Part shown: positions 1-64,000 of the stretch, one piece after another
Layout of the letters: each line of letters opens with the position of its first letter
Position numbering within the stretch: the first letter of the stretch is position 1
Assembly (NCBI RefSeq): GCF_036010325.1
Contig: NZ_CP108549.1
Span: forward strand, 3,286,001 to 3,350,000
Reading direction: 5' to 3'
DNA from: Streptomyces sp. NBC_01210
GTDB lineage: Bacteria > Actinomycetota > Actinomycetes > Streptomycetales > Streptomycetaceae
Length of the DNA: 64,000 bases
Notes under the pieces: generated by a model
What the model was told of the DNA's origin: nothing
The model's input: the letters and a program-made list of their open reading frames with translations, nothing else
The model's database searches: none
Program-made: the position numbers and the translations under genes

Positions 1-28
1 CCGTTCGGGTCGGGCTACTGGGAGCCGG

Positions 29-259
29 TCAGCTCGGCTTCTTGGACTTGTCGAGGACCATCACCAGGCCCGCGATCACCGCGAAGAGGGCGAGCGGCGT
101 CACGACAAAGAGGCCGACCGTCTGGATCACGCTCAGGCCCGGGCCCGGGTCGTCGCCGTCGTCCGGGGTCAGCGCGAGCGCCGGCGACGACAGGAGCAGC
201 ATCATCAGCGTCGTACCGGCCGCGACGGCGCCGGCGCGCAAAGCGTTCTTCTTGTCCAC
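29..259 (-). CDS. small membrane protein, function unknown
   Basis: This 76-residue protein starts at GTG 259. It has a basic N-terminus and a signal-like hydrophobic stretch (about 8-30, ending PALA). A short acidic Asp/Gly/Pro loop follows, then a second membrane segment (about 43-68), and a Lys-rich tail (KSKK). It is either a two-pass membrane peptide or a secreted, C-terminally anchored one. No ribosome-binding site is obvious just upstream of the GTG. It lies directly downstream of malQ on the same strand with a 20-bp gap, so it may be co-transcribed. I recognise no domain. Confidence rests on length, membrane pattern and high third-position GC. Confidence 0.7.
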   Translation of the reverse strand: MDKKNALRAGAVAAGTTLMMLLLSSPALALTPDDGDDPGPGLSVIQTVGLFVVTPLALFAVIAGLVMVLDKSKKPS

Positions 260-279
260 GGTGCCAACGTAGCGAACGG

Positions 280-2649
280 CTATCCCGGGCGCGCGTCCGG
301 GGGTGCCGTACGGGCACCGGGCCCGCGCCCGGGCCCCGCACCGGCCCCGGAGCCACCCCCGGGGCAGTCCCCGGGGCGGAAGACGTCCACGAAGACGCCC
401 ATCAGCGCGTGCAGCCGGGGCGAGGCGGCCAGCTCCTCCAGCGTGAGGGGATGGCCTTCGGCGTCCGCGACGGGCAGCCGCCAGTTCGGATACTGGTCCC
501 AGGTGCCCGGCAGATTCTGCGGGCGCCGGTCACCCACCGCGTCCGGCAGCCAAACGCCGACCATCCGGGCGGGCGTACGCAGCAGAAAGCGGTAGACCGC
601 GCGGATCAGGCCCTCCTCGTCGCCGCTGCCCTCGGGCAGCAGGCCGAGGCCGCCCAGCAGGCCGAGCCACTCGGCGACATCCCCGGCATGCTCCGTGCGC
701 TCCTGCTCCAGGGAACGGGTCAGCAGGCCGAGGCGGTGGCGCAGCGCCACATGCTCGCCGGTCAGCCGGGCCGCCGTGGACGGCAGATCGTGAGTGGTCG
801 CGGTGGCCACACATCCGACGCGCCACTCCTCGGGCGGCAGCGGCCGGCCGGTGCCGGCCCAGTCACGCTCGAACCAGAGCACGGAGGTGCCCAGCACGCC
901 GCGGCGCGTCAGCTCCTCGCGCACACCCGGCTCTACCGTGCCGAGGTCCTCCCCTATCACGACGGTGCCCGCCCGGTGGGCCTCCAGGACGAGGACCGCG
1001 AGCATCGCCTCGGCGTCGTAGCGGACGTATGTGCCGTCGGTGGGCGGGCTGCCCTCCGGGACCCACCAGAGGCGGAACAGGCCCATCACATGGTCGATAC
1101 GCAGCGCGCCCGCATTGCGGAGGAGTCCGCGCAGCAGCCCTCGGTACGGGGCGTAGCCGGAGGCGGCCAGCACGTCCGGGCGCCACGGGGGCAGGCCCCA
1201 GTCCTGGCCACGGGCATTGAAGGCGTCCGGCGGGGCGCCGACCGACATCCCGGCGGCAAAGGCATCCCGCTGCGCCCAGGCGTCCGCGCCACCCGGGTGC
1301 ACGCCGACTGCCAGGTCGTGGACGATGCCGACGTCCATGCCCGCCTCGCGGGCCGCCTGCCCGGCGGCGGCCAGCTGCCGGTCGGTCAGCCAGGCGAGCC
1401 TGCTGTGGAAGTCGACCCGGTCCATCAACTCGTCCCCGGCGCGGGCGGTCTCGGGCGAGCGCGGGTCCTGCAGTTCCACCGGCCAGGTGTGCCATTCGGG
1501 GCCGTGCACCTCGGCGAGGGCGCACCAGGTGGCGTGGTCCTCCAGGGCCTGGCCCTGCTCGGCGAGGAAGTCGCAGTATGCGGCGCGACGTCCGGGCCCG
1601 AGCGGGATGCGGTGCACGATTTCCAAGGCCTCGCGCTTCAGCTCCCAGACCGCGTCCCGGTCGATCAGCGCGCCCTTCCGCAGAACGGATTCCCGCAGCC
1701 CGGCGCCCTTGTCACGGAGCTCCTCCAGCCGCTGCCCGTCCCGGGCGCCCGCATACGCGTATTCGGGGATGTCCTCGATGCGCAGATGGACGGGGTCGGG
1801 GAAGCGACGCGAGGACGGCCGGTACGGGGAGGGGTCGGTGGGGGGGCCAGGTACGGCCGCGTGCAGCGGGTTCACCTGTACGAAGGAAGCCCCGAGCGAC
1901 CGTCCGGACCAGGTCGCCAGCTCGGCCAGATCGCCGAGGTCGCCCATGCCCCAGGAGCGGGTGGAGAGCAGGGAGTAGAGCTGTACGAGAAGGCCGTGCG
2001 AGCGGCCGTCGGGCTGCGGCACCCGGGCGGGCGCGACGACAAGGCTGGACCGGGCGACCCGACCGTCCGGAGCCTCGGCCGACAACTGATGAACGCCATA
2101 CGGAAGTTGCTGCCAGGGCTGGGGGTCCTCGGGGGCAGCCCCGGCCCCGCCGGAGACGGCCGGCGCCGCGGGGGCGGCGGCGGGTTCGCCGCGCGTCGCG
2201 TCGGGCGCGGGGACCTCTTCCGCCTCGCCGCGTAAGGCGGCCTCTTGCTCGTCGCCGCGTAAGGCGGCCTCTTCCCCCTCGCCGCGCAACGAGGCCTGAT
2301 CCGCATCGCCGTTCGTCGCGGCAGCCGCAGGCCCGCGGATCAGCCACTCCACCTCCGCGCCCTGTTCCGTCTCGACCCGCAGGGTCGTGCCCGCGGGCAG
2401 CTCCGTCAGTGCTGCCGGAACCTCGCCGCTCGCGCTCCAGAGCACGACCGTCGGCGGCAGCAGCCGGCCCGCGGCGGCGGACTCGGCGCGGCTCAGGGCA
2501 TCACGAACCCCCGACGCGGTGGACGCGTCGACGCCGAGTGCGGCGAGGACCGCGACGACCGTCGCGTCGGGGACCGGGACGGTGACGCCCTCGGAGGGCG
2601 CGTAGGAAGTGGCGACTCCGTGCAGTGCGGCGAGCCGGGCAAGGCCCAT
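280..2649 (-). CDS. malQ: 4-alpha-glucanotransferase (amylomaltase, GH77)
   Basis: MalQ transfers alpha-1,4-glucan segments between maltodextrins and glucose in the cytoplasm. The 789-residue protein shows the GH77 landmarks: SWGMGDLGDL near 240; the nucleophile Asp in LRIDHVMG near 518; the acid/base Glu in IGEDLGTV near 566; and the third acidic residue in THDLPS near 620. Actinobacterial GH77 proteins are long, with an N-terminal domain before the barrel, and this one fits. Residues about 108-170 form an Ala/Glu/Pro-rich linker holding three copies of a nine-residue unit of the form A-x-L-R-G-x-x-x-E. The ATG at 2649 has AGGAG six bases upstream and directly abuts the TGA of a short upstream ORF. 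Confidence 0.95.
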   Translation of the reverse strand: MGLARLAALHGVATSYAPSEGVTVPVPDATVVAVLAALGVDASTASGVRDALSRAESAAAGRLLPPTVVLWSASGEVPAALTELPAGTTLRVETEQGAEVEWLIRGPAAAATNGDADQASLRGEGEEAALRGDEQEAALRGEAEEVPAPDATRGEPAAAPAAPAVSGGAGAAPEDPQPWQQLPYGVHQLSAEAPDGRVARSSLVVAPARVPQPDGRSHGLLVQLYSLLSTRSWGMGDLGDLAELATWSGRSLGASFVQVNPLHAAVPGPPTDPSPYRPSSRRFPDPVHLRIEDIPEYAYAGARDGQRLEELRDKGAGLRESVLRKGALIDRDAVWELKREALEIVHRIPLGPGRRAAYCDFLAEQGQALEDHATWCALAEVHGPEWHTWPVELQDPRSPETARAGDELMDRVDFHSRLAWLTDRQLAAAGQAAREAGMDVGIVHDLAVGVHPGGADAWAQRDAFAAGMSVGAPPDAFNARGQDWGLPPWRPDVLAASGYAPYRGLLRGLLRNAGALRIDHVMGLFRLWWVPEGSPPTDGTYVRYDAEAMLAVLVLEAHRAGTVVIGEDLGTVEPGVREELTRRGVLGTSVLWFERDWAGTGRPLPPEEWRVGCVATATTHDLPSTAARLTGEHVALRHRLGLLTRSLEQERTEHAGDVAEWLGLLGGLGLLPEGSGDEEGLIRAVYRFLLRTPARMVGVWLPDAVGDRRPQNLPGTWDQYPNWRLPVADAEGHPLTLEELAASPRLHALMGVFVDVFRPGDCPGGGSGAGAGPGRGPGARTAPPDARPG
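2225..2305. repeat. 27-bp tandem repeat inside malQ (3 units)
   Basis: Three 27-bp units begin at 2225, 2252 and 2279. The core tcgccgcgtaaggcggcct is identical in the first two and diverged in the third. Each encodes nine residues in the linker of MalQ, outside the catalytic barrel, so copy number could vary without harming the enzyme. Confidence 0.85.
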
Positions 2650-2877
2650 TCAGACTCCTGGGGACTCCACGCCGCCGGCCGTGCCGTGGGCCGTCGGCTC
2701 GCTGGTGAGAGGTGCACAGTCGGTGAGCGGCGGTTCACTGGTCAGTGGGGCGGCGTCGGCGAGCGGGGGTTCGCTGGTCAGCGGGCCGGGACCCGGGACC
2801 TGTTTGGACAGGGCGGACAGCAGAAGGTGTGCGGATGCGGCCACGGTGGTCACTCCAAGCGGACGGTAGTGGGACAT
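2650..2877 (-). CDS. possible short protein translationally coupled to malQ
   Basis: A 75-codon ORF runs from ATG 2877, preceded by GGTAGGG seven bases upstream, to a TGA that immediately abuts the malQ ATG (TGAATG). The N-terminal half is mildly hydrophobic (VTTVAASAHLLLSALS). The C-terminal half carries a 13-residue repeat, LTSEPPL(A/T)D(A/C)AP, twice plus a partial third copy. No domain is recognised. The exact abutment suggests coupling to malQ. The repeat also creates ORFs on the opposite strand, so coding status is not certain. Confidence 0.42.
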   Translation of the reverse strand: MSHYRPLGVTTVAASAHLLLSALSKQVPGPGPLTSEPPLADAAPLTSEPPLTDCAPLTSEPTAHGTAGGVESPGV

Positions 2878-2961
2878 CAGCAGCCCTACCCAGCGGGCAC
2901 GGCCGCAGACGTACACGATCAGTCAACGTGTTCCGTGTCACATTCCGTTCCCTGTGTGGGA

Positions 2962-2977
2962 GTTGAATCAAATCAAC
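2962..2977. promoter_or_regulatory. dyad between divergent malQ and GH84 genes
   Basis: GTTGA-N6-TCAAC lies in an AT-richer stretch (about 2930-3030) between the leftward malQ unit and the rightward GH84 gene. The stretch presumably holds both promoters. The regulator is unknown. I did not find the CTTGCAG-type MalR element described for streptomycete maltose genes. Confidence 0.35.
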
Positions 2978-3097
2978 CAAACCGCCCATCACATAAGTCA
3001 AAAGGTGCACAACGGCCACTCGCATTGACACCCTCACTGTGGTGGTGGTGGGCTCGAAGCCGACCGGAGCGACTGGGGAGACTGAGGGGAGACGGGC

Positions 3098-6046
3098 GTG
3101 CGGCTCGCGCGCGGGAGGCGTACTGCGACAGCCGTCGCGGTCGCTGTCATCGGCAGCCTGCTCGGCGGCGCGCACGGCGCGGTCGCCGCCCCGGACGACC
3201 CCGGCTCCCCCGCCACCACCGCGCAGGACCCCGAAGGTGAGGCCGCGCTGCCCCCCGTCTGGCCGCGACCGCAGACGATGCGGGCGGCGGGATCGGCCGT
3301 CGCGCTGGGTGAGGAAGTGACTGTCGTCGCGGACCGCGGCGCCGATCCGTACGCCGTCGAGCGGCTGACGGAGCTGCTGCACGCGTCCGGCGTACGCACC
3401 GTGCACACCGCACTGCCCGGCCACGGCCCCGTCCTGCGCATCGGCGGCACCGGCGCGTGGGACGCGCTGCGCGCCCTGCGCGCACCCGAACGCACCGATC
3501 TCCCCTCCGGCGGCTACCGGCTCGCGGTCGGCCAGGTCCAGGGCCGGGACACCGTCGCGCTCGACGGCGTCGGTGAGGACGGCCTCTACCACGGCGTCCA
3601 GACGCTGCGGCAGCTGATCGTCCGACAGACCGTCGCGGGAGCCGACCGGCGGACCGTCGCCGGGGTACTCGTACGCGACTGGCCGGGCACGGCCGTACGG
3701 GGCATGACGGAAGGTTTCTACGGACAGCCGTGGAGCCATCAACAGCGGCTGGCACAGCTGGACTTCATGGGTCGCACCAAGCAGAACCGCTATCTGTACG
3801 CGCCCGGTGACGACCCCTTCCGGCAGGCCCGCTGGCGCGAGCCGTATCCCGCGGCCCAGCGAGCGGAGTTCCGCGAGCTCGCCGAGCGCGCGCGCCGCAA
3901 CCACGTCACACTCGCCTGGGCCGTCGCGCCCGCGCAGGCCATGTGTCTGGCCAAGGACGGCGACGTCAAGGCGCTGACGCGCAAGATCGACGCGATGTGG
4001 GCGCTGGGTGTACGCGCCTTCCAGCTGCAGTTCCAGGACGTCAGCTACAGCGAGTGGCACTGCGACGAGGACGCGGACGCCTTCGGCTCGGGCCCCGAGG
4101 CGGCGGCCAGGGCGCAGGCGCGCGTGGCGGGCGCGGTGGCGCAGCATCTGGCCGACCGACATCCGGAAGCCGCGCCGCTCTCGCTGATGCCGACGGAGTT
4201 CTACCAGGACGGTGCCACCGACTTCCGGCGGGCGCTCGCGAGCGAGCTGGACGGCAGGGTCCAGGTGGCCTGGACGGGTGTCGGGGTGGTGCCGCGCACC
4301 ATCACGGGCCGCGAACTGGCGGGTGCCCGGGAGACGTTCAAGCATCCGCTGGTCACCATGGACAACTACCCGGTCAACGACTACGCGCAGGACCGGATAT
4401 TCCTCGGCCCTTACACGGGCCGCGAGCCTGCCGTGGCGACCGGCTCCGTCGCGCTGCTCGCCAACGCCATGGAGCAGGCCTACGCGTCCCGCATACCGCT
4501 GTTCACCGCCGCCGACTACGCCTGGAACCCGAAGGGCTACCGCCCCGACGAGTCCTGGCAGGCCGCGATCGACGATCTCGCGGGCGGCGATACGAAGACC
4601 CGCGAGGCCATGCGCGCGCTGGCCGGCAATCACGCCTCTTCGATACTCAGCCCCACCGAGTCCGGTTATCTGCAGCCGCTGCTGAAGGAGTTCTGGCGGT
4701 CGCGCACGACGACGGACGCGGCGGCCAGGGACCGGGCGGCGGCCTCGCTGCGCGCCGCGTTCACCGTGATGCGCGAGGCCCCGCAGCGGCTGACACGGCC
4801 CGCCGACGGCCGTCTCGACGATGAAGTGCGGCCGTGGCTGGAGCAGTTGGCGCGGTACGGCCGGGCCGGCGAGCTCTCGGTGGACATGCTGCAGGCACAG
4901 GTGCGCGGCGACGGCGCGGCGGCCTGGCGGGACTCGCTGGCCCTGGAGCCGCTGCGCACGGCCATCGGGGCGAGCCGGGCGACGGTCGGCAAGGGCGTGC
5001 TGAAACCGTTCCTGGACCGGGCCGCGAAGGAGTCGGCGATCTGGACGGGTGCGGACCGCTTCCCGGACACGGCAGGCGAGGACACGGTCCGGCTGGACCG
5101 GCCCAGGCCCGTCGCCTCGGTGAACACGATGACCGAGCCGTCCGCGGGTGCCACGGGCTCCGGCGGCCGGGTGGAGGCGCATGTCCCGGGCCAGGGCTGG
5201 CGCACGCTCGGCCCTCTCTCCGCCGGCGGCTGGACCGAGACCGACGCGAAGGGCCTGCGGGTGGACGCGGTGAGGGTCGTGGCGGACGGGGACGATCCCG
5301 TCGCCGTACGGTCCGTGGCGCCGTGGTTCGCCGACGAGCCGCCGGCCGGCCTCGATCTCGTACGCGGCGAGGCGGACGCCGAGATCGGCGGCGGCCCGCA
5401 GCGCGCGGGCGTCCGGCTGACCGGGCGGCGCCCCGCCGAGGTGCGCGGCGAACTCACCGCGAAGGCTCCGGCCGGCATCAAGGTGAGGGTCCCGAAGCAG
5501 ACGACGGTGCCGCGCGGGCAGCGTACGACCGTGCCGGTCGAGGTGACCGTCCCGGCGGGCACACCGGCCGGTGAGTACCGGGTGCCGCTGTCCTTCGCGG
5601 GCCAGGAGCGCACGCTGACGGTGCGTGCCTATCCGCGCACCGGGGGCCCCGACCTCGCACGCACGGCAGGCGCCGCCGCCTCCTCGTCGGGCGACGAGAC
5701 GGCCGACTTCCCGGCGTCGGCGGCGCTCGACGGCGACCCGAAGACCCGCTGGTCCTCGCCCGCCGAGGACGGCGCCTGGTGGCAGCTGGAGCTGAAGCAG
5801 CCTGCCCGGGTCGGGCAGGTGGTGCTGCACTGGCAGGACGCGTACGCGACGAAGTACCGCATCCAGGTCTCCGCCGACGGCCGCACGTGGCGCACGGCCG
5901 CGACGGTCAAGGACGGCGGGGGCGGGCGCGAGAGCATGCGTATGGACGCCAGGGACACCCGCTTCATCCGTGTCCAGGGCGACGCGCGCGCCACCCAGTA
6001 CGGGTACTCGCTCTGGTCCGTGGAGGCATACGCCGTCACAGAGTGA
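3098..6046 (+). CDS. secreted GH84 beta-N-acetylglucosaminidase with C-terminal F5/8 (CBM32) domain
   Basis: This 982-residue exported glycosidase is of the hyaluronidase/O-GlcNAcase-like family GH84. GTG 3098 follows GAGGGGAG. A signal peptide covers about 1-30. A GH84b-like N-terminal domain (about 50-190) precedes the catalytic barrel, recognised by TEGFYGQPW near 203, YAPGDDPF and REPYP. WDNYPVNDY-type loops appear as MDNYPVNDYAQDR. A galactose-binding F5/8 type C module occupies about 850-982 and should bind terminal sugars. The usual catalytic Asp-Asp pair appears here as Gln313-Asp314 (motif LQFQDVS), so the general acid is kept but its partner is changed. The likely role is N-acetylglucosamine release from host or fungal glycans. 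Confidence 0.9.
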   Translation: MRLARGRRTATAVAVAVIGSLLGGAHGAVAAPDDPGSPATTAQDPEGEAALPPVWPRPQTMRAAGSAVALGEEVTVVADRGADPYAVERLTELLHASGVRTVHTALPGHGPVLRIGGTGAWDALRALRAPERTDLPSGGYRLAVGQVQGRDTVALDGVGEDGLYHGVQTLRQLIVRQTVAGADRRTVAGVLVRDWPGTAVRGMTEGFYGQPWSHQQRLAQLDFMGRTKQNRYLYAPGDDPFRQARWREPYPAAQRAEFRELAERARRNHVTLAWAVAPAQAMCLAKDGDVKALTRKIDAMWALGVRAFQLQFQDVSYSEWHCDEDADAFGSGPEAAARAQARVAGAVAQHLADRHPEAAPLSLMPTEFYQDGATDFRRALASELDGRVQVAWTGVGVVPRTITGRELAGARETFKHPLVTMDNYPVNDYAQDRIFLGPYTGREPAVATGSVALLANAMEQAYASRIPLFTAADYAWNPKGYRPDESWQAAIDDLAGGDTKTREAMRALAGNHASSILSPTESGYLQPLLKEFWRSRTTTDAAARDRAAASLRAAFTVMREAPQRLTRPADGRLDDEVRPWLEQLARYGRAGELSVDMLQAQVRGDGAAAWRDSLALEPLRTAIGASRATVGKGVLKPFLDRAAKESAIWTGADRFPDTAGEDTVRLDRPRPVASVNTMTEPSAGATGSGGRVEAHVPGQGWRTLGPLSAGGWTETDAKGLRVDAVRVVADGDDPVAVRSVAPWFADEPPAGLDLVRGEADAEIGGGPQRAGVRLTGRRPAEVRGELTAKAPAGIKVRVPKQTTVPRGQRTTVPVEVTVPAGTPAGEYRVPLSFAGQERTLTVRAYPRTGGPDLARTAGAAASSSGDETADFPASAALDGDPKTRWSSPAEDGAWWQLELKQPARVGQVVLHWQDAYATKYRIQVSADGRTWRTAATVKDGGGGRESMRMDARDTRFIRVQGDARATQYGYSLWSVEAYAVTE

Positions 6047-6252
6047 ACGGCGCCCCCCGAGCCCTGCCCAGCCCAGAGGCCCCGGCGCCCCTCCGCCCCT
6101 CCGCCCCGGCGAGCGAGCCGAAGGGGCGCGCGGCTGTCGAAAGCGAAGAGCGCGCGGAGGCCGCGAGGCACGAGCGGTCGAGCACGGCCGACCGTCGACA
6201 GACGCTCAAGGCGCCCCGGAGGCGAGCCGAGCCCCAAAAAAAGAAGGGGACC

Positions 6253-6789
6253 TCAGGCAGAGATGCCGTCGATCCGGGCCATCGCGTCGTCCGCGCCGTA
6301 CGGCTGCAGGTATGGCAGCCAGCGCGGGTCCCTATGCCCGGTCCCGATGATGCGCCACGCGAGGCCGCTCGGCGGAGCGGGATGCTGGTGCAGCCGCCAC
6401 CCCAGCTCCCGCAGATGCCGGTCCGCCTTGACATGGTTGCAGCGGCGGCAGGCCGCCACCACGTTGTCCCAGGCGTGCTGTCCGCCACGGCTGCGCGGAA
6501 TGACATGGTCGACGCTGGTTGCGACGCCACCGCAGTACATACAGCGCCCGCCGTCGCGGGCGAAGAGTGCTTTGCGGGTAAGCGGAACGGGCCCCCGGTA
6601 GGGGACCCGCACGAACCGCTTCAGCCGTACGACGCTGGGTGCGGCGATGACACGGGTCGCGCTGTGCATGAAGGCGCCGGATTCCTCGAGGCAGAGGGCC
6701 TTGTTCTCCAGTACGAGGATGAGCGCGCGGCGAAGCGGTACGACGCCGAGGGGCTCGTACGACGCATTGAGGACCAGAACGTGCGGCAC
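6253..6789 (-). CDS. HNH endonuclease family protein
   Basis: The 178-residue protein starts at GTG 6789 behind an excellent AAGGAGG with an 8-base spacer. It has the bacterial stand-alone HNH fold. A first CxxC (CMYCGG, near 83) and a second (CRRCN, near 110) form the zinc site. HVIPRSRGGQHAWDN between them carries the catalytic His and Asn. The N-terminal VLVLNASYEPL is typical of this widespread family, which is often called HNH endonuclease although its substrate is unknown. It is monocistronic and converges on the GH84 gene. No phage or restriction genes accompany it, so a mobile-element role is not supported here. Confidence 0.88.
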   Translation of the reverse strand: MPHVLVLNASYEPLGVVPLRRALILVLENKALCLEESGAFMHSATRVIAAPSVVRLKRFVRVPYRGPVPLTRKALFARDGGRCMYCGGVATSVDHVIPRSRGGQHAWDNVVAACRRCNHVKADRHLRELGWRLHQHPAPPSGLAWRIIGTGHRDPRWLPYLQPYGADDAMARIDGISA

Positions 6790-7030
6790 GGTGGATGCCT
6801 CCTTGTACGCCGGCGGCGCGTGGCTCGCGCCGGGACGATCTGCTCTTCAGTGTCTCCTCATGCCAGGTCCGAGCGCCACCACGTGCGGGTAACGGGCTCG
6901 AAGTGTTTTGCAGCACACCCACTTCATCCCCGGGTGAGCCTCGTCTCTCCCTCGAACACCGCGCCCGAGCACACCGGATGCCCCGTTAGGGTGGTTGGTC
7001 TGCCACCCGCTATGCCTGGAGGTTCCGCTC

Positions 7031-8095
7031 GTGTCCTGGTCCGTCCTATTGGTCGCCGATCCGTCAACCGAGCCCGGCTCGCTCGACGAGGCCGCCAAGC
7101 AGGCAGGAGACGCCGCAGGCTGGGTGGAGCAGAACTGGTCCACCTGGTTGAACACCAGCCTGCGCATCGCGCTGATCCTGGTGGTCGCGCTGGTGCTGCG
7201 CATGCTGCTGCGCCGCGCCCTCACCAAGCTGATAGAGCGGATGAACCGCTCCGCCCAGGCGGTGGAGGGCACGGCTCTCGGGGGCCTGCTGGTCAACGCC
7301 GAGCGCCGCCGTCAGCGCTCGGAGGCCATCGGATCCGTACTCCGCTCGGTCTCGTCCTTTGTGATTCTCGGCACCGCGGGCCTGATGGTCCTCGGCGCCT
7401 TCAAGATCGACCTGGCCCCGCTGCTCGCCTCCGCCGGTGTCGCGGGCGTCGCGATCGGCTTCGGCGCCCGGAACCTCGTCACCGACTTCCTCTCCGGTGT
7501 CTTCATGATCATGGAGGACCAGTACGGCGTCGGCGACAGTGTGGACGCGGGTGTCGCCTCCGGCGAGGTGATCGAGGTCGGCCTGCGCGTCACCAAACTG
7601 CGCGGCGACAGCGGCGAGATCTGGTACGTCCGCAACGGCGAGATCAAGCGCATCGGCAACCTCAGCCAGGGCTGGGCGACGGCCTCGGTCGACGTCATGG
7701 TCCGCTCCTCGGAGAACCTGGACCAGGTCAACTCGGTGATCAGCGAGGTCGCGGACGACCTGGCGAAGTCCGAGCCGTGGAACGAGCGGCTGTGGGGCCC
7801 GGTGGAGGCGCTGGGTCTGAACGAGGTACTGCTGGACTCGATGACAGTGCGGGTCGCGGCGAAGACGATGCCGGGCAAGGCACTGGGCGTGGAGCGGGAG
7901 CTGCGCTGGCGGATCAAGCAGGCCTTCGACAAGGCGGGCATCCGCATCGTGGGCGGCCTGCCGCCGGTGCCGGAGCAGGCCGCGTCGGCAGACCCGACGG
8001 CGGGGATGGCGGCGCCCTCGGCGTACGGGTCGGCGACCTCGCCGCAGTCACTGGCAGCGACGCCGCTGGCGCCGACGGCGAACGTGGCCAAGTAG
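7031..8095 (+). CDS. mscS: MscS-family mechanosensitive ion channel
   Basis: I chose GTG 7031 because GGAGG lies eight bases upstream; a longer in-frame reading from 6995 lacks a site. The protein is 354 residues. A short N-terminal periplasmic segment precedes TM1 (about 41-60) and TM2 (about 105-125). The pore-lining TM3 (about 127-160) is rich in Gly/Ala, with VAIGFGARNLVTDFLSG typical of MscS. The cytoplasmic beta domain follows (GEVIEVGLRVTKLR, WYVRNGEIKRI), then an alpha/beta domain and a disordered Ala/Pro tail. It should open on membrane tension and release solutes during osmotic downshock. It is transcribed alone and ends at a strong bidirectional hairpin. Confidence 0.93.
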   Translation: MSWSVLLVADPSTEPGSLDEAAKQAGDAAGWVEQNWSTWLNTSLRIALILVVALVLRMLLRRALTKLIERMNRSAQAVEGTALGGLLVNAERRRQRSEAIGSVLRSVSSFVILGTAGLMVLGAFKIDLAPLLASAGVAGVAIGFGARNLVTDFLSGVFMIMEDQYGVGDSVDAGVASGEVIEVGLRVTKLRGDSGEIWYVRNGEIKRIGNLSQGWATASVDVMVRSSENLDQVNSVISEVADDLAKSEPWNERLWGPVEALGLNEVLLDSMTVRVAAKTMPGKALGVERELRWRIKQAFDKAGIRIVGGLPPVPEQAASADPTAGMAAPSAYGSATSPQSLAATPLAPTANVAK

Positions 8096-8106
8096 GACTA
8101 CGCACA

Positions 8107-8142
8107 GGAACGGGCCCCTGCCATGCGGCGGGGGCCCGTTCC
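8107..8142. terminator. bidirectional terminator between mscS and the LamG gene
   Basis: A perfect 12-bp stem (GGAACGGGCCCC / GGGGCCCGTTCC) with a 12-base loop lies between the convergent 3' ends. It can serve both strands. Confidence 0.9.
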
Positions 8143-8151
8143 ATGTCCGCG

Positions 8152-10086
8152 TCAGCCGGCCGCGCCCGATTCCAGTTCCTGGGCGAGTCCGTTCGCCGTC
8201 ATCGCACCGGTCCAGATGCGCAGCCGGTCCAGGCCGCCGGGGAGGTAGTGGTCCATGGTCCCGCCGTCGGCACCGCGCCCCACGGCCAGCTCTCCCGTGC
8301 CCTGCGCCTGCGACGTGCGCCCGGCGTGCGGGTTCTCGTTCTGCGGGCTGCTGCCGATGTAGAGCTTGAGCTTGCCGGATGCGTCCGGCTCACCGGACGT
8401 GGTCGCAGCCGCGTCGTACACACCCGAGATATGGATCGGGGTATCGAATTCCGACGGTTCCATGATGTTGTCCGCCTGAACCACGACCCGCTCCGTCACC
8501 TTGCCTGCCGCGTCCACCGCGGTCTTCTCAAAGCTCCAGACGCTGACGTCCTGGTCGATCTTCCGCAGTACCAGGGCCCATGACGATTCGTCCGCGAGCC
8601 TTTGACCGGCCGCGATGGCGCGGTAACCGGATGGCTTGGCAGCCCACCCGGCACTGTCGACACGGACCCTGGCCGAGACCGTGAACGAGCCGCTCTCGTC
8701 CATCGCCGGCCCGGGCGTCGCGGCATGACCCTGAATTCCGTCGAGGACCAGCTGACGCCGCCCGGACTCGTCCGCCCGAAGCTGCGCACCCTCTGCCGAC
8801 AGAGTCAGGCCGGGCTTGGCGTAACCGCTCACGTCCTTGATCTCACTGCCAGTGGAGAGCCCGGCGTTCCAGTCCGCCACCAGCGCGGTGGCCGGCCCGC
8901 CCTCAGCCGTGAGTTCCGAAACCGCCCGTACATCCACCGGCCTGAGCGCCCGGTGCCAGACGGCTGCTTCGTCGACGTAGCCGTGGAAATAGCGCTGGTA
9001 GCTTCCGTCGTCCTTGGTCCGGCCGATCTGAAGCCCCTTGGTGGACGACCAAGGTTCGTACGCCGCAGCCTCGGCGGAGAGATTCACCGGTTGGCCCTGA
9101 GGGCGCCCGTTGACGAACAGCTGGACAGTGTCGTTCGTCTTGTCCGTGTCCCGCTTGCTGTCGAACACCCCAGTCAGATGCGTCCACACGCGGGCGGGCG
9201 GGTTCGCCGCATCACCGTAGGAGACGACGTCCGCAGTGTCGCCGTGGTCCTGGGCACCGCGGCCGAAGGCCCACTTCTTCTGCTTGGCGGAGTAGTACAG
9301 CTCGAACGTCGCGTCCTGTGACCCGGGCGCCGAGAGCACGACCTGATCGGATTTCGTTCCAGCGAGATACGCCCAGACCGAGACCGTGAACGATTCCTTG
9401 GTGTCGACCACCGGTTTGGCCGTCGCCGCGTACGCCTTCCGCTTGTCCGAGTCCGTGCTGTTCAGATCGAGCGAATAGTCACCATCACCTCGCCGCGCCC
9501 GGTCCGACCAGGTCGCCCCGCCCTTGAGCGTCGCGTCATGGCGCTTTGTGCCCTCGGTGGCGGTGTCCTTCGTGGTGGTCACCGCCGGGGCCGTCGGCCG
9601 GTCGGCAAACTGCCAGTGCCCGACCGTGCCCGACGCCGGCTTCACTTGGAACGTAAAGTACGCGGGTGCGCCCCACCGCTCGCCCCAGTCCTTGGCCTGT
9701 ACTTCCAGAACCTGAGTGCCCGCAACGGTGGGCACCACGGCGTACGGCGGCGGCTCGGCCCCGCTGACCTCCGTGGCTCCGGGCTCGGTCTGCAACCTCA
9801 CTCGGTAGCCCGCGACGTCGGTCTTCCCCGTCTCCGGATCGATGTCCACCGCGTTCGGCCGGAACGTGAACATCCCGGCCAGCCCAGGCTCGCCCTGCCC
9901 AGCGCAGTCATTCGCCGTGCACTCGGTGTACGGCCCCTCGCTGGTGATCCGGGGTGCCAGAGGCACCGGATCGTCGGCCGAATCGCTCACTGCCCCGAAG
10001 GCCGGCGTCGAAAGCACCCCCACCAGGAGCGTGGCACCCACCATCGCACCCCATGCGCGAGCGCCTCTCCATCGGTGTTCAGACAT
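8152..10086 (-). CDS. secreted protein with two LamG/concanavalin-like domains
   Basis: ATG 10086 follows GGAGGGGG at a normal distance; a longer ORF extends upstream but lacks a site. The 644-residue protein has a signal peptide (about 1-32, cut near TPAFGA). An Ig-like region follows (about 40-130, containing CTANDCAGQG). A first LamG-like jelly roll spans about 130-330 (SFTVSVWAYL, FELYYSAKQKKWAFG, GYVDEAAVWHRAL). A second spans about 360-640 (SFTVSARVRV, GGLDRLRIWTG). No catalytic domain is present, unlike many larger streptomycete LamG proteins, so the likely role is glycan or surface binding. It is divergent from the C5-epimerase gene, which may share its promoter region and biological theme. 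Confidence 0.85.
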   Translation of the reverse strand: MSEHRWRGARAWGAMVGATLLVGVLSTPAFGAVSDSADDPVPLAPRITSEGPYTECTANDCAGQGEPGLAGMFTFRPNAVDIDPETGKTDVAGYRVRLQTEPGATEVSGAEPPPYAVVPTVAGTQVLEVQAKDWGERWGAPAYFTFQVKPASGTVGHWQFADRPTAPAVTTTKDTATEGTKRHDATLKGGATWSDRARRGDGDYSLDLNSTDSDKRKAYAATAKPVVDTKESFTVSVWAYLAGTKSDQVVLSAPGSQDATFELYYSAKQKKWAFGRGAQDHGDTADVVSYGDAANPPARVWTHLTGVFDSKRDTDKTNDTVQLFVNGRPQGQPVNLSAEAAAYEPWSSTKGLQIGRTKDDGSYQRYFHGYVDEAAVWHRALRPVDVRAVSELTAEGGPATALVADWNAGLSTGSEIKDVSGYAKPGLTLSAEGAQLRADESGRRQLVLDGIQGHAATPGPAMDESGSFTVSARVRVDSAGWAAKPSGYRAIAAGQRLADESSWALVLRKIDQDVSVWSFEKTAVDAAGKVTERVVVQADNIMEPSEFDTPIHISGVYDAAATTSGEPDASGKLKLYIGSSPQNENPHAGRTSQAQGTGELAVGRGADGGTMDHYLPGGLDRLRIWTGAMTANGLAQELESGAAG

Positions 10087-10469
10087 GACGGTTTCCCCCT
10101 CCATGGGCCTCCCCAGGCCCTTCCTGGAACGGACAACTGCATGAGGTCCGTCGGCGCACCTTAGTCCCAGAAGCGGAGCTGATCGATCAGTTAATGCAGG
10201 CATGGGGTCCCGCAGCGCTTCAGCAAGCCGAGCTGGGAGAAAGCCGAGCTGGAAGACGTCGCCTCGTGGGTCGTCGGGCAACCCCTCCGCATGACCGAGC
10301 AGTTCGGCACCCATTCCGGTTGAGCACCCGCCCCGCGGGCAGCCTCGCCCAGCCCCGCTCTTCCCGATCAGGCCCACCCCTGGCGTCACGTCAGATCGGA
10401 CTACTACACGTTTGTGTACTCCTGGGCGCGCCGGCATCACGACTCCCTCATGACTCGCGTTCTTCAGTC
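10087..10469. promoter_or_regulatory. divergent promoter region between the LamG and C5-epimerase genes
   Basis: These 383 bp hold no gene I accept. They contain a perfect palindrome CTGATCGATCAG (10179-10190), two near-identical copies of aagccgagctgg just beyond it, and a second dyad TACAC-GTTT-GTGTA (10405-10418) about 50 bp before the epimerase ATG. Both dyads are operator-like. I cannot name the proteins that bind them. Confidence 0.45.
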
Positions 10470-12257
10470 ATGCCAGGACAGAGACGTGCCGACATCGGCC
10501 GCAGACGCTTCATCCGTGTGGCCGGAGGCACCGTCGCCGGTGCCGCCGTGGCGGGCGGGGGGACCTTCACCGCCATGGCCGCCGGGGTGTTCAACGCCCC
10601 CGAGGCGGACCTCTTCGGCGGGATGCCGAGGTCGCTCGCGCTGAGCCTCCCGGGGGTACCGGGCGCACCGGGCGGCGATCAGCCGCCGCCGGCGCCGCCA
10701 CCCCTGCCGCCGCTGCCGGATCAGCTCGCCGAGGGCACTCTCTCCAGGCCCGGCGCCCTGGTGGACATTCCGTACGCCGATGAGCCGGTGAACCCGCAGG
10801 CCGTCGAGAACTCCGTACCGACGGCCCTGCCGTTCCAGTTCAACAAGTCCGCCTACAGGTGCGTCACCGACCTGCCAGAGGCGCTGCGGCCGTGGCGGGA
10901 CCGTCCGACGGCCTGGGCCAATGTCACGCCCGACAACAACCACACCTATCTCGACTCCAAGGGCGTCATCCAGTACCGGCCCAACAGGACCGCGGCCGGA
11001 TACGACCAGCCCGTCACCCAGATCCAGTTCGGTCTGGGCTGTCTCACCGGCTACCGCATCGACAAGGACCCCGCCCGCAGGGCTCTGTTCCTCAAGCGCG
11101 CCAAGGCGCAGGCGGACCGTCTGATCGAGAAGCGGGTGGAGGCTCGCGGCGCCTGGTACTTCCCGTACCCCTTCAACTTCGCGCACCCGACGCACAGCGG
11201 CGTCGTCTACAAGGCGCCCTGGTACTCGGGCATGGCGCAGGGTGAGGCGATCAGTCTCTTCATCCAGCTCTCCCAGCTCCACGGGATCACCGAGGAGGAG
11301 CGCACGACCTACCGGGCGGCCGCCGACGGTGCCTTCGCCTCGATGCTGCGCGCCGACAATGCCAAGCCGTGGGCGGTGAACAGGGACAAGAACGGATACC
11401 TGTGGATCCAGGAGTACCCGATCAACGCCCCGGGCACCTCGGACTACACCTACAACGGCATGATCTTCGCCATGTTCGGGCTCTGGGACTACTTCCAGGC
11501 GACCGGCAATCCGCTGGCGGAGCAGCTGTACGACGGTTCGCTCACCACGATCCGTGATCACTTCCCCCGGCTGCGCAACGCCCGCTGGTACTCGTACTAC
11601 TGCGACACTCACCGCATTCCGGCGCCGACGTACCACCAGCACCACATCAACCTTCTGCGGCAGCTGCATTGGCAGACCGGCAGCCCCACCATCGCCAACC
11701 GGCACGACCAGCTGATCGACGACTTCCCGGCGTACGGCCTGCGCTCGGGGTCCGCCGCGGCCATCGCCGCCGGCACGCACACCCTCTACGCGCTCGACAC
11801 CCTCGGCGCGGCGGACAGCTTCGGCTGGTCCGCCTCGAAGGCCGACAGGCAGCTGGCCACGAAGAAGGTGACCTTCGCCAAGGCCACCCAGGCTCCGGTC
11901 AACGTACGGCGCCGCATCATGGGCCGCGGCATCTACTACCGGATCAACGCCGGTTCCTATGCGGGCTGGTGGATCGGCGAGGCGTTCCCGAAGGTCTTCC
12001 TGCGCGGCGAGTACGTCTCCACGACCTACCGCCCGCAGCGCAACGCGACCTTCCCCGCAGGCGTGGAGATCACCTGCGTCAAGTTCGGCGCGAACGGGAC
12101 CACCGGCTCCACCAAGACCGTGAAGTTCGCCAAGGAGTCCAACGCGCCGTTCGACCGCAGAGCCGTCGTGAACGGCAGGCCCATGGTCCGGATCACCGCC
12201 GGTGGACTGAACGGATACTGGGCACCCACCGCGCAGGTGCTCACCGACGGGCGCTGA
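10470..12257 (+). CDS. Tat-exported D-glucuronyl C5-epimerase-like protein
   Basis: The 595-residue protein is read from ATG 10470, which begins the twin-arginine signal (RRRFIRV at 11-17, then a long hydrophobic Gly/Ala stretch). The upstream site is weak. After a Pro-rich linker (about 70-85) comes a domain resembling the C-terminal catalytic domain of heparin/heparosan glucuronyl C5-epimerases (about 115-460). Supporting motifs are WYSGMAQGEAISLFIQLSQ near 255 and YPINAPGTSDYTYNGMIFA. That enzyme class inverts C5 of GlcA in a polymer to give IdoA. Residues 466-594 contain two related SH3-like beta modules (KKVTFAKATQAPVNVRR... and KTVKFAKESNAPFDRR...). Tat export implies that it folds in the cytoplasm. 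The substrate polymer is unknown. Confidence 0.82.
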   Translation: MPGQRRADIGRRRFIRVAGGTVAGAAVAGGGTFTAMAAGVFNAPEADLFGGMPRSLALSLPGVPGAPGGDQPPPAPPPLPPLPDQLAEGTLSRPGALVDIPYADEPVNPQAVENSVPTALPFQFNKSAYRCVTDLPEALRPWRDRPTAWANVTPDNNHTYLDSKGVIQYRPNRTAAGYDQPVTQIQFGLGCLTGYRIDKDPARRALFLKRAKAQADRLIEKRVEARGAWYFPYPFNFAHPTHSGVVYKAPWYSGMAQGEAISLFIQLSQLHGITEEERTTYRAAADGAFASMLRADNAKPWAVNRDKNGYLWIQEYPINAPGTSDYTYNGMIFAMFGLWDYFQATGNPLAEQLYDGSLTTIRDHFPRLRNARWYSYYCDTHRIPAPTYHQHHINLLRQLHWQTGSPTIANRHDQLIDDFPAYGLRSGSAAAIAAGTHTLYALDTLGAADSFGWSASKADRQLATKKVTFAKATQAPVNVRRRIMGRGIYYRINAGSYAGWWIGEAFPKVFLRGEYVSTTYRPQRNATFPAGVEITCVKFGANGTTGSTKTVKFAKESNAPFDRRAVVNGRPMVRITAGGLNGYWAPTAQVLTDGR

Positions 12258-12339
12258 CACCGGCCGCAGACCTGCCGCAGACTGCACACGTTCCGCGCCT
12301 CCGCAGGTAACGCTTTGGTTGCCTCGGAGGCGCTGGCCA

Positions 12340-12369
12340 TTGACGCCCGGCTGACGTGCGGCTTACTTT
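12340..12369 (+). promoter_or_regulatory. sigma-70-type promoter of csnR
   Basis: TTGACG (12340-12345), an 18-base spacer and TACTTT (12364-12369) predict transcription starting near 12376. That is just upstream of the palindromic operator. Confidence 0.65.
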
Positions 12370-12380
12370 TCCTCTCACTG

Positions 12381-12399
12381 GTTAGGAAACTTTCCTAAC
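12381..12399. promoter_or_regulatory. CsnR-box operator, perfect 9-1-9 palindrome
   Basis: GTTAGGAAA-C-TTTCCTAAC is perfectly symmetric and sits immediately downstream of the predicted start of transcription and 45 bp before the csnR start codon. It matches the palindromic element (core AGGAAA...TTTCCT) known for the ROK repressor CsnR of Streptomyces. Binding there would block the whole csn operon until chitosan-derived glucosamine oligomers arrive. Confidence 0.85.
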
Positions 12400-12443
12400 A
12401 GTGCAGCGGGGAAGTCCGCAGTCGAAAGGCAGGTGCATCCGTC

Positions 12444-13670
12444 GTGGCCGGAACCACACCCGGAACCACACCCGGAACCACACCCGGTACACCGCGCGTA
12501 CTCCGCGCCATGAACGATCGGGCCGCACTCGACCTGCTGCTCGAGCACGGGCCCCTGTCACGTACGAAGATAGGGAAACTTACCGGCCTCTCCAAGCCCA
12601 CCGCATCCCAACTGCTGGCGCGGCTCGAGTCCGCCGGGCTCGTTGTCGCCACCGGGACCACCGAAGGCCGGCCCGGGCCCAACGCCCAGCTGTACGCCGT
12701 CAACGCGCGGGCCGCCTTCGCCGGCGGGCTCGATGTGACCCCGCACCGGATCCGCGCCGCCGTCGCCGACATCACCGGCGCCACCGTCGGAGAGTTCGAG
12801 CTGCCGACCCCGGGGCGGCGAGCCGAGAGCGTCGTACGCCAGGTCACCGAGGCGCTCGACGGGGCAGTGAAGGCCGCCGGGCTCACCCGCTCCGATGTGC
12901 ACCGGCTGGTCATCGGCACACCCGGCGCCTTCGACCCGTCCACCGGGCGGCTGCGGTACGCATCCCATCTGCCCGGCTGGCACTCCCCCACCCTCCTCGA
13001 CGAACTGGCCGCGGTGCTGCCGATGCCCGTCGAGTACGAGAACGACGTCAACCTGGTCGCGGTCGCCGAACAGCGCCTGGGCGCCGCGCACGGTCTTCAG
13101 AACTTTGTGCTGCTGTGGAACGAGGAGGGGCTCGGCGCCGCCCTCGTCATCGGCGGCCGGCTGCACCGCGGCTTCACCGGTGGTGCCGGTGAGGTCGGGT
13201 TCCTGCCGGTGCCCGGCACCCCTCTGGTGCGGCAGGTGACCAAGGCGAACAGCGGTGGTTTCCAGGAACTCGCCGGTGCGCAGGCGCTGCCCCGGCTCGC
13301 GCGCGAGCTCGGTGTGGACGGCGTCCCGCACGGTCCGCACGCCGAGGTCGCCACCGAGCTGGTCTCCCGGGCCGCCGGTGCCGAATCGGGGCCGTACCGG
13401 CAGCTTCTCGACGCCTACGCGACCGGTCTCGCCACCGGTCTCGCCTCCATGGTCGCCGTACTCGACCCCGAACTCGTCGTCCTGTCCGGCGAGGTGATCG
13501 CCGCAGGCGGGGAACCTCTGCGCGCACGCGTTCAGGCAGAGCTCACCGAACTGGCCGCTTCCCGGCCCCGTCTCGTACTCGGTTCCGTACGGGAACACCC
13601 GGTCCTGCGCGGGGCGCTGGAGAGCGCCCTGGCCACCACGCGGGACGAGGTCTTCGACACCTCCCGCTGA
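12444..13670 (+). CDS. csnR: ROK-family transcriptional repressor CsnR
   Basis: This repressor controls chitosan-oligosaccharide uptake. GTG 12444 has AGGTG upstream. The N-terminus carries four consecutive GTTP/GTPR units from a 12-bp DNA repeat. A winged helix follows (about 25-80: AALDLLLEHGPLSRTKIGKL and STASQLL-like KPTASQLLARLE). The C-terminal ROK sugar-kinase fold spans about 90-400. The CxCGxxGC zinc motif usual in ROK kinases is absent, and the corresponding loop reads GEVGFLPVPGTPLV, so this copy is probably only a sensor. It is the first gene of the operon and sits behind its own operator, which implies autoregulation. Confidence 0.92.
   Translation: MAGTTPGTTPGTTPGTPRVLRAMNDRAALDLLLEHGPLSRTKIGKLTGLSKPTASQLLARLESAGLVVATGTTEGRPGPNAQLYAVNARAAFAGGLDVTPHRIRAAVADITGATVGEFELPTPGRRAESVVRQVTEALDGAVKAAGLTRSDVHRLVIGTPGAFDPSTGRLRYASHLPGWHSPTLLDELAAVLPMPVEYENDVNLVAVAEQRLGAAHGLQNFVLLWNEEGLGAALVIGGRLHRGFTGGAGEVGFLPVPGTPLVRQVTKANSGGFQELAGAQALPRLARELGVDGVPHGPHAEVATELVSRAAGAESGPYRQLLDAYATGLATGLASMVAVLDPELVVLSGEVIAAGGEPLRARVQAELTELAASRPRLVLGSVREHPVLRGALESALATTRDEVFDTSR
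12448..12483 (+). repeat. 12-bp tandem repeat in the 5' end of csnR
   Basis: ggaaccacaccc occurs three times in a row, followed by a degenerate fourth copy. It encodes the GTTP repeats. Gain or loss of a unit would keep the frame. Confidence 0.8.
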
Positions 13671-13732
13671 AAACCAGCACACCTCCCCCGTTCGACCCCA
13701 GGCCCCTCCACCCGCCACAGGGAGACACCGCC

Positions 13733-15070
13733 ATGCCCACACGCACCCGGAAGACGGCCGCCGCGCTCGCCGCGACCGCCGCGATATCCCTGTTGGCCTC
13801 GGCCTGTACGGGGTCGAACGAGAACGCGGCGACCGACGACCCCAACAAGGACGTCACGATCAACTTCTGGCACGGCTGGAGCGCGCCCGGCGAGGTGAAG
13901 GCGATCCAGGACAACGTCGCCCGGTTCGAGAAGGCGCACCCGAACATCAAGGTGAAGGTCACCGCCAACATCACCGACGCCAAGATCCAGCAGGCGCTGC
14001 GGGCCGGCGGCTCCAAGGCACCCGACGTGGTGTCCTCGTTCACCACCGACAGCGTCGGCAAGTTCTGCACCTCCGGCTCCTTCGTCGACCTCAAGCCGTT
14101 CCTGGACAAGTCGAAGATCGACCCGGCGAAGGTCTTCCCGAAGACGCTGCTCGACTACACGCAGTTCGACGGCAACCAGTGCACACTGCCGCTGCTCAAC
14201 GACGCGTACGGGCTGTACTACAACAAGGACGCCTTCAAAGCCGCCGGGATCACCGCCCCGCCGAAGACGTGGAGCGAGTTCGAGAAGGACGCCGAGAAGC
14301 TGACCAAGCCCAAGGGCGACAGCTACTCGCAGGTCGGCGTCATGCCGACCTACCACGGCTACGAGACCACCCCGATGCACTACGTCTCCCAGTGGGGACC
14401 GACGTACTTCGACGCCGCCGGCAAGTCCAACGTCGCCAAGGACCCGGCCTTCTCGAAGATGCTCACCTTCCAGAAGGGTCTGATCGACAAGCTCGGCGGC
14501 TTCCAGAAGCTGGAGAAGTACCGCAACACCTTCGGGGACGAGTGGGGCGCCAAGCACCCCTTCCACACCGGTCAGGTCGCCATGCAGCTCGACGGCGAGT
14601 GGCGGCTCGGTATGGCCAAGGAGGCGGGCGCCACGTTCGAGATCGGCACTGCGCCACTGCCCGTCGCCGACGACCAGGTCGCCGACTACGGCAAGGGCTA
14701 CCTCTCCGGCACCGTCATGGGAATCGCGGCCACCAGCCAGAAGCAGAACGCGGCGTGGGAGCTGCTGAAGTACATGACCACGGACACCGACGCGGTCGTG
14801 GCCTTCTCCAACGCGATCCACAACGTGCCGTCCACACTGGAGGCGCTCAAGTCGCCGAAGCTGAAGATCGAGCCCGGGTTCAGGACCTTCATCGAGATCG
14901 CGCAGCACCCGAAGTCGAACACCACCCCGGCGCAGGCCGACGGCGGTGCGTACCAGGTGACGTTCCAGGACTTCGGCTACCAGTACGAGAAGGGCTCCGT
15001 GAAGGATCTCAGGGCCGGCCTGGAGAAGACCGCCCAGCAGATCGACACGGACATCGCGAAGGCGAAGTAG
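13733..15070 (+). CDS. csnE: chitosan-oligosaccharide-binding lipoprotein (ABC transporter)
   Basis: The 445-residue family 1 extracellular solute-binding protein starts at ATG 13733 behind GGGAG. A lipobox LASAC places the lipidated Cys at 25. The mature part has features of carbohydrate-binding proteins (INFWHGWSAPGEVKAIQDN, LPLLNDAYGLYYNKDAFKAAGI, GQVAMQLDGEW). In the equivalent Streptomyces operon this protein captures glucosamine oligomers outside the membrane and passes them to CsnF/CsnG. It is encoded 62 bp after csnR with no separate promoter visible, so it probably depends on the csnR promoter. No dedicated ATPase is encoded here. Such systems usually borrow the shared MsiK ATPase, which is not in this window. 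Confidence 0.93.
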   Translation: MPTRTRKTAAALAATAAISLLASACTGSNENAATDDPNKDVTINFWHGWSAPGEVKAIQDNVARFEKAHPNIKVKVTANITDAKIQQALRAGGSKAPDVVSSFTTDSVGKFCTSGSFVDLKPFLDKSKIDPAKVFPKTLLDYTQFDGNQCTLPLLNDAYGLYYNKDAFKAAGITAPPKTWSEFEKDAEKLTKPKGDSYSQVGVMPTYHGYETTPMHYVSQWGPTYFDAAGKSNVAKDPAFSKMLTFQKGLIDKLGGFQKLEKYRNTFGDEWGAKHPFHTGQVAMQLDGEWRLGMAKEAGATFEIGTAPLPVADDQVADYGKGYLSGTVMGIAATSQKQNAAWELLKYMTTDTDAVVAFSNAIHNVPSTLEALKSPKLKIEPGFRTFIEIAQHPKSNTTPAQADGGAYQVTFQDFGYQYEKGSVKDLRAGLEKTAQQIDTDIAKAK

Positions 15071-15077
15071 TCCTCCC

Positions 15078-16085
15078 ATGAGCATCAGCACGAGCATGCG
15101 CACGGGGACGGGGACAGGCACGGACAGGGGCACGGGCAGGAGCACCGGCAGGCACACCCTGCGTTCGAAGCGCCGCCGGTCGGCGCTTCGGACAGCGGCC
15201 TTCATGTCGCCCTGGCTGATCGGCTTCAGCGTCTTCTTCGCCTACCCGCTGATCTCCACCGTCTACTTCTCCTTCACGAAGTACGACGGCATCCGCCCGC
15301 CCTCCTTCAACGGCCTGGACAACTGGTCGTACGTCTTCAGCGACTACCGGCTGTTCTGGCCGGCCATGCAGAACACCCTCTGGCTCGTCGTGGTCATGGT
15401 CACCTGCCGGGTCGTGTTCGGTCTCGGCATCGGACTGCTGATCACCAGGATCAAGACCGGGGCCGGGCTCTTCCGTACGCTGTTCTACCTGCCCTACCTG
15501 GCCCCACCGGTCGCGGCGACGCTCGCCTTCGTCTTCCTCCTCAACCCGGGTACGGGGCCGGTCAATTCGGTCCTCGACTCGATCGGGCTGCCGACCCCCG
15601 GCTGGTTCACCGACCCCACCTGGTCGAAGCCCGCCCTCACCTCGCTCGCCCTGTGGGGCATCGGCGACCTGATGGTGATCTTCATGGCCGCGCTGCTCGA
15701 CGTACCGAAGGAGCAGTACGAGGCGGCGGAGCTGGACGGGGCCTCGGCCCGGCAGCGGTTCCGCTTCGTGACCCTGCCGAACATCATGCCCATCGTGATG
15801 TTCGCCGTGGTCACCGGCGTGATCCAGACCATGCAGTACTACACACAGCCCCTCGTCGCGGGAAAGGTCGCCTCCGGCATCATCGGCGGCTCGGGCCAGC
15901 AGTTCGAACCCGGCTACCCCGACAAGTCCACACTGACCCTCCCCCAGCTCGTCTACGACCTCGGCTTCCAGCGCTTCGACTACGGCTCCGCGTGTGTGAT
16001 CGCGCTTGTGCTCTTCGCCCTCGCCATGGCCTTCACCGCGCTGCTGATGCGCCGCCGTGGCGGCCTCATCCAGGCAGGTGACTGA
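15078..16085 (+). CDS. csnF: ABC sugar permease CsnF
   Basis: This is a 335-residue MalF-type inner-membrane permease with about six membrane helices. The first helix is near 45-65 (MSPWLIGFSVFFAYPLIST). The cytoplasmic EAA loop that contacts the ATPase reads EQYEAAELDGASARQRF, near 215. The gene begins 7 bp after csnE. An unusual Thr/Gly/Arg-rich N-terminal tail (residues 7-30) comes from a low-complexity acggggac-like DNA stretch. A second ATG at 15096 could be the true start, since the site before 15078 is poor. It should form the translocation channel with CsnG. Confidence 0.92.
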   Translation: MSISTSMRTGTGTGTDRGTGRSTGRHTLRSKRRRSALRTAAFMSPWLIGFSVFFAYPLISTVYFSFTKYDGIRPPSFNGLDNWSYVFSDYRLFWPAMQNTLWLVVVMVTCRVVFGLGIGLLITRIKTGAGLFRTLFYLPYLAPPVAATLAFVFLLNPGTGPVNSVLDSIGLPTPGWFTDPTWSKPALTSLALWGIGDLMVIFMAALLDVPKEQYEAAELDGASARQRFRFVTLPNIMPIVMFAVVTGVIQTMQYYTQPLVAGKVASGIIGGSGQQFEPGYPDKSTLTLPQLVYDLGFQRFDYGSACVIALVLFALAMAFTALLMRRRGGLIQAGD

Positions 16086-16090
16086 CCGTC

Positions 16091-16987
16091 ATGACTCAAG
16101 TCCTGACCGCCCCCACGGCTTCCGAGGCGATCTCCCGGTCCCCCGCCGCCCGCTCCGCGCGCCGCAAGGCCCTGCTCCGGTGGGTCGCGGTGCACTCGCT
16201 GGGGATCGCGGCCGCGCTCTTCTTCGTGCTGCCGTTCGCCTTCCTCTTCCTGACGTCGGTGATGAGCGACCAGCAGGCGCTCACCCGCGATCTGTGGCCG
16301 CAGAACTGGGAGTGGAGCAACTACGCGGACGTCTGGAACACCCCGGGGTTTCTGACCTGGTGGAAGAACACTCTGCTGTACGCGGGCCTTGGCACCGTCC
16401 TCACGGTCGTCTCCTCGGTCCCGGTGGCGTACGCCCTGGCCAAGTTCCGCTTCCGTGGCCGCCAGCTGTCGCTGATGCTGGTCATCTCGATGATGATGCT
16501 GCCGCAGCAGGTCACCATCATCCCGATGTATCTGTTCTGGGCGAAGCAGTTCGACTTCTCCGGAACGCTCTGGCCGCTGATCATCCCGATGGCGTTCGGC
16601 GACGCGTTCTCGATCTTCCTGCTGCGCCAGTTCCTGCTGACCATCCCGAACGAGTATCTCGACTCGGCGAAGGTCGACGGCTGCGGTGAGTTCCGCACGC
16701 TGCTCAAGGTGGTGCTGCCGATGGCCAAACCGGGCATCGCCGCCGTCGCGCTCTTCCAGTTCTTCTACGCCTGGAACGACTACTTCGGCCCGCAGATCTA
16801 CGCCTCGGAGAACCCGGCCGCGTGGACCCTGTCGTACGGCCTGGAGTCCTTCAAGGGCGCGCACCACACCGACTGGAATCTGACCATGGCCGCGACCGTA
16901 CTGGTCATGGCCCCCGTGATCCTCGTCTTCTTCTTCGCCCAGAAGGCGTTCGTCGAGGGCGTCACACTGACCGGAGTGAAGGGCTAA
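16091..16987 (+). CDS. csnG: ABC sugar permease CsnG
   Basis: This 298-residue MalG-type permease has six predicted helices and an EAA loop (EYLDSAKVDGCGEFRTL). It begins 5 bp after csnF. Typical family stretches include LFFVLPFAFLFLTSVM at helix 1 and QQVTIIPMYLFWAKQFDFSGTLWPL. With CsnF it should carry glucosamine oligomers across the membrane, powered by an unlinked ATPase. Confidence 0.93.
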   Translation: MTQVLTAPTASEAISRSPAARSARRKALLRWVAVHSLGIAAALFFVLPFAFLFLTSVMSDQQALTRDLWPQNWEWSNYADVWNTPGFLTWWKNTLLYAGLGTVLTVVSSVPVAYALAKFRFRGRQLSLMLVISMMMLPQQVTIIPMYLFWAKQFDFSGTLWPLIIPMAFGDAFSIFLLRQFLLTIPNEYLDSAKVDGCGEFRTLLKVVLPMAKPGIAAVALFQFFYAWNDYFGPQIYASENPAAWTLSYGLESFKGAHHTDWNLTMAATVLVMAPVILVFFFAQKAFVEGVTLTGVKG

Positions 16988-16993
16988 GAACTG

Positions 16994-18259
16994 ATGAAGC
17001 TCGCAGTCGTGGGTGGCGGATCCACCTATACCCCTGAGTTGATCGACGGCTTCGCCCGGCTGAGGGACACCCTCCCGATCAGTGAACTGGTCCTTATCGA
17101 CCCGGCGGCCGACCGGCTCGAGCTGGTCGGCGGTCTGGCGCGGCGGATCTTCGCCAGGCAGGGACACGACGGGAGGATCGTCACCACCTCGGACCTGGAC
17201 GCGGGTGTCGCCGACGCCGACGCGGTGCTGCTGCAGCTGCGCGTCGGCGGGCAGGCGGCGCGGAACCAGGACGAGACCTGGCCGCTGGAGTGCGGCTGCG
17301 TCGGACAGGAGACGACGGGTGCGGGCGGCCTCGCCAAGGCGCTGCGTACCGTCCCGGTCGTCCTCGACATCGCCGAGCGGGTGCGCCGTACCAATCCGAA
17401 TGCCTGGATCATCGACTTCACCAACCCGGTGGGCATCGTGACCAGGGCGCTGCTGCAGGCCGGCCACAAGGCCGTCGGTCTGTGCAATGTCGCCATCGGC
17501 TTCCAGCGCAAGTTCGCGGGGCTCCTCGAAGTCGCCCCGGCCGACATCCACTTGAACCATGTGGGCCTCAACCACCTGACGTGGGAGACGGGTGTGCGGC
17601 TCGGCGGTCCCGAGGGCGCGGACGTACTGCCGAAGCTGCTGGCCGGACACGGTGACGCGATCGCCGACGATCTGCATCTGCCGCGTGCGGTGCTCGACCG
17701 GCTCGGTGTCGTCCCCTCGTACTACCTGCGCTACTTCTACGCGCACGACGAGGTCGTACGGGAGCTGAAGACGAAGCCGTCGCGGGCCGCCGAGGTCGCG
17801 GAGATGGAGAAGCAGCTGCTCGAGATGTACGGCGACCCGGCGCTCGACGAGAAGCCGGAACTGCTCGCCAGGCGCGGCGGCGCCTTCTACTCGGAGGCGG
17901 CCGTGGACCTGGCGGCCTCGCTGCTGGGCGCAGGAGGCAGCCCGTACCAGGTGGTGAACACCGTCAACAAGGGCACGCTGTCCTTCCTGCCGGACGACGC
18001 CGTGATCGAAGTGCAGGCCGCCGTCGGCTCGCAGGGCGTGACACCGCTGCCCGTGCCCGAAGTCGACCCGTTGTACGCGGGGTTGATCGCCCAGGTGACG
18101 GCCTACGAGGACCTGGCGCTGGAGGCCGCCCTGCGCGGCGGTCGCGACCGCGTCTTCAAGGCCATGCTGTCGCATCCGCTGATCGCCCAGTACGAGTACG
18201 CCGAAGCACTCACCGACAAGCTGATCGCGCACAATCAGGAGCACCTCGCGTGGGCGTGA
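16994..18259 (+). CDS. csnH: glycoside hydrolase family 4 enzyme (CsnH)
   Basis: The 421-residue family 4 enzyme is NAD- and metal-dependent. The N-terminal Rossmann motif reads VVGGGSTYTPELIDGF. Metal-site residues are the Cys of GLCNVAIGF (near 160) and the His of NHVGLNHLTW (near 192). A further family signature is PVGIVTRALLQAG. In this operon it should split imported glucosamine oligomers into monomers, which differs from the phospho-glucosidase label often given to GH4 proteins. It begins 7 bp after csnG and its last codons overlap csnK. Whether the substrate is phosphorylated cannot be read from sequence. Confidence 0.9.
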   Translation: MKLAVVGGGSTYTPELIDGFARLRDTLPISELVLIDPAADRLELVGGLARRIFARQGHDGRIVTTSDLDAGVADADAVLLQLRVGGQAARNQDETWPLECGCVGQETTGAGGLAKALRTVPVVLDIAERVRRTNPNAWIIDFTNPVGIVTRALLQAGHKAVGLCNVAIGFQRKFAGLLEVAPADIHLNHVGLNHLTWETGVRLGGPEGADVLPKLLAGHGDAIADDLHLPRAVLDRLGVVPSYYLRYFYAHDEVVRELKTKPSRAAEVAEMEKQLLEMYGDPALDEKPELLARRGGAFYSEAAVDLAASLLGAGGSPYQVVNTVNKGTLSFLPDDAVIEVQAAVGSQGVTPLPVPEVDPLYAGLIAQVTAYEDLALEAALRGGRDRVFKAMLSHPLIAQYEYAEALTDKLIAHNQEHLAWA

Positions 18260-19233
18260 ACGCCGCAGTCCTCGCCATCGACGCGGGCAACAGCAAGACC
18301 GACATCGCCTTCGTCGGCGACGACGGCTCGGTGCTTGTGTCGTCGCGCGGGCCCGGCTTCCAGCCGCCGAAGGTCGGCGTCGGGGCGGCGCTCGATGTGC
18401 TCGGCGCGACTGTCGGCGAGGCGCTGGCGAAGGCACGCGCCCACGGCGCTGCCATCGACGGCGTCGAGCATGTGTCGGCCTGTCTCGCCAATGCTGATCT
18501 GCCGGTGGAGGAACGGGAGCTGACGGCCGCTCTGCACGCCCGTGAGTGGGGCCGTACGACCGAGGTGCGCAACGACACCTTCGCCATACTTCGCGCGGGC
18601 GTCGACGAGCCGCGGGGTGTCGCGGTGGTGTGCGGCGCGGGCATCAACTGCGTCGGCATGCTGCCGGACGGCCGTACCGCCCGCTTCCCCGCGATCGGCA
18701 AGATCTCCGGGGACTGGGGCGGGGGTTCGGGGCTCGCGGAGGAGGCGCTGTGGTTCGCGGCGCGGGCGGAGGACGGCCGCGGCGAGCCGACGGCCCTGGC
18801 CCGTACGCTGCCCGCGCACTTCGGCCTGGCCTCCATGTACGCGCTGATCGAGGCGCTGCATCTGGAGCACATCCCCCCGGCGCGCAAGCATGAGCTGACC
18901 CCGGTCCTCTTCGCCACCAGCGCCGAAGGCGATCCGGTTGCCCGCTCGCTGGTGCACCGGCTCGCGGAGGAGGTCGTCGCCATGTCCACGGTGGCGCTCG
19001 CCCGGCTCGATCTGCTCGACGAGGAGGCGCCGGTGCTGCTGGGCGGCAGCGTCCTCGCGGCCCGGCACCCGGAGCTGGACGAGCACATCGGCAAGCTGCT
19101 CGCGGCCAAGGCGCCGAAGGCGGTCATCGAGGTGGTGACGGCCCCGCCGGTGCTGGGCGCCGCGCTGCTGGGGCTCGACCACATCGGGGCGTCGCCGGAG
19201 ACCCGCGCCCGGCTGCGCGCGCACTACGCATAG
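18250..19233 (+). CDS. csnK: BadF/BadG-type glucosamine kinase (CsnK)
   Basis: This ATPase of the BadF/BadG/BcrA/BcrD superfamily has 327 residues from GTG 18250. An in-frame GTG at 18256 gives the classic 4-bp GTGA overlap with csnH and is equally likely to be used. The phosphate-1 motif is IDAGNSKTDIAF. Adenosine-side motifs are CGAGINCVG and GDWGGGSGLAEEAL. Actinobacterial glucosamine kinases of this type phosphorylate free GlcN at C6, which would complete the route from chitosan to glucosamine-6-phosphate. It is the last gene of the csn operon, with about 300 bp before the next unit. Confidence 0.9.
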   Translation: MGVNAAVLAIDAGNSKTDIAFVGDDGSVLVSSRGPGFQPPKVGVGAALDVLGATVGEALAKARAHGAAIDGVEHVSACLANADLPVEERELTAALHAREWGRTTEVRNDTFAILRAGVDEPRGVAVVCGAGINCVGMLPDGRTARFPAIGKISGDWGGGSGLAEEALWFAARAEDGRGEPTALARTLPAHFGLASMYALIEALHLEHIPPARKHELTPVLFATSAEGDPVARSLVHRLAEEVVAMSTVALARLDLLDEEAPVLLGGSVLAARHPELDEHIGKLLAAKAPKAVIEVVTAPPVLGAALLGLDHIGASPETRARLRAHYA

Positions 19234-19532
19234 CGAGAGCGGGACGGCAGGACGGCAGGAACCCCAGCCTCCGCTGTATCCGGCCTCCGCCCAGGCCCCC
19301 GGGCGCGGGTTCCGGCATCCGTGCAGAGGGAACCGATCAAGGCTCTGAAGCGTATTCATGGTGGGGAGAACGGTGGGGAGAACGGCCTGGCAGGATCCTG
19401 AATTGCTGCGACAGCAACAAGATCCAGTCAATCATGCTGTGAATGTCAGTCACTGCGGCCATACTGCTGACCGGGAGTCGTCCCCCACCCGCCGGGGGGC
19501 GGGCCGACGTCAGCGACCGAGGGGGAGGTCAC
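19234..19532. promoter_or_regulatory. intergenic region before the glnX-pknG operon, with repeats and a dyad
   Basis: These 299 bp hold no gene. They contain acggcagg twice near 19247, a 12-bp tandem duplication ggtggggagaac (19360-19371 and 19372-19383), and a TTGCTG-CGA-CAGCAA dyad (19403-19417). Just beyond the dyad is an AT-richer stretch that probably holds the operon promoter. I could not fix the -10 and -35 boxes. Confidence 0.5.
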
Positions 19533-20924
19533 GTGACATACCCGCCTACTGCGCGCACCGCGCCCCAGGCGGCTGCGGCGTATGCGCCCGCACAGCCGCC
19601 GGCCCAGCCACCCGCACACCGCGGCGCATGGGCCGAGGGCAAGGAGCGGCTGCGTACTGCTGCGACGACCGAGCCCGGCCGGCTGCAGATCATCGGGGCC
19701 GTGCTGGCCGCGCTGGTGGTGGCGTTCGGCGCGGTGACCGCGTTCGAGATCTCCGACCGGGCGGCCGCGGCCGACGATGTGGTGAGCCGCAGCCAGCCGC
19801 TGAGCGCGGACGCCGCGTCCATCCACCGCTCGCTGGCCGACGCGGACGCCGCGGCGGCCAACGGCTTCCTCGCGGGCGCCGAAGAGCCCCGCGCCATCCA
19901 CGAGCGGTACGAAAAGGACATCACGGCCGCATCCCGCCTGCTGATCAACGCCGCGGCGAATACCGACAGTTCGACCGAGTCGGGCCGCGAGACAGCGACG
20001 CTCAATGAGCAGCTGCCCCGCTACACAGGCCTGGTCGAGCGCGCGCGCGCCAACAACCGGCAGGGCCTGCCGCTCGGCGGCGCCTATCTGCGGTACGCGA
20101 ACCTGAAGATGTCGACCGAGCTGCTGCCCGCCGCCGACAAGCTCTACAAGGCGGAGACGGCGCGACTCGGCCAGGACACCGGCGACGCGCAGGACTGGCC
20201 GTTCGCCTCGCTCGGTCTCGGCGTGCTGGCGCTGGCCGCGCTCGTCTGGGCCCAGCGGCGCAACTACCGGCGTACGAACCGCATGTTCAACCACGGGCTG
20301 CTGGCCGCCACAGCGGCCTCGACGATCGTCATCCTCTGGCTGATCGTGGGGCACACAGTGGCCCGCACCGAGCTGCAGGCCGCCATGGAGCGCGGACAGG
20401 ATTCCCTGAAGACTCTCAACACCTCCCGGGTGCACGCGCTGCAGGCCCGTGCCAACGAGAACCTGACACTGGTGGCACGAGGCGCGGTCCTCACCCCGGA
20501 CGGCAAGAACGACCAGTACGAGTTCAACTACAAGAACCGCATGGACGCCGTCAGCCTCACGCTCAAGGGGGCGAAGGACCTCGCCGACGACCCCGAGGGC
20601 CGCGGCCCCGTCGCGGACGCCACCACGGCCGTGGCCGAGTGGCGCACCCGCCATCAGAAGGCGCGCAACACCGACAACGACGGCGACTACGAAGGAGCCC
20701 TGCAGCAGACCATTGGGGCGAAGGGCTCCACGGGCCAGTCCTTCGACACGGTGGACGCGGCGCTGCGCCAGGCGATCGACCATGAGCAGCGCGAGTTCAC
20801 GGCGTCCGCGGAGTCCGCGCGCGGGGCACTGGCCGGGCTGCCGATCGGCGCCGCCGCGCTGGCTGTGCTGGGCGCGGCGGGAGCCGTTCTCGGCATCAAC
20901 CGCAGACTTTCGGAGTACCGGTGA
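19533..20924 (+). CDS. glnX: GlnX-like membrane sensor, four transmembrane helices
   Basis: I chose GTG 19533, which has GGGGGAGG four bases upstream; a longer reading from 19443 has no site. The 463-residue protein has a Pro/Ala-rich cytoplasmic start and TM1 (about 49-72). A helical extracytoplasmic domain (about 73-221) comes next, then TM2 and TM3 close together (about 222-240, 254-276). A second helical extracytoplasmic domain (about 277-430) precedes TM4 (about 431-455) and a short tail. Gene order and topology match mycobacterial GlnX, which relays ligand occupancy of GlnH across the membrane to kinase PknG. No enzyme domain is present. The gene ends in a 4-bp GTGA overlap with glnH. 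Confidence 0.8.
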   Translation: MTYPPTARTAPQAAAAYAPAQPPAQPPAHRGAWAEGKERLRTAATTEPGRLQIIGAVLAALVVAFGAVTAFEISDRAAAADDVVSRSQPLSADAASIHRSLADADAAAANGFLAGAEEPRAIHERYEKDITAASRLLINAAANTDSSTESGRETATLNEQLPRYTGLVERARANNRQGLPLGGAYLRYANLKMSTELLPAADKLYKAETARLGQDTGDAQDWPFASLGLGVLALAALVWAQRRNYRRTNRMFNHGLLAATAASTIVILWLIVGHTVARTELQAAMERGQDSLKTLNTSRVHALQARANENLTLVARGAVLTPDGKNDQYEFNYKNRMDAVSLTLKGAKDLADDPEGRGPVADATTAVAEWRTRHQKARNTDNDGDYEGALQQTIGAKGSTGQSFDTVDAALRQAIDHEQREFTASAESARGALAGLPIGAAALAVLGAAGAVLGINRRLSEYR

Positions 20925-21946
20925 GAGGCGGCGCGATGAGGGTTGCGAGGAGCAGGTTCCGTGGCTGGGGCGGCGTCGCGGGGATGGCCGCGGCCTGCGC
21001 ACTGACCGCCGCCGCCACGCTGCTGCCGCTGTCCCACGGCGCTGCGGACAACGCCGGCTCGGTGCTGGCCGGCCAGGGCGTGGCCTCGGCCCGGCCCGCC
21101 AAGGCGGACGACTGTGCGACGCCCGAGGCCTCGCTGCCGTCGTCGGCCGCCGGCGGGCCGAACATCGACGCGATCGTGCAGCGGGGCAAGCTGATCGTCG
21201 GCGTCGATCAGAACAGCTACCGCTGGGGCTATCGCAACCCCGCCTCCGGCGGTCTCGAGGGCTTCGACATCGATCTCGCGCGGGCGATCGCCCAGGACAT
21301 CCTCGGCAGGCCGGACGCCATCATCTTCCGCGCCATACCGACCAACCAGCGCATACCCGCGCTGAACAACGGCACGGTGGACATCGTCGTCCGTACGATG
21401 ACGATCAACTGCGCCAGGATCAAGCAGGTCGCGTTCTCCACCGCGTACTTCCAGACCGGCCAGCAGGTGCTCGCGCCCAAGGGCTCGTCCATCACCGGAT
21501 ACAACAAGTCGCTCGCCGGGAAGAAGATCTGCTCGGCGGAGGGCTCGACGGCGTACGACGCCCTGGCGAAGAACTCCTTCGGAGCGACGTTCAAGGATGA
21601 GCACGACGGGCAGCCGCAGGACGAGGAGCAGTTCACCGTGCCCAACCAGCTGGACTGCCTGGTCCGGCTCCAGATGGGCCTCGTCGACGCTGTCGTGACG
21701 GACGCCGCCCTCGCGGCCGGCCAGGCTGCGCAGGACCCCGCGGTCGAGCTCAAGGGCGGCAAGCCCTTCACCACCGAGTTCTACGGAGTCGCCACCAAGC
21801 TCGGCAACGACGACCTGGTGCGCCGGGTCAACAAGGTGCTCGACGACTACCGCAAGGGCCCCTGGACGGAGGCGTACAACAAGTGGCTGGTGGCCGATCT
21901 GCCCGGGATAACCGGGCCGCCGGCGCCCAAGTACCGCACCGGCTGA
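20921..21946 (+). CDS. glnH: amino-acid-binding protein GlnH (family 3 solute-binding)
   Basis: This is a 341-residue exported family 3 solute-binding protein. GTG 20921 overlaps the glnX stop; an in-frame ATG at 20936 with GAGAGGCGG nearby is an alternative. A signal peptide covers about the first 40 residues, and I see no convincing lipobox. The family core is clear: LIVGVDQNSYRWGYRN, GFDIDLARAIAQDIL, NGTVDIVVRTMTINCAR, AGKKICSAEGSTAYD, LQMGLVDAVVTDA. Mycobacterial GlnH binds Asp/Glu/Gln and signals through GlnX to PknG rather than feeding a transporter. No permease or ATPase gene is near, which supports the same sensory role here. Confidence 0.88.
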   Translation: MRGGAMRVARSRFRGWGGVAGMAAACALTAAATLLPLSHGAADNAGSVLAGQGVASARPAKADDCATPEASLPSSAAGGPNIDAIVQRGKLIVGVDQNSYRWGYRNPASGGLEGFDIDLARAIAQDILGRPDAIIFRAIPTNQRIPALNNGTVDIVVRTMTINCARIKQVAFSTAYFQTGQQVLAPKGSSITGYNKSLAGKKICSAEGSTAYDALAKNSFGATFKDEHDGQPQDEEQFTVPNQLDCLVRLQMGLVDAVVTDAALAAGQAAQDPAVELKGGKPFTTEFYGVATKLGNDDLVRRVNKVLDDYRKGPWTEAYNKWLVADLPGITGPPAPKYRTG

Positions 21947-21991
21947 CCTACGAACGACTAGTCCTGGCAGGAAGAAGCGGAGAGGTGATCG

Positions 21992-23308
21992 ATGGGCGTC
22001 GCGGGACCCACCGGGCCGGTGATGGACCGGGACGAGGTGGACCGTGCGCTGGCGCGGCTCGGCGCGGAGCACGAGGCGATCGAGACGTCGCTCCTCGCCC
22101 TGCAGGACCACGCGGGCCGCAGGCTCCTCGAAGGTGCCGGGCTGACGGGCGTCACCAAGGACCGCTGGGCCTCCACCGAGCAGGCGATAACGCTGCTGTG
22201 GGGGTACTTCGACGCGTACACCGCCGCCCTGAACGACACGCGTGAGCTGCGCGCCAGGCGGCGCTGGCCCAGTCGCGAGGACCTGGTGGAGCTGACCGAC
22301 CGGCTGCGCGGCCGCAGCGTCACGATCGCCAGCTCCGCCGCTCACCCGGCTCCCTCGATCACCGGACCCGCCAAGCTCTCCGAGCAGTTCACGCTCGAGG
22401 AGCTGGTGGCCCGGATGAACGACCTGTACGCGAGTTCGCTGGACATGGTGGTGACGGCCGACTCGGTGTGGTCCGCGCTGCCCGCCCGGATAGACCTGCT
22501 CTCCGCCGAGCTGCAGCGCACCCGCTCGCTCGCGCACTCCGTCGGCGTACGGCCCGGGGAGCACCCGGCCGGCGACGAGCTGGAGTCGATCACCCACGAA
22601 CTGTCCACACTGCGCGCCCAGGTGATCTCCGACCCGCTGGCCTTCTGGCGGTCCGCGCCCGGCAGTTCGGCCCCGGGCGGCGGCCGGCCCGACACCGACC
22701 GCTACGACCGGGCGGCACGGGCCCTGGAGGACATCCGCCGGGAGATCGAGGCGGTGCTCCAGGTCCGGCAGGACTCGGAGGCGCGGCTGCTCCGGCTGCG
22801 CGATGTGCTCTCGCGCGCCGACCGGACGCTGACCGAGGCGCGTTCGGCGCGTGGCGAGGTACTGGCGAAGATCGCGGCATCCGAGGTGCCCGCGGTCAGC
22901 GGCCCGCCGACCGTACTGCAGGAGCGGCTCGCCACCGCCGCCGAGTACCGCAGGTACTCCCAGTGGCACCGGCTCTCGCCGCTGCTGGAGTCCCTGGAGC
23001 GCGAGGCCGAGGACGAACTGCTGCGCGCCCGCGAGTCGTTGACCGCGGTCACGGCGCCGCTCGCGGTCCGCGCCGAGCTGCGCGGCCGCCTGGACGCGTA
23101 CAAGGCGAAGGTGGCCAGGCACGGGATGGCGGAGGATCCGCTGCTGATCGAGCGGTACGACGCGGCCCGCCGGATGTTGTGGAGCGCGCCGTGCGATCTG
23201 CGGGTCGCCGAGCAGGCGGTGCTGCGCTATCAGCAGGCCGCCGCGGATGTACTGGTCCCGAAACAGTCCGGACCGTCCGGGCCCACTGACCGCAGGGGGG
23301 ATTCGTGA
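21992..23308 (+). CDS. coiled-coil protein of the PknG operon, function unknown
   Basis: This 438-residue soluble protein starts at ATG 21992 behind GGAGAGG. It is rich in Glu, Arg, Leu and Ala and is largely helical. Heptad-like stretches occur at about 10-45 (DEVDRALARLGAEHEAIE), 150-185, 240-300 (ALEDIRREIEAVLQVR) and 310-400. No signal peptide, membrane segment or known domain is visible. It sits between glnH and pknG, with a 4-bp GTGA overlap into pknG, so the two products are probably made in step. It may scaffold or anchor the kinase. That role is inferred only from position. Confidence 0.85.
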   Translation: MGVAGPTGPVMDRDEVDRALARLGAEHEAIETSLLALQDHAGRRLLEGAGLTGVTKDRWASTEQAITLLWGYFDAYTAALNDTRELRARRRWPSREDLVELTDRLRGRSVTIASSAAHPAPSITGPAKLSEQFTLEELVARMNDLYASSLDMVVTADSVWSALPARIDLLSAELQRTRSLAHSVGVRPGEHPAGDELESITHELSTLRAQVISDPLAFWRSAPGSSAPGGGRPDTDRYDRAARALEDIRREIEAVLQVRQDSEARLLRLRDVLSRADRTLTEARSARGEVLAKIAASEVPAVSGPPTVLQERLATAAEYRRYSQWHRLSPLLESLEREAEDELLRARESLTAVTAPLAVRAELRGRLDAYKAKVARHGMAEDPLLIERYDAARRMLWSAPCDLRVAEQAVLRYQQAAADVLVPKQSGPSGPTDRRGDS

Positions 23309-25998
23309 GCGAGGACAAGCACTGTCAGCGCCCCGGTTGTGAGGGCTCCTACGAGGACATGGGCAGCGGTGAGCTGTACTGCGACACCTGCGGACTTGCG
23401 CCCGTCGTCTCGCCCACCGGCATGGTCGCCTCGCAGCCCACCGGCATCACGGGCGGCGGCCGGGGCAGCAGTTCCGCACGGAGCAGTTCACGCTCCTCGC
23501 GGGCCTCGTCGCGCTCGTCGACCTCACGCCGTTCCGTCTCCGGCCGGCTGTCGCGTTCGCTCTCCGGCAGCAGCACCTCGTCCCGTTCGGTCTCGGTGCG
23601 CAGCTCCGGCACCAGCTCCGGCGCGTCCGGCCGCAACCGCCTGGGAGCCGGCCTGGTCTCCGTACCGGAGGTGCCGCGCCCCGATCCGCGCACGGCGGTG
23701 ATGGAGAACCCCGAGGTCCCGGAGCGGAAGCGGTTCTGCTCGCGCTCCGACTGCGGGGCTGCGGTGGGACGTTCGCGCGGTGAGCGCGCGGGCCGTACGG
23801 AAGGTTTCTGCACCAAGTGCGGGCACCCGTACTCCTTCGTGCCGAAGCTGAGCGAGGGCGACATCGTGCACGGGCAGTACGAAGTCATGGGCTGTCTCGC
23901 CCACGGCGGCCTGGGCTGGGTCTATCTGGCGGTGGACCGTGCGGTGTCCGACCGCTGGGTGGTGCTGAAGGGTCTGCTGGACACGGGCGACCAGGACGCG
24001 ATGGCGGCGGCGATCTCGGAGCGCCGCTTCCTCGCGGAGATCGAGCACTCCAACATCGTCCGGATCTACAACTTCGTCGAGCACCTCGACCAGCGGACCG
24101 GCTCTCTCGACGGCTACATCGTCATGGAGTACGTCGGCGGAAAGTCGCTGAAGGAGATCGCCAACGACCGGCGCGGCGCGGACGGCAAACGCGACCCGCT
24201 GCCGGTCGAGCAGGCGTGCGCGTACGGCATCGAGGCGCTGGAAGCGCTCGGGCATCTGCACAGCAGAAACCTGCTGTACTGCGACTTCAAGGTCGACAAC
24301 GCCATCCAACAGCAGGACCAGCTCAAGCTCATCGACATGGGCGCCGTCCGCAGGATGGACGACGAGGAGTCCGCGATCTACGGCACGGTCGGCTACCAGG
24401 CGCCGGAAGTCGCCGAGGTCGGCCCGTCGGTGGCCTCGGAGCTGTACACGGTCGCGCGGACGCTGGCCGTGCTGACCTTCGACTTCCAGGGCTACACCAA
24501 TGTGTTCGTGGACTCCCTGCCCGACCCGGAGAACATCCAGGTCTTCCGGACGTACGAGTCCTTCTACCGGCTGCTGGTGCGCGCGACGGACCCGGATCCG
24601 GCGCGGCGGTTCGCCTCGGCGCAGGAGATGGCGGAGCAGCTGACGGGCGTGCTCCGGGAGGTCGTGGCGATTCAGACGGGTCGCCCGCGGCCTTCACTGT
24701 CCACGCTGTTCGGCCCGGAACTGCGAGTCACGGACACGCAGTTGTTCGCGGAGCTGACGGGGGACGTGTCGCAGCTGGGCGCGCGGGTGGTGCAGCCTTC
24801 GGGCCGCGGGCGCGCCAAGCGGGCGGCGGCCGGGAACGGTTCGGCCACCGGGAACGGTGCGGCCGCGATGGCCGGTCCGGCTGCGGTGGGCGTCGGTCCG
24901 GCGGCCCACCCCTGGGGCGCCGGAAGCGCCGGAATCCCGGGCGCCTCAGTCGCCAACCCCTACGCGTCACCGGCCGCCGCGATCCCCGCGCCACGTGTGG
25001 AGGGCCTCGGCGCGCTGCCCGCCGGCCTGTCCCTCGCACCGCATCTCGCGGTGCTCGACACCCGGGCGACCTCGCTCGCGCTGCCCGTGCCGCGCGTCGA
25101 CCCGAACGACCCCAACGCCGGTTTCCTCGCCGGCCTCATGGCCTCCGCGCCCGCCGAGCTGATCGCCGCGCTGCACTCCGCGGCCGCCAGTTCCCCCGAG
25201 ACCCGGCTGCGCGAGCTGCGCGCCCGTCTTGAGATGCGCGAACTGGACTCCGCCACCAGGGCGCTGGCGACACTGGAGAGCCAGCATCCCGACGACTGGC
25301 GCGTCGTCTGGTACCGCGGTCTCACCTCGCTGGTGACCGGTGAGAACGAGGTCGCGGCGCTCTCCTTCGACGCGATCTACGACGCGTTCCCCGGCGAGCC
25401 CGCGCCCAAGTTGGCGCTGGGCGTCTGCGCCGAGGTGCTCGGTCAGCTGGACAACGCCGCGGAGTACTACCGCCTCGTGTGGACGACCGACCCGAGCTAT
25501 GTCAGCGCCGCATTCGGCCTGGCGCGGGTGCAGATCGCGGCGGGCGACCGGGCCGGAGCCGTACGGACCCTGGAGTCGGTACCCGAGGCGTCGATCCACT
25601 ACACGGCGGCGCGGGTCGCGGCCGTACGGGCGAGGCTGCGGCGACGCGCCGCGCACGACCCCCTGATCGACGACCTGACGGCGGCCGCGGCGCAGGTGGA
25701 CGCCCTGAAGGACTTCGGTCTGGACGCGGTGCGCCGTGAGCAGTTGTCCACAGAAGTACTCGGGACGGCTCTCGACTGGGTACTCTCCGGAAGTCCCGGA
25801 GTCCAGCCGTCCGTACCGACCGCACCGAACATACAGAGCGCAGCGACCGTGCTGCTCGGCAGCGAACTGGACGAGCGCGGCCTGCGCTTCGGGCTGGAAC
25901 GCTCCTACCGGGTGCTCGCCCGGCTCGCCCAGCGCGGCGAGGAGCGGATAGACCTGGTGGAGCGGGCGAACCGCTTCCGCCCCCGGACGTGGGTGTGA
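23305..25998 (+). CDS. pknG: PknG-type serine/threonine protein kinase
   Basis: The 897-residue soluble kinase begins at GTG 23305. An N-terminal CxxxxC/CxxC pair (C7, C12, C26, C29) is followed by a Ser/Arg-rich linker (about 45-110). A second four-Cys rubredoxin-like site (near 145-172) sits just before the kinase domain, as in mycobacterial PknG. Kinase landmarks are GQYEVMGCLAHGGLGWVYLA, Lys222 in VVLKGL, catalytic Asp327 in LLYCDFKVDN (no HRD, as usual for PknG) and D344-M-G in place of DFG. GTVGYQAPEVA and LTGVLREVVAIQTGRPRPS also match the family. TPR-like helices occupy about 640-880. In relatives it couples amino-acid status to central metabolism by phosphorylating FHA proteins. Confidence 0.95.
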   Translation: MSEDKHCQRPGCEGSYEDMGSGELYCDTCGLAPVVSPTGMVASQPTGITGGGRGSSSARSSSRSSRASSRSSTSRRSVSGRLSRSLSGSSTSSRSVSVRSSGTSSGASGRNRLGAGLVSVPEVPRPDPRTAVMENPEVPERKRFCSRSDCGAAVGRSRGERAGRTEGFCTKCGHPYSFVPKLSEGDIVHGQYEVMGCLAHGGLGWVYLAVDRAVSDRWVVLKGLLDTGDQDAMAAAISERRFLAEIEHSNIVRIYNFVEHLDQRTGSLDGYIVMEYVGGKSLKEIANDRRGADGKRDPLPVEQACAYGIEALEALGHLHSRNLLYCDFKVDNAIQQQDQLKLIDMGAVRRMDDEESAIYGTVGYQAPEVAEVGPSVASELYTVARTLAVLTFDFQGYTNVFVDSLPDPENIQVFRTYESFYRLLVRATDPDPARRFASAQEMAEQLTGVLREVVAIQTGRPRPSLSTLFGPELRVTDTQLFAELTGDVSQLGARVVQPSGRGRAKRAAAGNGSATGNGAAAMAGPAAVGVGPAAHPWGAGSAGIPGASVANPYASPAAAIPAPRVEGLGALPAGLSLAPHLAVLDTRATSLALPVPRVDPNDPNAGFLAGLMASAPAELIAALHSAAASSPETRLRELRARLEMRELDSATRALATLESQHPDDWRVVWYRGLTSLVTGENEVAALSFDAIYDAFPGEPAPKLALGVCAEVLGQLDNAAEYYRLVWTTDPSYVSAAFGLARVQIAAGDRAGAVRTLESVPEASIHYTAARVAAVRARLRRRAAHDPLIDDLTAAAAQVDALKDFGLDAVRREQLSTEVLGTALDWVLSGSPGVQPSVPTAPNIQSAATVLLGSELDERGLRFGLERSYRVLARLAQRGEERIDLVERANRFRPRTWV

Positions 25999-26001
25999 TT
26001 G

Positions 26002-27402
26002 ATGTCGTCGCAGAAGCAGCATCAGCTGGCCACCGGGGCGACATGCCCCAGCTGCGAGGAACCGCTGGAGACGGGTGACCTGTTCTGCGGTGCGTGCGGG
26101 TACGACCTGTCGACCGAGCCCGCACCCCGGGACGACCATCCCACCGTCGCCATCGGCACTCCCGTCGAGTGGCCGGCGGCCACCGGGACGGACACCTCGG
26201 GCACGCCCGCGCCGGTACATCTGCCGGACGATCTGGCGGGTACGGACTCGGGCGGCCGTCAGCTGTCCGCATCGGCCGTGCGGTACGACGATCCGCCCGG
26301 CCATGAGGCGTCCGCCGATGCCAGTGCCTCATCGAGCGGCGACTTCCAGCTGGCCGCGCCCGATGCGGGCACCGCCGTGGCCGCAGACCCGCGCGCCGTG
26401 GACCCCGCCGCCCCTTCCGCGCCCGCCACTCCTTCCGCGCCCGCCGCTCCTTCCGCGCCCGGCACCAAGCTCTGTGTGGCCTGCCGCGCCGGCCATGTCG
26501 ACACCGACGGCTACTGCGAGAACTGCGGCCACGCGCAGCCCCGCGAGCGCGACCACATGGAACAGGAACTGGGCTCGGTCGCTGCCGTCAGCGACCGCGG
26601 GCTGCGCCACCACCGCAACGAGGACTCGTTCGCGGTCTCCTGCACGGCTCTGCCGGACGGCTCACCCGCCGTCGTCGCGATCGTCTGCGACGGGGTCTCC
26701 TCGGCGACCCGCCCCGACGAAGCCTCGGAGGCCGCCGCGAGCGCCGCCAACGAACTGCTGCTGGAGTCGCTGCCGCGCGGCACACACCCCCAGCAGGCAA
26801 TGCACGAGGCGATCATCGCCGCCTCCGAGGCGGTCAACTCCCTTGCCGTGGACCCCGGTCAGGCCGAGGCCATGGAGCACGATCCGCACCGCCATCAGAA
26901 CGCACCCGCCTGCACGATCGTCGGCGCGGTGGCCGCCGCCGGTCTGCTGGTCATCGGCTGGGTCGGCGACAGCCGCGCCTACTGGGTGCCCGACGACCGC
27001 GGCGGCCCGCCCGCCCGGCTCACCGAGGACGACTCCTGGGCCGCCCAGATGGTGTCGGCCGGCCTGATGAGCGAGGCGGAGGCGTACGCCGACGAGCGCG
27101 CCCACGCCATCACGGGGTGGCTGGGAGCCGATGCGTACGAACTCGAGCCGCACACCGCCTCCTTCAAGCCCGACCGGCCCGGTGTGGTCGTGGTCTGTAC
27201 GGACGGCCTGTGGAACTACGCGGAAGGCGCCGAGGAGATGGCCCGGGCCATCCCGGTGGATGCCGCGGACCGGCCGCTGCACAGCGCGCAGGTACTGGTC
27301 GGTCATGCGCTCGACGGCGGCGGCCACGACAACGTAACAGTGGCCGTCCTGCCGTTCGCCGTGCCGCACCAAGGGGCAGGATCGGCCTACAACAAGGCTT
27401 GA
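26002..27402 (+). CDS. PP2C-family protein phosphatase with N-terminal zinc ribbons
   Basis: ATG 26002 follows the pknG stop by 3 bp; a TTG one codon earlier is in frame but unlikely. The 466-residue protein has two four-Cys zinc ribbons: CPSC...CGAC at about 15-32, and CVAC...CENC at about 155-175. An acidic, then Ala/Pro-rich linker separates them. The PP2C domain (about 190-455) has all metal-binding acids: RHHRNEDSF, IVCDGVSSAT, WVGDSRAYW, VVCTDGLWNY, GHDNVTVAVL. It should dephosphorylate Ser/Thr residues in the cytoplasm and is the natural counterpart of the adjacent PknG. Its substrates are not known. Confidence 0.93.
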   Translation: MSSQKQHQLATGATCPSCEEPLETGDLFCGACGYDLSTEPAPRDDHPTVAIGTPVEWPAATGTDTSGTPAPVHLPDDLAGTDSGGRQLSASAVRYDDPPGHEASADASASSSGDFQLAAPDAGTAVAADPRAVDPAAPSAPATPSAPAAPSAPGTKLCVACRAGHVDTDGYCENCGHAQPRERDHMEQELGSVAAVSDRGLRHHRNEDSFAVSCTALPDGSPAVVAIVCDGVSSATRPDEASEAAASAANELLLESLPRGTHPQQAMHEAIIAASEAVNSLAVDPGQAEAMEHDPHRHQNAPACTIVGAVAAAGLLVIGWVGDSRAYWVPDDRGGPPARLTEDDSWAAQMVSAGLMSEAEAYADERAHAITGWLGADAYELEPHTASFKPDRPGVVVVCTDGLWNYAEGAEEMARAIPVDAADRPLHSAQVLVGHALDGGGHDNVTVAVLPFAVPHQGAGSAYNKA

Positions 27403-27488
27403 GCCCCGATATGTCCGGCGAGCCGTCGCCCGCGGGACACCCGTGTCCCTTTCTCGCCGCCTCAGCGGAGCCTCAAGGAGCCGATCAG

Positions 27489-28847
27489 ATGGCCAATTTC
27501 TCCAAGTCCCAGGTGCCGCAGTTCTCCGTCGAGGTGTACCAGAACGAATTTCTGCCGGAGGGCGGCCGCGAGGTCAACGCGATCGTCACGGTCGCCTCCA
27601 CCGGAGGCGGCACCAGCGGCGGGGCGCCGCTGGCGGGAGCGTCGTCCTCCCCCTCGTACATACCGGGGCAGGCACCGAGCGCCGCTGTGGTGATCATGGT
27701 CGACTGTTCCGGCTCCATGGACTATCCGCCGACCAAGATGCGCAATGCGCGTGATGCCACGGCCGCCGCCATCGACACCCTGCGCGACGGTGTCGCCTTC
27801 GCGGTGGTCGCCGGTACGCATGTGGCGAGCGAGGTCTATCCCGGAGGCGGCCGGCTCGCGGTCGCCGATGCGCAGACCCGCGGCCAGGCCAAGGAGGCCC
27901 TGCGCCGGCTCAGCGCGGGCGGCGGCACCGCGATCGGCACCTGGCTGCGGCTGACCGACCGGTTGCTGGCCTCCTCCGACGTCCCGATCCGGCACGGCAT
28001 CCTGCTCACCGACGGGCGCAATGAGCACGAGTCCCCGGAGGACCTGCGGTCAGCCCTGGACGCAGGCGCGGGCCGCTTCACCTGCGACGCCCGCGGAGTC
28101 GGCACGGACTGGGAGGTCAAGGAGGTCACCGGCGTCGCATCGGCGCTGCTCGGCACGGCCGATATCGTCGCCGACCCGGCCGGGCTGGCCGCGGACTTCA
28201 CCAGCATGATGGAGAACGCCATGGGTAAGGAGGTCGCGGATGTGGCACTGCGGCTGTGGACGCCCGTCGGCGTGGAGATCAAGTTCGTCAAGCAGGTGGC
28301 GCCGACGGTCGAGGAGCTGACCGGGCGGCGTACGGAGGCGGGGCCGCGGGCCGGGGACTATCCGACCGGCTCCTGGGGCGACGAGTCCCGCGACTACCAC
28401 GTGTGCGTCCAGGTGCCGGAGGCGGGCATCGGCCAGGAGATGCTGGCGGCCCGGGTCTCGCTGATCATTCCGGCTGCGGACGGCGGCGCTCCCGAGGTGC
28501 TTTCGCAAGGGCTCGTCAAGGCGGTGTGGACGGACGACATGGTGGCGTCCACCTCGATCAACCCCCAGGTCGCGCACTACACGGGGCAGGCCGAACTGGC
28601 ACAAGTCATCCAACAGGGGCTGGATGCCCGCAAGTCGGGTGACTTCGACGGCGCGACCGCCAAACTGGGCCGTGCGGTACAGCTCGCGGCGGACTCGGGG
28701 AACGAGGACACTGCGAAACTCCTTTCGAAGGTGGTGGACGTCGTCGATGCGGCGACAGGTACTGTGCGACTGAAGGCGAAGGTCGCGGAAGCCGACGAGA
28801 TGACTCTCGAAACGCGCTCCACCAAGACGGTTCGTGTGAAGAAGTAG
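27489..28847 (+). CDS. von Willebrand factor A domain protein
   Basis: I chose ATG 27489, with AAGGAG eight bases upstream; an upstream in-frame extension lies inside the phosphatase gene. The 452-residue cytoplasmic protein has a vWA domain (about 65-240). Its metal-ion site is intact: MVDCSGSM with Asp near 72 (DxSxS), then GTAIGTWL and LLTDGRNEH. The C-terminal part is a beta-rich region (about 240-370) followed by a helical segment (about 360-430, QAELAQVIQQGLDARKSGDF). vWA proteins assemble protein complexes. Here it sits between a PP2C phosphatase and an FHA protein, suggesting a scaffold in the same pathway. Confidence 0.92.
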   Translation: MANFSKSQVPQFSVEVYQNEFLPEGGREVNAIVTVASTGGGTSGGAPLAGASSSPSYIPGQAPSAAVVIMVDCSGSMDYPPTKMRNARDATAAAIDTLRDGVAFAVVAGTHVASEVYPGGGRLAVADAQTRGQAKEALRRLSAGGGTAIGTWLRLTDRLLASSDVPIRHGILLTDGRNEHESPEDLRSALDAGAGRFTCDARGVGTDWEVKEVTGVASALLGTADIVADPAGLAADFTSMMENAMGKEVADVALRLWTPVGVEIKFVKQVAPTVEELTGRRTEAGPRAGDYPTGSWGDESRDYHVCVQVPEAGIGQEMLAARVSLIIPAADGGAPEVLSQGLVKAVWTDDMVASTSINPQVAHYTGQAELAQVIQQGLDARKSGDFDGATAKLGRAVQLAADSGNEDTAKLLSKVVDVVDAATGTVRLKAKVAEADEMTLETRSTKTVRVKK

Positions 28848-28907
28848 CAACAGAAACACTGATGTGAACGGCCCTCGGGCCGAACGAGGAGAGGGGGAAG
28901 CGCCGAC

Positions 28908-30149
28908 ATGCCGACCTGCCCAAACGGACACCAGTCGGGTTCCGACGACTGGTGCGAGGTCTGTGGCCACCGCATGGCCGGTCCTGGCGCTCCCGCGGGT
29001 GCCGTTCCGCCGCCGCCTCCCCCGCCGCCGGCCTATGGCTACCCGGGCCCCGGTGATCCGAACGCCACCGCCCAGGCCGAGCTCTGCCCGCAGTGCCGCA
29101 CCCCGCGCGAGGCCATGGCCCCGTTCTGCGAGGAGTGCCGGTACAACTTCCTCACGCACACGGCGACGTCGTACACCCCGGTGGCTCCGTCCCAGCAGCC
29201 CCCCGGGCTGAACCTTCCGCCGGGCTTCCAGTCCCAGCCCGCGCAGGCGTCGGCACCGCTGCCGCCCCCGCCCCCGCCGCCGCACCTTCAGCAACCGCAT
29301 CAGCAACCGCATCAGCAGCATGATCCGTACGACTACCAGAGCTCGCGGCCCTCGCAGATGAACCGGCCGGCCGAGCCGCTGACGAACGAACCGCCGGCCC
29401 AGCAGCAGCCGTACCAGCAACAGCCGGGTCCCCCGGCCCCGCCGTCCTTCCCGCAGAATCCGTTCCCCAACCCGCAGGCGCAGCCCGGTCCGCCGGCGCC
29501 CCCCGCGTACCAGCAGCCTGCTCCGCCCGCCCCGCCGCAGCCCCAGCAGACGGGCGGTGGCGACGACTGGATGCTGTCCCCGCCCTCGCAGCCCCAGGCA
29601 CCACAGAGTCCGCATGCGCCGCAGCAGCCGGATTCGTTCCGGCAGCCGGGGGATCCCTTCCAGCAGCAGCCGATGCCGCAGCAGTACGCCCAGGAGCAGG
29701 GCCGACCTCAAGGCCAGCAGCAGCCGCCGCAGTACCAGACCCCCGCGGGCTGGACCGCCGTCATCGCGCCCGACCGTGAGTACTTCCTGGCGATGATGCA
29801 GCGCAGCGGCCCCGAGGCCACCGGCCTCAATCTGCCCGCGTACTCGCCCGAGCAGCACCTGCCGCTCACCGGGAACCAGATCACCATCGGCCGCCGCCGG
29901 CACTCCACGGGCGAGTCCCCCGACATCGATCTGTCCGTACCGCCGGAGGACCCGGGCGTCTCGCACCAGCACGCGGTGCTGGTCCAGCAGCCCGACGGTT
30001 CCTGGGCCGTTGTCGACCAGAACTCCACCAACGGCACTACGCTCAACGGCGCCGAGGACCCGCTCCAGCCCTATGTGCCCGTCCCGTTGAACGACGGCGA
30101 CCAGGTCCATGTCGGCGCCTGGACGACCATCACCATCCGGCGCGGCTAG
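28908..30149 (+). CDS. FHA-domain protein with zinc ribbons and a Pro/Gln-rich linker
   Basis: The 413-residue protein starts at ATG 28908 behind GAGGAGAGGGGG. A first zinc ribbon has two Cys pairs (CPNGHQSG...CEVC, about 4-24) and a second has CPQC...CEEC (about 62-80). Residues about 85-280 are Pro/Gln-rich and disordered. The C-terminal FHA domain (about 320-410) keeps the phosphothreonine-binding residues: ITIGRRRHSTG, VSHQHAVL and NSTNGTTLNG. It should dock phosphorylated partners of PknG or the kinase itself. It lacks the ETTS-type N-terminal phosphorylation motif of the mycobacterial PknG substrate GarA, so it is not a simple GarA equivalent. The operon ends here, overlapping the convergent methyltransferase gene by 4 bp. 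Confidence 0.93.
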   Translation: MPTCPNGHQSGSDDWCEVCGHRMAGPGAPAGAVPPPPPPPPAYGYPGPGDPNATAQAELCPQCRTPREAMAPFCEECRYNFLTHTATSYTPVAPSQQPPGLNLPPGFQSQPAQASAPLPPPPPPPHLQQPHQQPHQQHDPYDYQSSRPSQMNRPAEPLTNEPPAQQQPYQQQPGPPAPPSFPQNPFPNPQAQPGPPAPPAYQQPAPPAPPQPQQTGGGDDWMLSPPSQPQAPQSPHAPQQPDSFRQPGDPFQQQPMPQQYAQEQGRPQGQQQPPQYQTPAGWTAVIAPDREYFLAMMQRSGPEATGLNLPAYSPEQHLPLTGNQITIGRRRHSTGESPDIDLSVPPEDPGVSHQHAVLVQQPDGSWAVVDQNSTNGTTLNGAEDPLQPYVPVPLNDGDQVHVGAWTTITIRRG

Positions 30150-31165
30150 GGCGTTCCCTGGCGGCCCGCCGCGGTGGCCCAGCCGGTCGGGCGTCCGAGC
30201 GGCCAGGCGTACGGCCCTTCGGGGTCGTCCAGCCAGGCCCACTGGTGGTCCCCGCTGACGGTGACCCCGAACCGGTCCCGCTGTGGGCGCCGCTCGCGCT
30301 CCCACAGCGAGAGGGCCTCGTGCGGGTCGAGGCTGCCCGCGGTCAGGGTCAGCAGGAAGCGGAAGAGGTCGTTCTCGATCGCGCGCCTCGGCAGCCCGCC
30401 GATATGCCCCTCCCGCGGCAGCTCGCCACCGCGCAGCGGCACGAAGTACGCCGATGTACGCAGAAAGTGGCCCTCCGCACTTCTGCCGCCGCTGTCGTCA
30501 CGCACCCGCAGCGCGATCAGCCCGGTGGAGAGCGGAGCCAGGATCCGCGCCCCCGGGCTGCACTGCGGCAGCCAGTCGAACGGCACCGACGGCAGCGTGC
30601 AGGTCGCGATGATGCGGTCGAAGGGGGCGCGCGCCGGGCAGCCGCGCGCACCGTCGCCGGTGGCGACGGTGGGGTGGTGGCCGGCGGCCGCCAGATGCGA
30701 CCGCGCCGATTCGGTGATCTCCGGGTCCAGATCGACGGTGGTCACCAGGTCGTCGCCGAGCCGGTGCGACAGCAGCGCGGCGTTGTAGCCGGTGCCCGCG
30801 CCGATCTCGAGTACGGCGTTCCCGTCCTCGACATCGAGCTCCTCGAGCATCCGGGCCATCAGCGAGGGCTGGCTGCTGGAGGAGAGCAGCTCACCGTCGC
30901 GCACCCGGGTGGCGAGCGGCCCGTCCGCGTACGCCCCCCGCAGCCAGCGCTCCCGCCGCACGGGGTCCGGGTCCTCGCACCACAGGCGTTCGTACGCGCC
31001 CGCCCGGCTCCCGTAGTAGTACGGCACGAACAGGTGCCGCGGCACCTCTTCGAACGCCGCCCGCCAGGCCGGGTCGGTCAGCCCGCCGCCCGCCACGATC
31101 TCCCGCACCAACAACCGCCGCGCCTCGGCGGCGGGCTCGGCGAACCGGTCCAGGTGCACAGCCAT
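30146..31165 (-). CDS. protein-L-isoaspartate O-methyltransferase-like SAM enzyme
   Basis: The 339-residue protein is read from ATG 31165, with AGGAGAG upstream; an in-frame extension to 31273 lacks a site. The PCMT-like fold starts with FEEVPRHLFVPYYY. The SAM-binding glycine loop is VLEIGAGTGYNAALL (near 120), then VVTTVDLDPE-type VTTVDLDPEITESAR and FDRIIATCTLPSVP. A C-terminal region of about 120 residues (FLRTSAYFVPLRGG, QWAWLDDPEGPY) goes beyond the classical repair enzyme. That tail is common in actinomycete paralogues, and proteins of this architecture may act in natural-product or peptide modification. The substrate is therefore open. The gene is divergent from glbO. Confidence 0.85.
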   Translation of the reverse strand: MAVHLDRFAEPAAEARRLLVREIVAGGGLTDPAWRAAFEEVPRHLFVPYYYGSRAGAYERLWCEDPDPVRRERWLRGAYADGPLATRVRDGELLSSSSQPSLMARMLEELDVEDGNAVLEIGAGTGYNAALLSHRLGDDLVTTVDLDPEITESARSHLAAAGHHPTVATGDGARGCPARAPFDRIIATCTLPSVPFDWLPQCSPGARILAPLSTGLIALRVRDDSGGRSAEGHFLRTSAYFVPLRGGELPREGHIGGLPRRAIENDLFRFLLTLTAGSLDPHEALSLWERERRPQRDRFGVTVSGDHQWAWLDDPEGPYAWPLGRPTGWATAAGRQGTP

Positions 31166-31349
31166 GCCTCCACTCTCCTGCGCCACCGCCCCCTGGGCGA
31201 GCACCCGATCGGGGGTGGTCCCGGTGCTGGAGTCCTCGGCCGGTGCGTCTGAGACGATGGACGGGTGCTGCACTTCCCGGGGGCTACCCCCGGACCCCCG
31301 GCCGACACCCCTCGGGGCTGACCAGAGACATATTGCGAGGCTTATTCAC

Positions 31350-31754
31350 GTGAACGAGATTCCGCGCGGCACCGTTCAGGAACAGACCTTCTACGAGCAG
31401 GTCGGCGGCGAGGAGACTTTCCGGCGGCTCGTCCACCGCTTCTACCAGGGCGTTGCCGAGGACCCGGTGCTGCGGCCGATGTACCCGGAGCAGGATCTGG
31501 GACCGGCCGAGGAACGGCTTGTTCTCTTCCTGATGCAGTACTGGGGCGGTCCGCGCACCTACAGCGAGCACCGCGGCCATCCCCGGCTGCGGATGCGGCA
31601 CGCGCCGTTCACCGTCGACCGGGCCGCGCACGACGCCTGGCTGAAGCACATGCGCACGGCTCTCGACGAGCTCGGACTCTCGGAGGAGCACGAGCAGCAG
31701 CTGTGGCACTACCTCACCTATGCCGCGGCAACGATGGTGAACGCCGCAGACTGA
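31350..31754 (+). CDS. glbO: group II truncated haemoglobin (trHbO)
   Basis: This is a 134-residue 2-on-2 haem protein. GTG 31350 has GCGAGG upstream; longer in-frame readings overlap the divergent methyltransferase promoter. Group II features are the proximal His in RMRHAPF (near 83), the Trp at G8 in DAWLKHM, the Tyr in LRPMYPEQDL and the AEERLVLFLMQYWGGP helix. These proteins bind oxygen and react with nitric oxide or peroxide, and often sit near the membrane. It appears monocistronic. A run of three 14-bp repeats and a hairpin follow its stop codon. Confidence 0.94.
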   Translation: MNEIPRGTVQEQTFYEQVGGEETFRRLVHRFYQGVAEDPVLRPMYPEQDLGPAEERLVLFLMQYWGGPRTYSEHRGHPRLRMRHAPFTVDRAAHDAWLKHMRTALDELGLSEEHEQQLWHYLTYAAATMVNAAD

Positions 31755-31789
31755 ACACCTCGGACTGAACGCCGCGGACCGAACGCCGC
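31748..31789. repeat. three 14-bp tandem repeats at the glbO stop
   Basis: agactgaacacctc, ggactgaacgccgc and ggaccgaacgccgc run head to tail. The first copy includes the glbO TGA. They lie directly before the terminator hairpin. Confidence 0.7.
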
Positions 31790-31810
31790 GCTCCGGCCCG
31801 CCGAGCGCGG
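31786..31810. terminator. terminator between glbO and the convergent unit
   Basis: CCGCGCTC, a 9-base loop and GAGCGCGG form a perfect 8-bp stem between convergent genes. No T-run follows, as is usual in high-GC actinomycetes. Confidence 0.6.
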
Positions 31811-31846
31811 AACGGAAGATGCCCGCTCACCGCTTCCGGTCGTGGG

Positions 31847-32521
31847 TCAACCGAGCCTGGTGGGGGTCACGCTCAGTCCGCCGAGACCGGACGTGCGTAC
31901 GGCGATCGACCCGAAGGGCGTACGCAGTCTGAGCCAGCCGCCCGCGGACAGCAGCGCGACCGGGACTCCGGGTCGCAGAAAGCCGAGCGACTGGGCGGCG
32001 TGCACGGCACGCAGCGGCAGTCCGGTGCCGGCGACGGTGCGCGCCCAGATCTCTTGCCCGATCCGGTCGCGCTCGGCGCGGGTGCGGCGCTCGGCGGGCA
32101 ACTGCTCGTCACGGGTGCGGAATTCAGCGACGGCGGCGGCGACCGCGCCGCGCATCGTATTCACTTCGGGGAGTCCGGAGATCTCGCGCCAGCCGCCGCG
32201 CGGCGGCACCACACCGGCCCATGGCGGACCGGTGACGGCGGCGGGCACGGTGAACTCCGCGCCACCCTCAGCGCCGACGCGCTCCAGCAGTTCGCCCGCG
32301 GAGACGGTGGCATCCAGCTCGACGGGGTCGCCGAGCCGTGCCGTACGGATGGCGAGCACCTCAAAGGAGGGCGGACGCCCGAAAACGGCAAGCGCGCCGG
32401 CCCAGGCCTGGAGCCTGACCACGGCGGCGCGGTCGTAGTGGATCAGCCGGGCGAGGAAGGCGGCGAGATCCTCCGCCTCCCTCGCATCGGCGAAGTGCAG
32501 ACTCCGCACGGGCACGGTCAT
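31847..32521 (-). CDS. uncharacterised actinomycete protein coupled to a thioesterase
   Basis: The 224-residue soluble protein starts at ATG 32521, sharing ATGA with the stop of the upstream thioesterase gene. That overlap decides the start; the longer frame runs into the neighbour. It begins with TVPVRSLHFADAREAEDLAAFLARLIHYDR and contains RTRAERDRIGQEIWART and LGFLRPGVPVALLSAGGWL. No catalytic motif or membrane segment stands out. It belongs to a conserved streptomycete hypothetical family, as far as I can judge from the ordered Leu/Arg-rich pattern. Tight overlap suggests shared function or stoichiometry with the thioesterase, but I cannot name a role. Confidence 0.85.
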   Translation of the reverse strand: MTVPVRSLHFADAREAEDLAAFLARLIHYDRAAVVRLQAWAGALAVFGRPPSFEVLAIRTARLGDPVELDATVSAGELLERVGAEGGAEFTVPAAVTGPPWAGVVPPRGGWREISGLPEVNTMRGAVAAAVAEFRTRDEQLPAERRTRAERDRIGQEIWARTVAGTGLPLRAVHAAQSLGFLRPGVPVALLSAGGWLRLRTPFGSIAVRTSGLGGLSVTPTRLG

Positions 32522-32961
32522 GCTGCGAGAGCACCCTCGCCGGCGTCGTCCAGGTACCTCTGGAGGAAGGACTTCTCCTCCGCGCTGATCCGGCGCGGGC
32601 GCTCGGCCCTGAGGTCGTAGGGCACGACGACGGTCGAGGCCCGCACATAGACCTGCGCCGAGGGGCCCTCGGCGTCCTTGACCTCGTACGCGATGGTCAG
32701 CGACGCCGCGCTGATCTTCGTCACCCACAACTCGATGACCACCGGCTCGTGCCGGTGGACCAGCGGCCGCTTGTAGTCGATCTCGTGCCGGGCCACGACG
32801 GACCCGCCGGAGAACGACGGGGAACCGTCCCCCGGCGCCAGCCGGAACATGAAGTCGATCCGCGCCTCTTCCAGATACCGCAGGAAGACGGCGTTGTTGA
32901 CATGCCCGAAGGCATCCATGTCCGACCAGCGAAGGGGACAGCGGTAGATGTACCGGGCCAT
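32518..32961 (-). CDS. acyl-CoA thioesterase, 4HBT (YbgC-like) hotdog fold
   Basis: The 147-residue single hotdog domain begins MARYIYRCPLRWSDMDAFG. The catalytic Asp lies in WSDMDAFGHVNN, followed by the long hotdog helix (FLRYLEEARIDFMF) and the strand VVARHEIDYKRPL. These enzymes hydrolyse small acyl-CoA or hydroxybenzoyl-CoA thioesters in the cytoplasm; the specific acyl group is not predictable. The gene lies 7 bp after ettA and overlaps the next gene by 4 bp, so the three are probably one leftward operon. That is not expected from their functions. Confidence 0.92.
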   Translation of the reverse strand: MARYIYRCPLRWSDMDAFGHVNNAVFLRYLEEARIDFMFRLAPGDGSPSFSGGSVVARHEIDYKRPLVHRHEPVVIELWVTKISAASLTIAYEVKDAEGPSAQVYVRASTVVVPYDLRAERPRRISAEEKSFLQRYLDDAGEGALAA

Positions 32962-32968
32962 GTGCGAC

Positions 32969-34633
<1,665 letters not shown>

Positions 34634-34848
34634 GAGAAACCGTCCGGCAAGAAGTGGGTGGGCAGATACACCCCATCTTGCCTGACCGCCACCCCGGGAA
34701 CGAAACCAGTAACGCCAGGGGTCCCTGACCTGGCTCTTCCGGTTTCATTCCGGCAGTTGATCTGTCACTGACGGTCGTCGTTGGTCAGCACCGATCCGCC
34801 TCGCACGGCGCACAGGCGGCCCGGAACCGCAGCTGATCGCCGACGGCA

Positions 34849-34882
34849 ACGGCCCCGGTACGCGCGGGCATACCGGGGCCGT
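34849..34882 (-). terminator. terminator downstream of the thioester-domain gene
   Basis: ACGGCCCCGGTA, a 10-base loop and TACCGGGGCCGT form a perfect 12-bp stem, 35 bp past the stop of the leftward surface-protein gene. The rest of the interval to ettA (34883-34916 and 34634-34848) holds no gene that I can support. Confidence 0.85.
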
Positions 34883-34916
34883 CATCAGCGCAGCGTCACA
34901 TTGCGCGTATACGTGC

Positions 34917-36338
34917 TCACTCCTCGGTGCCCGCCGTCTTCTTCTTGCGGAGGAAGAAGACCGCGCCGCCGCCGATGACGACCAGCGCGATCGCGATGCC
35001 CGCGATCACCGGGGTGGCGTTGGAGCTTCCGGTCTCGGCGAGGTCGCCCTCGAGGCCCGCGGAGGCGCCGCCGGCCGAGGCCGGGCTGAGCTGGGACGAG
35101 GCGGTGTCCGTCTCCGGGGCCCCGGTGCCGGTGGTCTTGCAGTCCAGTACGCCCTTGAAGTTCTTCTTGAAGCCGTCGGGCCCGGTGATGGTGAAGTCGT
35201 ACGCCTGGTCCTCGGCGACCGGCAGGGTGACGGTCCTCGATGCGCCGGCCGGGATGGAGTGCTTGAAGCCCATCAGCTCGAAGGTGAACGGAGCGTCGCC
35301 CTTGTTGGTGGCGGTGATGTCGACGCCACCCTTGGCGCAGTTCTTCTTCGCGGAGAGCGCCGGTATCGCGCCCGCCTTCGCCCAGGTGGCGGTGGCGTCC
35401 GCGGAGACCGTGGTCTCGCTGGAGCCCGCCAGGATCTGGGTCTGGCTCTTCGTCGCTCCGGCGAACGCCCGGCCCACCGGCACGGAGGTGGTGGCCTGGG
35501 CGGTCAACGTCGCCGATGCGTCGGCGGCGCCGGCCGGGACGTCGAAGTACAGCTGGGCGCCGTTGACGGCGGAGGTGACGGGCTTGCCGGCCGCGTCGGT
35601 GACCTTGATGCCGCTGGCGGCGGCGTCGGCCGGCGGGTTCACGGTGACCCGGTCGGCATCGGTGCGGACCGTGACGGGGCCGAGCCGGCCGCCCGCCAGG
35701 CCGGAAACCGCATTCGGCTCCAGGCTGAACGAGGCCTTGGGCTCCGCGACGTCCGTGGCCGCCTTCTCGAGCCAGTCCGCGAGCTTCTCCGCCTGCGGGT
35801 CCAGGGCTTCGACGTCCGCGTCGTCCGAGTAGCGCCAGATGGCGACCTGAGTGCCCGCCGCCGCGGTCCTCTCGGAGAGCGGCCCGGTGCCCGCGTCCTT
35901 GGCCAGCGCCGCCAGGTCGTCGATCTGCGGGTAGGAGTGCTGCAGGATCCAGCGGATCCTGCCCGCGTTCTTGTTGCCGCCGAGCGACGTCTGGTTCCAG
36001 GGGGTCTCCAGGTACTTCGCCTGGTCCTGGGTCGGGTTGTGGATGTCGATGCAGTACGTCTTCAGCCGCCCGCCGCCGTCGACGGTCATCTCGAACACCC
36101 CGGCGGGGATCTCGTGATTCCTGCCGTTCGTGTGGAGCACGGCCCGGTCGTAGGTCTTCAGCCCGTCAAGAGTGGCGACCGCGCCCCCCTGGTGCTGAAC
36201 GCCGTCGTCGTCGGCGGCGGCCGCACCCGCACCCGCCATGGAGCCCGTCGCGATGAGGCCCGACATCAATGCCGCGACAGTAAGACGACGAGCGGCGCCC
36301 CGCCTGCGTACAGATGGCGCAGAGAACACAGCAAACAC
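34917..36338 (-). CDS. thioester-domain (TQXA) cell-surface protein with LAETG sorting motif
   Basis: The 473-residue protein starts at GTG 36338, six bases after GGAGGGG. A signal peptide covers about 1-44 (AAAA-D cut). An N-terminal thioester domain spans about 50-200. Cys96 in LKTYCIDIH and Gln164 in AGTQVAIWRY are the residues that form the internal Cys-Gln thioester, which makes a covalent bond to target amines. The stalk has Ala/Thr-rich Ig-like modules (about 205-410). The C-terminus has LAETG near 430, a membrane segment (about 438-462) and RKKK. LAXTG is the class E sortase signal of Streptomyces. No sortase gene is in this window. Confidence 0.92.
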   Translation of the reverse strand: MFAVFSAPSVRRRGAARRLTVAALMSGLIATGSMAGAGAAAADDDGVQHQGGAVATLDGLKTYDRAVLHTNGRNHEIPAGVFEMTVDGGGRLKTYCIDIHNPTQDQAKYLETPWNQTSLGGNKNAGRIRWILQHSYPQIDDLAALAKDAGTGPLSERTAAAGTQVAIWRYSDDADVEALDPQAEKLADWLEKAATDVAEPKASFSLEPNAVSGLAGGRLGPVTVRTDADRVTVNPPADAAASGIKVTDAAGKPVTSAVNGAQLYFDVPAGAADASATLTAQATTSVPVGRAFAGATKSQTQILAGSSETTVSADATATWAKAGAIPALSAKKNCAKGGVDITATNKGDAPFTFELMGFKHSIPAGASRTVTLPVAEDQAYDFTITGPDGFKKNFKGVLDCKTTGTGAPETDTASSQLSPASAGGASAGLEGDLAETGSSNATPVIAGIAIALVVIGGGAVFFLRKKKTAGTEE

Positions 36339-36584
36339 AGAATTCCCCTCCGGACGAGGCCTTTTTCGAATGTGGCGCGTGGGGGGAGTGCCTCGCCTGC
36401 AGACTCAAGTGCCCCGTGAGTACGCGGAAATCCTAGAGACGCCGCGCACCCCAGGCCCCCGTCATACCGTCAGACAACCATTCCGACTCGGAATCGTTAT
36501 CGCCGCCCGCCACCCGCCTGCCACCCGGTCGCCCATCACCGCCGTTTCAGCGTTTCTGACTCGACAAATCTCCACAACTCCAGC

Positions 36585-37001
36585 TCAGGACACGGGTGTC
36601 GGCGTCTGCGCCCCCTGCGGACGTTCCGTCAGATTCGGTTCCGCCTTTACCACTCGCCGGAATGCAGACGTCCCCCGCGTCAGGTCGTGTCCCACCGCCA
36701 CCGCCTCGATGTCCACGAACGTCCTCCGCTTCCCGTCCCGCTCTTCCTCCCGCACCTTCAACCGTCCATGGACGAGAAGAGGTTCACCGACAGACACGGA
36801 TCCGGCGAGATTCACGGCGAGCGTCCGCCAGGCGAAGACCGTGTAGAAGCTGGTGTGTCCGTCCGTCCAGCTACCGCTCTGCCGCTCCCACCGTCTCGGC
36901 GTCACCGCAATGCGGAATCGCGCCACCCCTCCCGACGCCGATTCCCGGTACTCCACATTCGTGGCGACATTGCCCACCACCGTCACCATGGTGTCGTTCA
37001 C
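36585..37001 (-). CDS. ssbB: single-stranded DNA-binding protein SsbB (sporulation paralogue)
   Basis: I chose GTG 37001 because GGAGG lies eight bases upstream. The 138-residue OB-fold protein begins NDTMVTVVGNVATNVEYRES and contains FRIAVTPRRW, SFYTVFAWRTLAVNLAGS and GRLKVREEERDGKRR. It lacks the long Gly-rich linker and acidic DDDIPF tip of housekeeping SSB, as expected for the shorter Streptomyces paralogue SsbB, which helps chromosome segregation during sporulation. It lies 98 bp after dynB on the same strand, so it is probably the third gene of the dynA-dynB-ssbB unit. Confidence 0.88.
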   Translation of the reverse strand: MNDTMVTVVGNVATNVEYRESASGGVARFRIAVTPRRWERQSGSWTDGHTSFYTVFAWRTLAVNLAGSVSVGEPLLVHGRLKVREEERDGKRRTFVDIEAVAVGHDLTRGTSAFRRVVKAEPNLTERPQGAQTPTPVS

Positions 37002-37099
37002 CGCGGCCACCTCCCCGTCCGGTTGCTGCACTGACCGGTCTTCTCTCCGACCGATCTCCATGCTGGACCGGACAGGAAGATCCCGCCGACGCCTGTGGA

Positions 37100-38857
37100 C
37101 TACCGCAGCAGTGTGGACAACTTCGTCACCCCCGGCCCCGAGACGGTCGCGTACCGCTCCCGTACCTCCTCGTACCGCATGAGCTCCGTCACGACCGGAT
37201 CGAGCACCTTCGCCCGCCCGCACCCAGCGGCCGCCTCCTGCAGCCGTCGCTCCGCCTCCTGCCCGTACCGGCGCGCCGGTCCCCGGGCCGCCGCCGCGCA
37301 CGCCCACTCCACCAGCGGCCCGCCCACGATCCCCGCGAGCATCACCAGCGCCGGCGGCACAAGGCCCGGCTCCAGTACGCCGATGATCTGGCCCACCAGC
37401 CACAGCCCTCCGAAAACCTGGAGCAGGGTCATCGCCGCCTGCGCCAGCACCCCCATCGGCCACCACGCGGCTCGCGGCGGCCGACCACTCATCGCCCGCG
37501 CCTCGCGCACCGCCAGTTCGTCCAGCGCCTCGGGCAGCCCTTCGGCCCCGCGAACCGCAGCCTCACGCACCGCCTGCCCCCACGGCCCCGGCAGCCCCTG
37601 TGCCGCCTCGTCCGCGACCGTACGCACCGCCTGCTCGACCCGCTGCCGTGCCGTGAGTTCGTCCTCCACCGGGGCCGCGGCCTCCAGCAAGCCACTCCCC
37701 CGCATACGGGTGCGTTCGTACCAGCGCCACAGCCGCAGCCACGGCGTCCCGCACGCCCGGCTCGCGTTCCTGCGCCACTCGCGCTCCGCGGTCTCGCCCG
37801 CCGCCTTCGCGCCGACCGCCTCCGCCAGCCGTGCGGCGAAGTCCTGGCGCGAGCGCTCGCCGAGACCGGTGCGCCCGTCGGCGACGTACACCGTACGAAG
37901 CTTCGCGGCGGCCGCGTCCACATCCGCGGACAGCCGGCGAGCGGCGGCGTTCTTCTCCTGGACGAACTTCCCGATCAGCTCGCGCAGTTCACCGACACCA
38001 CTGCCGGTGAGCGCCGAGAGCGCGAGCACCGTGGCGCCGGGCTCGCCGTGTTCACCGAGCGCGATGCCGTCCTCGTCGAGGAGCCGGCGCAGATCGTCGA
38101 GCACCTGGTCGGCGGCCTCGCCCGGCAGCCGGTCCACCTGGTTGAGCACCACGAAGGTGATCTCCGCGTGCCCGGCGAGCGGCCGCAGATACCGCTCGTG
38201 CAGCGCGGCGTCCGCGTACTTCTCCGGGTCGACGACCCAGATCACCGCGTCCACCAGTGCCAGCACCCGGTCCACCTGCTCCCGGTGTCTGACCATGGCC
38301 GAGTCGTGGTCGGGCAGATCGACGAGGACGAGCCCGTACAGCTCCTCGTCGCCGCCGGCGAGCGGTCTGCGCCGCAGCCGCGGCGGGATGGCAAGCCGGT
38401 CGAGGAGACCGGCCGAGCCCTCCGACCAGGTGCAGGCGATGGGCGCGGATGTGGTGGGCCGGCGCAGCCCCGTCTCCGAGATCGGCACCTCGGCGAGCGC
38501 GTTGAACAGCGTCGATTTCCCGCTCCCCGTAGCGCCCGCGATGGCGACAACGGTGTGCCGCGAAGACAGTCGCTGCCGGGCGGCCGCCTCGTCCAGGACC
38601 CGTCCCGCCTCCGCGAGGGTCCTGCCGTCCAGCCGGGTCCGCGACAGGCCGATCAGTTCGCGCAGCGCATCCAGCCGGACCCGCAGCGGCCCGGTATAGG
38701 CACCGCCGATCGTCACGTGCGTCTCGGCCAGGAGGTCCTCGTCCGATTCACTCTCGGGCTCCACGTCCCGGCCGCCGGCCCGCCGGGCGATCAGCCCGTC
38801 GTCCCAGCGGTCGGCGGCCTCGTTCTCGTCGTCAGTGATGGCGGTCACCGCGGTCAC
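37100..38857 (-). CDS. dynB: dynamin-like GTPase DynB (membrane-anchored)
   Basis: The 585-residue GTPase starts at GTG 38857, sharing GTGA with the dynA stop. G1 is [12 protein letters not shown] (near 104), the switch region has [10 protein letters not shown]3 is LVDLPDHDS and G4 is [10 protein letters not shown]. The C-terminal half is helical. It holds two membrane segments near 465-520 ([18 protein letters not shown] and [19 protein letters not shown]). That matches DynB, the membrane partner that recruits DynA and stabilises FtsZ ladders in sporulating hyphae. The family name rests on synteny with ssbB and the membrane pattern; older annotations call it an ABC transporter or YfjP GTPase. 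Confidence 0.87.
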
Positions 38858-40464
38858 CTCTCCTTCTGCAGTACGGACAGCGCGGCGATCAGCTCGGCCT
38901 GCGGTTCAGGGGTCAAATCGAGTGCGTCGAGGGGTGCGAGGCGGCGGTCTCGTTCGCTGTGCAGTACGTCGTCGATGTACGTCGTCACCAGCTCGCCGCC
39001 CTTGTCGCGCAGCCGCAGCGCGCCCTGGGCCCCGATCCGCTCGGCGAGCCGCTCCCCCGCGCTGCGGGCCCGGCGCCCGCCGAGCAGCGTGGCTGCGAGG
39101 AGCGCGGCCACCGTCTCGGGGTCGGACGCGGCGGTCCGCTCCAGCCTGCGTACCTCTTCCTCGGCCAGCTCCTCCAGGACGCGCCGCCAGCGGCGTACGG
39201 CGATGCCGATCCGCTCTCCCGACTCCAGGTCCCGGCGCCCCTGGACAATGAGCGCTTCCGCGGCCGGCTCGCGCCGCCAGGCCTCCTGGACATGCTCTTC
39301 GGCGGCGGCGACGGCGCACTGGAGCAGCGCCGAGAGACTGGCGACCAGGGAGTCCAGCAGTTCGCCCGCGGAACTGTCGCGCGGAAAGCTGCGCCAGCGG
39401 GTCCGCGCGTCCCCGGCGAGCACGGCACCGGCCCGGAGCCGCTGGCGTACCCGTTCGCCCTCCTTCTCGTACGCCTCCTCGACCGCACCGGTGAGCCGTA
39501 CGGCCGCCGTGTACTGGGCGGCCACCGCGCCCGCGAGCGCGGGCATCCGCGCATTGAGCGAGTCGATCACGCCCGCCGCGGTACGCCCCACGGTCTGCTG
39601 TCTGGCCGCGGGGTCCTGCGCCCGGTGGGCGAGCCAGCTGAAGAGCGGGCTGACGGCGGTGGTGGGCAGCAGTCCGTTGCCGCCGCCCGCCGACTCGGGC
39701 AGCTCCGGAATGGTGAACCGCGGCACCTCGCCGAGGCCGGCTTTTGTCAGCAGCGCCGCGTACTGCCGCGACACGTCCGTGATGACCTGGTGCGGCACCC
39801 GGTCGAGCACCGTGACCAGCGTGGCGTCGTACTCCTTCGCGGTACGCAGCAGATGCCACGGCACGGCGTCGGCGTACCGCGAGGCGGTGGTGACCATCAC
39901 CCAGACATCGGCGGCGCAGATCAACTCGGCGGCCAGCAGCCGGTTCTCCACGACGAGCGAGTCGATGTCGGGGGCGTCGAGCAGCGCGAGCCCGCGGGGC
40001 AGCGTCGCGGCGGTCTCGATCCGCAGCGAGTTCTCCTCCTGGGCCTCGCGCGCGCCGTCGTCGGGTCCTTCGGTCTCGTCCTGCGGCGGCAGCCATACGC
40101 GGGTGAGCTGGGGCAGCACGCGCATCCCGGCGAACCAGTGGTGATCGTCGGGGTGGCATACGAGCACGGGCGTACGCGTGGTGGGCCGCAGCACGCCCGC
40201 CTCGCTGACCCGCCGCCCCACAAGGGAGTTGACGAGGGTCGACTTCCCGGCCCCGGTGGAACCGCCGACGACCGCGAGGAGCGGCGCTTCGGGCTCCTTG
40301 AGCCGGGGCACGAGATAGTCGTCGAGCTGCGCGAGCAGCTCGGTGCGCGTCTGCCGGGCACGCGGAGCGCCGGGAAGAGGGAGGGGGAGACGCACGGCGG
40401 CGACACGGTCGCGGAGGGCGGAGAGTGCGTCGATCAGCTGAGGCCGTACATCCAAGGTCACCAC
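38854..40464 (-). CDS. dynA: dynamin-like GTPase DynA
   Basis: The 536-residue GTPase is read from GTG 40464. The next codon is also GTG (40461), the site is weak, and an in-frame extension to 40581 exists but looks non-coding. G1 is [12 protein letters not shown] (near 66), the switch is [10 protein letters not shown]3 is LLDAPDIDS and G4-like VLDRVPHQV lies further on. The remainder is helical with no membrane segment. It is therefore the soluble partner of DynB. Together they act at sporulation septa with SsgB and FtsZ. The stop overlaps the dynB start, implying paired synthesis. Confidence 0.86.
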
Positions 40465-40773
40465 ATGCGAAGAATGCCCAACTTTGGCTGCTTTTTGAAG
40501 CGTATGGGGCTCTCTGCGCGCCGATCGGACAGACGGGACAGACGGGATGAGTGGGGCGCAGGCATAACGAGTGCACAACACCCGTGATGTGAGACGTCAA
40601 AAGCGGTGCGGGAATCGCACCTGCCTGCGATTATCGGTTCGCTTCACCGAACCTCCACATCGTGCCACGCAGGTGAAGCAACCGGGCCAAGGCGATCGGA
40701 GCCCTATCCTTGTGTCCGGCAAGGTCACGGAACCACCCGACCCGGGGCTCCAGGCCACCGAGGCCACCATTCG
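40465..40773. promoter_or_regulatory. divergent region between dynA and tRNA-Arg with two tandem dyads
   Basis: These 309 bp hold no gene. A 9-bp duplication acagacggg occurs near 40528. Two stem-loops with identical 6-base spacers follow each other: AATCGCA-N6-TGCGATT (40613-40632) and GGTTCG-N6-CGAACC (40636-40653). They lie between the dynA start and the tRNA, and could be operator pairs for either. Confidence 0.5.
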
Positions 40774-40846
40774 GCCCCCGTAGCTCAGTGGATAGAGCAG
40801 GCGCCTTCTAAGCGCTTGGCCGCAGGTTCGAGTCCTGCCGGGGGCG
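40774..40846 (+). tRNA. tRNA-Arg (anticodon TCT)
   Basis: The cloverleaf folds completely. The acceptor pairs GCCCCCG with CGGGGGC, and the D stem pairs GCTC with GAGC. The anticodon stem GGCGC/GCGCT closes loop CTTCTAA, with TCT at 40807-40809 reading AGA. The T stem pairs GCAGG with CCTGC around TTCGAGT. CCA is not encoded. Confidence 0.95.
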
Positions 40847-40865
40847 CACAGCCCGCACAACCGAC

Positions 40866-40892
40866 AGACCCTCCGCCCCGGAGGGTCTTTTT
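40866..40892 (+). terminator. rho-independent terminator of tRNA-Arg
   Basis: AGACCCTCCG, loop CCC and CGGAGGGTCT are followed by TTTT. This is a textbook hairpin and T-run, unusual in so GC-rich a genome. Confidence 0.92.
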
Positions 40893-41145
40893 GCTGGTCA
40901 GGGGCACCATAGCGGGCTTGGGGTAGCGGACGCGTAAGCGCCGGACCGCCCTCCGGTGATCATGAGGGTGGTCCGGCAGTGTCCGGCTGTCACCGGGTTT
41001 CTGCGGGTGGCCCTGTCGAATACGTGTCGAAGTTTTCGCGGGGTGGCTCAGCGATCTTCCGTACCGGGCAGGACACCGGCCAAAGCCGCTACGCCGCCCT
41101 ACCGTCGTTGCAGCATGCAGACGGTCCGTACCGGAACGTCGCGGG

Positions 41146-41565
41146 TTATGCCCGTGTCTGGATGCCGAGTTCGGACAGCAGTCCGCGGATGCGCTGCTCG
41201 ATCTCGTCGCGAATCGGGCGGACAGCGGCCACGCCTTGGCCGGCGGGGTCGTCGAGCTTCCAGTCGAGGTAGCGCTTGCCGGGGAAGTAGGGGCAGGCGT
41301 CGCCGCAGCCCATGGTGATCACCACGTCGGAGGCTTGCACAGCTTCGGGGGTGAGGATCTTCGGCTTCTGGGCGGAGATGTCGATGCCGGACTCTCGCAT
41401 GGCTTCGACCACCGCAGGGTTCACGGTGTCGGCCGGTGCGGAACCGGCGGAGCGGACTTCCACCTGCTTGCCTGCGAGGTGGGCGAGGAACGCGGCGGCC
41501 ATCTGCGACCGGCCCGCGTTGTGGACGCAGACGAACAGCACAGAGGAGGTTTCGGGAGCGCTCAC
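41146..41565 (-). CDS. arsC: arsenate reductase, low-molecular-weight phosphatase type
   Basis: I chose GTG 41565 with GAAGGAAG upstream; the longer frame from 41625 overlaps the aquaporin gene. The 139-residue protein has the Cys-x5-Arg loop (C13-VHNAG-R19) at its N-terminus, followed by SQMAAAFL and VRSAGSAPAD. Cys87 and Cys91 in MGCGDACPYF are placed to relay the disulfide, as in thioredoxin- or mycothiol-linked ArsC. ILTPEAVQASDVVITMG fits the family. It reduces arsenate to arsenite, which the neighbouring channel can let out. Confidence 0.93.
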   Translation of the reverse strand: MSAPETSSVLFVCVHNAGRSQMAAAFLAHLAGKQVEVRSAGSAPADTVNPAVVEAMRESGIDISAQKPKILTPEAVQASDVVITMGCGDACPYFPGKRYLDWKLDDPAGQGVAAVRPIRDEIEQRIRGLLSELGIQTRA

Positions 41566-41593
41566 GTGCGGATCTTCCTTCGTTGGGTAGGGT

Positions 41594-42340
41594 TCAGCGG
41601 CCGGAGGCGGCGAGTTCGGGCTCACCGTGGGCGACGATCACGTCGTCCGCAGCTGGGCGGGATCGGCCGAACAGCGCGGCGACCAGGACGACGCCGACGA
41701 CCGCGCCGACGAGTTGGGCTGCGGTGAACGGCGGTACGGAGGCGGGGGCGATCCCGGCGAAGGTGTCGGTGAAGGCGCGGCCGATGGTCACTGCCGGGTT
41801 TGCGAAGCTGGTGGAGGAGGTGAACCAGTAGGCCGCCCCGATGTAGGAGGCGACCGCGACCGGGCCGATGCGCTGCTGTCCCGTGCGAGCCAGTCCGAAG
41901 ATGAGGAGGACCAGGCCCGCGGTGGCGACGACCTCGCCGAGCCACAGGTGACCGGCGGATCGGTCGTGCGTCGAGAACCGTACGAGGGGCTCGGCGAACA
42001 TCGCGTCCGCCAACACCGCACCGCCGATGCCACCGGCCACCTGGGCGGGCACGTACGCCGCCACGTCCCGCAGCGTGAGGCCGTCCTCGCCTTGGCGGCC
42101 GGTCCACCAGGCGGCCAGCGTGACGACCGGGTTGAAGTGGGCGCCGGAGACCGGGCCGAGCAGGGCGATCAGCACGCCCAGACCGAAGACGGTTGCCAGC
42201 GAATTGGCCAGCAGTTGAACACCGACATCGCGCGTCAGCTCGGTCGCCTGGATACCGGAGCCGACCACGACGGTCACCAGGGCCGCGGTGCCCACCAGCT
42301 CGACCAGGACGCGGCGTCCGAGCGAAGGGGAGTCGGTCAT
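41594..42340 (-). CDS. aquaglyceroporin-type channel of the ars cluster
   Basis: This 248-residue MIP channel has six membrane helices and the two half-helix signatures NPV (GAHFNPVVTLA, near 69) and NPA (SFANPAVTIGRAF, near 183). Aquaporins embedded in ars operons, such as rhizobial AqpS, let arsenite leave by diffusion after ArsC has reduced arsenate. That is the best reading here, because no ArsB or Acr3 pump is encoded in the window. It shares ATGA with the arsR stop and lies 28 bp before arsC, so the three genes form one leftward operon. Confidence 0.92.
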   Translation of the reverse strand: MTDSPSLGRRVLVELVGTAALVTVVVGSGIQATELTRDVGVQLLANSLATVFGLGVLIALLGPVSGAHFNPVVTLAAWWTGRQGEDGLTLRDVAAYVPAQVAGGIGGAVLADAMFAEPLVRFSTHDRSAGHLWLGEVVATAGLVLLIFGLARTGQQRIGPVAVASYIGAAYWFTSSTSFANPAVTIGRAFTDTFAGIAPASVPPFTAAQLVGAVVGVVLVAALFGRSRPAADDVIVAHGEPELAASGR

Positions 42341-42723
42341 CCCGCGACTCCGACAGTAACGGTGCCGGCCGGAGTCTGGAGCAGAGCGGAGAGCCTGGCG
42401 AGAGCGGCGGGCAGCACCCAGTAGTAGACCCAGGTCCCGCGTCGCTCCGAACCGACGAGGCCCGCCTCGCGCAGCACCTTCAGATGGTGGGAAATCGTCG
42501 GCTGCGACACGTCGAACGGACCGATGAGGTCACACACGCAGGCCTCGCCACCGTCGTGCGAGGCAATCAAGGACAGCAGGCGAAGACGCACCGGGTCGGA
42601 CAGCGCCTTGAACATCCGGGCCAGGTCAACGGCGGCTTCCGCCCCCAGCGGCTCGCGGACCATCGGCGAGCAGCAGACCGACTGATCGTCCTGTCCGAGC
42701 ACGGGAAGCTCTGATTTCGACAT
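42337..42723 (-). CDS. arsR: ArsR-family arsenic-responsive repressor
   Basis: The 128-residue winged-helix repressor runs from ATG 42723; an extension to 42801 would cross the promoter. The metal-binding Cys pair lies in EACVCDLIG at the start of the recognition region, followed by the DNA-binding helix VSQPTISHHLKVLREAGLV and the wing RRGTWVYYWV. Another Cys pair occurs near the N-terminus (SVCCSP). No ribosome-binding site precedes the ATG, and the predicted transcript begins at or next to it, so translation may be leaderless. It should repress both its own operon and arsI until arsenite binds. Confidence 0.93.
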   Translation of the reverse strand: MSKSELPVLGQDDQSVCCSPMVREPLGAEAAVDLARMFKALSDPVRLRLLSLIASHDGGEACVCDLIGPFDVSQPTISHHLKVLREAGLVGSERRGTWVYYWVLPAALARLSALLQTPAGTVTVGVAG

Positions 42724-42729
42724 GCGTCT

Positions 42730-42758
42730 ATGTTGACAGTCATCTATCTGAGTGGCAA
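42730..42758 (-). promoter_or_regulatory. arsR promoter, probably giving a leaderless mRNA
   Basis: On the minus strand, TTGCCA (42753-42758), 17 bases and CAACAT (42730-42735) are followed by six bases and the ATG. The predicted transcription start coincides with the start codon. Confidence 0.5.
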
Positions 42759-42765
42759 CCTCGAC

Positions 42766-42787
42766 TTCATCGAGCTGTATCGATGAA
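42766..42787. promoter_or_regulatory. ArsR operator candidate
   Basis: TTCATCGA-GCTGTA-TCGATGAA is a perfect 8-6-8 dyad midway between the divergent arsR and arsI genes. Its form resembles the ATCAA-N6-TTGAT operators of ArsR repressors. Confidence 0.7.
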
Positions 42788-42824
42788 CGTCGATTCAGCA
42801 CCGGATCAGGACCAGGAGACAGCC

Positions 42825-43334
42825 ATGTCCCGCGTTCAGCTCGCCCTGCGCGTCAACGACCTCGAAGGCTCCATCGCCTTCTACTCCAAGCTCTTCGGCG
42901 TGGAGCCCGCCAAGCTCCGCCCCGGGTACGCGAACTTCGCGATCACCGAGCCCCCACTCAAGCTCGTCCTGATCGAGGGCGAGGCCGGCGAAGACACCCG
43001 CCTGGACCACCTCGGAGTGGAAGTGGAGTCCACCGAGCAAGTCACCGCCGCGACAGGCCGACTCCAGGAGGCAGGCCTCGCGACATTCGAGGAGAACGAC
43101 ACCTCCTGCTGCTACGCGCTGCAAGACAAGGTCTGGGTGACCGGACCAGGCAAGGAACCGTGGGAGGTGTATGTCGTCAAGGCCGACGCCGACAACCTCG
43201 ACAAGAGCAGCGAAAGCGCACCAGATGCCTGCTGCGGCACCACCGGCTGCTGCACCCCCGAGGAGCAGGCCATCGACCCGAACCAGACCCTGGCGGAAGC
43301 GAAGGCCACCGCCGGATGCACCTGCGGCAGCTGA
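42825..43334 (+). CDS. arsI: ArsI-type C-As lyase (VOC dioxygenase)
   Basis: The 169-residue protein is read from ATG 42825, with CAGGAG upstream. It is a vicinal-oxygen-chelate enzyme. The expected Fe(II) ligands are Gln5, His62 (DTRLDHLGVEVE) and Glu114 (PWEVYVVK). The vicinal cysteine pair Cys95-Cys96 in NDTSCCYALQ marks ArsI enzymes, which bind trivalent organoarsenicals and cleave the carbon-arsenic bond. A C-terminal Cys-rich tail (ACCGTTGCC, then GCTCGS at the end) may collect more arsenic. Many databases call this family CadI. It is divergent from arsR across a shared operator. Confidence 0.9.
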   Translation: MSRVQLALRVNDLEGSIAFYSKLFGVEPAKLRPGYANFAITEPPLKLVLIEGEAGEDTRLDHLGVEVESTEQVTAATGRLQEAGLATFEENDTSCCYALQDKVWVTGPGKEPWEVYVVKADADNLDKSSESAPDACCGTTGCCTPEEQAIDPNQTLAEAKATAGCTCGS

Positions 43335-43714
43335 CCTACCGCGTACGACCCCGGGCACGCGCAGAGGACCGACCGATCCGTACGGCAGACCACGACTACC
43401 GTCGCACCACCAGTGCAGTTCCAGGGTCCTGCGCTGGGCGCCGGCCGTCGGGGCCGCTGTCGCCGGTCTAGGTGATCGAAGCGCGACCCAGTCGCCCGCA
43501 TTGCCCGTCATACCAGGTCAGCGGGCACCCCGGGACCACCGAGGACGTCTCAGACACCTTGAGCGTCACCCCTTACGGGAGCTGCACCTCAGAGAGCCTC
43601 TTTCGAAGGCGTGAGCGGCTCGCCCGACTTACGTACTACGGGCAGGACACTCCAGGGGAAGTTGCTCCACTTGCCGTTGGCCGCACCCAAGCGTGTTCGA
43701 TGGAGCGGTAACCG

Positions 43715-43754
43715 CCAGGGCACAGCGGGTACCACCAGGGCACAGCGGGTACCA
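43715..43754. repeat. 20-bp perfect tandem duplication
   Basis: ccagggcacagcgggtacca occurs at 43715-43734 and again at 43735-43754 without a mismatch. Confidence 0.95.
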
Positions 43755-43880
43755 ATGGCCACCCATCGTCGAGGGGCTGTGCAGCACAGCAGGGAAGTAC
43801 CGCAACCACAGCGACCGACCGCGGCCGGTAGCGTCCCCCGGGACCGTGAAGCGACCGGTATGACCGTCGCTGACCGACCC

Positions 43881-43905
43881 GGATAGAGCTACGGATTAGA
43901 AGGTC
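43881..43905 (+). pseudogene. tRNA-Arg-like remnant
   Basis: GGATAGAGC directly joined to TACGGATTAGAAGGT resembles the D arm and anticodon arm of an actinomycete tRNA-Arg(ACG), with about seven anticodon-stem bases missing and one change. Flanks do not fold into a cloverleaf, so it is a fragment. The comparison is to remembered tRNA sequence. Confidence 0.45.
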
Positions 43906-44068
43906 TCTGACATCCACGGCTGACATCAATGGCGCCGGACGGAGGCGTACCCCAGCGTCCCTGTCCGGCCGTCGTGTCAGTGAGCAGTGGCAGCCGGAGC
44001 AGGCCCGGATCGAACTCCGAGGTCCATCTCATGGCTTCCGTTCGGCTGCATGGTTCGGTTCCTCCTTC

Positions 44069-44509
44069 TCAGCGCAGTTGCTCGGCCAGTCCGACGATGA
44101 TGCCCTCCGGGCCGCGGAGGTAGCAGAGCAGATAGCTGTCCTCGAACCGGGCGATCTCGCCGACCAGTTCGGCGCCGTGAGGGCGCAGGCGGGCTACGGT
44201 GTCCTCGACGTCGTCGACGGCGAACATGACGCGGTGCGTGCCCAGAATGTTGTGCGGCCGGTTGCGCGGCCCGGCGCTGATCACCGCGGGGCTGCGGTAC
44301 TTCGCCAGCTCGAGCCGGCTGTGACCGTCCGGGGTCCGGACCATCGCGATGTCACAGCGGACGCCGTCGAGTCCGGTGCACTGGTCGGCGAAGGGGCCCT
44401 CGACCTCCGCCCTGCCCTCCAGCTCCATACCGAGTTCCACGAAGAACGCGATGGCGGCATCCATGTCCTCGACGACGATGCCGACGTTGTCCATCCGCTG
44501 AATCGCCAT
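44069..44509 (-). CDS. VOC superfamily (glyoxalase/bleomycin-resistance-like) protein
   Basis: ATG 44509 follows AGGAGAACC; a longer frame extends to 44746 without a site. The 146-residue protein has the paired beta-alpha-beta-beta-beta modules of the vicinal-oxygen-chelate fold. RMDNVGIVVEDMDAAIAFFVELGMELEG opens module one, HRVMFAVDDVEDTVARL opens module two and GPEGIIVGLAEQL ends the protein. Likely ligands include Glu near 70 (SRLELAKY), with His near 92 (HRVMFAV) opening the second module. It may be a lyase, dioxygenase or binding protein; the substrate is unknown. No connection to the ars genes is shown. Confidence 0.85.
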   Translation of the reverse strand: MAIQRMDNVGIVVEDMDAAIAFFVELGMELEGRAEVEGPFADQCTGLDGVRCDIAMVRTPDGHSRLELAKYRSPAVISAGPRNRPHNILGTHRVMFAVDDVEDTVARLRPHGAELVGEIARFEDSYLLCYLRGPEGIIVGLAEQLR

Positions 44510-44984
44510 GCTGGTTCTCCTTCTTCCTCGTGCGGCCGGTGGTGGCCGCTGATGTCCCTGGGACGGAGCCGGTGGCACGTTCTCGACATCCGCAGACCGT
44601 CCACCTGCGTCGGTGGAACCCCCGTCGTTGAGCCAGGTGGTCAGGTGGCACCTGTGACGCCGGTCGTACACGCGTTTGCCAAGTCGAGAAGCGGACTCGT
44701 CCGGGGTCAGGACTCTCTGTCGGGCCCGAGCCATTGCGGTTTTCACAGCCGCACGATTCGGTACGCGCCGCGCGGGCCCGGCGGGCAGCTACGGACACGG
44801 TCATGAGTGCGATCCAGGCTCTCCCCGGCCAGGAGCCGGCCAGCCGCTGCAACGAGCTGTCACAAGCCGCATAGACCTGGGGCCCGTGCACCCGGCCCTC
44901 GACGAGGAGATGGACCGCGCAGGTCGTGATCTGCCCTGACCAGTACCCGGTGAGGGACCCCGCCCGGGGTCCCTCAGTCGAGTG
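44510..44984. other. 475-bp intergenic stretch between VOC gene and helicase end
   Basis: No gene is supported. It includes a CAGGTG-G-CACCTG palindrome (44642-44654) about 130 bp upstream of the VOC start, possibly an operator, and the helicase terminator near 44960. Several ORFs cross it on both strands, but none has a ribosome-binding site together with biased codon use. Confidence 0.5.
44951..44976 (-). terminator. terminator of the DEAD-box helicase gene
   Basis: TGAGGGACCCCG, CC and CGGGGTCCCTCA form a perfect 12-bp inverted repeat, 9 bp past the helicase stop codon. Confidence 0.85.
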
Positions 44985-46523
44985 CTAGGCGGCGCGACGG
45001 ACCCGTGCGGCCTTCCGGGCCTCGGCGGTCTGGCGGGCCTCGGCGGACCGGCGGGACTCGCTACCGGCGCGGCCGGGCCGACCCGGGCGGGTGCCCCGGC
45101 CGCGGAACGGGGCGCCGCCGCGCTTGGGGCGCTCCGTGACGGGTGCGCTGACGGTGATGGGGATGCCGGAGGGGGGCTGGGCGCCGGTGATGCGGCTGAG
45201 TTCGGCTTCGCCGGAGCGGACGTGGGTGGTGTGCGGGGTGATGCCGGCGTCTGCCATGAGGCGTGCCATGTCGCGGCGCTGGTTGGGCAGGACCAGGGTG
45301 ACGACGCTGCCGGACTCGCCGGCGCGGGCGGTGCGGCCGCCGCGGTGCAGGTAGTCCTTGTGGTCGCTGGGCGGGTCGACGTTGACGACGAGGTCGAGGT
45401 TGTCGACGTGGATGCCGCGGGCTGCGACGTTGGTGGCCACCAGCGCGGTGACGTGGCCGGTCTTGAACTGGGCCAGGGTGCGGTTGCGCTGGGGCTGGGA
45501 CTTGCCGCCGTGCAGCGCGGCGGCGCGTACGCCGCTGTTGAGCAGGTGCTTGGTGAGCTGGTCCACGGCGTGCTTGGTGTCCAGGAACATGATCACGCGG
45601 CCGTCGCGGGCTGCGATCTCGGTGGTGGTGGCGTACTTGTCGGCGCCGTGGACATGCAGGACGTGGTGCTCCATCGTGGTGACCGCGCCCGCGGAGGGGT
45701 CGACGGAGTGGACCACCGGGTCGTGGAGGTAGCGGCGCACCAGCAGGTCGACATTGCGGTCCAGGGTGGCCGAGAACAGCATCCGCTGGCCCTCGGGGCG
45801 TACCTGGTCGAGGAGTTCGGTGACCTGGGGCATGAACCCCATGTCGGCCATCTGGTCGGCTTCGTCCAGGACGGTGATGTCCACCCGGTCCAGACGGCAG
45901 TCCTTGCGCTCGATAAGGTCCTTGAGGCGGCCCGGCGTCGCCACCACGACCTCGGCCCCGGCGCGCAGCGCACTGGCCTGGCGGCCGATCGACATACCGC
46001 CGACCACGGTGGCCAGTCGCAGCTTCAGCGACCGGGCGTAGGGGGTGAGCGCGTCGGTGACCTGCTGAGCCAGCTCGCGGGTGGGAACCAGGACCAGCGC
46101 CAGCGGCTGACGGGGCTCGGCACGCCTGCCCTCGGTACGGGCCAGCAACGCCAGACCGAAGGCGAGCGTCTTGCCCGAACCGGTACGCCCGCGGCCCAGC
46201 ACGTCCCGACCGGCCAGGGAGTTCGGCAGCGTCGCCGCCTGGATCGGGAACGGCTCGTTCATGCCGAGGCCGGTGAGCGTCTTCAGCAGCTCGACCGGCA
46301 TGTCGAGTTCGCCGAAGGTCGCGGCCGCGGGGAGGGCCGGTGTGATGGTGACCGGCAGCGCGAACTCGCCCTGCCGCGCGGCGGGACGGCGCCCGTAGCC
46401 GCCGGAACGGTTGCCGGGGCGACCCTGGCCCTGCGGGCGGAAGCGGGCGCCCCGGTCGGAACCGGCGGAGCCACCCTTGCGGGGGTTGGAGAAACGGTCG
46501 TTCGTGCGAACTGAGCGGTTCAT
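44985..46523 (-). CDS. DEAD-box ATP-dependent RNA helicase
   Basis: The 512-residue helicase is read from ATG 46523 behind GAGGAAGG. After a Gly/Arg-rich N-terminal tail (about 1-55) the motifs appear in order: Q motif region (GMNEPFPIQAATLP), I (GRTGSGKT), Ia (VPTRELAQQV), II (VLDEADQMADMGF), III (FSATLD), IV (VIMFLDTKHAVDQL), V (TNVAARGIHV) and VI (HRGGRTARAG). The C-terminal 80 residues are basic, with RG-like repeats that bind RNA. It resembles cold-inducible RhlE/CsdA-type helicases. A cold-shock protein gene lies directly upstream on the same strand, so the pair may act together on mRNA structure. Confidence 0.95.
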   Translation of the reverse strand: MNRSVRTNDRFSNPRKGGSAGSDRGARFRPQGQGRPGNRSGGYGRRPAARQGEFALPVTITPALPAAATFGELDMPVELLKTLTGLGMNEPFPIQAATLPNSLAGRDVLGRGRTGSGKTLAFGLALLARTEGRRAEPRQPLALVLVPTRELAQQVTDALTPYARSLKLRLATVVGGMSIGRQASALRAGAEVVVATPGRLKDLIERKDCRLDRVDITVLDEADQMADMGFMPQVTELLDQVRPEGQRMLFSATLDRNVDLLVRRYLHDPVVHSVDPSAGAVTTMEHHVLHVHGADKYATTTEIAARDGRVIMFLDTKHAVDQLTKHLLNSGVRAAALHGGKSQPQRNRTLAQFKTGHVTALVATNVAARGIHVDNLDLVVNVDPPSDHKDYLHRGGRTARAGESGSVVTLVLPNQRRDMARLMADAGITPHTTHVRSGEAELSRITGAQPPSGIPITVSAPVTERPKRGGAPFRGRGTRPGRPGRAGSESRRSAEARQTAEARKAARVRRAA

Positions 46524-46757
46524 GGAGAACCTTCCTCGATATGGCACGTATCGAGGAATTCTCGGCAGGAATGAGCCGAATGAATTGCAAGAACGAGCCG
46601 AATAAAAGACTGAAACGAACCGGCCGCACCGGCGCAGAAAATAGCGACGCCTGGCATCAGGCCGCCAGGGATCCACAGGATGAGGCGGCTGGGGCCGGAT
46701 CATGGGGGCGCGGGCAGACCATTACGGGGCGTCGCGCAAACCCTGCAAACAGCAACG

Positions 46758-46793
46758 AGCTGGGGCCCGCACCCCAAGGTGCGCGCCCCAGCT
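46758..46793 (-). terminator. terminator of the cold-shock gene
   Basis: AGCTGGGGC and GCCCCAGCT enclose a second short stem (GCACC/GGTGC), giving a nearly continuous hairpin about 20 bp past the gene. Confidence 0.8.
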
Positions 46794-46811
46794 GCGTCGT
46801 GCGTGTCAGCG

Positions 46812-47015
46812 TCAGGCGGGAACGATGTTCTCCGCCTGCGGGCCCTTCTGGCCCTGCGTGACGTCGAAGTTCACCTTCTGGCCTTCCTGAAGCTCACGGA
46901 AGCCCTGGGTGGCGATGTTCGAGTAGTGGGCGAAGACGTCGGGGCCGCCGCCGTCCTGCTCGATGAAGCCGAAACCCTTTTCCGCGTTGAACCACTTGAC
47001 GGTGCCAGTAGCCAT
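46812..47015 (-). CDS. csp: CspA-family cold-shock protein
   Basis: The 67-residue single cold-shock domain reads [19 protein letters not shown], with RNP1 KGFGFIEQ and RNP2 DVFAHYSNI. It is a nucleic-acid chaperone that melts mRNA structure. ATG 47015 follows AAGGAGATAT. Streptomyces genomes carry several paralogues, so cold induction cannot be assumed. The unusually structured leader suggests post-transcriptional control. Confidence 0.95.
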
Positions 47016-47341
47016 GTCATATCTCCTTCGGGGCAGTGCCCGGGGTTCGCACGGTGCGAACCCTGGCGTCGCCGCGATGATTACCCCGTCCGGAAAACAT
47101 CACCGAAAATACAAAAGTGCCCGATGGCATAAAGCCATCAAAGGCACTTGAAGTCTATGGGAACCACAACTGCAACTGGGATCAACGGTAGCACGGCGCG
47201 AGCATCCGAGCAGGGCAGGTACTACTTTTTCGGCCGTCACCCCCATGAACGCTCGGCACACACCGCGCAAATTTCTGAACCTGCTGCGACAGATATTCGC
47301 TGCAGCAGAAGCAAGTGGGGGCCGGATGTCGGCGTACGAGG
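47016..47341 (-). promoter_or_regulatory. structured 5' leader and promoter region of the cold-shock gene
   Basis: No gene lies here. Two hairpins occur in the presumed leader. The first is a 10-bp inverted repeat GGGTTCGCAC/GTGCGAACCC (47043-47063), about 15 bases from the ribosome-binding site. The second is a double hairpin AAGTGCC...GGCACTT enclosing GATGGC...GCCATC (47115-47149). The DNA between them is AT-rich for this genome. A further imperfect CTGCTGCGAC/CTGCAGCAG dyad lies near 47283-47310, in the probable promoter zone of the unit. Confidence 0.65.
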
Positions 47342-47812
47342 CTACAGCGCGGCAGTGACCAGCAGCGCGAACGATGCGAGCGTGAACAGGGTCCGGATCA
47401 GATGGAAGAGGTTCCAGCGGGACTCGAAGGCGGCGCGCGCCTGACCGGTGGGGACAGCCGGGGAGGCCGACTCGGCCGAGGCGAGGGCGTTGTTCAGCGG
47501 GATGTTGCCGCCGATGGTGATGAGGTTGTTGAGGACCGCGCAGACCAGGCCCGCGATGATCAGGCACCGCTGGGTGTCCGTGCGGCCGTCGACCGGGACG
47601 GCGAGGGCCGCGGCCGGGAACACCATGATCGCGAGGAAGACCAGAACGAACACGGCGCGCGGCACGGTCTCGTTGATGCGGTTCATGGCCGGCACGAACT
47701 GGTCGTCCGACAGCCGGGCGAGCGCGGGCATGATCCCGGTCTGGAAGATCAGCATCATGCCCGCGTACAGGCCTGTGGAGATGATGGCTAGGGCGAGCAG
47801 AAGAGTGGCCAT
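47342..47812 (-). CDS. DUF1772 (anthrone-oxygenase-like) membrane protein
   Basis: The 156-residue protein has four membrane helices: LLLALAIISTGLYAGMMLIF, AVFVLVFLAIMVFPAAALAV, CLIIAGLVCAVLNNLITI and IRTLFTLASFALLVTA. Conserved DUF1772 elements are the first helix with AGMMLIFQTGIMPAL and the polar NxxITIGGNIPLNN stretch. Some members are linked to anthrone oxidation or to noncatalytic roles. I read it from ATG 47812; ATGs at 47821 and 47824 are in frame, and none has a clear site. It stands alone. Confidence 0.85.
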   Translation of the reverse strand: MATLLLALAIISTGLYAGMMLIFQTGIMPALARLSDDQFVPAMNRINETVPRAVFVLVFLAIMVFPAAALAVPVDGRTDTQRCLIIAGLVCAVLNNLITIGGNIPLNNALASAESASPAVPTGQARAAFESRWNLFHLIRTLFTLASFALLVTAAL

Positions 47813-47932
47813 GGCGCACATCATGGCGGGGTGGGGCGGGCGATGCAGCAACCTTGCGGTGCGGACACTGACGGATCCGTGAGGGAAAGCCTCCGCCCCC
47901 GCCGCAGGCGGGACGCCACAGCCCCGTCCCCG

Positions 47933-47981
<49 letters not shown>

Positions 47982-48011
47982 CAGTGCGGAGGGCGCCCGT
48001 GGACCCCACGA

Positions 48012-49601
48012 TCAGTCCCTCAGCCGCTGCGCCTGCCCGATCGCGTCCGCCAGCTGGTGCACCGCGCTGTCCTCCGTCGAGCCCGCCAGCTTCCTGGCCC
48101 GTTCGGCGAGTTCACCGAGCCCCGGCGCGCCCGGCATCGAACCGCCCCGCAGCGACTCGGCGAAGTACGCCGCGACCGCGGTGACCTGGAACCTCTTGGA
48201 GGCGCCGTCCCACAGCGCGCCGTCGACCGCGTCCGCCTCGACCGAGCCCGTCTGCTCGTGCGGCGCCCGCGTATTGGGGTCGAGCCAGCGCACCGTAGCC
48301 GTCGCGAGATGGCCACTCGCACCTTCCCGGAGCCGTACGGCATAGAGCGCCGTCACCGTGTGACCGGGGCCGATCTCGCCGCCGTCCACACGGTCGTTAC
48401 GGAAGTCCTCGTCCGCGACCGCGCGGTTCTCGTACCCGATGAGCCGGAACTGCTTGACGGTCTTCGGATCGAAGGCCACCTGCGCCTTGGCGTCCCGGGC
48501 GCGCAGTTCGACATGGGTGGGCAGCTGGTCGACGAAGACCTTCCTGGCCTGCTCGCTGGTGGAGACATACGTGGTGTGCCCGTCGCCCTTGTCCGCGAGC
48601 CGCTCCATCAGCGCATCGCCGTACTGGCTGCCGACACCGACGCCGAAGAGCGTGATGCCGTACTCGCGTCGGGCATCATCGATCCGGCCGAGGATCGCGT
48701 CGGCATCGGTCTCGCCGGTGTTGGCGAGTGCGTCGGAGAGCAGGACGACGCGGTTGGTGGCTCCGCGCCTGCGCCCCTCGACGGCCTCGTCGTAACCGGC
48801 CCGTACGCCCGCCTCCACATTGGTGGAGTCGGTCGGCTCCAGGCCGTCGATCACCGTGTGGATACGGTCGCGGTTGTCGTCGATCCGGGTCATCGACAGC
48901 CGTGTCTCGGCCTCGTCGCTGAAGGTGACGATGGCGATCGAGTCGTCGTCGCGCAGCGCGTCGGTGAGAATGCCCAGCGACTCCTTCACCAGGTCGAGCC
49001 GGCCGGGCTCGGCCATGGAGCCGGAGATGTCGATCACGAAGGTGAGGGCCGCGGGCGGCCGTTCGCCCTTGCGGTCGGAGGGGCGGGTGGAGAGTCCGAC
49101 GCGTACGAGCGACCAGTCCTCGCCGCCGGCCTCGCCCTCGGCGCTCCGGGGACGCGCACCGTCGACCGTCACCGAGAAGCCGTTGCTCTTCGGCCTCGGA
49201 TAGTCCTGGCGGAAGCTGTTGATGAACTCCTCGGGCCGGATGTCGGCCCGCTTCGGCCGTTGCCCGTCGCCAAGCGTGCGGCGGGCATAGCCGTACGAGG
49301 CGGTGTCCACGTCGAGCGCGAAGGTCGACAGATAGTCGGCCGCCGGTGTGGACTCCTGGAACTCATCGCCGCGCCGCTCCGCCTCCTTCGCACCGTCCGT
49401 CCCGGCTGCGGGTGCTCCTCCGCCGCCGTCCGGCGCTCTCGGCGCGGGTGCCGGCTTCGCGCCGTCGTGCGCCCGCTGTTCGGCTCCGCTTCGGGAGGCC
49501 CGGTTGTCCTGGCCGCTTCCACTGCAGCCGGTGGTGAGCAGCATGCCGCCGGCCAGAACCGCGGCCAGCGCTCCCCTGTACGTCCTTGCGCAGAGCTTCA
49601 T
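48012..49601 (-). CDS. YfbK-like lipoprotein with vWA and DUF3520 domains
   Basis: The 529-residue lipoprotein has lipobox LTTGC with Cys26 and then a disordered Ser/Pro/Ala-rich region (about 30-80). A von Willebrand-type N-terminal domain follows (YLSTFALDVDTASYGYARR, FINSFRQDYP). The vWA domain (about 185-365) has an intact metal site: FVIDISGSMAEPGRLD, then TDSTNVEAGVRAGYDEA and VVLLSDALANTG. The DUF3520 C-terminus contains EVTVLYAVRL-like HTVTALYAVRLREG. It is tethered outside the membrane and probably organises a surface complex. It appears to be monocistronic. Confidence 0.92.
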   Translation of the reverse strand: MKLCARTYRGALAAVLAGGMLLTTGCSGSGQDNRASRSGAEQRAHDGAKPAPAPRAPDGGGGAPAAGTDGAKEAERRGDEFQESTPAADYLSTFALDVDTASYGYARRTLGDGQRPKRADIRPEEFINSFRQDYPRPKSNGFSVTVDGARPRSAEGEAGGEDWSLVRVGLSTRPSDRKGERPPAALTFVIDISGSMAEPGRLDLVKESLGILTDALRDDDSIAIVTFSDEAETRLSMTRIDDNRDRIHTVIDGLEPTDSTNVEAGVRAGYDEAVEGRRRGATNRVVLLSDALANTGETDADAILGRIDDARREYGITLFGVGVGSQYGDALMERLADKGDGHTTYVSTSEQARKVFVDQLPTHVELRARDAKAQVAFDPKTVKQFRLIGYENRAVADEDFRNDRVDGGEIGPGHTVTALYAVRLREGASGHLATATVRWLDPNTRAPHEQTGSVEADAVDGALWDGASKRFQVTAVAAYFAESLRGGSMPGAPGLGELAERARKLAGSTEDSAVHQLADAIGQAQRLRD

Positions 49602-49987
49602 CTGGGCTCCCCTGGATCGTCAGCACTTGTGAATGTGACGTTCGAGGAGGCCCGAAGGAGCAGACGAACGAGTTGCGGATCAATCTCAATGCGGCAACGG
49701 CGGGCGGAAGTTGCCCCGGCCGGGAGGGCAACCCCCTCAGTGGCTCAAGGGCTCGCTCAGCTCTCTTCCCTGCTCGCTCTGCGACTCTCGTGCCTCAAGC
49801 GTGCCCCGCCCCGGCGTCGGAACCGAAGGGACTGGCAAGGACTCGCCAGTCCCTGAGCAGCCGCTTGTCACCATGCGCTGCCATATGCGTTCATGGAGTG
49901 GCGCACGGCTCCGAGGGGACGGACCGCGCGGATCGTCAGGCGGTTTGACACACGGCCTGGCAGGCGGATTGACGGGGGTGATCGGCC
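49602..49987. promoter_or_regulatory. divergent promoter region between the YfbK-like and LuxR-type genes
   Basis: These 386 bp hold no gene. A perfect 9-bp dyad GGGACTGGC-N8-GCCAGTCCC (49828-49853) lies midway and may be an operator or a short RNA hairpin. TTTGACA near 49946 is a possible -35 element for the rightward gene. Confidence 0.5.
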
Positions 49988-50737
49988 ATGGTCGTGGGGA
50001 TGGTTCCGGGCTCCGTGCTCGGCCGGGAGGTTTCGCGGCAAGTCCCACGGGAGGTTTCGCGGGACGTTTCAAAGGAGATTTCGCGGGCCGTCCTGCGGGA
50101 GGTGCCGGGGCAGCCGGTTCACGGAGTGGCACAGGTGAAAGCGGCCCTGACCAGCCTGGTCCGCTCCGCTCGCCATGAGCTCCTCAGCTTCGACAATCCG
50201 GCCGGCGCACTGGGCCACGGCATCCCGGAGCCCTTCCTGGAGTTCGCCGGCGCATGCGTGCGCACGGCCGCTGCACAGACCGCGACGGTACGGCGGATCG
50301 CACCCCGGCACGGGCTGACTCATCTCACGGCACCCTGGCTCAGTCCCGGCGCGGCCCGGGTGACCGACTCGATCCCGTTCAAGATGCTCGTCGCGGATCG
50401 TACGGTCGCGGCCGTCCCCCTCGATCTCGAACTGCACTACAACGGCCTGCTGCTGATCCGCGATCCCGTTGTCGTCCAGGCCCTGGTCCGTGCGCACCGC
50501 TCCTGGTGGGACACCGGCGACGATCTGACCGGCCAGGCCATACCCGGCGCCTTACCCGTCCATCTGCAGCCGGTCCTGCAGGCCCTGCTGGCCGGGCTCA
50601 CGGACGAGACGGCCGCAACCCGGCTCGGCATGTCAGGGCGTACGTACAGCCGCCGCGTCGGTCAACTGCTCACCGCCCTCGGCACGACGAGCCGCTTCCG
50701 GGCGGGAGCGGAAGCGGCTCGTCGGGGCTGGGTCTAG
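49988..50737 (+). CDS. LuxR-type helix-turn-helix regulator with an N-terminal tetrapeptide repeat
   Basis: The 249-residue protein is read from ATG 49988 (GGGGGTG upstream). GTG 50135 has a better GGAG site and would omit the repeat. Residues 14-41 are seven tetrapeptides of the form E-V-S-R (EVSR, QVPR, EVSR, DVSK, EISR, AVLR, EVPG). The central domain (about 50-185) resembles the phospholipase-D-like/TrmB-type sensor seen in streptomycete regulators (LTSLVRSARHELLSFD). A C-terminal LuxR-like HTH spans about 190-240 (LLAGLTDETAATRLGMSGRTYSRRV). The ligand and targets are unknown. The last 50 bases form a large inverted repeat. Confidence 0.82.
   Translation: MVVGMVPGSVLGREVSRQVPREVSRDVSKEISRAVLREVPGQPVHGVAQVKAALTSLVRSARHELLSFDNPAGALGHGIPEPFLEFAGACVRTAAAQTATVRRIAPRHGLTHLTAPWLSPGAARVTDSIPFKMLVADRTVAAVPLDLELHYNGLLLIRDPVVVQALVRAHRSWWDTGDDLTGQAIPGALPVHLQPVLQALLAGLTDETAATRLGMSGRTYSRRVGQLLTALGTTSRFRAGAEAARRGWV
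50025..50106 (+). repeat. 24-bp tandem repeat, 3.4 units
   Basis: Units begin at 50025, 50049, 50073 and 50097 with the consensus gggaggtttcgcgg. Each 24-bp unit encodes eight residues, that is two tetrapeptides. Confidence 0.88.
50685..50724 (+). terminator. 16-bp perfect hairpin inside the end of the LuxR-type gene
   Basis: CGACGAGCCGCTTCCG, an 8-base loop and CGGAAGCGGCTCGTCG lie wholly within the last 18 codons. It probably ends transcription for this gene, and may also act on the convergent ABC permease unit. Confidence 0.8.
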
Positions 50738-50762
50738 CAAGAGCCCGGCCTCCTGCGGCACG

Positions 50763-50825
50763 TCCTGCGACATCTCCTGCACGCCTCGTACGGCATGTGG
50801 CACGGCATGTCCTGCGACATCTCCT
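50763..50825. repeat. direct repeat at the convergent gene junction
   Basis: tcctgcgacatctcct occurs at 50763-50778 and 50810-50825, within a region rich in further ggcatg and cacg echoes, between the two convergent stop codons. Confidence 0.75.
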
Positions 50826-51684
50826 ACGACACGATGTCCTTGCGGGAGAAGTTCCGGAAGGCAAGCGCGAACAGCACCAGGGCGTAGGTCACCGAGACCG
50901 CCGCGCCCTTCACCATGCCGTTCCACTCCAGCTGTGGCTGCAGCGCGTCGATCCAGGCGAACTGCCAGTGCGCGGGCAGCACATCACGCCACGAGCCGAG
51001 GGCGGTGACCGCGTCCAGCACATTGCCGATGATCGTCAGACCGACCGCTCCGCCGACCGCTCCGAGCGGGGCGTCGGTCTTGGTGGAAAGCCAGAACGCA
51101 AGCCCCGCCGTGACCAGTTGGGAGACAAAGATGAACGCCACGACCAGGGCAAGACGCGCCACGGTGTCGCCGGCGGCCAGGGAGCCGCCACCCGTGGGAA
51201 GCTTCAGCGGGCCCCAGCCGTACGCCATGGTCCCCGCCGCCAGACCGACCAGCGGCAGCAGCACCATGGCCGCCGCGCTGAAGCCGAGCGCCACCGCCAG
51301 CTTGGACCACAGCAGTCGGGAGCGCGGGACGGGTGCGGCCAGCAGATAGCGCAGAGAGGACCAGCTCGCCTCCGAGGCCACGGTGTCCCCGTGGAACAGC
51401 GCCACCGGCACCACCAACAGGAAGCCCGCCGAGACGAACAGACAGGTGGCGGCGAAGTTCGCGCCGGACGCGGTGGCCGTGTCCATCAGGGTCACCCGGC
51501 TGCTGTCCCCACCGTCCGGCGTGCCGCCGATCGCGAAGGCGGCGATCAGGATGAGGGGCAGCGCGGCAAGGATCCCCGCCATCACCAGCGTCCGCCTGCG
51601 CTTCAGCTGCCGTACGGCCTCGACACGCAGCGGCAGCGTGTGCCGTGCCCGGTAGCCCGGGGCCGACTCGACCAGCGTGCTCAT
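50824..51684 (-). CDS. ABC-2-type exporter permease
   Basis: The 286-residue permease starts at ATG 51684, sharing ATGA with the stop of the hydrolase/ATPase fusion. It has six membrane helices, the first being TLVMAGILAALPLILIAAFAIGG and others being CLFVSAGFLLVVPVALFHGD, ALGFSAAAMVLLPLVGLAAGTMA and LALVVAFIFVSQLVTAGLAFWL. It matches the ABC2 family of antibiotic, lipid or polysaccharide exporters. It must pair with the ATPase domain of its partner; the exported substrate is unknown. Confidence 0.92.
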   Translation of the reverse strand: MSTLVESAPGYRARHTLPLRVEAVRQLKRRRTLVMAGILAALPLILIAAFAIGGTPDGGDSSRVTLMDTATASGANFAATCLFVSAGFLLVVPVALFHGDTVASEASWSSLRYLLAAPVPRSRLLWSKLAVALGFSAAAMVLLPLVGLAAGTMAYGWGPLKLPTGGGSLAAGDTVARLALVVAFIFVSQLVTAGLAFWLSTKTDAPLGAVGGAVGLTIIGNVLDAVTALGSWRDVLPAHWQFAWIDALQPQLEWNGMVKGAAVSVTYALVLFALAFRNFSRKDIVS

Positions 51685-54470
51685 GCGGAACCTCCGATCA
51701 GGGTGAGGAAGGCGTCCTCCAGGCGGCGATGCGGGCCGACACCCGTCAATGGCACGTCCAGCCGGACGAGTTCGGCGATCATGCCGGTGGCGGTGGCTCC
51801 GTCGAGGCGTACGAGCAGTCCTTCGTCCGTACGGGACGCGGAACCGATACCCGGCAGTGCGGCGATCTTCTCGATCAACGGCTCCGGCACGCCCTCCGTC
51901 GTGGTGACCAGCAGGGTGTCGCTCTCGCCGGTGATCTCCGCGACCGGTCCTGCCTGCACCAGCCGCCCGCGGTCCATGACCACCAGATGCGTGCAGGACT
52001 GCTCGACCTCTGACAGAAGGTGGCTGGAGACGATGACGGTCCGGCCTGCGGCCGCGTACCGGATCATCACGTCCCTCATCTCGCGGATCTGCGGCGGGTC
52101 GAGGCCGTTCGTCGGCTCGTCGAGGATGAGCAGATCCGGCATGCCGAGCATGGCCTGAGCGATGGCGAGGCGCTGGCGCATGCCCTGCGAGTAGGTGCGT
52201 ACGGCGCGGGCGAGGGCATCGCCGAGGCCGGCGATCGCCAGGGCCTCCTCGATATGCGCGTCGCTCGCGGGGCGGCCGGTGGCCCGCCAGTACAGCTCCA
52301 GGTTGTCGCGTCCCGAAAGATGCGGCAGGAAGCCCGCACCCTCGACGAACGCGCCGACCCGGGAGAGGACCGGTGCGCCGGGCCTGATGGCGTGGCCGAA
52401 GACACGGATCTCGCCGTCGTCCGGCCGGATGAGACCCATCAGCATGCGCAGGGTGGTGGTCTTGCCCGCGCCGTTGGGGCCGAGGAGGCCGAGTACCTGG
52501 CCCTTCTCGACGCGGAAGGAGAGCTCCCGTACGGCGTACCGGTCGGCGGACCTGGAGTACCGCTTGGTCAACCCGGTGATCTGCAGGGGCACTTCGGCGA
52601 GCTCGGGGTCGGGTGCCGGAGCGACCGCACGGCGACGGGCGGTGATCAGCAGGCCCGCCGCCAGCAGGGCGCCCGTGGCAGGGAGGACCCAGGTCCACCA
52701 GGGCAGTCCCGCGGCCTGCGTCTTCACGGCGGGCGCCGTGGGCACAGCCAGTGCGCCGTTGCCGAGGAGTTCGACGGTGTACGCGGCAGGGGCGGCCGGA
52801 GACGCATAGCCGAGGTCGGTCGCGGACAGGACCAGGCGCAGCCGGTGCCCGGCGTCCACCTCGTGGTCGACGGCCGGCAGGGTCAGCTCGACGTCCTTGC
52901 CCTGCTCGGCACCCTCGACCCGGACCGGCGCGACGAGCTGGGACGGCAGCACCTGCTCACGGCCGTTGGGCCCGACGTCGTACACCTTCCCGAACAGGAC
53001 CGCTTCGCCCCTGTTCGAGGTCACCTTGAGCCTGACGGTCGGCGAGCCGGTGATCCGCAGCGACTCGGCCAGCGGCGCGGAGTCGAAGCGCGCGAACTGT
53101 CCGGGGAAGTCCAGGGAGAGTCCGAGGCCGAGAGAGGAGAGCTGGGTGAGACCGCCGCTGAGGCCGGGGACGGCCGAGATGGCGGGCGGGTTGGCGCCGG
53201 CCGGATTGGCGAAGGTCTGCGCGCGGCCGTTGAGCGTGACCGGTCGCGCGCCGCTGCCGAGCCCCGGATAGCCGTTGCCGGTCGCGCCGCGCAGCAGGGC
53301 CTGACCGTCGGTGGAGTCGACGCCTCCGGTCCGGCTGACGCGGAAGGCGGGCCCGGTGTCCACGCCCTTGTCCTGCTTGAGATACCGGTTGAACCAGTCG
53401 CTGATACGGCCCTCGACGCGGCCGGTCTCCCGGTCGCCGCCGTCGTGGCCGCCCGCGATCCAGTCGACGGAGACGGGCGCGCCGTTCGCGCTGATCTTCT
53501 TCGCCATGGCGTCGGCGTGCGTGAGCGGGAAGAGCGAGTCGGCCTGGCCCTGCACGATGAGCGCGGGCACCTTGATGCGGTCGCCGACGGCGGAGGGGCT
53601 GCGGGCTTCGAGGAGCGTACGGGCGGCGGCGTCGGGCCTTCCGGCGACGGCGACGCGCTCGTACATGGCGCAGAGCGCAGGCTCGAAGCGCCCGCAGCCG
53701 CTCGGGTCGGCGGGGACCGCGGCACCGGCCGCCTTGGCCTTGGCCGGATCCGCCTTGGCCGCGTCGCCGTGCGCCGCCGCCCGACCCGCCGGTGCGTCCG
53801 GTGCGGACTCATCGGCCGGGGGTTCCGAGCCCGTACCCGCCACCGAACCCGCCGAGCCCGTCGAGCCGGTCGAGAAGAAGATCCCGGCCCAGAGCTTCTT
53901 GAAGACACCGTTCGGGAAGAGTGCGTCGGCCAGGTTCCAGTAGGTGATCTGGGGTGCGATCGCGTCGACCCGCTTGTCGTAGCCGGCCGCGAGGAGCGAG
54001 ATCGCCCCGCCGTACGAGGCGCCGGTGACACCCACGCGCGGATCGCCGTCCGCATCCAGCTGTACCTCGGGACGCTCCGCCAGCCAGTCGATCAGCCGCG
54101 AGACGTCCTTGACCTCGAAGTCCGGGTCGTTGAGCCCGATCTTCCCGGTGGAATCGCCGAAGCCGCGGGCGGACCAGGTCAGCACGGCGTATCCGTCGCG
54201 GGCCAACTGCTCGGCCTGGGCGCGTACATCGTCCTTGCTGCCGCCGAAGCCGTGCCCGAGGAGAACGGCGGGCCTGCGGTCCTTGCCGCCCGTCGTGAAG
54301 TAGGAGGTGTCGATCCTCGCCCCGGGCATCTCCTGCACCCGGTCCTCACGGTGCACAGACGGTGCGCTGTCATCAGCGACCGCGGTCCAGGTGCCCGCGC
54401 CGCCGAGGACGGCGAAGGCGGCGACGCCTGCGAGCCATCGGCCGCGCGGCCGGGGAAGTCGGATCTGCAT
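51681..54470 (-). CDS. fusion: secreted alpha/beta hydrolase + membrane helix + ABC ATPase
   Basis: The 929-residue protein joins two activities. Residues about 8-32 form a signal anchor. An alpha/beta hydrolase of the CocE/X-Pro dipeptidyl-peptidase type follows (about 40-390), with Ser152 in TGASYGG, Asp311 in VQGQADSLF and His342 in AGGHDGG. A C-terminal jelly-roll domain (about 430-575, ESLRITGSPTVRLKV) is usual for that class. A membrane helix (about 585-608) leads to a cytoplasmic ABC ATPase (about 625-870): Walker A GPNGAGKTT, signature YSQGMRQRLAIAQ, Walker B LLILDEPTNGLD. The topology puts the hydrolase outside and the ATPase inside. No frameshift is needed. Confidence 0.93.
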   Translation of the reverse strand: MQIRLPRPRGRWLAGVAAFAVLGGAGTWTAVADDSAPSVHREDRVQEMPGARIDTSYFTTGGKDRRPAVLLGHGFGGSKDDVRAQAEQLARDGYAVLTWSARGFGDSTGKIGLNDPDFEVKDVSRLIDWLAERPEVQLDADGDPRVGVTGASYGGAISLLAAGYDKRVDAIAPQITYWNLADALFPNGVFKKLWAGIFFSTGSTGSAGSVAGTGSEPPADESAPDAPAGRAAAHGDAAKADPAKAKAAGAAVPADPSGCGRFEPALCAMYERVAVAGRPDAAARTLLEARSPSAVGDRIKVPALIVQGQADSLFPLTHADAMAKKISANGAPVSVDWIAGGHDGGDRETGRVEGRISDWFNRYLKQDKGVDTGPAFRVSRTGGVDSTDGQALLRGATGNGYPGLGSGARPVTLNGRAQTFANPAGANPPAISAVPGLSGGLTQLSSLGLGLSLDFPGQFARFDSAPLAESLRITGSPTVRLKVTSNRGEAVLFGKVYDVGPNGREQVLPSQLVAPVRVEGAEQGKDVELTLPAVDHEVDAGHRLRLVLSATDLGYASPAAPAAYTVELLGNGALAVPTAPAVKTQAAGLPWWTWVLPATGALLAAGLLITARRRAVAPAPDPELAEVPLQITGLTKRYSRSADRYAVRELSFRVEKGQVLGLLGPNGAGKTTTLRMLMGLIRPDDGEIRVFGHAIRPGAPVLSRVGAFVEGAGFLPHLSGRDNLELYWRATGRPASDAHIEEALAIAGLGDALARAVRTYSQGMRQRLAIAQAMLGMPDLLILDEPTNGLDPPQIREMRDVMIRYAAAGRTVIVSSHLLSEVEQSCTHLVVMDRGRLVQAGPVAEITGESDTLLVTTTEGVPEPLIEKIAALPGIGSASRTDEGLLVRLDGATATGMIAELVRLDVPLTGVGPHRRLEDAFLTLIGGSA

Positions 54471-54550
54471 GCTTGAAACCCTAAGCGGATCCCCTGTGCC
54501 GTCTCGGCTGCCGCCAGGGGGAACTCACGAGCCTCCGCAAGTAGTACGGA

Positions 54551-54565
54551 GTACGGTCGCCGTAC
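54551..54565. promoter_or_regulatory. palindrome between divergent fusion-exporter and GNAT genes
   Basis: GTACGG-TCG-CCGTAC is a perfect 6-3-6 dyad, preceded by a further TACGGA copy. It lies about 80 bp before the fusion-gene start and 38 bp before the acetyltransferase start, and may regulate either. Confidence 0.5.
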
Positions 54566-54603
54566 ACCAGACGCGGTATGCGCCCCTGGGGGAAGGGACC
54601 CGC

Positions 54604-55032
54604 ATGGACCTCCAAATGGACATCCGGCGCGCGACGACCGTGTCCGAGCTCATCGCGGCCGAGCATCTCTACGACGGACCCGCCCGGGCGGAGTGGGCCG
54701 AGCGTTTCCTTGCCGCCGCCGGGCATCTGATGCTGATCGCGTACGTCGACGGGGCGCCGGCCGGGATGGTCTCCGGCATCGAGATGCTCCACCCCGACAA
54801 GGGCACGGAGATGTGCCTGTACGAGCTGTCGGTGGACACGGCGTACCGCAGACGCGGTATCGGGCGGGCGCTGACCGAGGCGCTGATCGAGGTGGCGCGG
54901 GAGCGGGGCTGCTACGACATGTGGGTCGGCGTGGACACGGACAACGACCCGGCGCTGGCGACGTACCGGTCGGCAGGGGCGGCGGACGACGGGGTGTTCG
55001 CGATGCTCACCTGGGAGTTGCCCGCCTGCTAG
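54604..55032 (+). CDS. GNAT-family N-acetyltransferase
   Basis: I chose ATG 54604, with GGAAGGG upstream; the longer frame overlaps the divergent gene. The 142-residue GNAT protein has the acetyl-CoA pyrophosphate loop RRRGIGRAL near 84, preceded by the beta-4 strand MCLYELSVDTAYR. The end reads CYDMWVGVDTDNDPALATYRSAGA. It resembles aminoglycoside 3-N-acetyltransferase type I (AAC(3)-I-like) proteins, but the substrate cannot be set from sequence alone. Resistance is possible but unproven. Confidence 0.9.
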   Translation: MDLQMDIRRATTVSELIAAEHLYDGPARAEWAERFLAAAGHLMLIAYVDGAPAGMVSGIEMLHPDKGTEMCLYELSVDTAYRRRGIGRALTEALIEVARERGCYDMWVGVDTDNDPALATYRSAGAADDGVFAMLTWELPAC

Positions 55033-55251
55033 CGGACACGTCCGTTGCCCTGGCTGTCCCTTGGGCGGTTTTGCGAGCAACCTCCCGGCCGGACGGGTGT
55101 TCACAATGTGTGGGTCCGTCATGCAGTAAGTGGCGATGCTGTCTTGTTTCGCACATCACGTCACGAGACGCTGGTCAGCGCATATGCAGCTCCTGGCACC
55201 ATGCACTCCCGTACTTGTCCGTTAACGGTCAACGAAAGGTAGGTGCACGAG

Positions 55252-56430
55252 ATGAAAGCCACTGCCCGACGCTTCGGGGCGCTGATACCCGCAATCGCCC
55301 TAGCCGCCGGTCTCCAGTTCGCCACCTCCCCCACCGCGCACAGCGCGCCCATCGGCGATCTTCGTCTCGCTCCCACTGCAACTGCCGTACAGAACAGCTG
55401 GATTGTCGTCCTGAAGGACGGCACCACGCGTGCCGCCGATCTGGGCGTCACGCCGAACCACACCTACCGCAACGCCCTCCAGGGCTTCTCCGCGTCGATG
55501 TCCGACGCAAAGGCCGCAAAACTCTCCGCCGATCCACGCGTGGCGTACGTCCAGCAGAACGCCACGGTCCGCATCAACGAGACCCAGAACAGTGCCACGT
55601 GGGGCATCGACCGCATCGACCAGCGGAATCTGCCGCTGTCGAAGACGTACACCTACAACACCAATGCGTCGAATGTGACCGCGTACATCATCGACACCGG
55701 GATCCGCACCTCCCACAGCGAGTTCGGCGGCCGCGCGAGCGTCGGCACGGACACGGTGGGCGGCGGCCAGAACGGCCAGGACTGCAACGGCCACGGCACG
55801 CATGTCGCCGGCACGGTCGGTGGCAAGACGTACGGCGTCGCCAAGGGCGTCAAGCTCGTGGCCGTACGCGTCCTGGACTGCCAGGGCTCCGGTACAACGG
55901 CCGGGGTCATCGCAGGCATCGACTGGGTGACCGCGAACGCGAAGAAGCCGGCCGTGGCGAACATGAGCCTGGGCGGTGGCGCGGACGCGGCGCTGGACAA
56001 CGCGGTGAAGAAGTCCATCGCATCGGGCGTGAGCTACTCGATTGCCGCGGGCAATGGCAACTTCCTCGGTCTGCCGATGAACGCGTGCAACTACTCGCCG
56101 GCCCGCGTCCCCGAGGCGATCACGGTCGGCGCGACGGACAACACGGACCGGCGGGCGTCGTTCTCCAACTACGGCACCTGCCTGGATCTGTTCGCGCCGG
56201 GCGTGAACATCACCTCATCGTGGAAGGACAGCGACACGGCGACGAACACGATCTCCGGCACCTCGATGGCCACCCCGCACACAGCGGGCGTCGCGGCGCT
56301 GTATCTGGCGACCCACGCCACGGCGACCCCGGTTCAGGTCCGGGACGCGCTGGTGAACGGCGCGACGAGCGGCAAGGTCCAGGACCCGCGGACGGGTTCG
56401 CCGAACAAGCTGCTGCATTCGCTGTTCTAG
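55252..56430 (+). CDS. secreted subtilisin-like serine protease (S8, proteinase-K type)
   Basis: ATG 55252 lies eight bases after AGGTAGG; GTG 55243 is in frame but overlaps the site. The 392-residue preproprotein has a signal peptide (about 1-34). An inhibitor I9 propeptide follows (about 45-115, NSWIVVLKDGTTRA...ADPRVAYVQQN). The catalytic domain has Asp148 (YIIDTGIR), His181 (GHGTHVAG) and Ser338 (SGTSMATPH). Cys pairs match the proteinase-K-like subfamily. It should be secreted and self-process to a protease of about 28 kDa. It ends at three direct repeats and a large hairpin. Confidence 0.95.
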   Translation: MKATARRFGALIPAIALAAGLQFATSPTAHSAPIGDLRLAPTATAVQNSWIVVLKDGTTRAADLGVTPNHTYRNALQGFSASMSDAKAAKLSADPRVAYVQQNATVRINETQNSATWGIDRIDQRNLPLSKTYTYNTNASNVTAYIIDTGIRTSHSEFGGRASVGTDTVGGGQNGQDCNGHGTHVAGTVGGKTYGVAKGVKLVAVRVLDCQGSGTTAGVIAGIDWVTANAKKPAVANMSLGGGADAALDNAVKKSIASGVSYSIAAGNGNFLGLPMNACNYSPARVPEAITVGATDNTDRRASFSNYGTCLDLFAPGVNITSSWKDSDTATNTISGTSMATPHTAGVAALYLATHATATPVQVRDALVNGATSGKVQDPRTGSPNKLLHSLF

Positions 56431-56474
56431 CCGATCCGTTCCAGCCGATCCGTTCCAGCCGATACGGTGTTCCA
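56430..56474. repeat. 14-bp direct repeats after the protease gene
   Basis: gccgatccgttcca occurs at 56430-56443 and 56444-56457, followed by a diverged third copy with an insertion (to about 56474). They lie just before the terminator. Confidence 0.85.
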
Positions 56475-56486
56475 GCTGAGCTGCTG

Positions 56487-56533
56487 CTGCCCGAGGAGCT
56501 CCTGCCCATCCGGGCAGGGCGCTCCTCGGGCAG
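56487..56533 (+). terminator. large two-tier terminator hairpin
   Basis: A perfect 13-bp outer stem (CTGCCCGAGGAGC / GCTCCTCGGGCAG) encloses a perfect 7-bp inner stem (CCTGCCC-ATCC-GGGCAGG). It stands between convergent genes and can act on both. Confidence 0.92.
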
Positions 56534-56572
56534 TAGCCTGCTCGCCACGTTTTCTGCCGGCTTGTCCTGCGC

Positions 56573-57376
56573 CTACAGCGACTCCGAATGGTCAGGACTT
56601 GAGCAGGGTCGTGCGGACTTGCACCAGAAACCCACCTCGCGGCGGGCCGGCCGGGTGAGCGTGATGTGGCGTACGAGCTGGTGGAAGCAGGCCATGGTCG
56701 CGATGGCGGGGAGAGCGGCGACGCCCGCTCCACTGAGGGTCCTGGGCGCCGCGGCGATGCACGTAAGCGCGGCGAGCACACAGAAGAACAGGGCGATGGC
56801 CCAGGCGTGGGGAGCGCGGCGGCGGTGCAGCGTGGCTCGCAGGATCGAGAGCGACGCGACCGTCCATGGTCCGTACACCAGCGCCGGCCACCAGGGCGAA
56901 AGACTGTACGCGGCACCAGGGGCAGCGGCATGCCGCAGGATTTCGTGAGTGAGCAGGCACCCGAGGACGCTCACGACGGCAATGATGACCACACTCACCG
57001 TTGCGATGGCGTAGTTCAGGGACTGGTTGCGGACGAGCTTCCACGCTCTCGGCTTCACCTTGTGCATCGGGCGCCGGCGGTGGCAGGACGGGCCGATCGT
57101 TGGGGGCCGCCGCAGGTCCATTGCGGGCGGCGGCAGTTCCACGGGGTCGGGCGTTTCCTGCAGCAGCTGCGTCAGTTCGACGTCCGGTTCCCAGCGCCCC
57201 TGCAGGACGTCGAGGTCCGGAGCAGAGAATGGTTCCTGCCCGAACGCGGAACCGTAGCCGTTCCACTGGTCGGCGGAACTGTAACCGTCCCACTGACCGG
57301 AGAGGGCTGCGTACGCGTCGTCGTACTGCTCAGCAGGAGTGCCGTACGCCCCGAAGTGGTCATGCCTGTCATACAT
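56573..57376 (-). CDS. DUF2637-like membrane protein
   Basis: I chose ATG 57376 behind GGTAGGAA; the longer frame has no site. The 267-residue protein begins with an acidic Tyr/Gly/Ser-rich cytoplasmic part (about 1-100). Four membrane helices follow between about 120 and 245 (YAIATVSVVIIAVVSVLGCL, WWPALVYGPWTVASLSIL, AWAIALFFCVLAALTCIAAA, VAALPAIATMACFHQLV). This is the pattern of the DUF2637 family, members of which include plasmid-spread proteins (SpdB) and chromosomal copies. No conjugation genes are near. Its function is unknown. Confidence 0.82.
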   Translation of the reverse strand: MYDRHDHFGAYGTPAEQYDDAYAALSGQWDGYSSADQWNGYGSAFGQEPFSAPDLDVLQGRWEPDVELTQLLQETPDPVELPPPAMDLRRPPTIGPSCHRRRPMHKVKPRAWKLVRNQSLNYAIATVSVVIIAVVSVLGCLLTHEILRHAAAPGAAYSLSPWWPALVYGPWTVASLSILRATLHRRRAPHAWAIALFFCVLAALTCIAAAPRTLSGAGVAALPAIATMACFHQLVRHITLTRPARREVGFWCKSARPCSSPDHSESL

Positions 57377-57468
57377 GTGATTCCTACCGTGGACGATGTC
57401 CAGTGGTGGTGGCAATTGCGGCTCCGGCAGGGGGCCGCGGCGGAAGTGTGCGACCCCATGCGGGGCGG

Positions 57469-57702
57469 TCACGCGGGGAAGCGGCGGGTGTAATCGGCCT
57501 GGATCAGGTCCATGGCCGCCATGAAGTCCGCCAGTTCCGCGGTGCACTCCCGCGGGCGGACGAGAGCGACGGCACCTTCCCTACTGGTGCACATGGGCCA
57601 CAGAGACAATCCCTCGGCACGTGGGTTGAGCGACTTGGGCTGTGAAGTTGGCGTGGTCACAGCCCTCTCAACGACGAACGCGCCCCCATCGCTATCGGCC
57701 AC
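57469..57702 (-). CDS. small hypothetical protein
   Basis: GTG 57702 starts a 77-residue soluble protein: ADSDGGAFVVERAVTTPTSQ, then LNPRAEGLSLWPMCTSREG and AELADFMAAMDLIQADYTRR. No ribosome-binding site is visible, so the mRNA may be leaderless. Internal ATG near MCTSREG is another start. I recognise no domain. The gene lies 92 bp upstream of the DUF2637 gene on the same strand. Confidence 0.5.
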   Translation of the reverse strand: MADSDGGAFVVERAVTTPTSQPKSLNPRAEGLSLWPMCTSREGAVALVRPRECTAELADFMAAMDLIQADYTRRFPA

Positions 57703-57835
57703 ACGAATGAACCAATAAATAGGAAATGGGTGAAATATACAGTCCACGGCGCGTCGACGACCCCGAAGTGCCGTCGCACATGAAGTGCGGGCGCGCCGCT
57801 GTGGGCGAGTTGGCCGCGCCGTACGGAGAAGGCGC

Positions 57836-57867
57836 GGCCCGTACGGATGCAGAATTCCGTACGGGCC
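57836..57867 (-). terminator. terminator at the end of the iol operon
   Basis: GGCCCGTACGGA, an 8-base loop and TCCGTACGGGCC form a perfect 12-bp stem, 23 bp past the mmsA stop codon. Confidence 0.9.
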
Positions 57868-57889
57868 CGGTGCCTGTCGACTGTTGCTG

Positions 57890-59389
<1,500 letters not shown>

Positions 59390-59400
59390 TTCGTGCTCCT

Positions 59401-61323
59401 TCAGAGATGGCGGCGTCGGGCTGCGACTTGCCGGTCGTACTCCTTCCGGGCCTTGACCGCCGACGGGCGGGTCGCGGTCTCAGCCACCGGAACATCCCAC
59501 CACGCCTGCGCCGGAGGCGCGCCCGACACAGTGTCTGCCGTTTCGGTCTCGACGTAGACACATGTGGGAACGTCCGCCTCACGCGCCACAGAGAGCGCTT
59601 CGTGCAGGTCACGCACCGTCTTGGCCCGGATCACACGCATTCCGAGCGAGGCTGCGTTGGCGGCCAGGTCGACGGGGAGCGGAGCCCCGGTGTACGTACC
59701 GTCCAAGGCCCGGTAGCGGTAGGCGGTGCCGAAGCGCTCCGCGCCGACCGACTCGGACAGGCCGCCGATCGAGGCGTATCCGTGGTTCTGCAGGATGACG
59801 ACCTTGATAGGGATGTTCTCCTGCACGGCTGTCACGATTTCGGTGGGATTCATCAGATACGTACCGTCGCCGACGAGAGCCCAGACGGGTCGGCCCGGCG
59901 CGGCCATCGCGACGCCGATGGCCGCGGGGATCTCGTAGCCCATGCAGGAGTAGCCGTACTCGACGTGGTACTGGTCGGCCGAACGGGCGCGCCACAGCTT
60001 GTGCAGGTCGCCGGGGAGCGAGCCCGCGGCGTTGATCACGATGTCGTCCCCGGTGACCAGAGTGTCAAGTGCGCCGAGCACCTGCGGCTGAGTGGGGTGG
60101 ACATCCGGGTCGTCGGCCTCGTACGCGGCGTCGACGCGGTACTCCCAGCGCTCCTTGTCGTCGGCGTACTCCGTCTCGTACGCGGGCTCGACGTGCATAC
60201 GCGAGCCCAGCGCGGCGGCGAGCTCGTCCAGCGCTGTCCGGGCGTCCGCGACCAGGGAGAGACCGGCCATCTTGTGGGCGTCGAAGGAGGTGATGTTGAG
60301 GTTCAGGAAGCGGACGGCCGGGTGCTGGAAGAGGGTCGCGGAAGCGGTCGAGAAGTCGGACCAGCGGGTGCCGACACCGATCACCAGATCCGCGGTACGG
60401 GCCAGCTCGTCGGCGGTCGCGGTGCCGGTGTGGCCGATGCCGCCGACGTCGCAGGGGTGGTCGTACGGAAGCGAGCCCTTGCCGGCCTGGGTGGAGGCGA
60501 CCGGGATGCCGGTCACCTCGGCGAAGGCCCGCAGCGCCTCCTCGGCCTCGCTGTGGTGAACACCGCCGCCCGCGACGATCAAGGGGCGGCGGGCGGCACT
60601 CACCGCGCGGCGCGCCGCGTCCAGCGCGCCCAGGTCGGGCCGCGGGCGGCACACCTGCCAGACGCGCTCGGCGAAGAAGTCCTCCGGCCAGTCGTACGCC
60701 TCGGCCTGCACATCCTGCGGCAGCGCGAGCGTGACCGCACCGGTCTCGGCCGGGTCGGCGAGCACACGCATCGCCTGCAGCGCCGCCGGAATCAGCGCCT
60801 CGGGACGGGTGACACGGTCGAAGTAGCGGGAGACGGGGCGCAGGGCGTCATTGACCGACACATCGCCCGCGTAGGGGACTTCGAGCTGCTGGAGAACCGG
60901 GTCGGCGGGCCGGGTCGCGAACACATCGCCGGGCAGCAGGAGGACGGGCAGTCGGTTGACGGTGGCTAGCGCGGCGCCGGTGACGAGGTTGGTCGCGCCC
61001 GGGCCGACGGAGGTGGTGACGGCGTGGGCGGAGAGGCGCCGGGACTGGCGGGCGTAGCCGACGGCGGCGTGCACCATGGCCTGTTCGTTGCGGCCCTGGA
61101 AGTACGGCATGGTGGGGCCGGGGGGCGTCTCCCCGGACAGCGCAGTGGCACCGGACTCCAGCAGCGCCTGGCCGAGGCCGGCCACATTGCCGTGGCCGAA
61201 GATGCCCCAGGTGGCGTTGATCAGGCGGTGACGGCGACCGTCGCGCTCGGTGTACTGGCGGGCGAGGAAGGCGACAAGCGCCTGGGCGACGGTGAGTCGG
61301 CGCGTATTCGTTCCCGAACTCAT
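59401..61323 (-). CDS. iolD: 3D-(3,5/4)-trihydroxycyclohexane-1,2-dione hydrolase
   Basis: The 640-residue thiamine-diphosphate enzyme starts at ATG 61323, sharing ATGA with the iolB stop. It begins RRLTVAQALVAFLARQYTERDG. The IolD signature is GIFGHGNVAGLGQAL near 50. The TPP-binding region is WALVGDGTYLMNP...NIPIKVVILQNHGYASIGG (near 495-535). It opens the inositol-derived ring to 5-deoxy-glucuronate. Length matches the family, at about 640 residues. It lies 11 bp upstream of mmsA. Confidence 0.95.
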   Translation of the reverse strand: MSSGTNTRRLTVAQALVAFLARQYTERDGRRHRLINATWGIFGHGNVAGLGQALLESGATALSGETPPGPTMPYFQGRNEQAMVHAAVGYARQSRRLSAHAVTTSVGPGATNLVTGAALATVNRLPVLLLPGDVFATRPADPVLQQLEVPYAGDVSVNDALRPVSRYFDRVTRPEALIPAALQAMRVLADPAETGAVTLALPQDVQAEAYDWPEDFFAERVWQVCRPRPDLGALDAARRAVSAARRPLIVAGGGVHHSEAEEALRAFAEVTGIPVASTQAGKGSLPYDHPCDVGGIGHTGTATADELARTADLVIGVGTRWSDFSTASATLFQHPAVRFLNLNITSFDAHKMAGLSLVADARTALDELAAALGSRMHVEPAYETEYADDKERWEYRVDAAYEADDPDVHPTQPQVLGALDTLVTGDDIVINAAGSLPGDLHKLWRARSADQYHVEYGYSCMGYEIPAAIGVAMAAPGRPVWALVGDGTYLMNPTEIVTAVQENIPIKVVILQNHGYASIGGLSESVGAERFGTAYRYRALDGTYTGAPLPVDLAANAASLGMRVIRAKTVRDLHEALSVAREADVPTCVYVETETADTVSGAPPAQAWWDVPVAETATRPSAVKARKEYDRQVAARRRHL

Positions 61324-62204
61324 TGCTGGCCCTCCTCGGCCTCGTACAGCGGCAGCCGGGGGTCGACGGGCTGCTCCGGCCAGGTGTCGCGGATCCAGCC
61401 GTGGTCGGGGTGGTCGCAGATCAGCCACTCCCTGGTGTCGCCCGGGCCCGCCATCACATTGAGGTAGTACATGTCCCGGCCGGGCGCGGCGATGGACGGG
61501 CCGTGCCAGCCGTCGGGGATGAGGACGGCGTCACCCGTACGGACCTCGGCGAGGATGTCCGTACCGCCCGGCCTCGACGGAGAGACCCGGTGGTAGCCCA
61601 TGCCGCCGCGGTCGATCTCGAAGTAGTAGATCTCCTCGAGCTCGGACTCGACCCCGGGGCGGTGCTCGTCGTGCTTGTGCGGCGGGTACGAGGACCAGTT
61701 GCCGCCGGGCGTGAGCACCTCGACCGCGATGAGCTTGTCGCAGACGAAGGTGTCTGCCGCGGCGAAGTTGTTCACCTGCCGCGAGCAGCTGCCCGAGCCG
61801 CGCAGCTCGACCGGTACCTCCGGCGCGGGGCCGTAGCGAGCGGGGAGTCGGCGCTCGCACTTCGCTCCTGCCAGGGCGAAGCGGCCTCCCGCACCGGAGG
61901 CGATCTGTGCATGGGCATCGCGCGGCACATAGGCGAAGTCCGTCACTCCGCCGAACACGCTTTCCCTGCCCAGCAGTTCAAAGGTCTCGCCTTGTGTGCG
62001 CACTGTGCAACCGCCGGTGAGCGGCAGCACGATCCACTCACTGTCCCCGGCGGCGAGGGAGTGTGAGGCGCCGGGCTCGAGCTCCAGTACACGCAGGCTG
62101 GAGTACCCCCAGCCGGCCTGTTCGGGGTCGATGCGCAGGGCGTAGGGACCACGCGCCGCGGCACCCGCCGGTACGTACAGCTCCTGCAGCTTTTCGTCGC
62201 TCAT
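61320..62204 (-). CDS. iolB: 5-deoxy-glucuronate isomerase
   Basis: The 294-residue bicupin starts at ATG 62204 with GGAGAAGG upstream. The metal-binding cupin motif SYPPHKHDEH supplies His residues, with Glu in ELEEIYYFEI. The end has DGWHGPSIAAPGRDMYYLNVMAGP. It isomerises 5-deoxy-D-glucuronate to 5-dehydro-2-deoxy-D-gluconate. It lies 16 bp after the aldolase gene and overlaps iolD. Confidence 0.95.
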   Translation of the reverse strand: MSDEKLQELYVPAGAAARGPYALRIDPEQAGWGYSSLRVLELEPGASHSLAAGDSEWIVLPLTGGCTVRTQGETFELLGRESVFGGVTDFAYVPRDAHAQIASGAGGRFALAGAKCERRLPARYGPAPEVPVELRGSGSCSRQVNNFAAADTFVCDKLIAVEVLTPGGNWSSYPPHKHDEHRPGVESELEEIYYFEIDRGGMGYHRVSPSRPGGTDILAEVRTGDAVLIPDGWHGPSIAAPGRDMYYLNVMAGPGDTREWLICDHPDHGWIRDTWPEQPVDPRLPLYEAEEGQQ

Positions 62205-62220
62205 GCCTTCTCCGTACCCC

Positions 62221-63105
62221 CTACAGCAGTCCAACGGCCGTATCGACCGCCCCGACGACGTCCCCGTCGACCGGATAGAGCAGCGAGCGTCCCACCACCA
62301 GTCCCTGGACGGTGGGCAGTTGCAGCGCTCCACGCCATTTCTCGTACGCACCGTGCTGGTCGTCCCCGATCTCGCCACCGAGGAGGACCGCGGGGAGGGT
62401 CGAGGTCTCCATCACGGCCGCCATGTCTTCGGGGTCGTCGGTCACGGGGACCTTCAGCCAGGTGTACGCGGAGGTGCCGGCCAGACCGGAGGCGATGGCG
62501 ATGGACCGCGTGACGGCTTCGGCGCTGAGATCGTTGCGGAGGCGGCCGTCGACGCGGTGACAGATGAACGGCTCGATGAAGACGGGAAGCTGATGCTCGG
62601 CCATCTCGTCGACGACGCGTGCGGTGGCGTGCAGTGTGTCGAGCGAGCCCGGGTCCTCGTAGTCGATGCGGAGCAGCAGTTTGCCCGCGTCGAAACCGAG
62701 CCGGTCCAGGTCCTTGGCGCGGTGTCCGGTGAACCGGTCGTCGAGCTCGAAGGCCGCGCCCGCGAGGCCTCCGCGGTTCATCGAGCCCATCACGACCTTG
62801 TCCTCGAGAGCACCGAGGAGGAGCAGGTCGTCGAGGATGTCGGCGGTGGCGAGGACGCCGTCGACGCCGGGGCGGGAGAGGGCGAGGCAGAGCCGCTCCA
62901 GCAGGTCGAGGCGGTTGGCCATGGCGAGATGACGGTCGCCGACGGCGAGGGCGCCACGGGCGGGGTGGTCGGCGGCGATGATCATCAGTCGGCCGCTCTC
63001 GCCTATGAGCCGGGGCCGCCTGCGCCGCCGGGTGGCGGCTTCGGCGACGGCCTCGGGGTGGCGGGTGCGGATCCCGACGAGCTCGCCGATGTCGACGCGA
63101 CTCAC
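62221..63105 (-). CDS. Cgl0158-type class I aldolase of the inositol operon
   Basis: The 294-residue TIM-barrel protein starts at GTG 63105, sharing GTGA with the iolC stop. LMIIAADHPARGALAVG opens the barrel. GVLATADILDDLLLLG, KLLLRIDYEDPGS and AYTWLKVPV follow, the last holding the likely Schiff-base Lys. Its place after iolC suggests cleavage of 5-dehydro-2-deoxygluconate-6-phosphate to dihydroxyacetone phosphate and malonate semialdehyde, the reaction of IolJ. It is unrelated to zinc-dependent IolJ of Bacillus, so it is a non-homologous replacement. The reaction itself is inferred from position. Confidence 0.88.
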   Translation of the reverse strand: MSRVDIGELVGIRTRHPEAVAEAATRRRRRPRLIGESGRLMIIAADHPARGALAVGDRHLAMANRLDLLERLCLALSRPGVDGVLATADILDDLLLLGALEDKVVMGSMNRGGLAGAAFELDDRFTGHRAKDLDRLGFDAGKLLLRIDYEDPGSLDTLHATARVVDEMAEHQLPVFIEPFICHRVDGRLRNDLSAEAVTRSIAIASGLAGTSAYTWLKVPVTDDPEDMAAVMETSTLPAVLLGGEIGDDQHGAYEKWRGALQLPTVQGLVVGRSLLYPVDGDVVGAVDTAVGLL

Positions 63106-64000
63106 GAGGCGGCTCCGGGCGGTATTGAGGGTCCGGGAGGGACGGGGGCGCCCTCGAGGACCTGGTCGACCTCGGCGGCGTACGGCATCGCGGTGGAGCA
63201 GGCGAGGCGGGCGGCGACAATGGCTCCGGCCGCGTTGGCGTACCGCATGATGCGCTCCAACTCCCAGCCCGACAGCAGCCCGTGGCAGAGCGCCCCGCCG
63301 AACGCGTCGCCCGCGCCCAGACCGTTGACCACCTCGACGGGGACCGGCGGGACCTCGGCCTGTGTCCCGTCGCGGTGAACGGCGAGGACGCCCTTGGGAC
63401 CCTGCTTGACGACGGCGAGCTCGACGCCGGCGGCAAGGAGCGCACGCGCGGCGGGGTACGGCTCGCGCTCACCGGTGGCGATCTCGCACTCCTCGAGATT
63501 GCCGACGGCGACGGTGGCCAGCGCGAGGGCCTGCGTGTAGTACGGCCGCGCCTCGTCCGGATCTCCCCAGAACATGGGCCGCCAGTCCAGGTCGAAGACG
63601 GTGGTGCCGGACTTGGCGCGGTGGGCGAGCGCGGCCAGCGTCGCGGTGCGGCTCGGTTCCGCGCACAGGCCCGTGCCGGTCATCCAGAAGACTCTCGCCT
63701 CGCGGATCGCCGCCATGTCCAGCTCGTGCTGGTGGATCTCGAGATCGGGTGCTTTCGGCTGCCGGTAGAAGTAGAGCGGGAAGTTGTCCGGAGGGAAGAT
63801 CTCGCAGAAGGTGACCGGGGTCGGGTACGCGGCCACCGGAGTCACCCAGCGGTCGTCGACCCCGAACTCCCCGAGCGCCTGGTGAAGATAGTCGCCGAAG
63901 GCGTCCTGCCCGGTGCGGGTGATCACCGCCGTCCGCCGGCCCAGCCGGGCTGCACCCACGGCGACATTCGTGGCCGAGCCGCCGAGGAACTTCCCGAACG
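63102..64000 (-). CDS. iolC: 5-dehydro-2-deoxygluconokinase, 5' end beyond the window
   Basis: This is a PfkB-family sugar kinase cut at the right edge. The open frame continues through 64000, and the PfkB signature GGSATNVAVGAARLGRR sits right at the border, so perhaps 40-60 N-terminal residues are missing. Further motifs are EIFPPDNFPLYFYRQPKAPD, VFDLDWRPMFW and the C-terminal kinase signature NGLGAGDAFGGALCHGL with the catalytic Asp. It phosphorylates 5-dehydro-2-deoxygluconate. It leads the aldolase-iolB-iolD-mmsA unit seen here. Confidence 0.93.
   Translation of the reverse strand, partial: FGKFLGGSATNVAVGAARLGRRTAVITRTGQDAFGDYLHQALGEFGVDDRWVTPVAAYPTPVTFCEIFPPDNFPLYFYRQPKAPDLEIHQHELDMAAIREARVFWMTGTGLCAEPSRTATLAALAHRAKSGTTVFDLDWRPMFWGDPDEARPYYTQALALATVAVGNLEECEIATGEREPYPAARALLAAGVELAVVKQGPKGVLAVHRDGTQAEVPPVPVEVVNGLGAGDAFGGALCHGLLSGWELERIMRYANAAGAIVAARLACSTAMPYAAEVDQVLEGAPVPPGPSIPPGAAS

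Follow-up and report, generated by a model that had tools for sequence, protein, structure and literature searches.

A seven-gene PknG cluster in Streptomyces, proposed as a two-part nutrient-signalling unit with an ArnB-like vWA protein

In the window, the whole 64,000-nucleotide stretch of Streptomyces DNA that was analysed, the genes for GlnX, GlnH and the kinase PknG lie together with four others, and we put the chances at about even that the cluster is a nutrient-signalling unit made of two parts: an input and kinase part (GlnH, GlnX, PknG and a vWA partner) and a part that can survive its loss (CC, PP2C and FHA). We observe the genes themselves, their co-conservation, the pattern in which they are lost and an ArnB-like fold in the model of the vWA protein. 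Work on PknG has centred almost entirely on GarA and a three-gene operon. Should that operon be a reduced form, harmless Streptomyces would offer a new candidate substrate (the vWA tail) and a new candidate reader (the FHA protein), and a bacterial amino-acid sensor would be joined to the archaeal ArnAB starvation switch.

Positions 19533–30149 hold seven ORFs on one strand, separated by at most 86 bp, in the order GlnX, GlnH, CC, PknG, PP2C, vWA and FHA; all seven were confirmed where the initial annotation had placed them. The features are:

19533 (or 19443, the longest ORF)–20924, + strand: glnX, GlnX-family membrane signal protein with alternative starts
20921–21946, + strand: glnH, solute-binding protein family 3 (SBP_bac_3, 2.9e-27)
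21992–23308, + strand: CC, conserved all-helical coiled-coil protein
23305–25998, + strand: pknG, with extra zinc ribbon, rubredoxin, kinase and TPR domains
23323–23394, + strand: PknG N-terminal zinc-ribbon motif, residues 7–30, ahead of the rubredoxin domain
25999/26002–27402, + strand: PP2C phosphatase with N-terminal zinc ribbon(s) (PP2C_2, 7e-13; Zn_Ribbon_1, 3.1e-06)
27489–28847, + strand: ArnB-like vWA protein with vWA domain, beta-sandwich and C-terminal helices (VWA_3_C, 1.5e-23)
28806–28829, + strand: vWA tail, residues 440–447, motif L[DE]xxSxxT, a candidate PknG site and FHA ligand
28908–30149, + strand: FHA protein with two N-terminal zinc-ribbon motifs, a long P/Q-rich linker and a C-terminal FHA domain
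28917–28967, + strand: FHA zinc-ribbon motif 1, residues 4–20, from the translation, present in relatives
29085–29138, + strand: FHA zinc-ribbon motif 2, residues 60–77, CxxC-x10-CxxC, from the translation, present in relatives
29880–30116, + strand: FHA domain, residues 325–403 (PF00498, E 3.6e-15)

The 4-bp overlaps that had been reported are present at two junctions (glnX/glnH and CC/pknG); pknG and PP2C abut, and gaps of 45, 86 and 60 bp separate glnH from CC, PP2C from vWA and vWA from FHA. The next ORF, PCMT-like, lies on the opposite strand at 30146–31273. A scan of 18200–31400 gave no + strand terminator and no sigma-70-like promoter, with counts at or below those of shuffles, which makes it weak either way, and Rfam had no match between 18000 and 32000.

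The gene identities and order proposed initially are borne out by family matches and by recurrence across actinobacteria. GlnX belongs to the family modelled by NF058618 (E 8e-144; 479.8 bits against a cut-off of 250) and scores 205.8 bits against the mycobacterial equivalog NF041460, whose cut-off is 780. The closest PDB match of GlnH is the mycobacterial GlnH, 6h1u (E 2.4e-46). PknG has all three domains of its family (PknG_TPR 5.6e-87, PknG_rubred 1.1e-32, Pkinase 2.1e-24) and matches PDB 2pzi with E 6.9e-166, its catalytic residues aligned. The PP2C protein scores 100 bits against the Stp1-type model NF033484, under the cut-off of 230.

A comparison of gene order across Actinomycetota had been called for, and it was found that the set recurs in several families and in a second class. 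In 32/32 fetched Streptomyces main loci and 70/80 named loci, all seven genes keep this order on one strand; nine of the other ten named loci run into the end of a contig, and L142 (Kutzneria) is truly rearranged. The seven-gene set is found in Streptomycetaceae, Streptosporangiaceae and families f90, f7, f83 and f41, the last belonging to another class, and variants of the cluster are present in other actinobacterial families and the second class. Amongst genomes of the class with the vWA protein, 95/96 also have a PknG_TPR match. This recurrence supports, at the level of sequence comparison, a functional tie between the genes.

The genes can also part company. In eight Streptomyces loci glnX-glnH-pknG is absent or decayed, as is vWA in six of these, while CC, PP2C and FHA are intact in all eight, with dN/dS of 0.17–0.55 in pairs holding a PknG-less member. 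Conversely, glnX-glnH-pknG stands without the other genes in six f3 and two f113 loci, where CC was called with its profile shorn of the columns past 430 (a merged ORF). PP2C-vWA-FHA is present in L127 without pknG; L049, L054 and L055 retain PknG, PP2C and FHA without vWA; and G1008 and G969 retain vWA with PknG absent from the locus. G1002 (L128) was left out of the eight losses on account of a 257-N run between CC and PP2C and just 930 bases upstream of CC. The vWA gene of G1002 is a stub. Such natural deletions are ready evidence for which parts depend on which.

The best-known relative is the GlnX-GlnH-PknG operon found in mycobacteria and in Corynebacterium glutamicum, where the GlnH signal passes via GlnX to PknG (mBio 2018 PMC6069109; Microbiol Spectr 2022 PMC9769921). 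As that system is described in the relevant portions of these papers, the Streptomyces cluster shares its sensor, membrane relay, kinase and order, along with a GarA/OdhI protein in the genome, whereas it has four additional genes, and both its PknG and GarA bear extra N-terminal zinc ribbons. Two GlnH ligand contacts, Arg147 and Thr162 in the paper's numbering, are kept in the alignment; W232 of M. tuberculosis is Gln in Streptomycetaceae. The initial annotation professed not to know the outputs; the known PknG output, GarA, is encoded elsewhere in this genome (G000:C1:1472430), and GarA is also retained in three PknG-less genomes inspected. The PknG ribbon, as the pattern C-x(3,4)-C..G..C, is found in 150/156 PknGs from loci with vWA, a count reached after the pattern had been loosened twice in view of results (134/137 with 25 unclassified, then 138/152 with 6 unclassified). 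L056 has the ribbon without vWA, PP2C or FHA.

The vWA and FHA proteins resemble a pair known from archaea. In Sulfolobus, in a module that regulates the archaellum and responds to nutrients, a kinase phosphorylates the C-terminal domain of ArnB and ArnA reads it; the 2019 ArnA–ArnB paper itself notes a fold match to Catenulispora 4FX5 (PMC6509490, PMC12852372), a sequence 52–56% identical to the window's vWA. The predicted vWA model has the three-domain fold of ArnB in one protein with the MIDAS intact, at moderate confidence (pLDDT 74.9, built on 25 sequences). Likewise, the FHA protein combines an N-terminal zinc finger with an FHA domain in a gene adjoining that for vWA, as ArnA does, the ribbon being recognized by motif alone (DZR match 0.0032, under the Pfam cut-off); against the OdhI model NF041660, whose cut-off is 200, it scores 20.3 bits. 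Judged by the portions of the archaeal papers that concern the module, the two systems have in common a zinc finger and FHA protein beside a vWA protein with an inserted beta-sandwich and C-terminal helical domain, a Hanks-type kinase that includes a TPR-like region, and a phosphatase; both are under nutrient control. They differ in that the Streptomyces cluster adds sensors and CC and has no archaellum, in that its phosphosite is a candidate disordered tail, and in that its enzymes are of the PknG and PP2C families in place of an ArnC-type kinase and PP2A-type phosphatase. Open-licence papers yielded none joining PknG with ArnAB.

The tail motif L[DE]xxSxxT is present in 153/154 vWAs from loci with an FHA gene, and vWA residues 442–452 have pLDDT <50, the tail being disordered in the model. 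The vWAs without a tail are divergent paralogues, so that tail loss may be mere divergence. By its sequence the tail recalls the known PknG site of GarA; the register differs between the two motifs, and the Nocardiopsis-type GarA is without the first Thr. The tail cannot be all that FHA binds, because FHA also persists in loci without vWA: the six Streptomyces loci that have lost PknG as well, and L049, L054 and L055.

We suggest the following scheme, which we think as apt to be right as wrong. GlnH would bind an amino acid and hand the signal to PknG by way of GlnX, the route described in mycobacteria and Corynebacterium. The kinase would dock on the vWA protein, perhaps through its extra zinc ribbon, and phosphorylate the disordered tail; the zinc-ribbon/FHA protein would then bind vWA tightly, with its ribbon on the body and its FHA domain on the phospho-tail, like ArnA on ArnB. 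PP2C would erase the tail phosphorylation, CC would be a helical adaptor, and GarA would stay the metabolic output. FHA, PP2C and CC are proposed to serve further kinases too, and would outlive the loss of PknG for that reason.

The loss pattern also suits a reading in which two devices merely share a transcript: GlnH-GlnX-PknG would act on GarA alone, CC-PP2C-FHA would provide phosphatase and reader for other kinases, e.g. PknB, and vWA would be a PknG accessory with no bond to FHA. The survival of CC, PP2C and FHA with the dN/dS values given above, the three-gene operons occurring alone and the retention of GarA elsewhere all fit this. Nevertheless, linkage of PknG, PP2C, vWA and FHA is near-complete in several families, the tail motif goes with FHA and the PknG ribbon with vWA, and ArnA–ArnB is a precedent for the vWA–FHA pair; we regard this reading as less likely than not, by a fair margin. 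At the other extreme, all seven products might serve the amino-acid signal only. The initial annotation took the cluster for a single pathway and named beforehand, as evidence to the contrary, movement of the later genes apart from glnX-glnH-pknG; precisely this was found in the genomes compared (the eight Streptomyces loci, f3, f113 and L127). With CC, PP2C and FHA repeatedly outlasting sensor and kinase, an indivisible pathway was too strong a claim and is improbable, despite the fixed order, the overlaps and the uniformity of the Streptomyces main loci.

The near-fixed order inside Streptomyces might alternatively reflect descent, the genes staying together without functional interaction. 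This is very improbable, since the association outlasts reshuffling (in Streptosporangiaceae GlnX-GlnH has moved to a place downstream of FHA, and in L095 to the opposite strand) and losses strike particular members jointly. A likeness to conflict islands was also claimed, and the GAP1-N2-linked actinobacterial theme does include a zinc-ribbon kinase, active PP2C and stand-alone vWA neighbours, according to the section of the eLife paper that treats it (eLife 2020, PMC7159879). The cluster differs from the theme as set out there in its PknG-type kinase and its sensors, FHA and CC, and a scan of its seven proteins and that of the adjoining gene, eight in all, showed no GTPase or effector domain. 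PADLOC matched generic kinase models only, with none for PP2C, vWA or FHA, and conservation is vertical, 281/295 Streptomyces genomes having a PknG_TPR match; a defence role is hardly credible. Together, vWA, PP2C and kinase also occur in the TerY triad, on which a search of open-licence papers gave nothing.

Returning to the two-part unit, its relation to the three-gene operon is probably the reverse of the expansion first proposed: on the PknG tree the three-gene form falls within the seven-gene range, with the seven-gene copies L121/L122 as its sister (UFBoot 100). Deep nodes are weak (support 40–69), and rooting with Streptomyces paralogues failed, as these formed no single clade against the rest. 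Thus, as far as PknG sequences indicate, the mycobacterial operon may be a reduced form of a larger machine, in which case the missing partners would explain what a rubredoxin/TPR kinase evolved for. More tentatively, and with somewhat less than an even chance of being correct, the ancestral actinobacterial PknG would have worked in an ArnAB-type phospho-switch, with an FHA clamp and a vWA hub whose tail can be phosphorylated and on which the zinc-ribbon proteins PknG, PP2C, FHA and GarA dock; the mycobacterial pathway would be a remnant without the hub and the PknG/GarA ribbons, and bacteria and archaea would share a vWA–FHA nutrient switch.

Neither Pfam nor NCBIfam had a model matching CC at E 0.01, and Foldseek found nothing for its model in the PDB at E≤0.001. 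The top profile match, the reovirus sigma-1 coiled coil (E 1.5e-4), was judged coiled-coil noise. At least 2580 relatives were found at E≤0.001, and the AF2 model, with pLDDT 89.9, has 14 helices and short strands.

The seven genes proposed in the initial annotation are real and lie where they were placed, as confirmed by open reading frames and family matches:

19533–30149, + strand: glnX, glnH (20921–21946), a gene for an all-helical coiled-coil protein (CC), pknG, and genes for PP2C, vWA and FHA proteins
30146–31273, − strand: PCMT-like methyltransferase ORF, its end overlapping that of the convergent FHA gene by 4 bp, scoring 263 bits against TIGR04188 (cut-off 380)

All seven lie on a single strand of this 9.2-Mb genome with spacings from 4-bp overlaps to 86 bp, an arrangement compatible with one transcript. 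Among the matches listed, CC is 94–95% identical to Streptomyces proteins over 99% of its length.

PknG_TPR matches occur in 281 of 295 genomes of the genus and 143 of 394 of the class. Profiles made from the window's proteins were used with 100 fetched loci of approximately 20 kb. All 32 Streptomyces main loci carry the full set in the same order, which recurs in nine of 20 loci of family f90, several of the others there being paralogues or cut contigs. In Streptosporangiaceae, the order is CC-PknG-PP2C-vWA-FHA-GlnX-GlnH in 12 of 23 loci, and another four have the same order with no CC detected. Family f7 has all seven in two of six loci and everything except a detected CC in the other four; by eye, the CC position in f7 loci holds a gene of CC length with a similar C-terminus. 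L095, from a different class (family f41), has CC-PknG-PP2C-vWA-FHA with GlnH-GlnX on the opposite strand. The complete ordered set was found in 70 of 80 named loci retrieved via vWA, including one from a Solirubrobacteraceae MAG (L173).

GlnX-GlnH-PknG alone is found in six of seven loci of f3 (taken as Mycobacteriaceae) and both loci of f113. Two f3 genomes, G719 and G640, have a complete seven-gene copy (L121 and L122, respectively) plus the three-gene type. In a tree of 62 PknGs, in which deeper nodes reach only 40–69 UFBoot and the root is not fixed, these copies are sister to seven three-gene f3 PknGs (UFBoot 100), and the f113 pair clusters with Kutzneria and Actinophytocola loci (UFBoot 85). 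The copies could reflect either transfer or retention. Losing the same four genes several times would be a simpler history than assembling the cluster several times over.

At E ≤ 1e-30, vWA is found in 96 of the 394 class genomes, of which 95 have a PknG_TPR match; the sole exception (G658) is 88% complete. Paralogous loci (L044–L046, L058, L084, L123, L126 and L132) keep vWA along with PknG, with PP2C and FHA missing. Counting against vWA as the partner of PknG are three Streptosporangiaceae loci (L049, L054 and L055), where it has gone from between PP2C and FHA while these, PknG, GlnX and GlnH are kept. L127 (G427:C1:7083672-7103671) has PP2C-vWA-FHA and no pknG.

The vWA tail, scored as [LIVM][DE][TAVS]xS[TSVQ]xT, is present in 153 of 154 vWAs whose locus holds an FHA gene (exception, L069) and in two of nine without one (L123, and L211, cut by a contig end); the tail-less vWAs are divergent, so that descent confounds this association. 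The Streptomyces tail, E-T-x-S-T-x-T, resembles the GarA acceptor region, E-T-T-S-T, a likeness spotted after the fact and weaker in other families.

Natural deletions of pknG were sought in 25 genomes of the same genus in which PknG_TPR matched weakly or not at all (three from the class sample, 22 from the genus sample), 23 of which have CC. Counts refer to the 13 whose regions were fetched, the other 12 being left out. In four (G878, G881, G890 and G930), pknG is merely cut by a contig end, and an N run makes G1002 doubtful. In the remaining eight (G369, G635, G667, G1024, G830, G953, G1008 and G969), CC adjoins PP2C, with pknG missing or a stub and glnX and glnH missing or fragments. CC, PP2C and FHA are full length in all eight; of these, G1008 and G969 alone retain a full-length vWA. 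A PknG_TPR match lies elsewhere in the genomes of G953 and G969, and the one in G953 belongs to the PknG-vWA paralogue L132. The eight form seven loss clades in a CC+PP2C+FHA tree, some nodes of which are weak (0.15–0.8). Pairwise dN/dS with a PknG-less member versus pairs with PknG is 0.17–0.36 versus 0.21–0.49 for CC, 0.21–0.42 versus 0.28–0.48 for PP2C and 0.33–0.55 versus 0.21–0.63 for FHA. Since mixed pairs also span time before the loss, and two pairs draw on doubtful or independently lost loci, these values indicate only roughly that constraint continued after pknG loss.

On a reading that we consider to have about an even chance, PknG would write a mark on the vWA tail, the FHA protein would read it and PP2C would erase it; CC-PP2C-FHA would in addition serve other kinases. 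By analogy, the cluster would function like the Arn module of Sulfolobus, but we do not class it as Arn because the kinase and phosphatase families both differ and vWA phosphorylation is here only proposed.

The M. tuberculosis GlnH residue Trp232 is reported as a ligand side-chain contact (PMC6069109). The equivalent aligned position is Gln in 95 of 103 Streptomycetaceae loci, the other eight being uncalled; thus, the Streptomyces ligand may be other than Asp/Glu.

The window's genome has a second, divergent PknG_TPR kinase (L042, G000:C1:4171505-4172491; 141 bits), and all six remaining cluster genes are absent within 20 kb of it. With nine loci at contig ends excluded, the extra N-terminal zinc ribbon of PknG is present in 150 of 156 loci with vWA and five of 20 without (0/15 in one group and 5/5 in the other, all Streptosporangiaceae). 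Of 28 loci checked for GarA, 17 encode a form with a zinc ribbon at the N-terminus (0/9 in f3 and f113; two f7 loci unscored). This ribbon is retained in G573, which has only PknG-GlnX-GlnH, and is lacking in the f3 genomes with a seven-gene copy. In the window's genome, the GarA homologue (L115, G000:C1:1472430-1472762) carries the ribbon ahead of its ETTS motif, in contrast to the ribbonless mycobacterial type.
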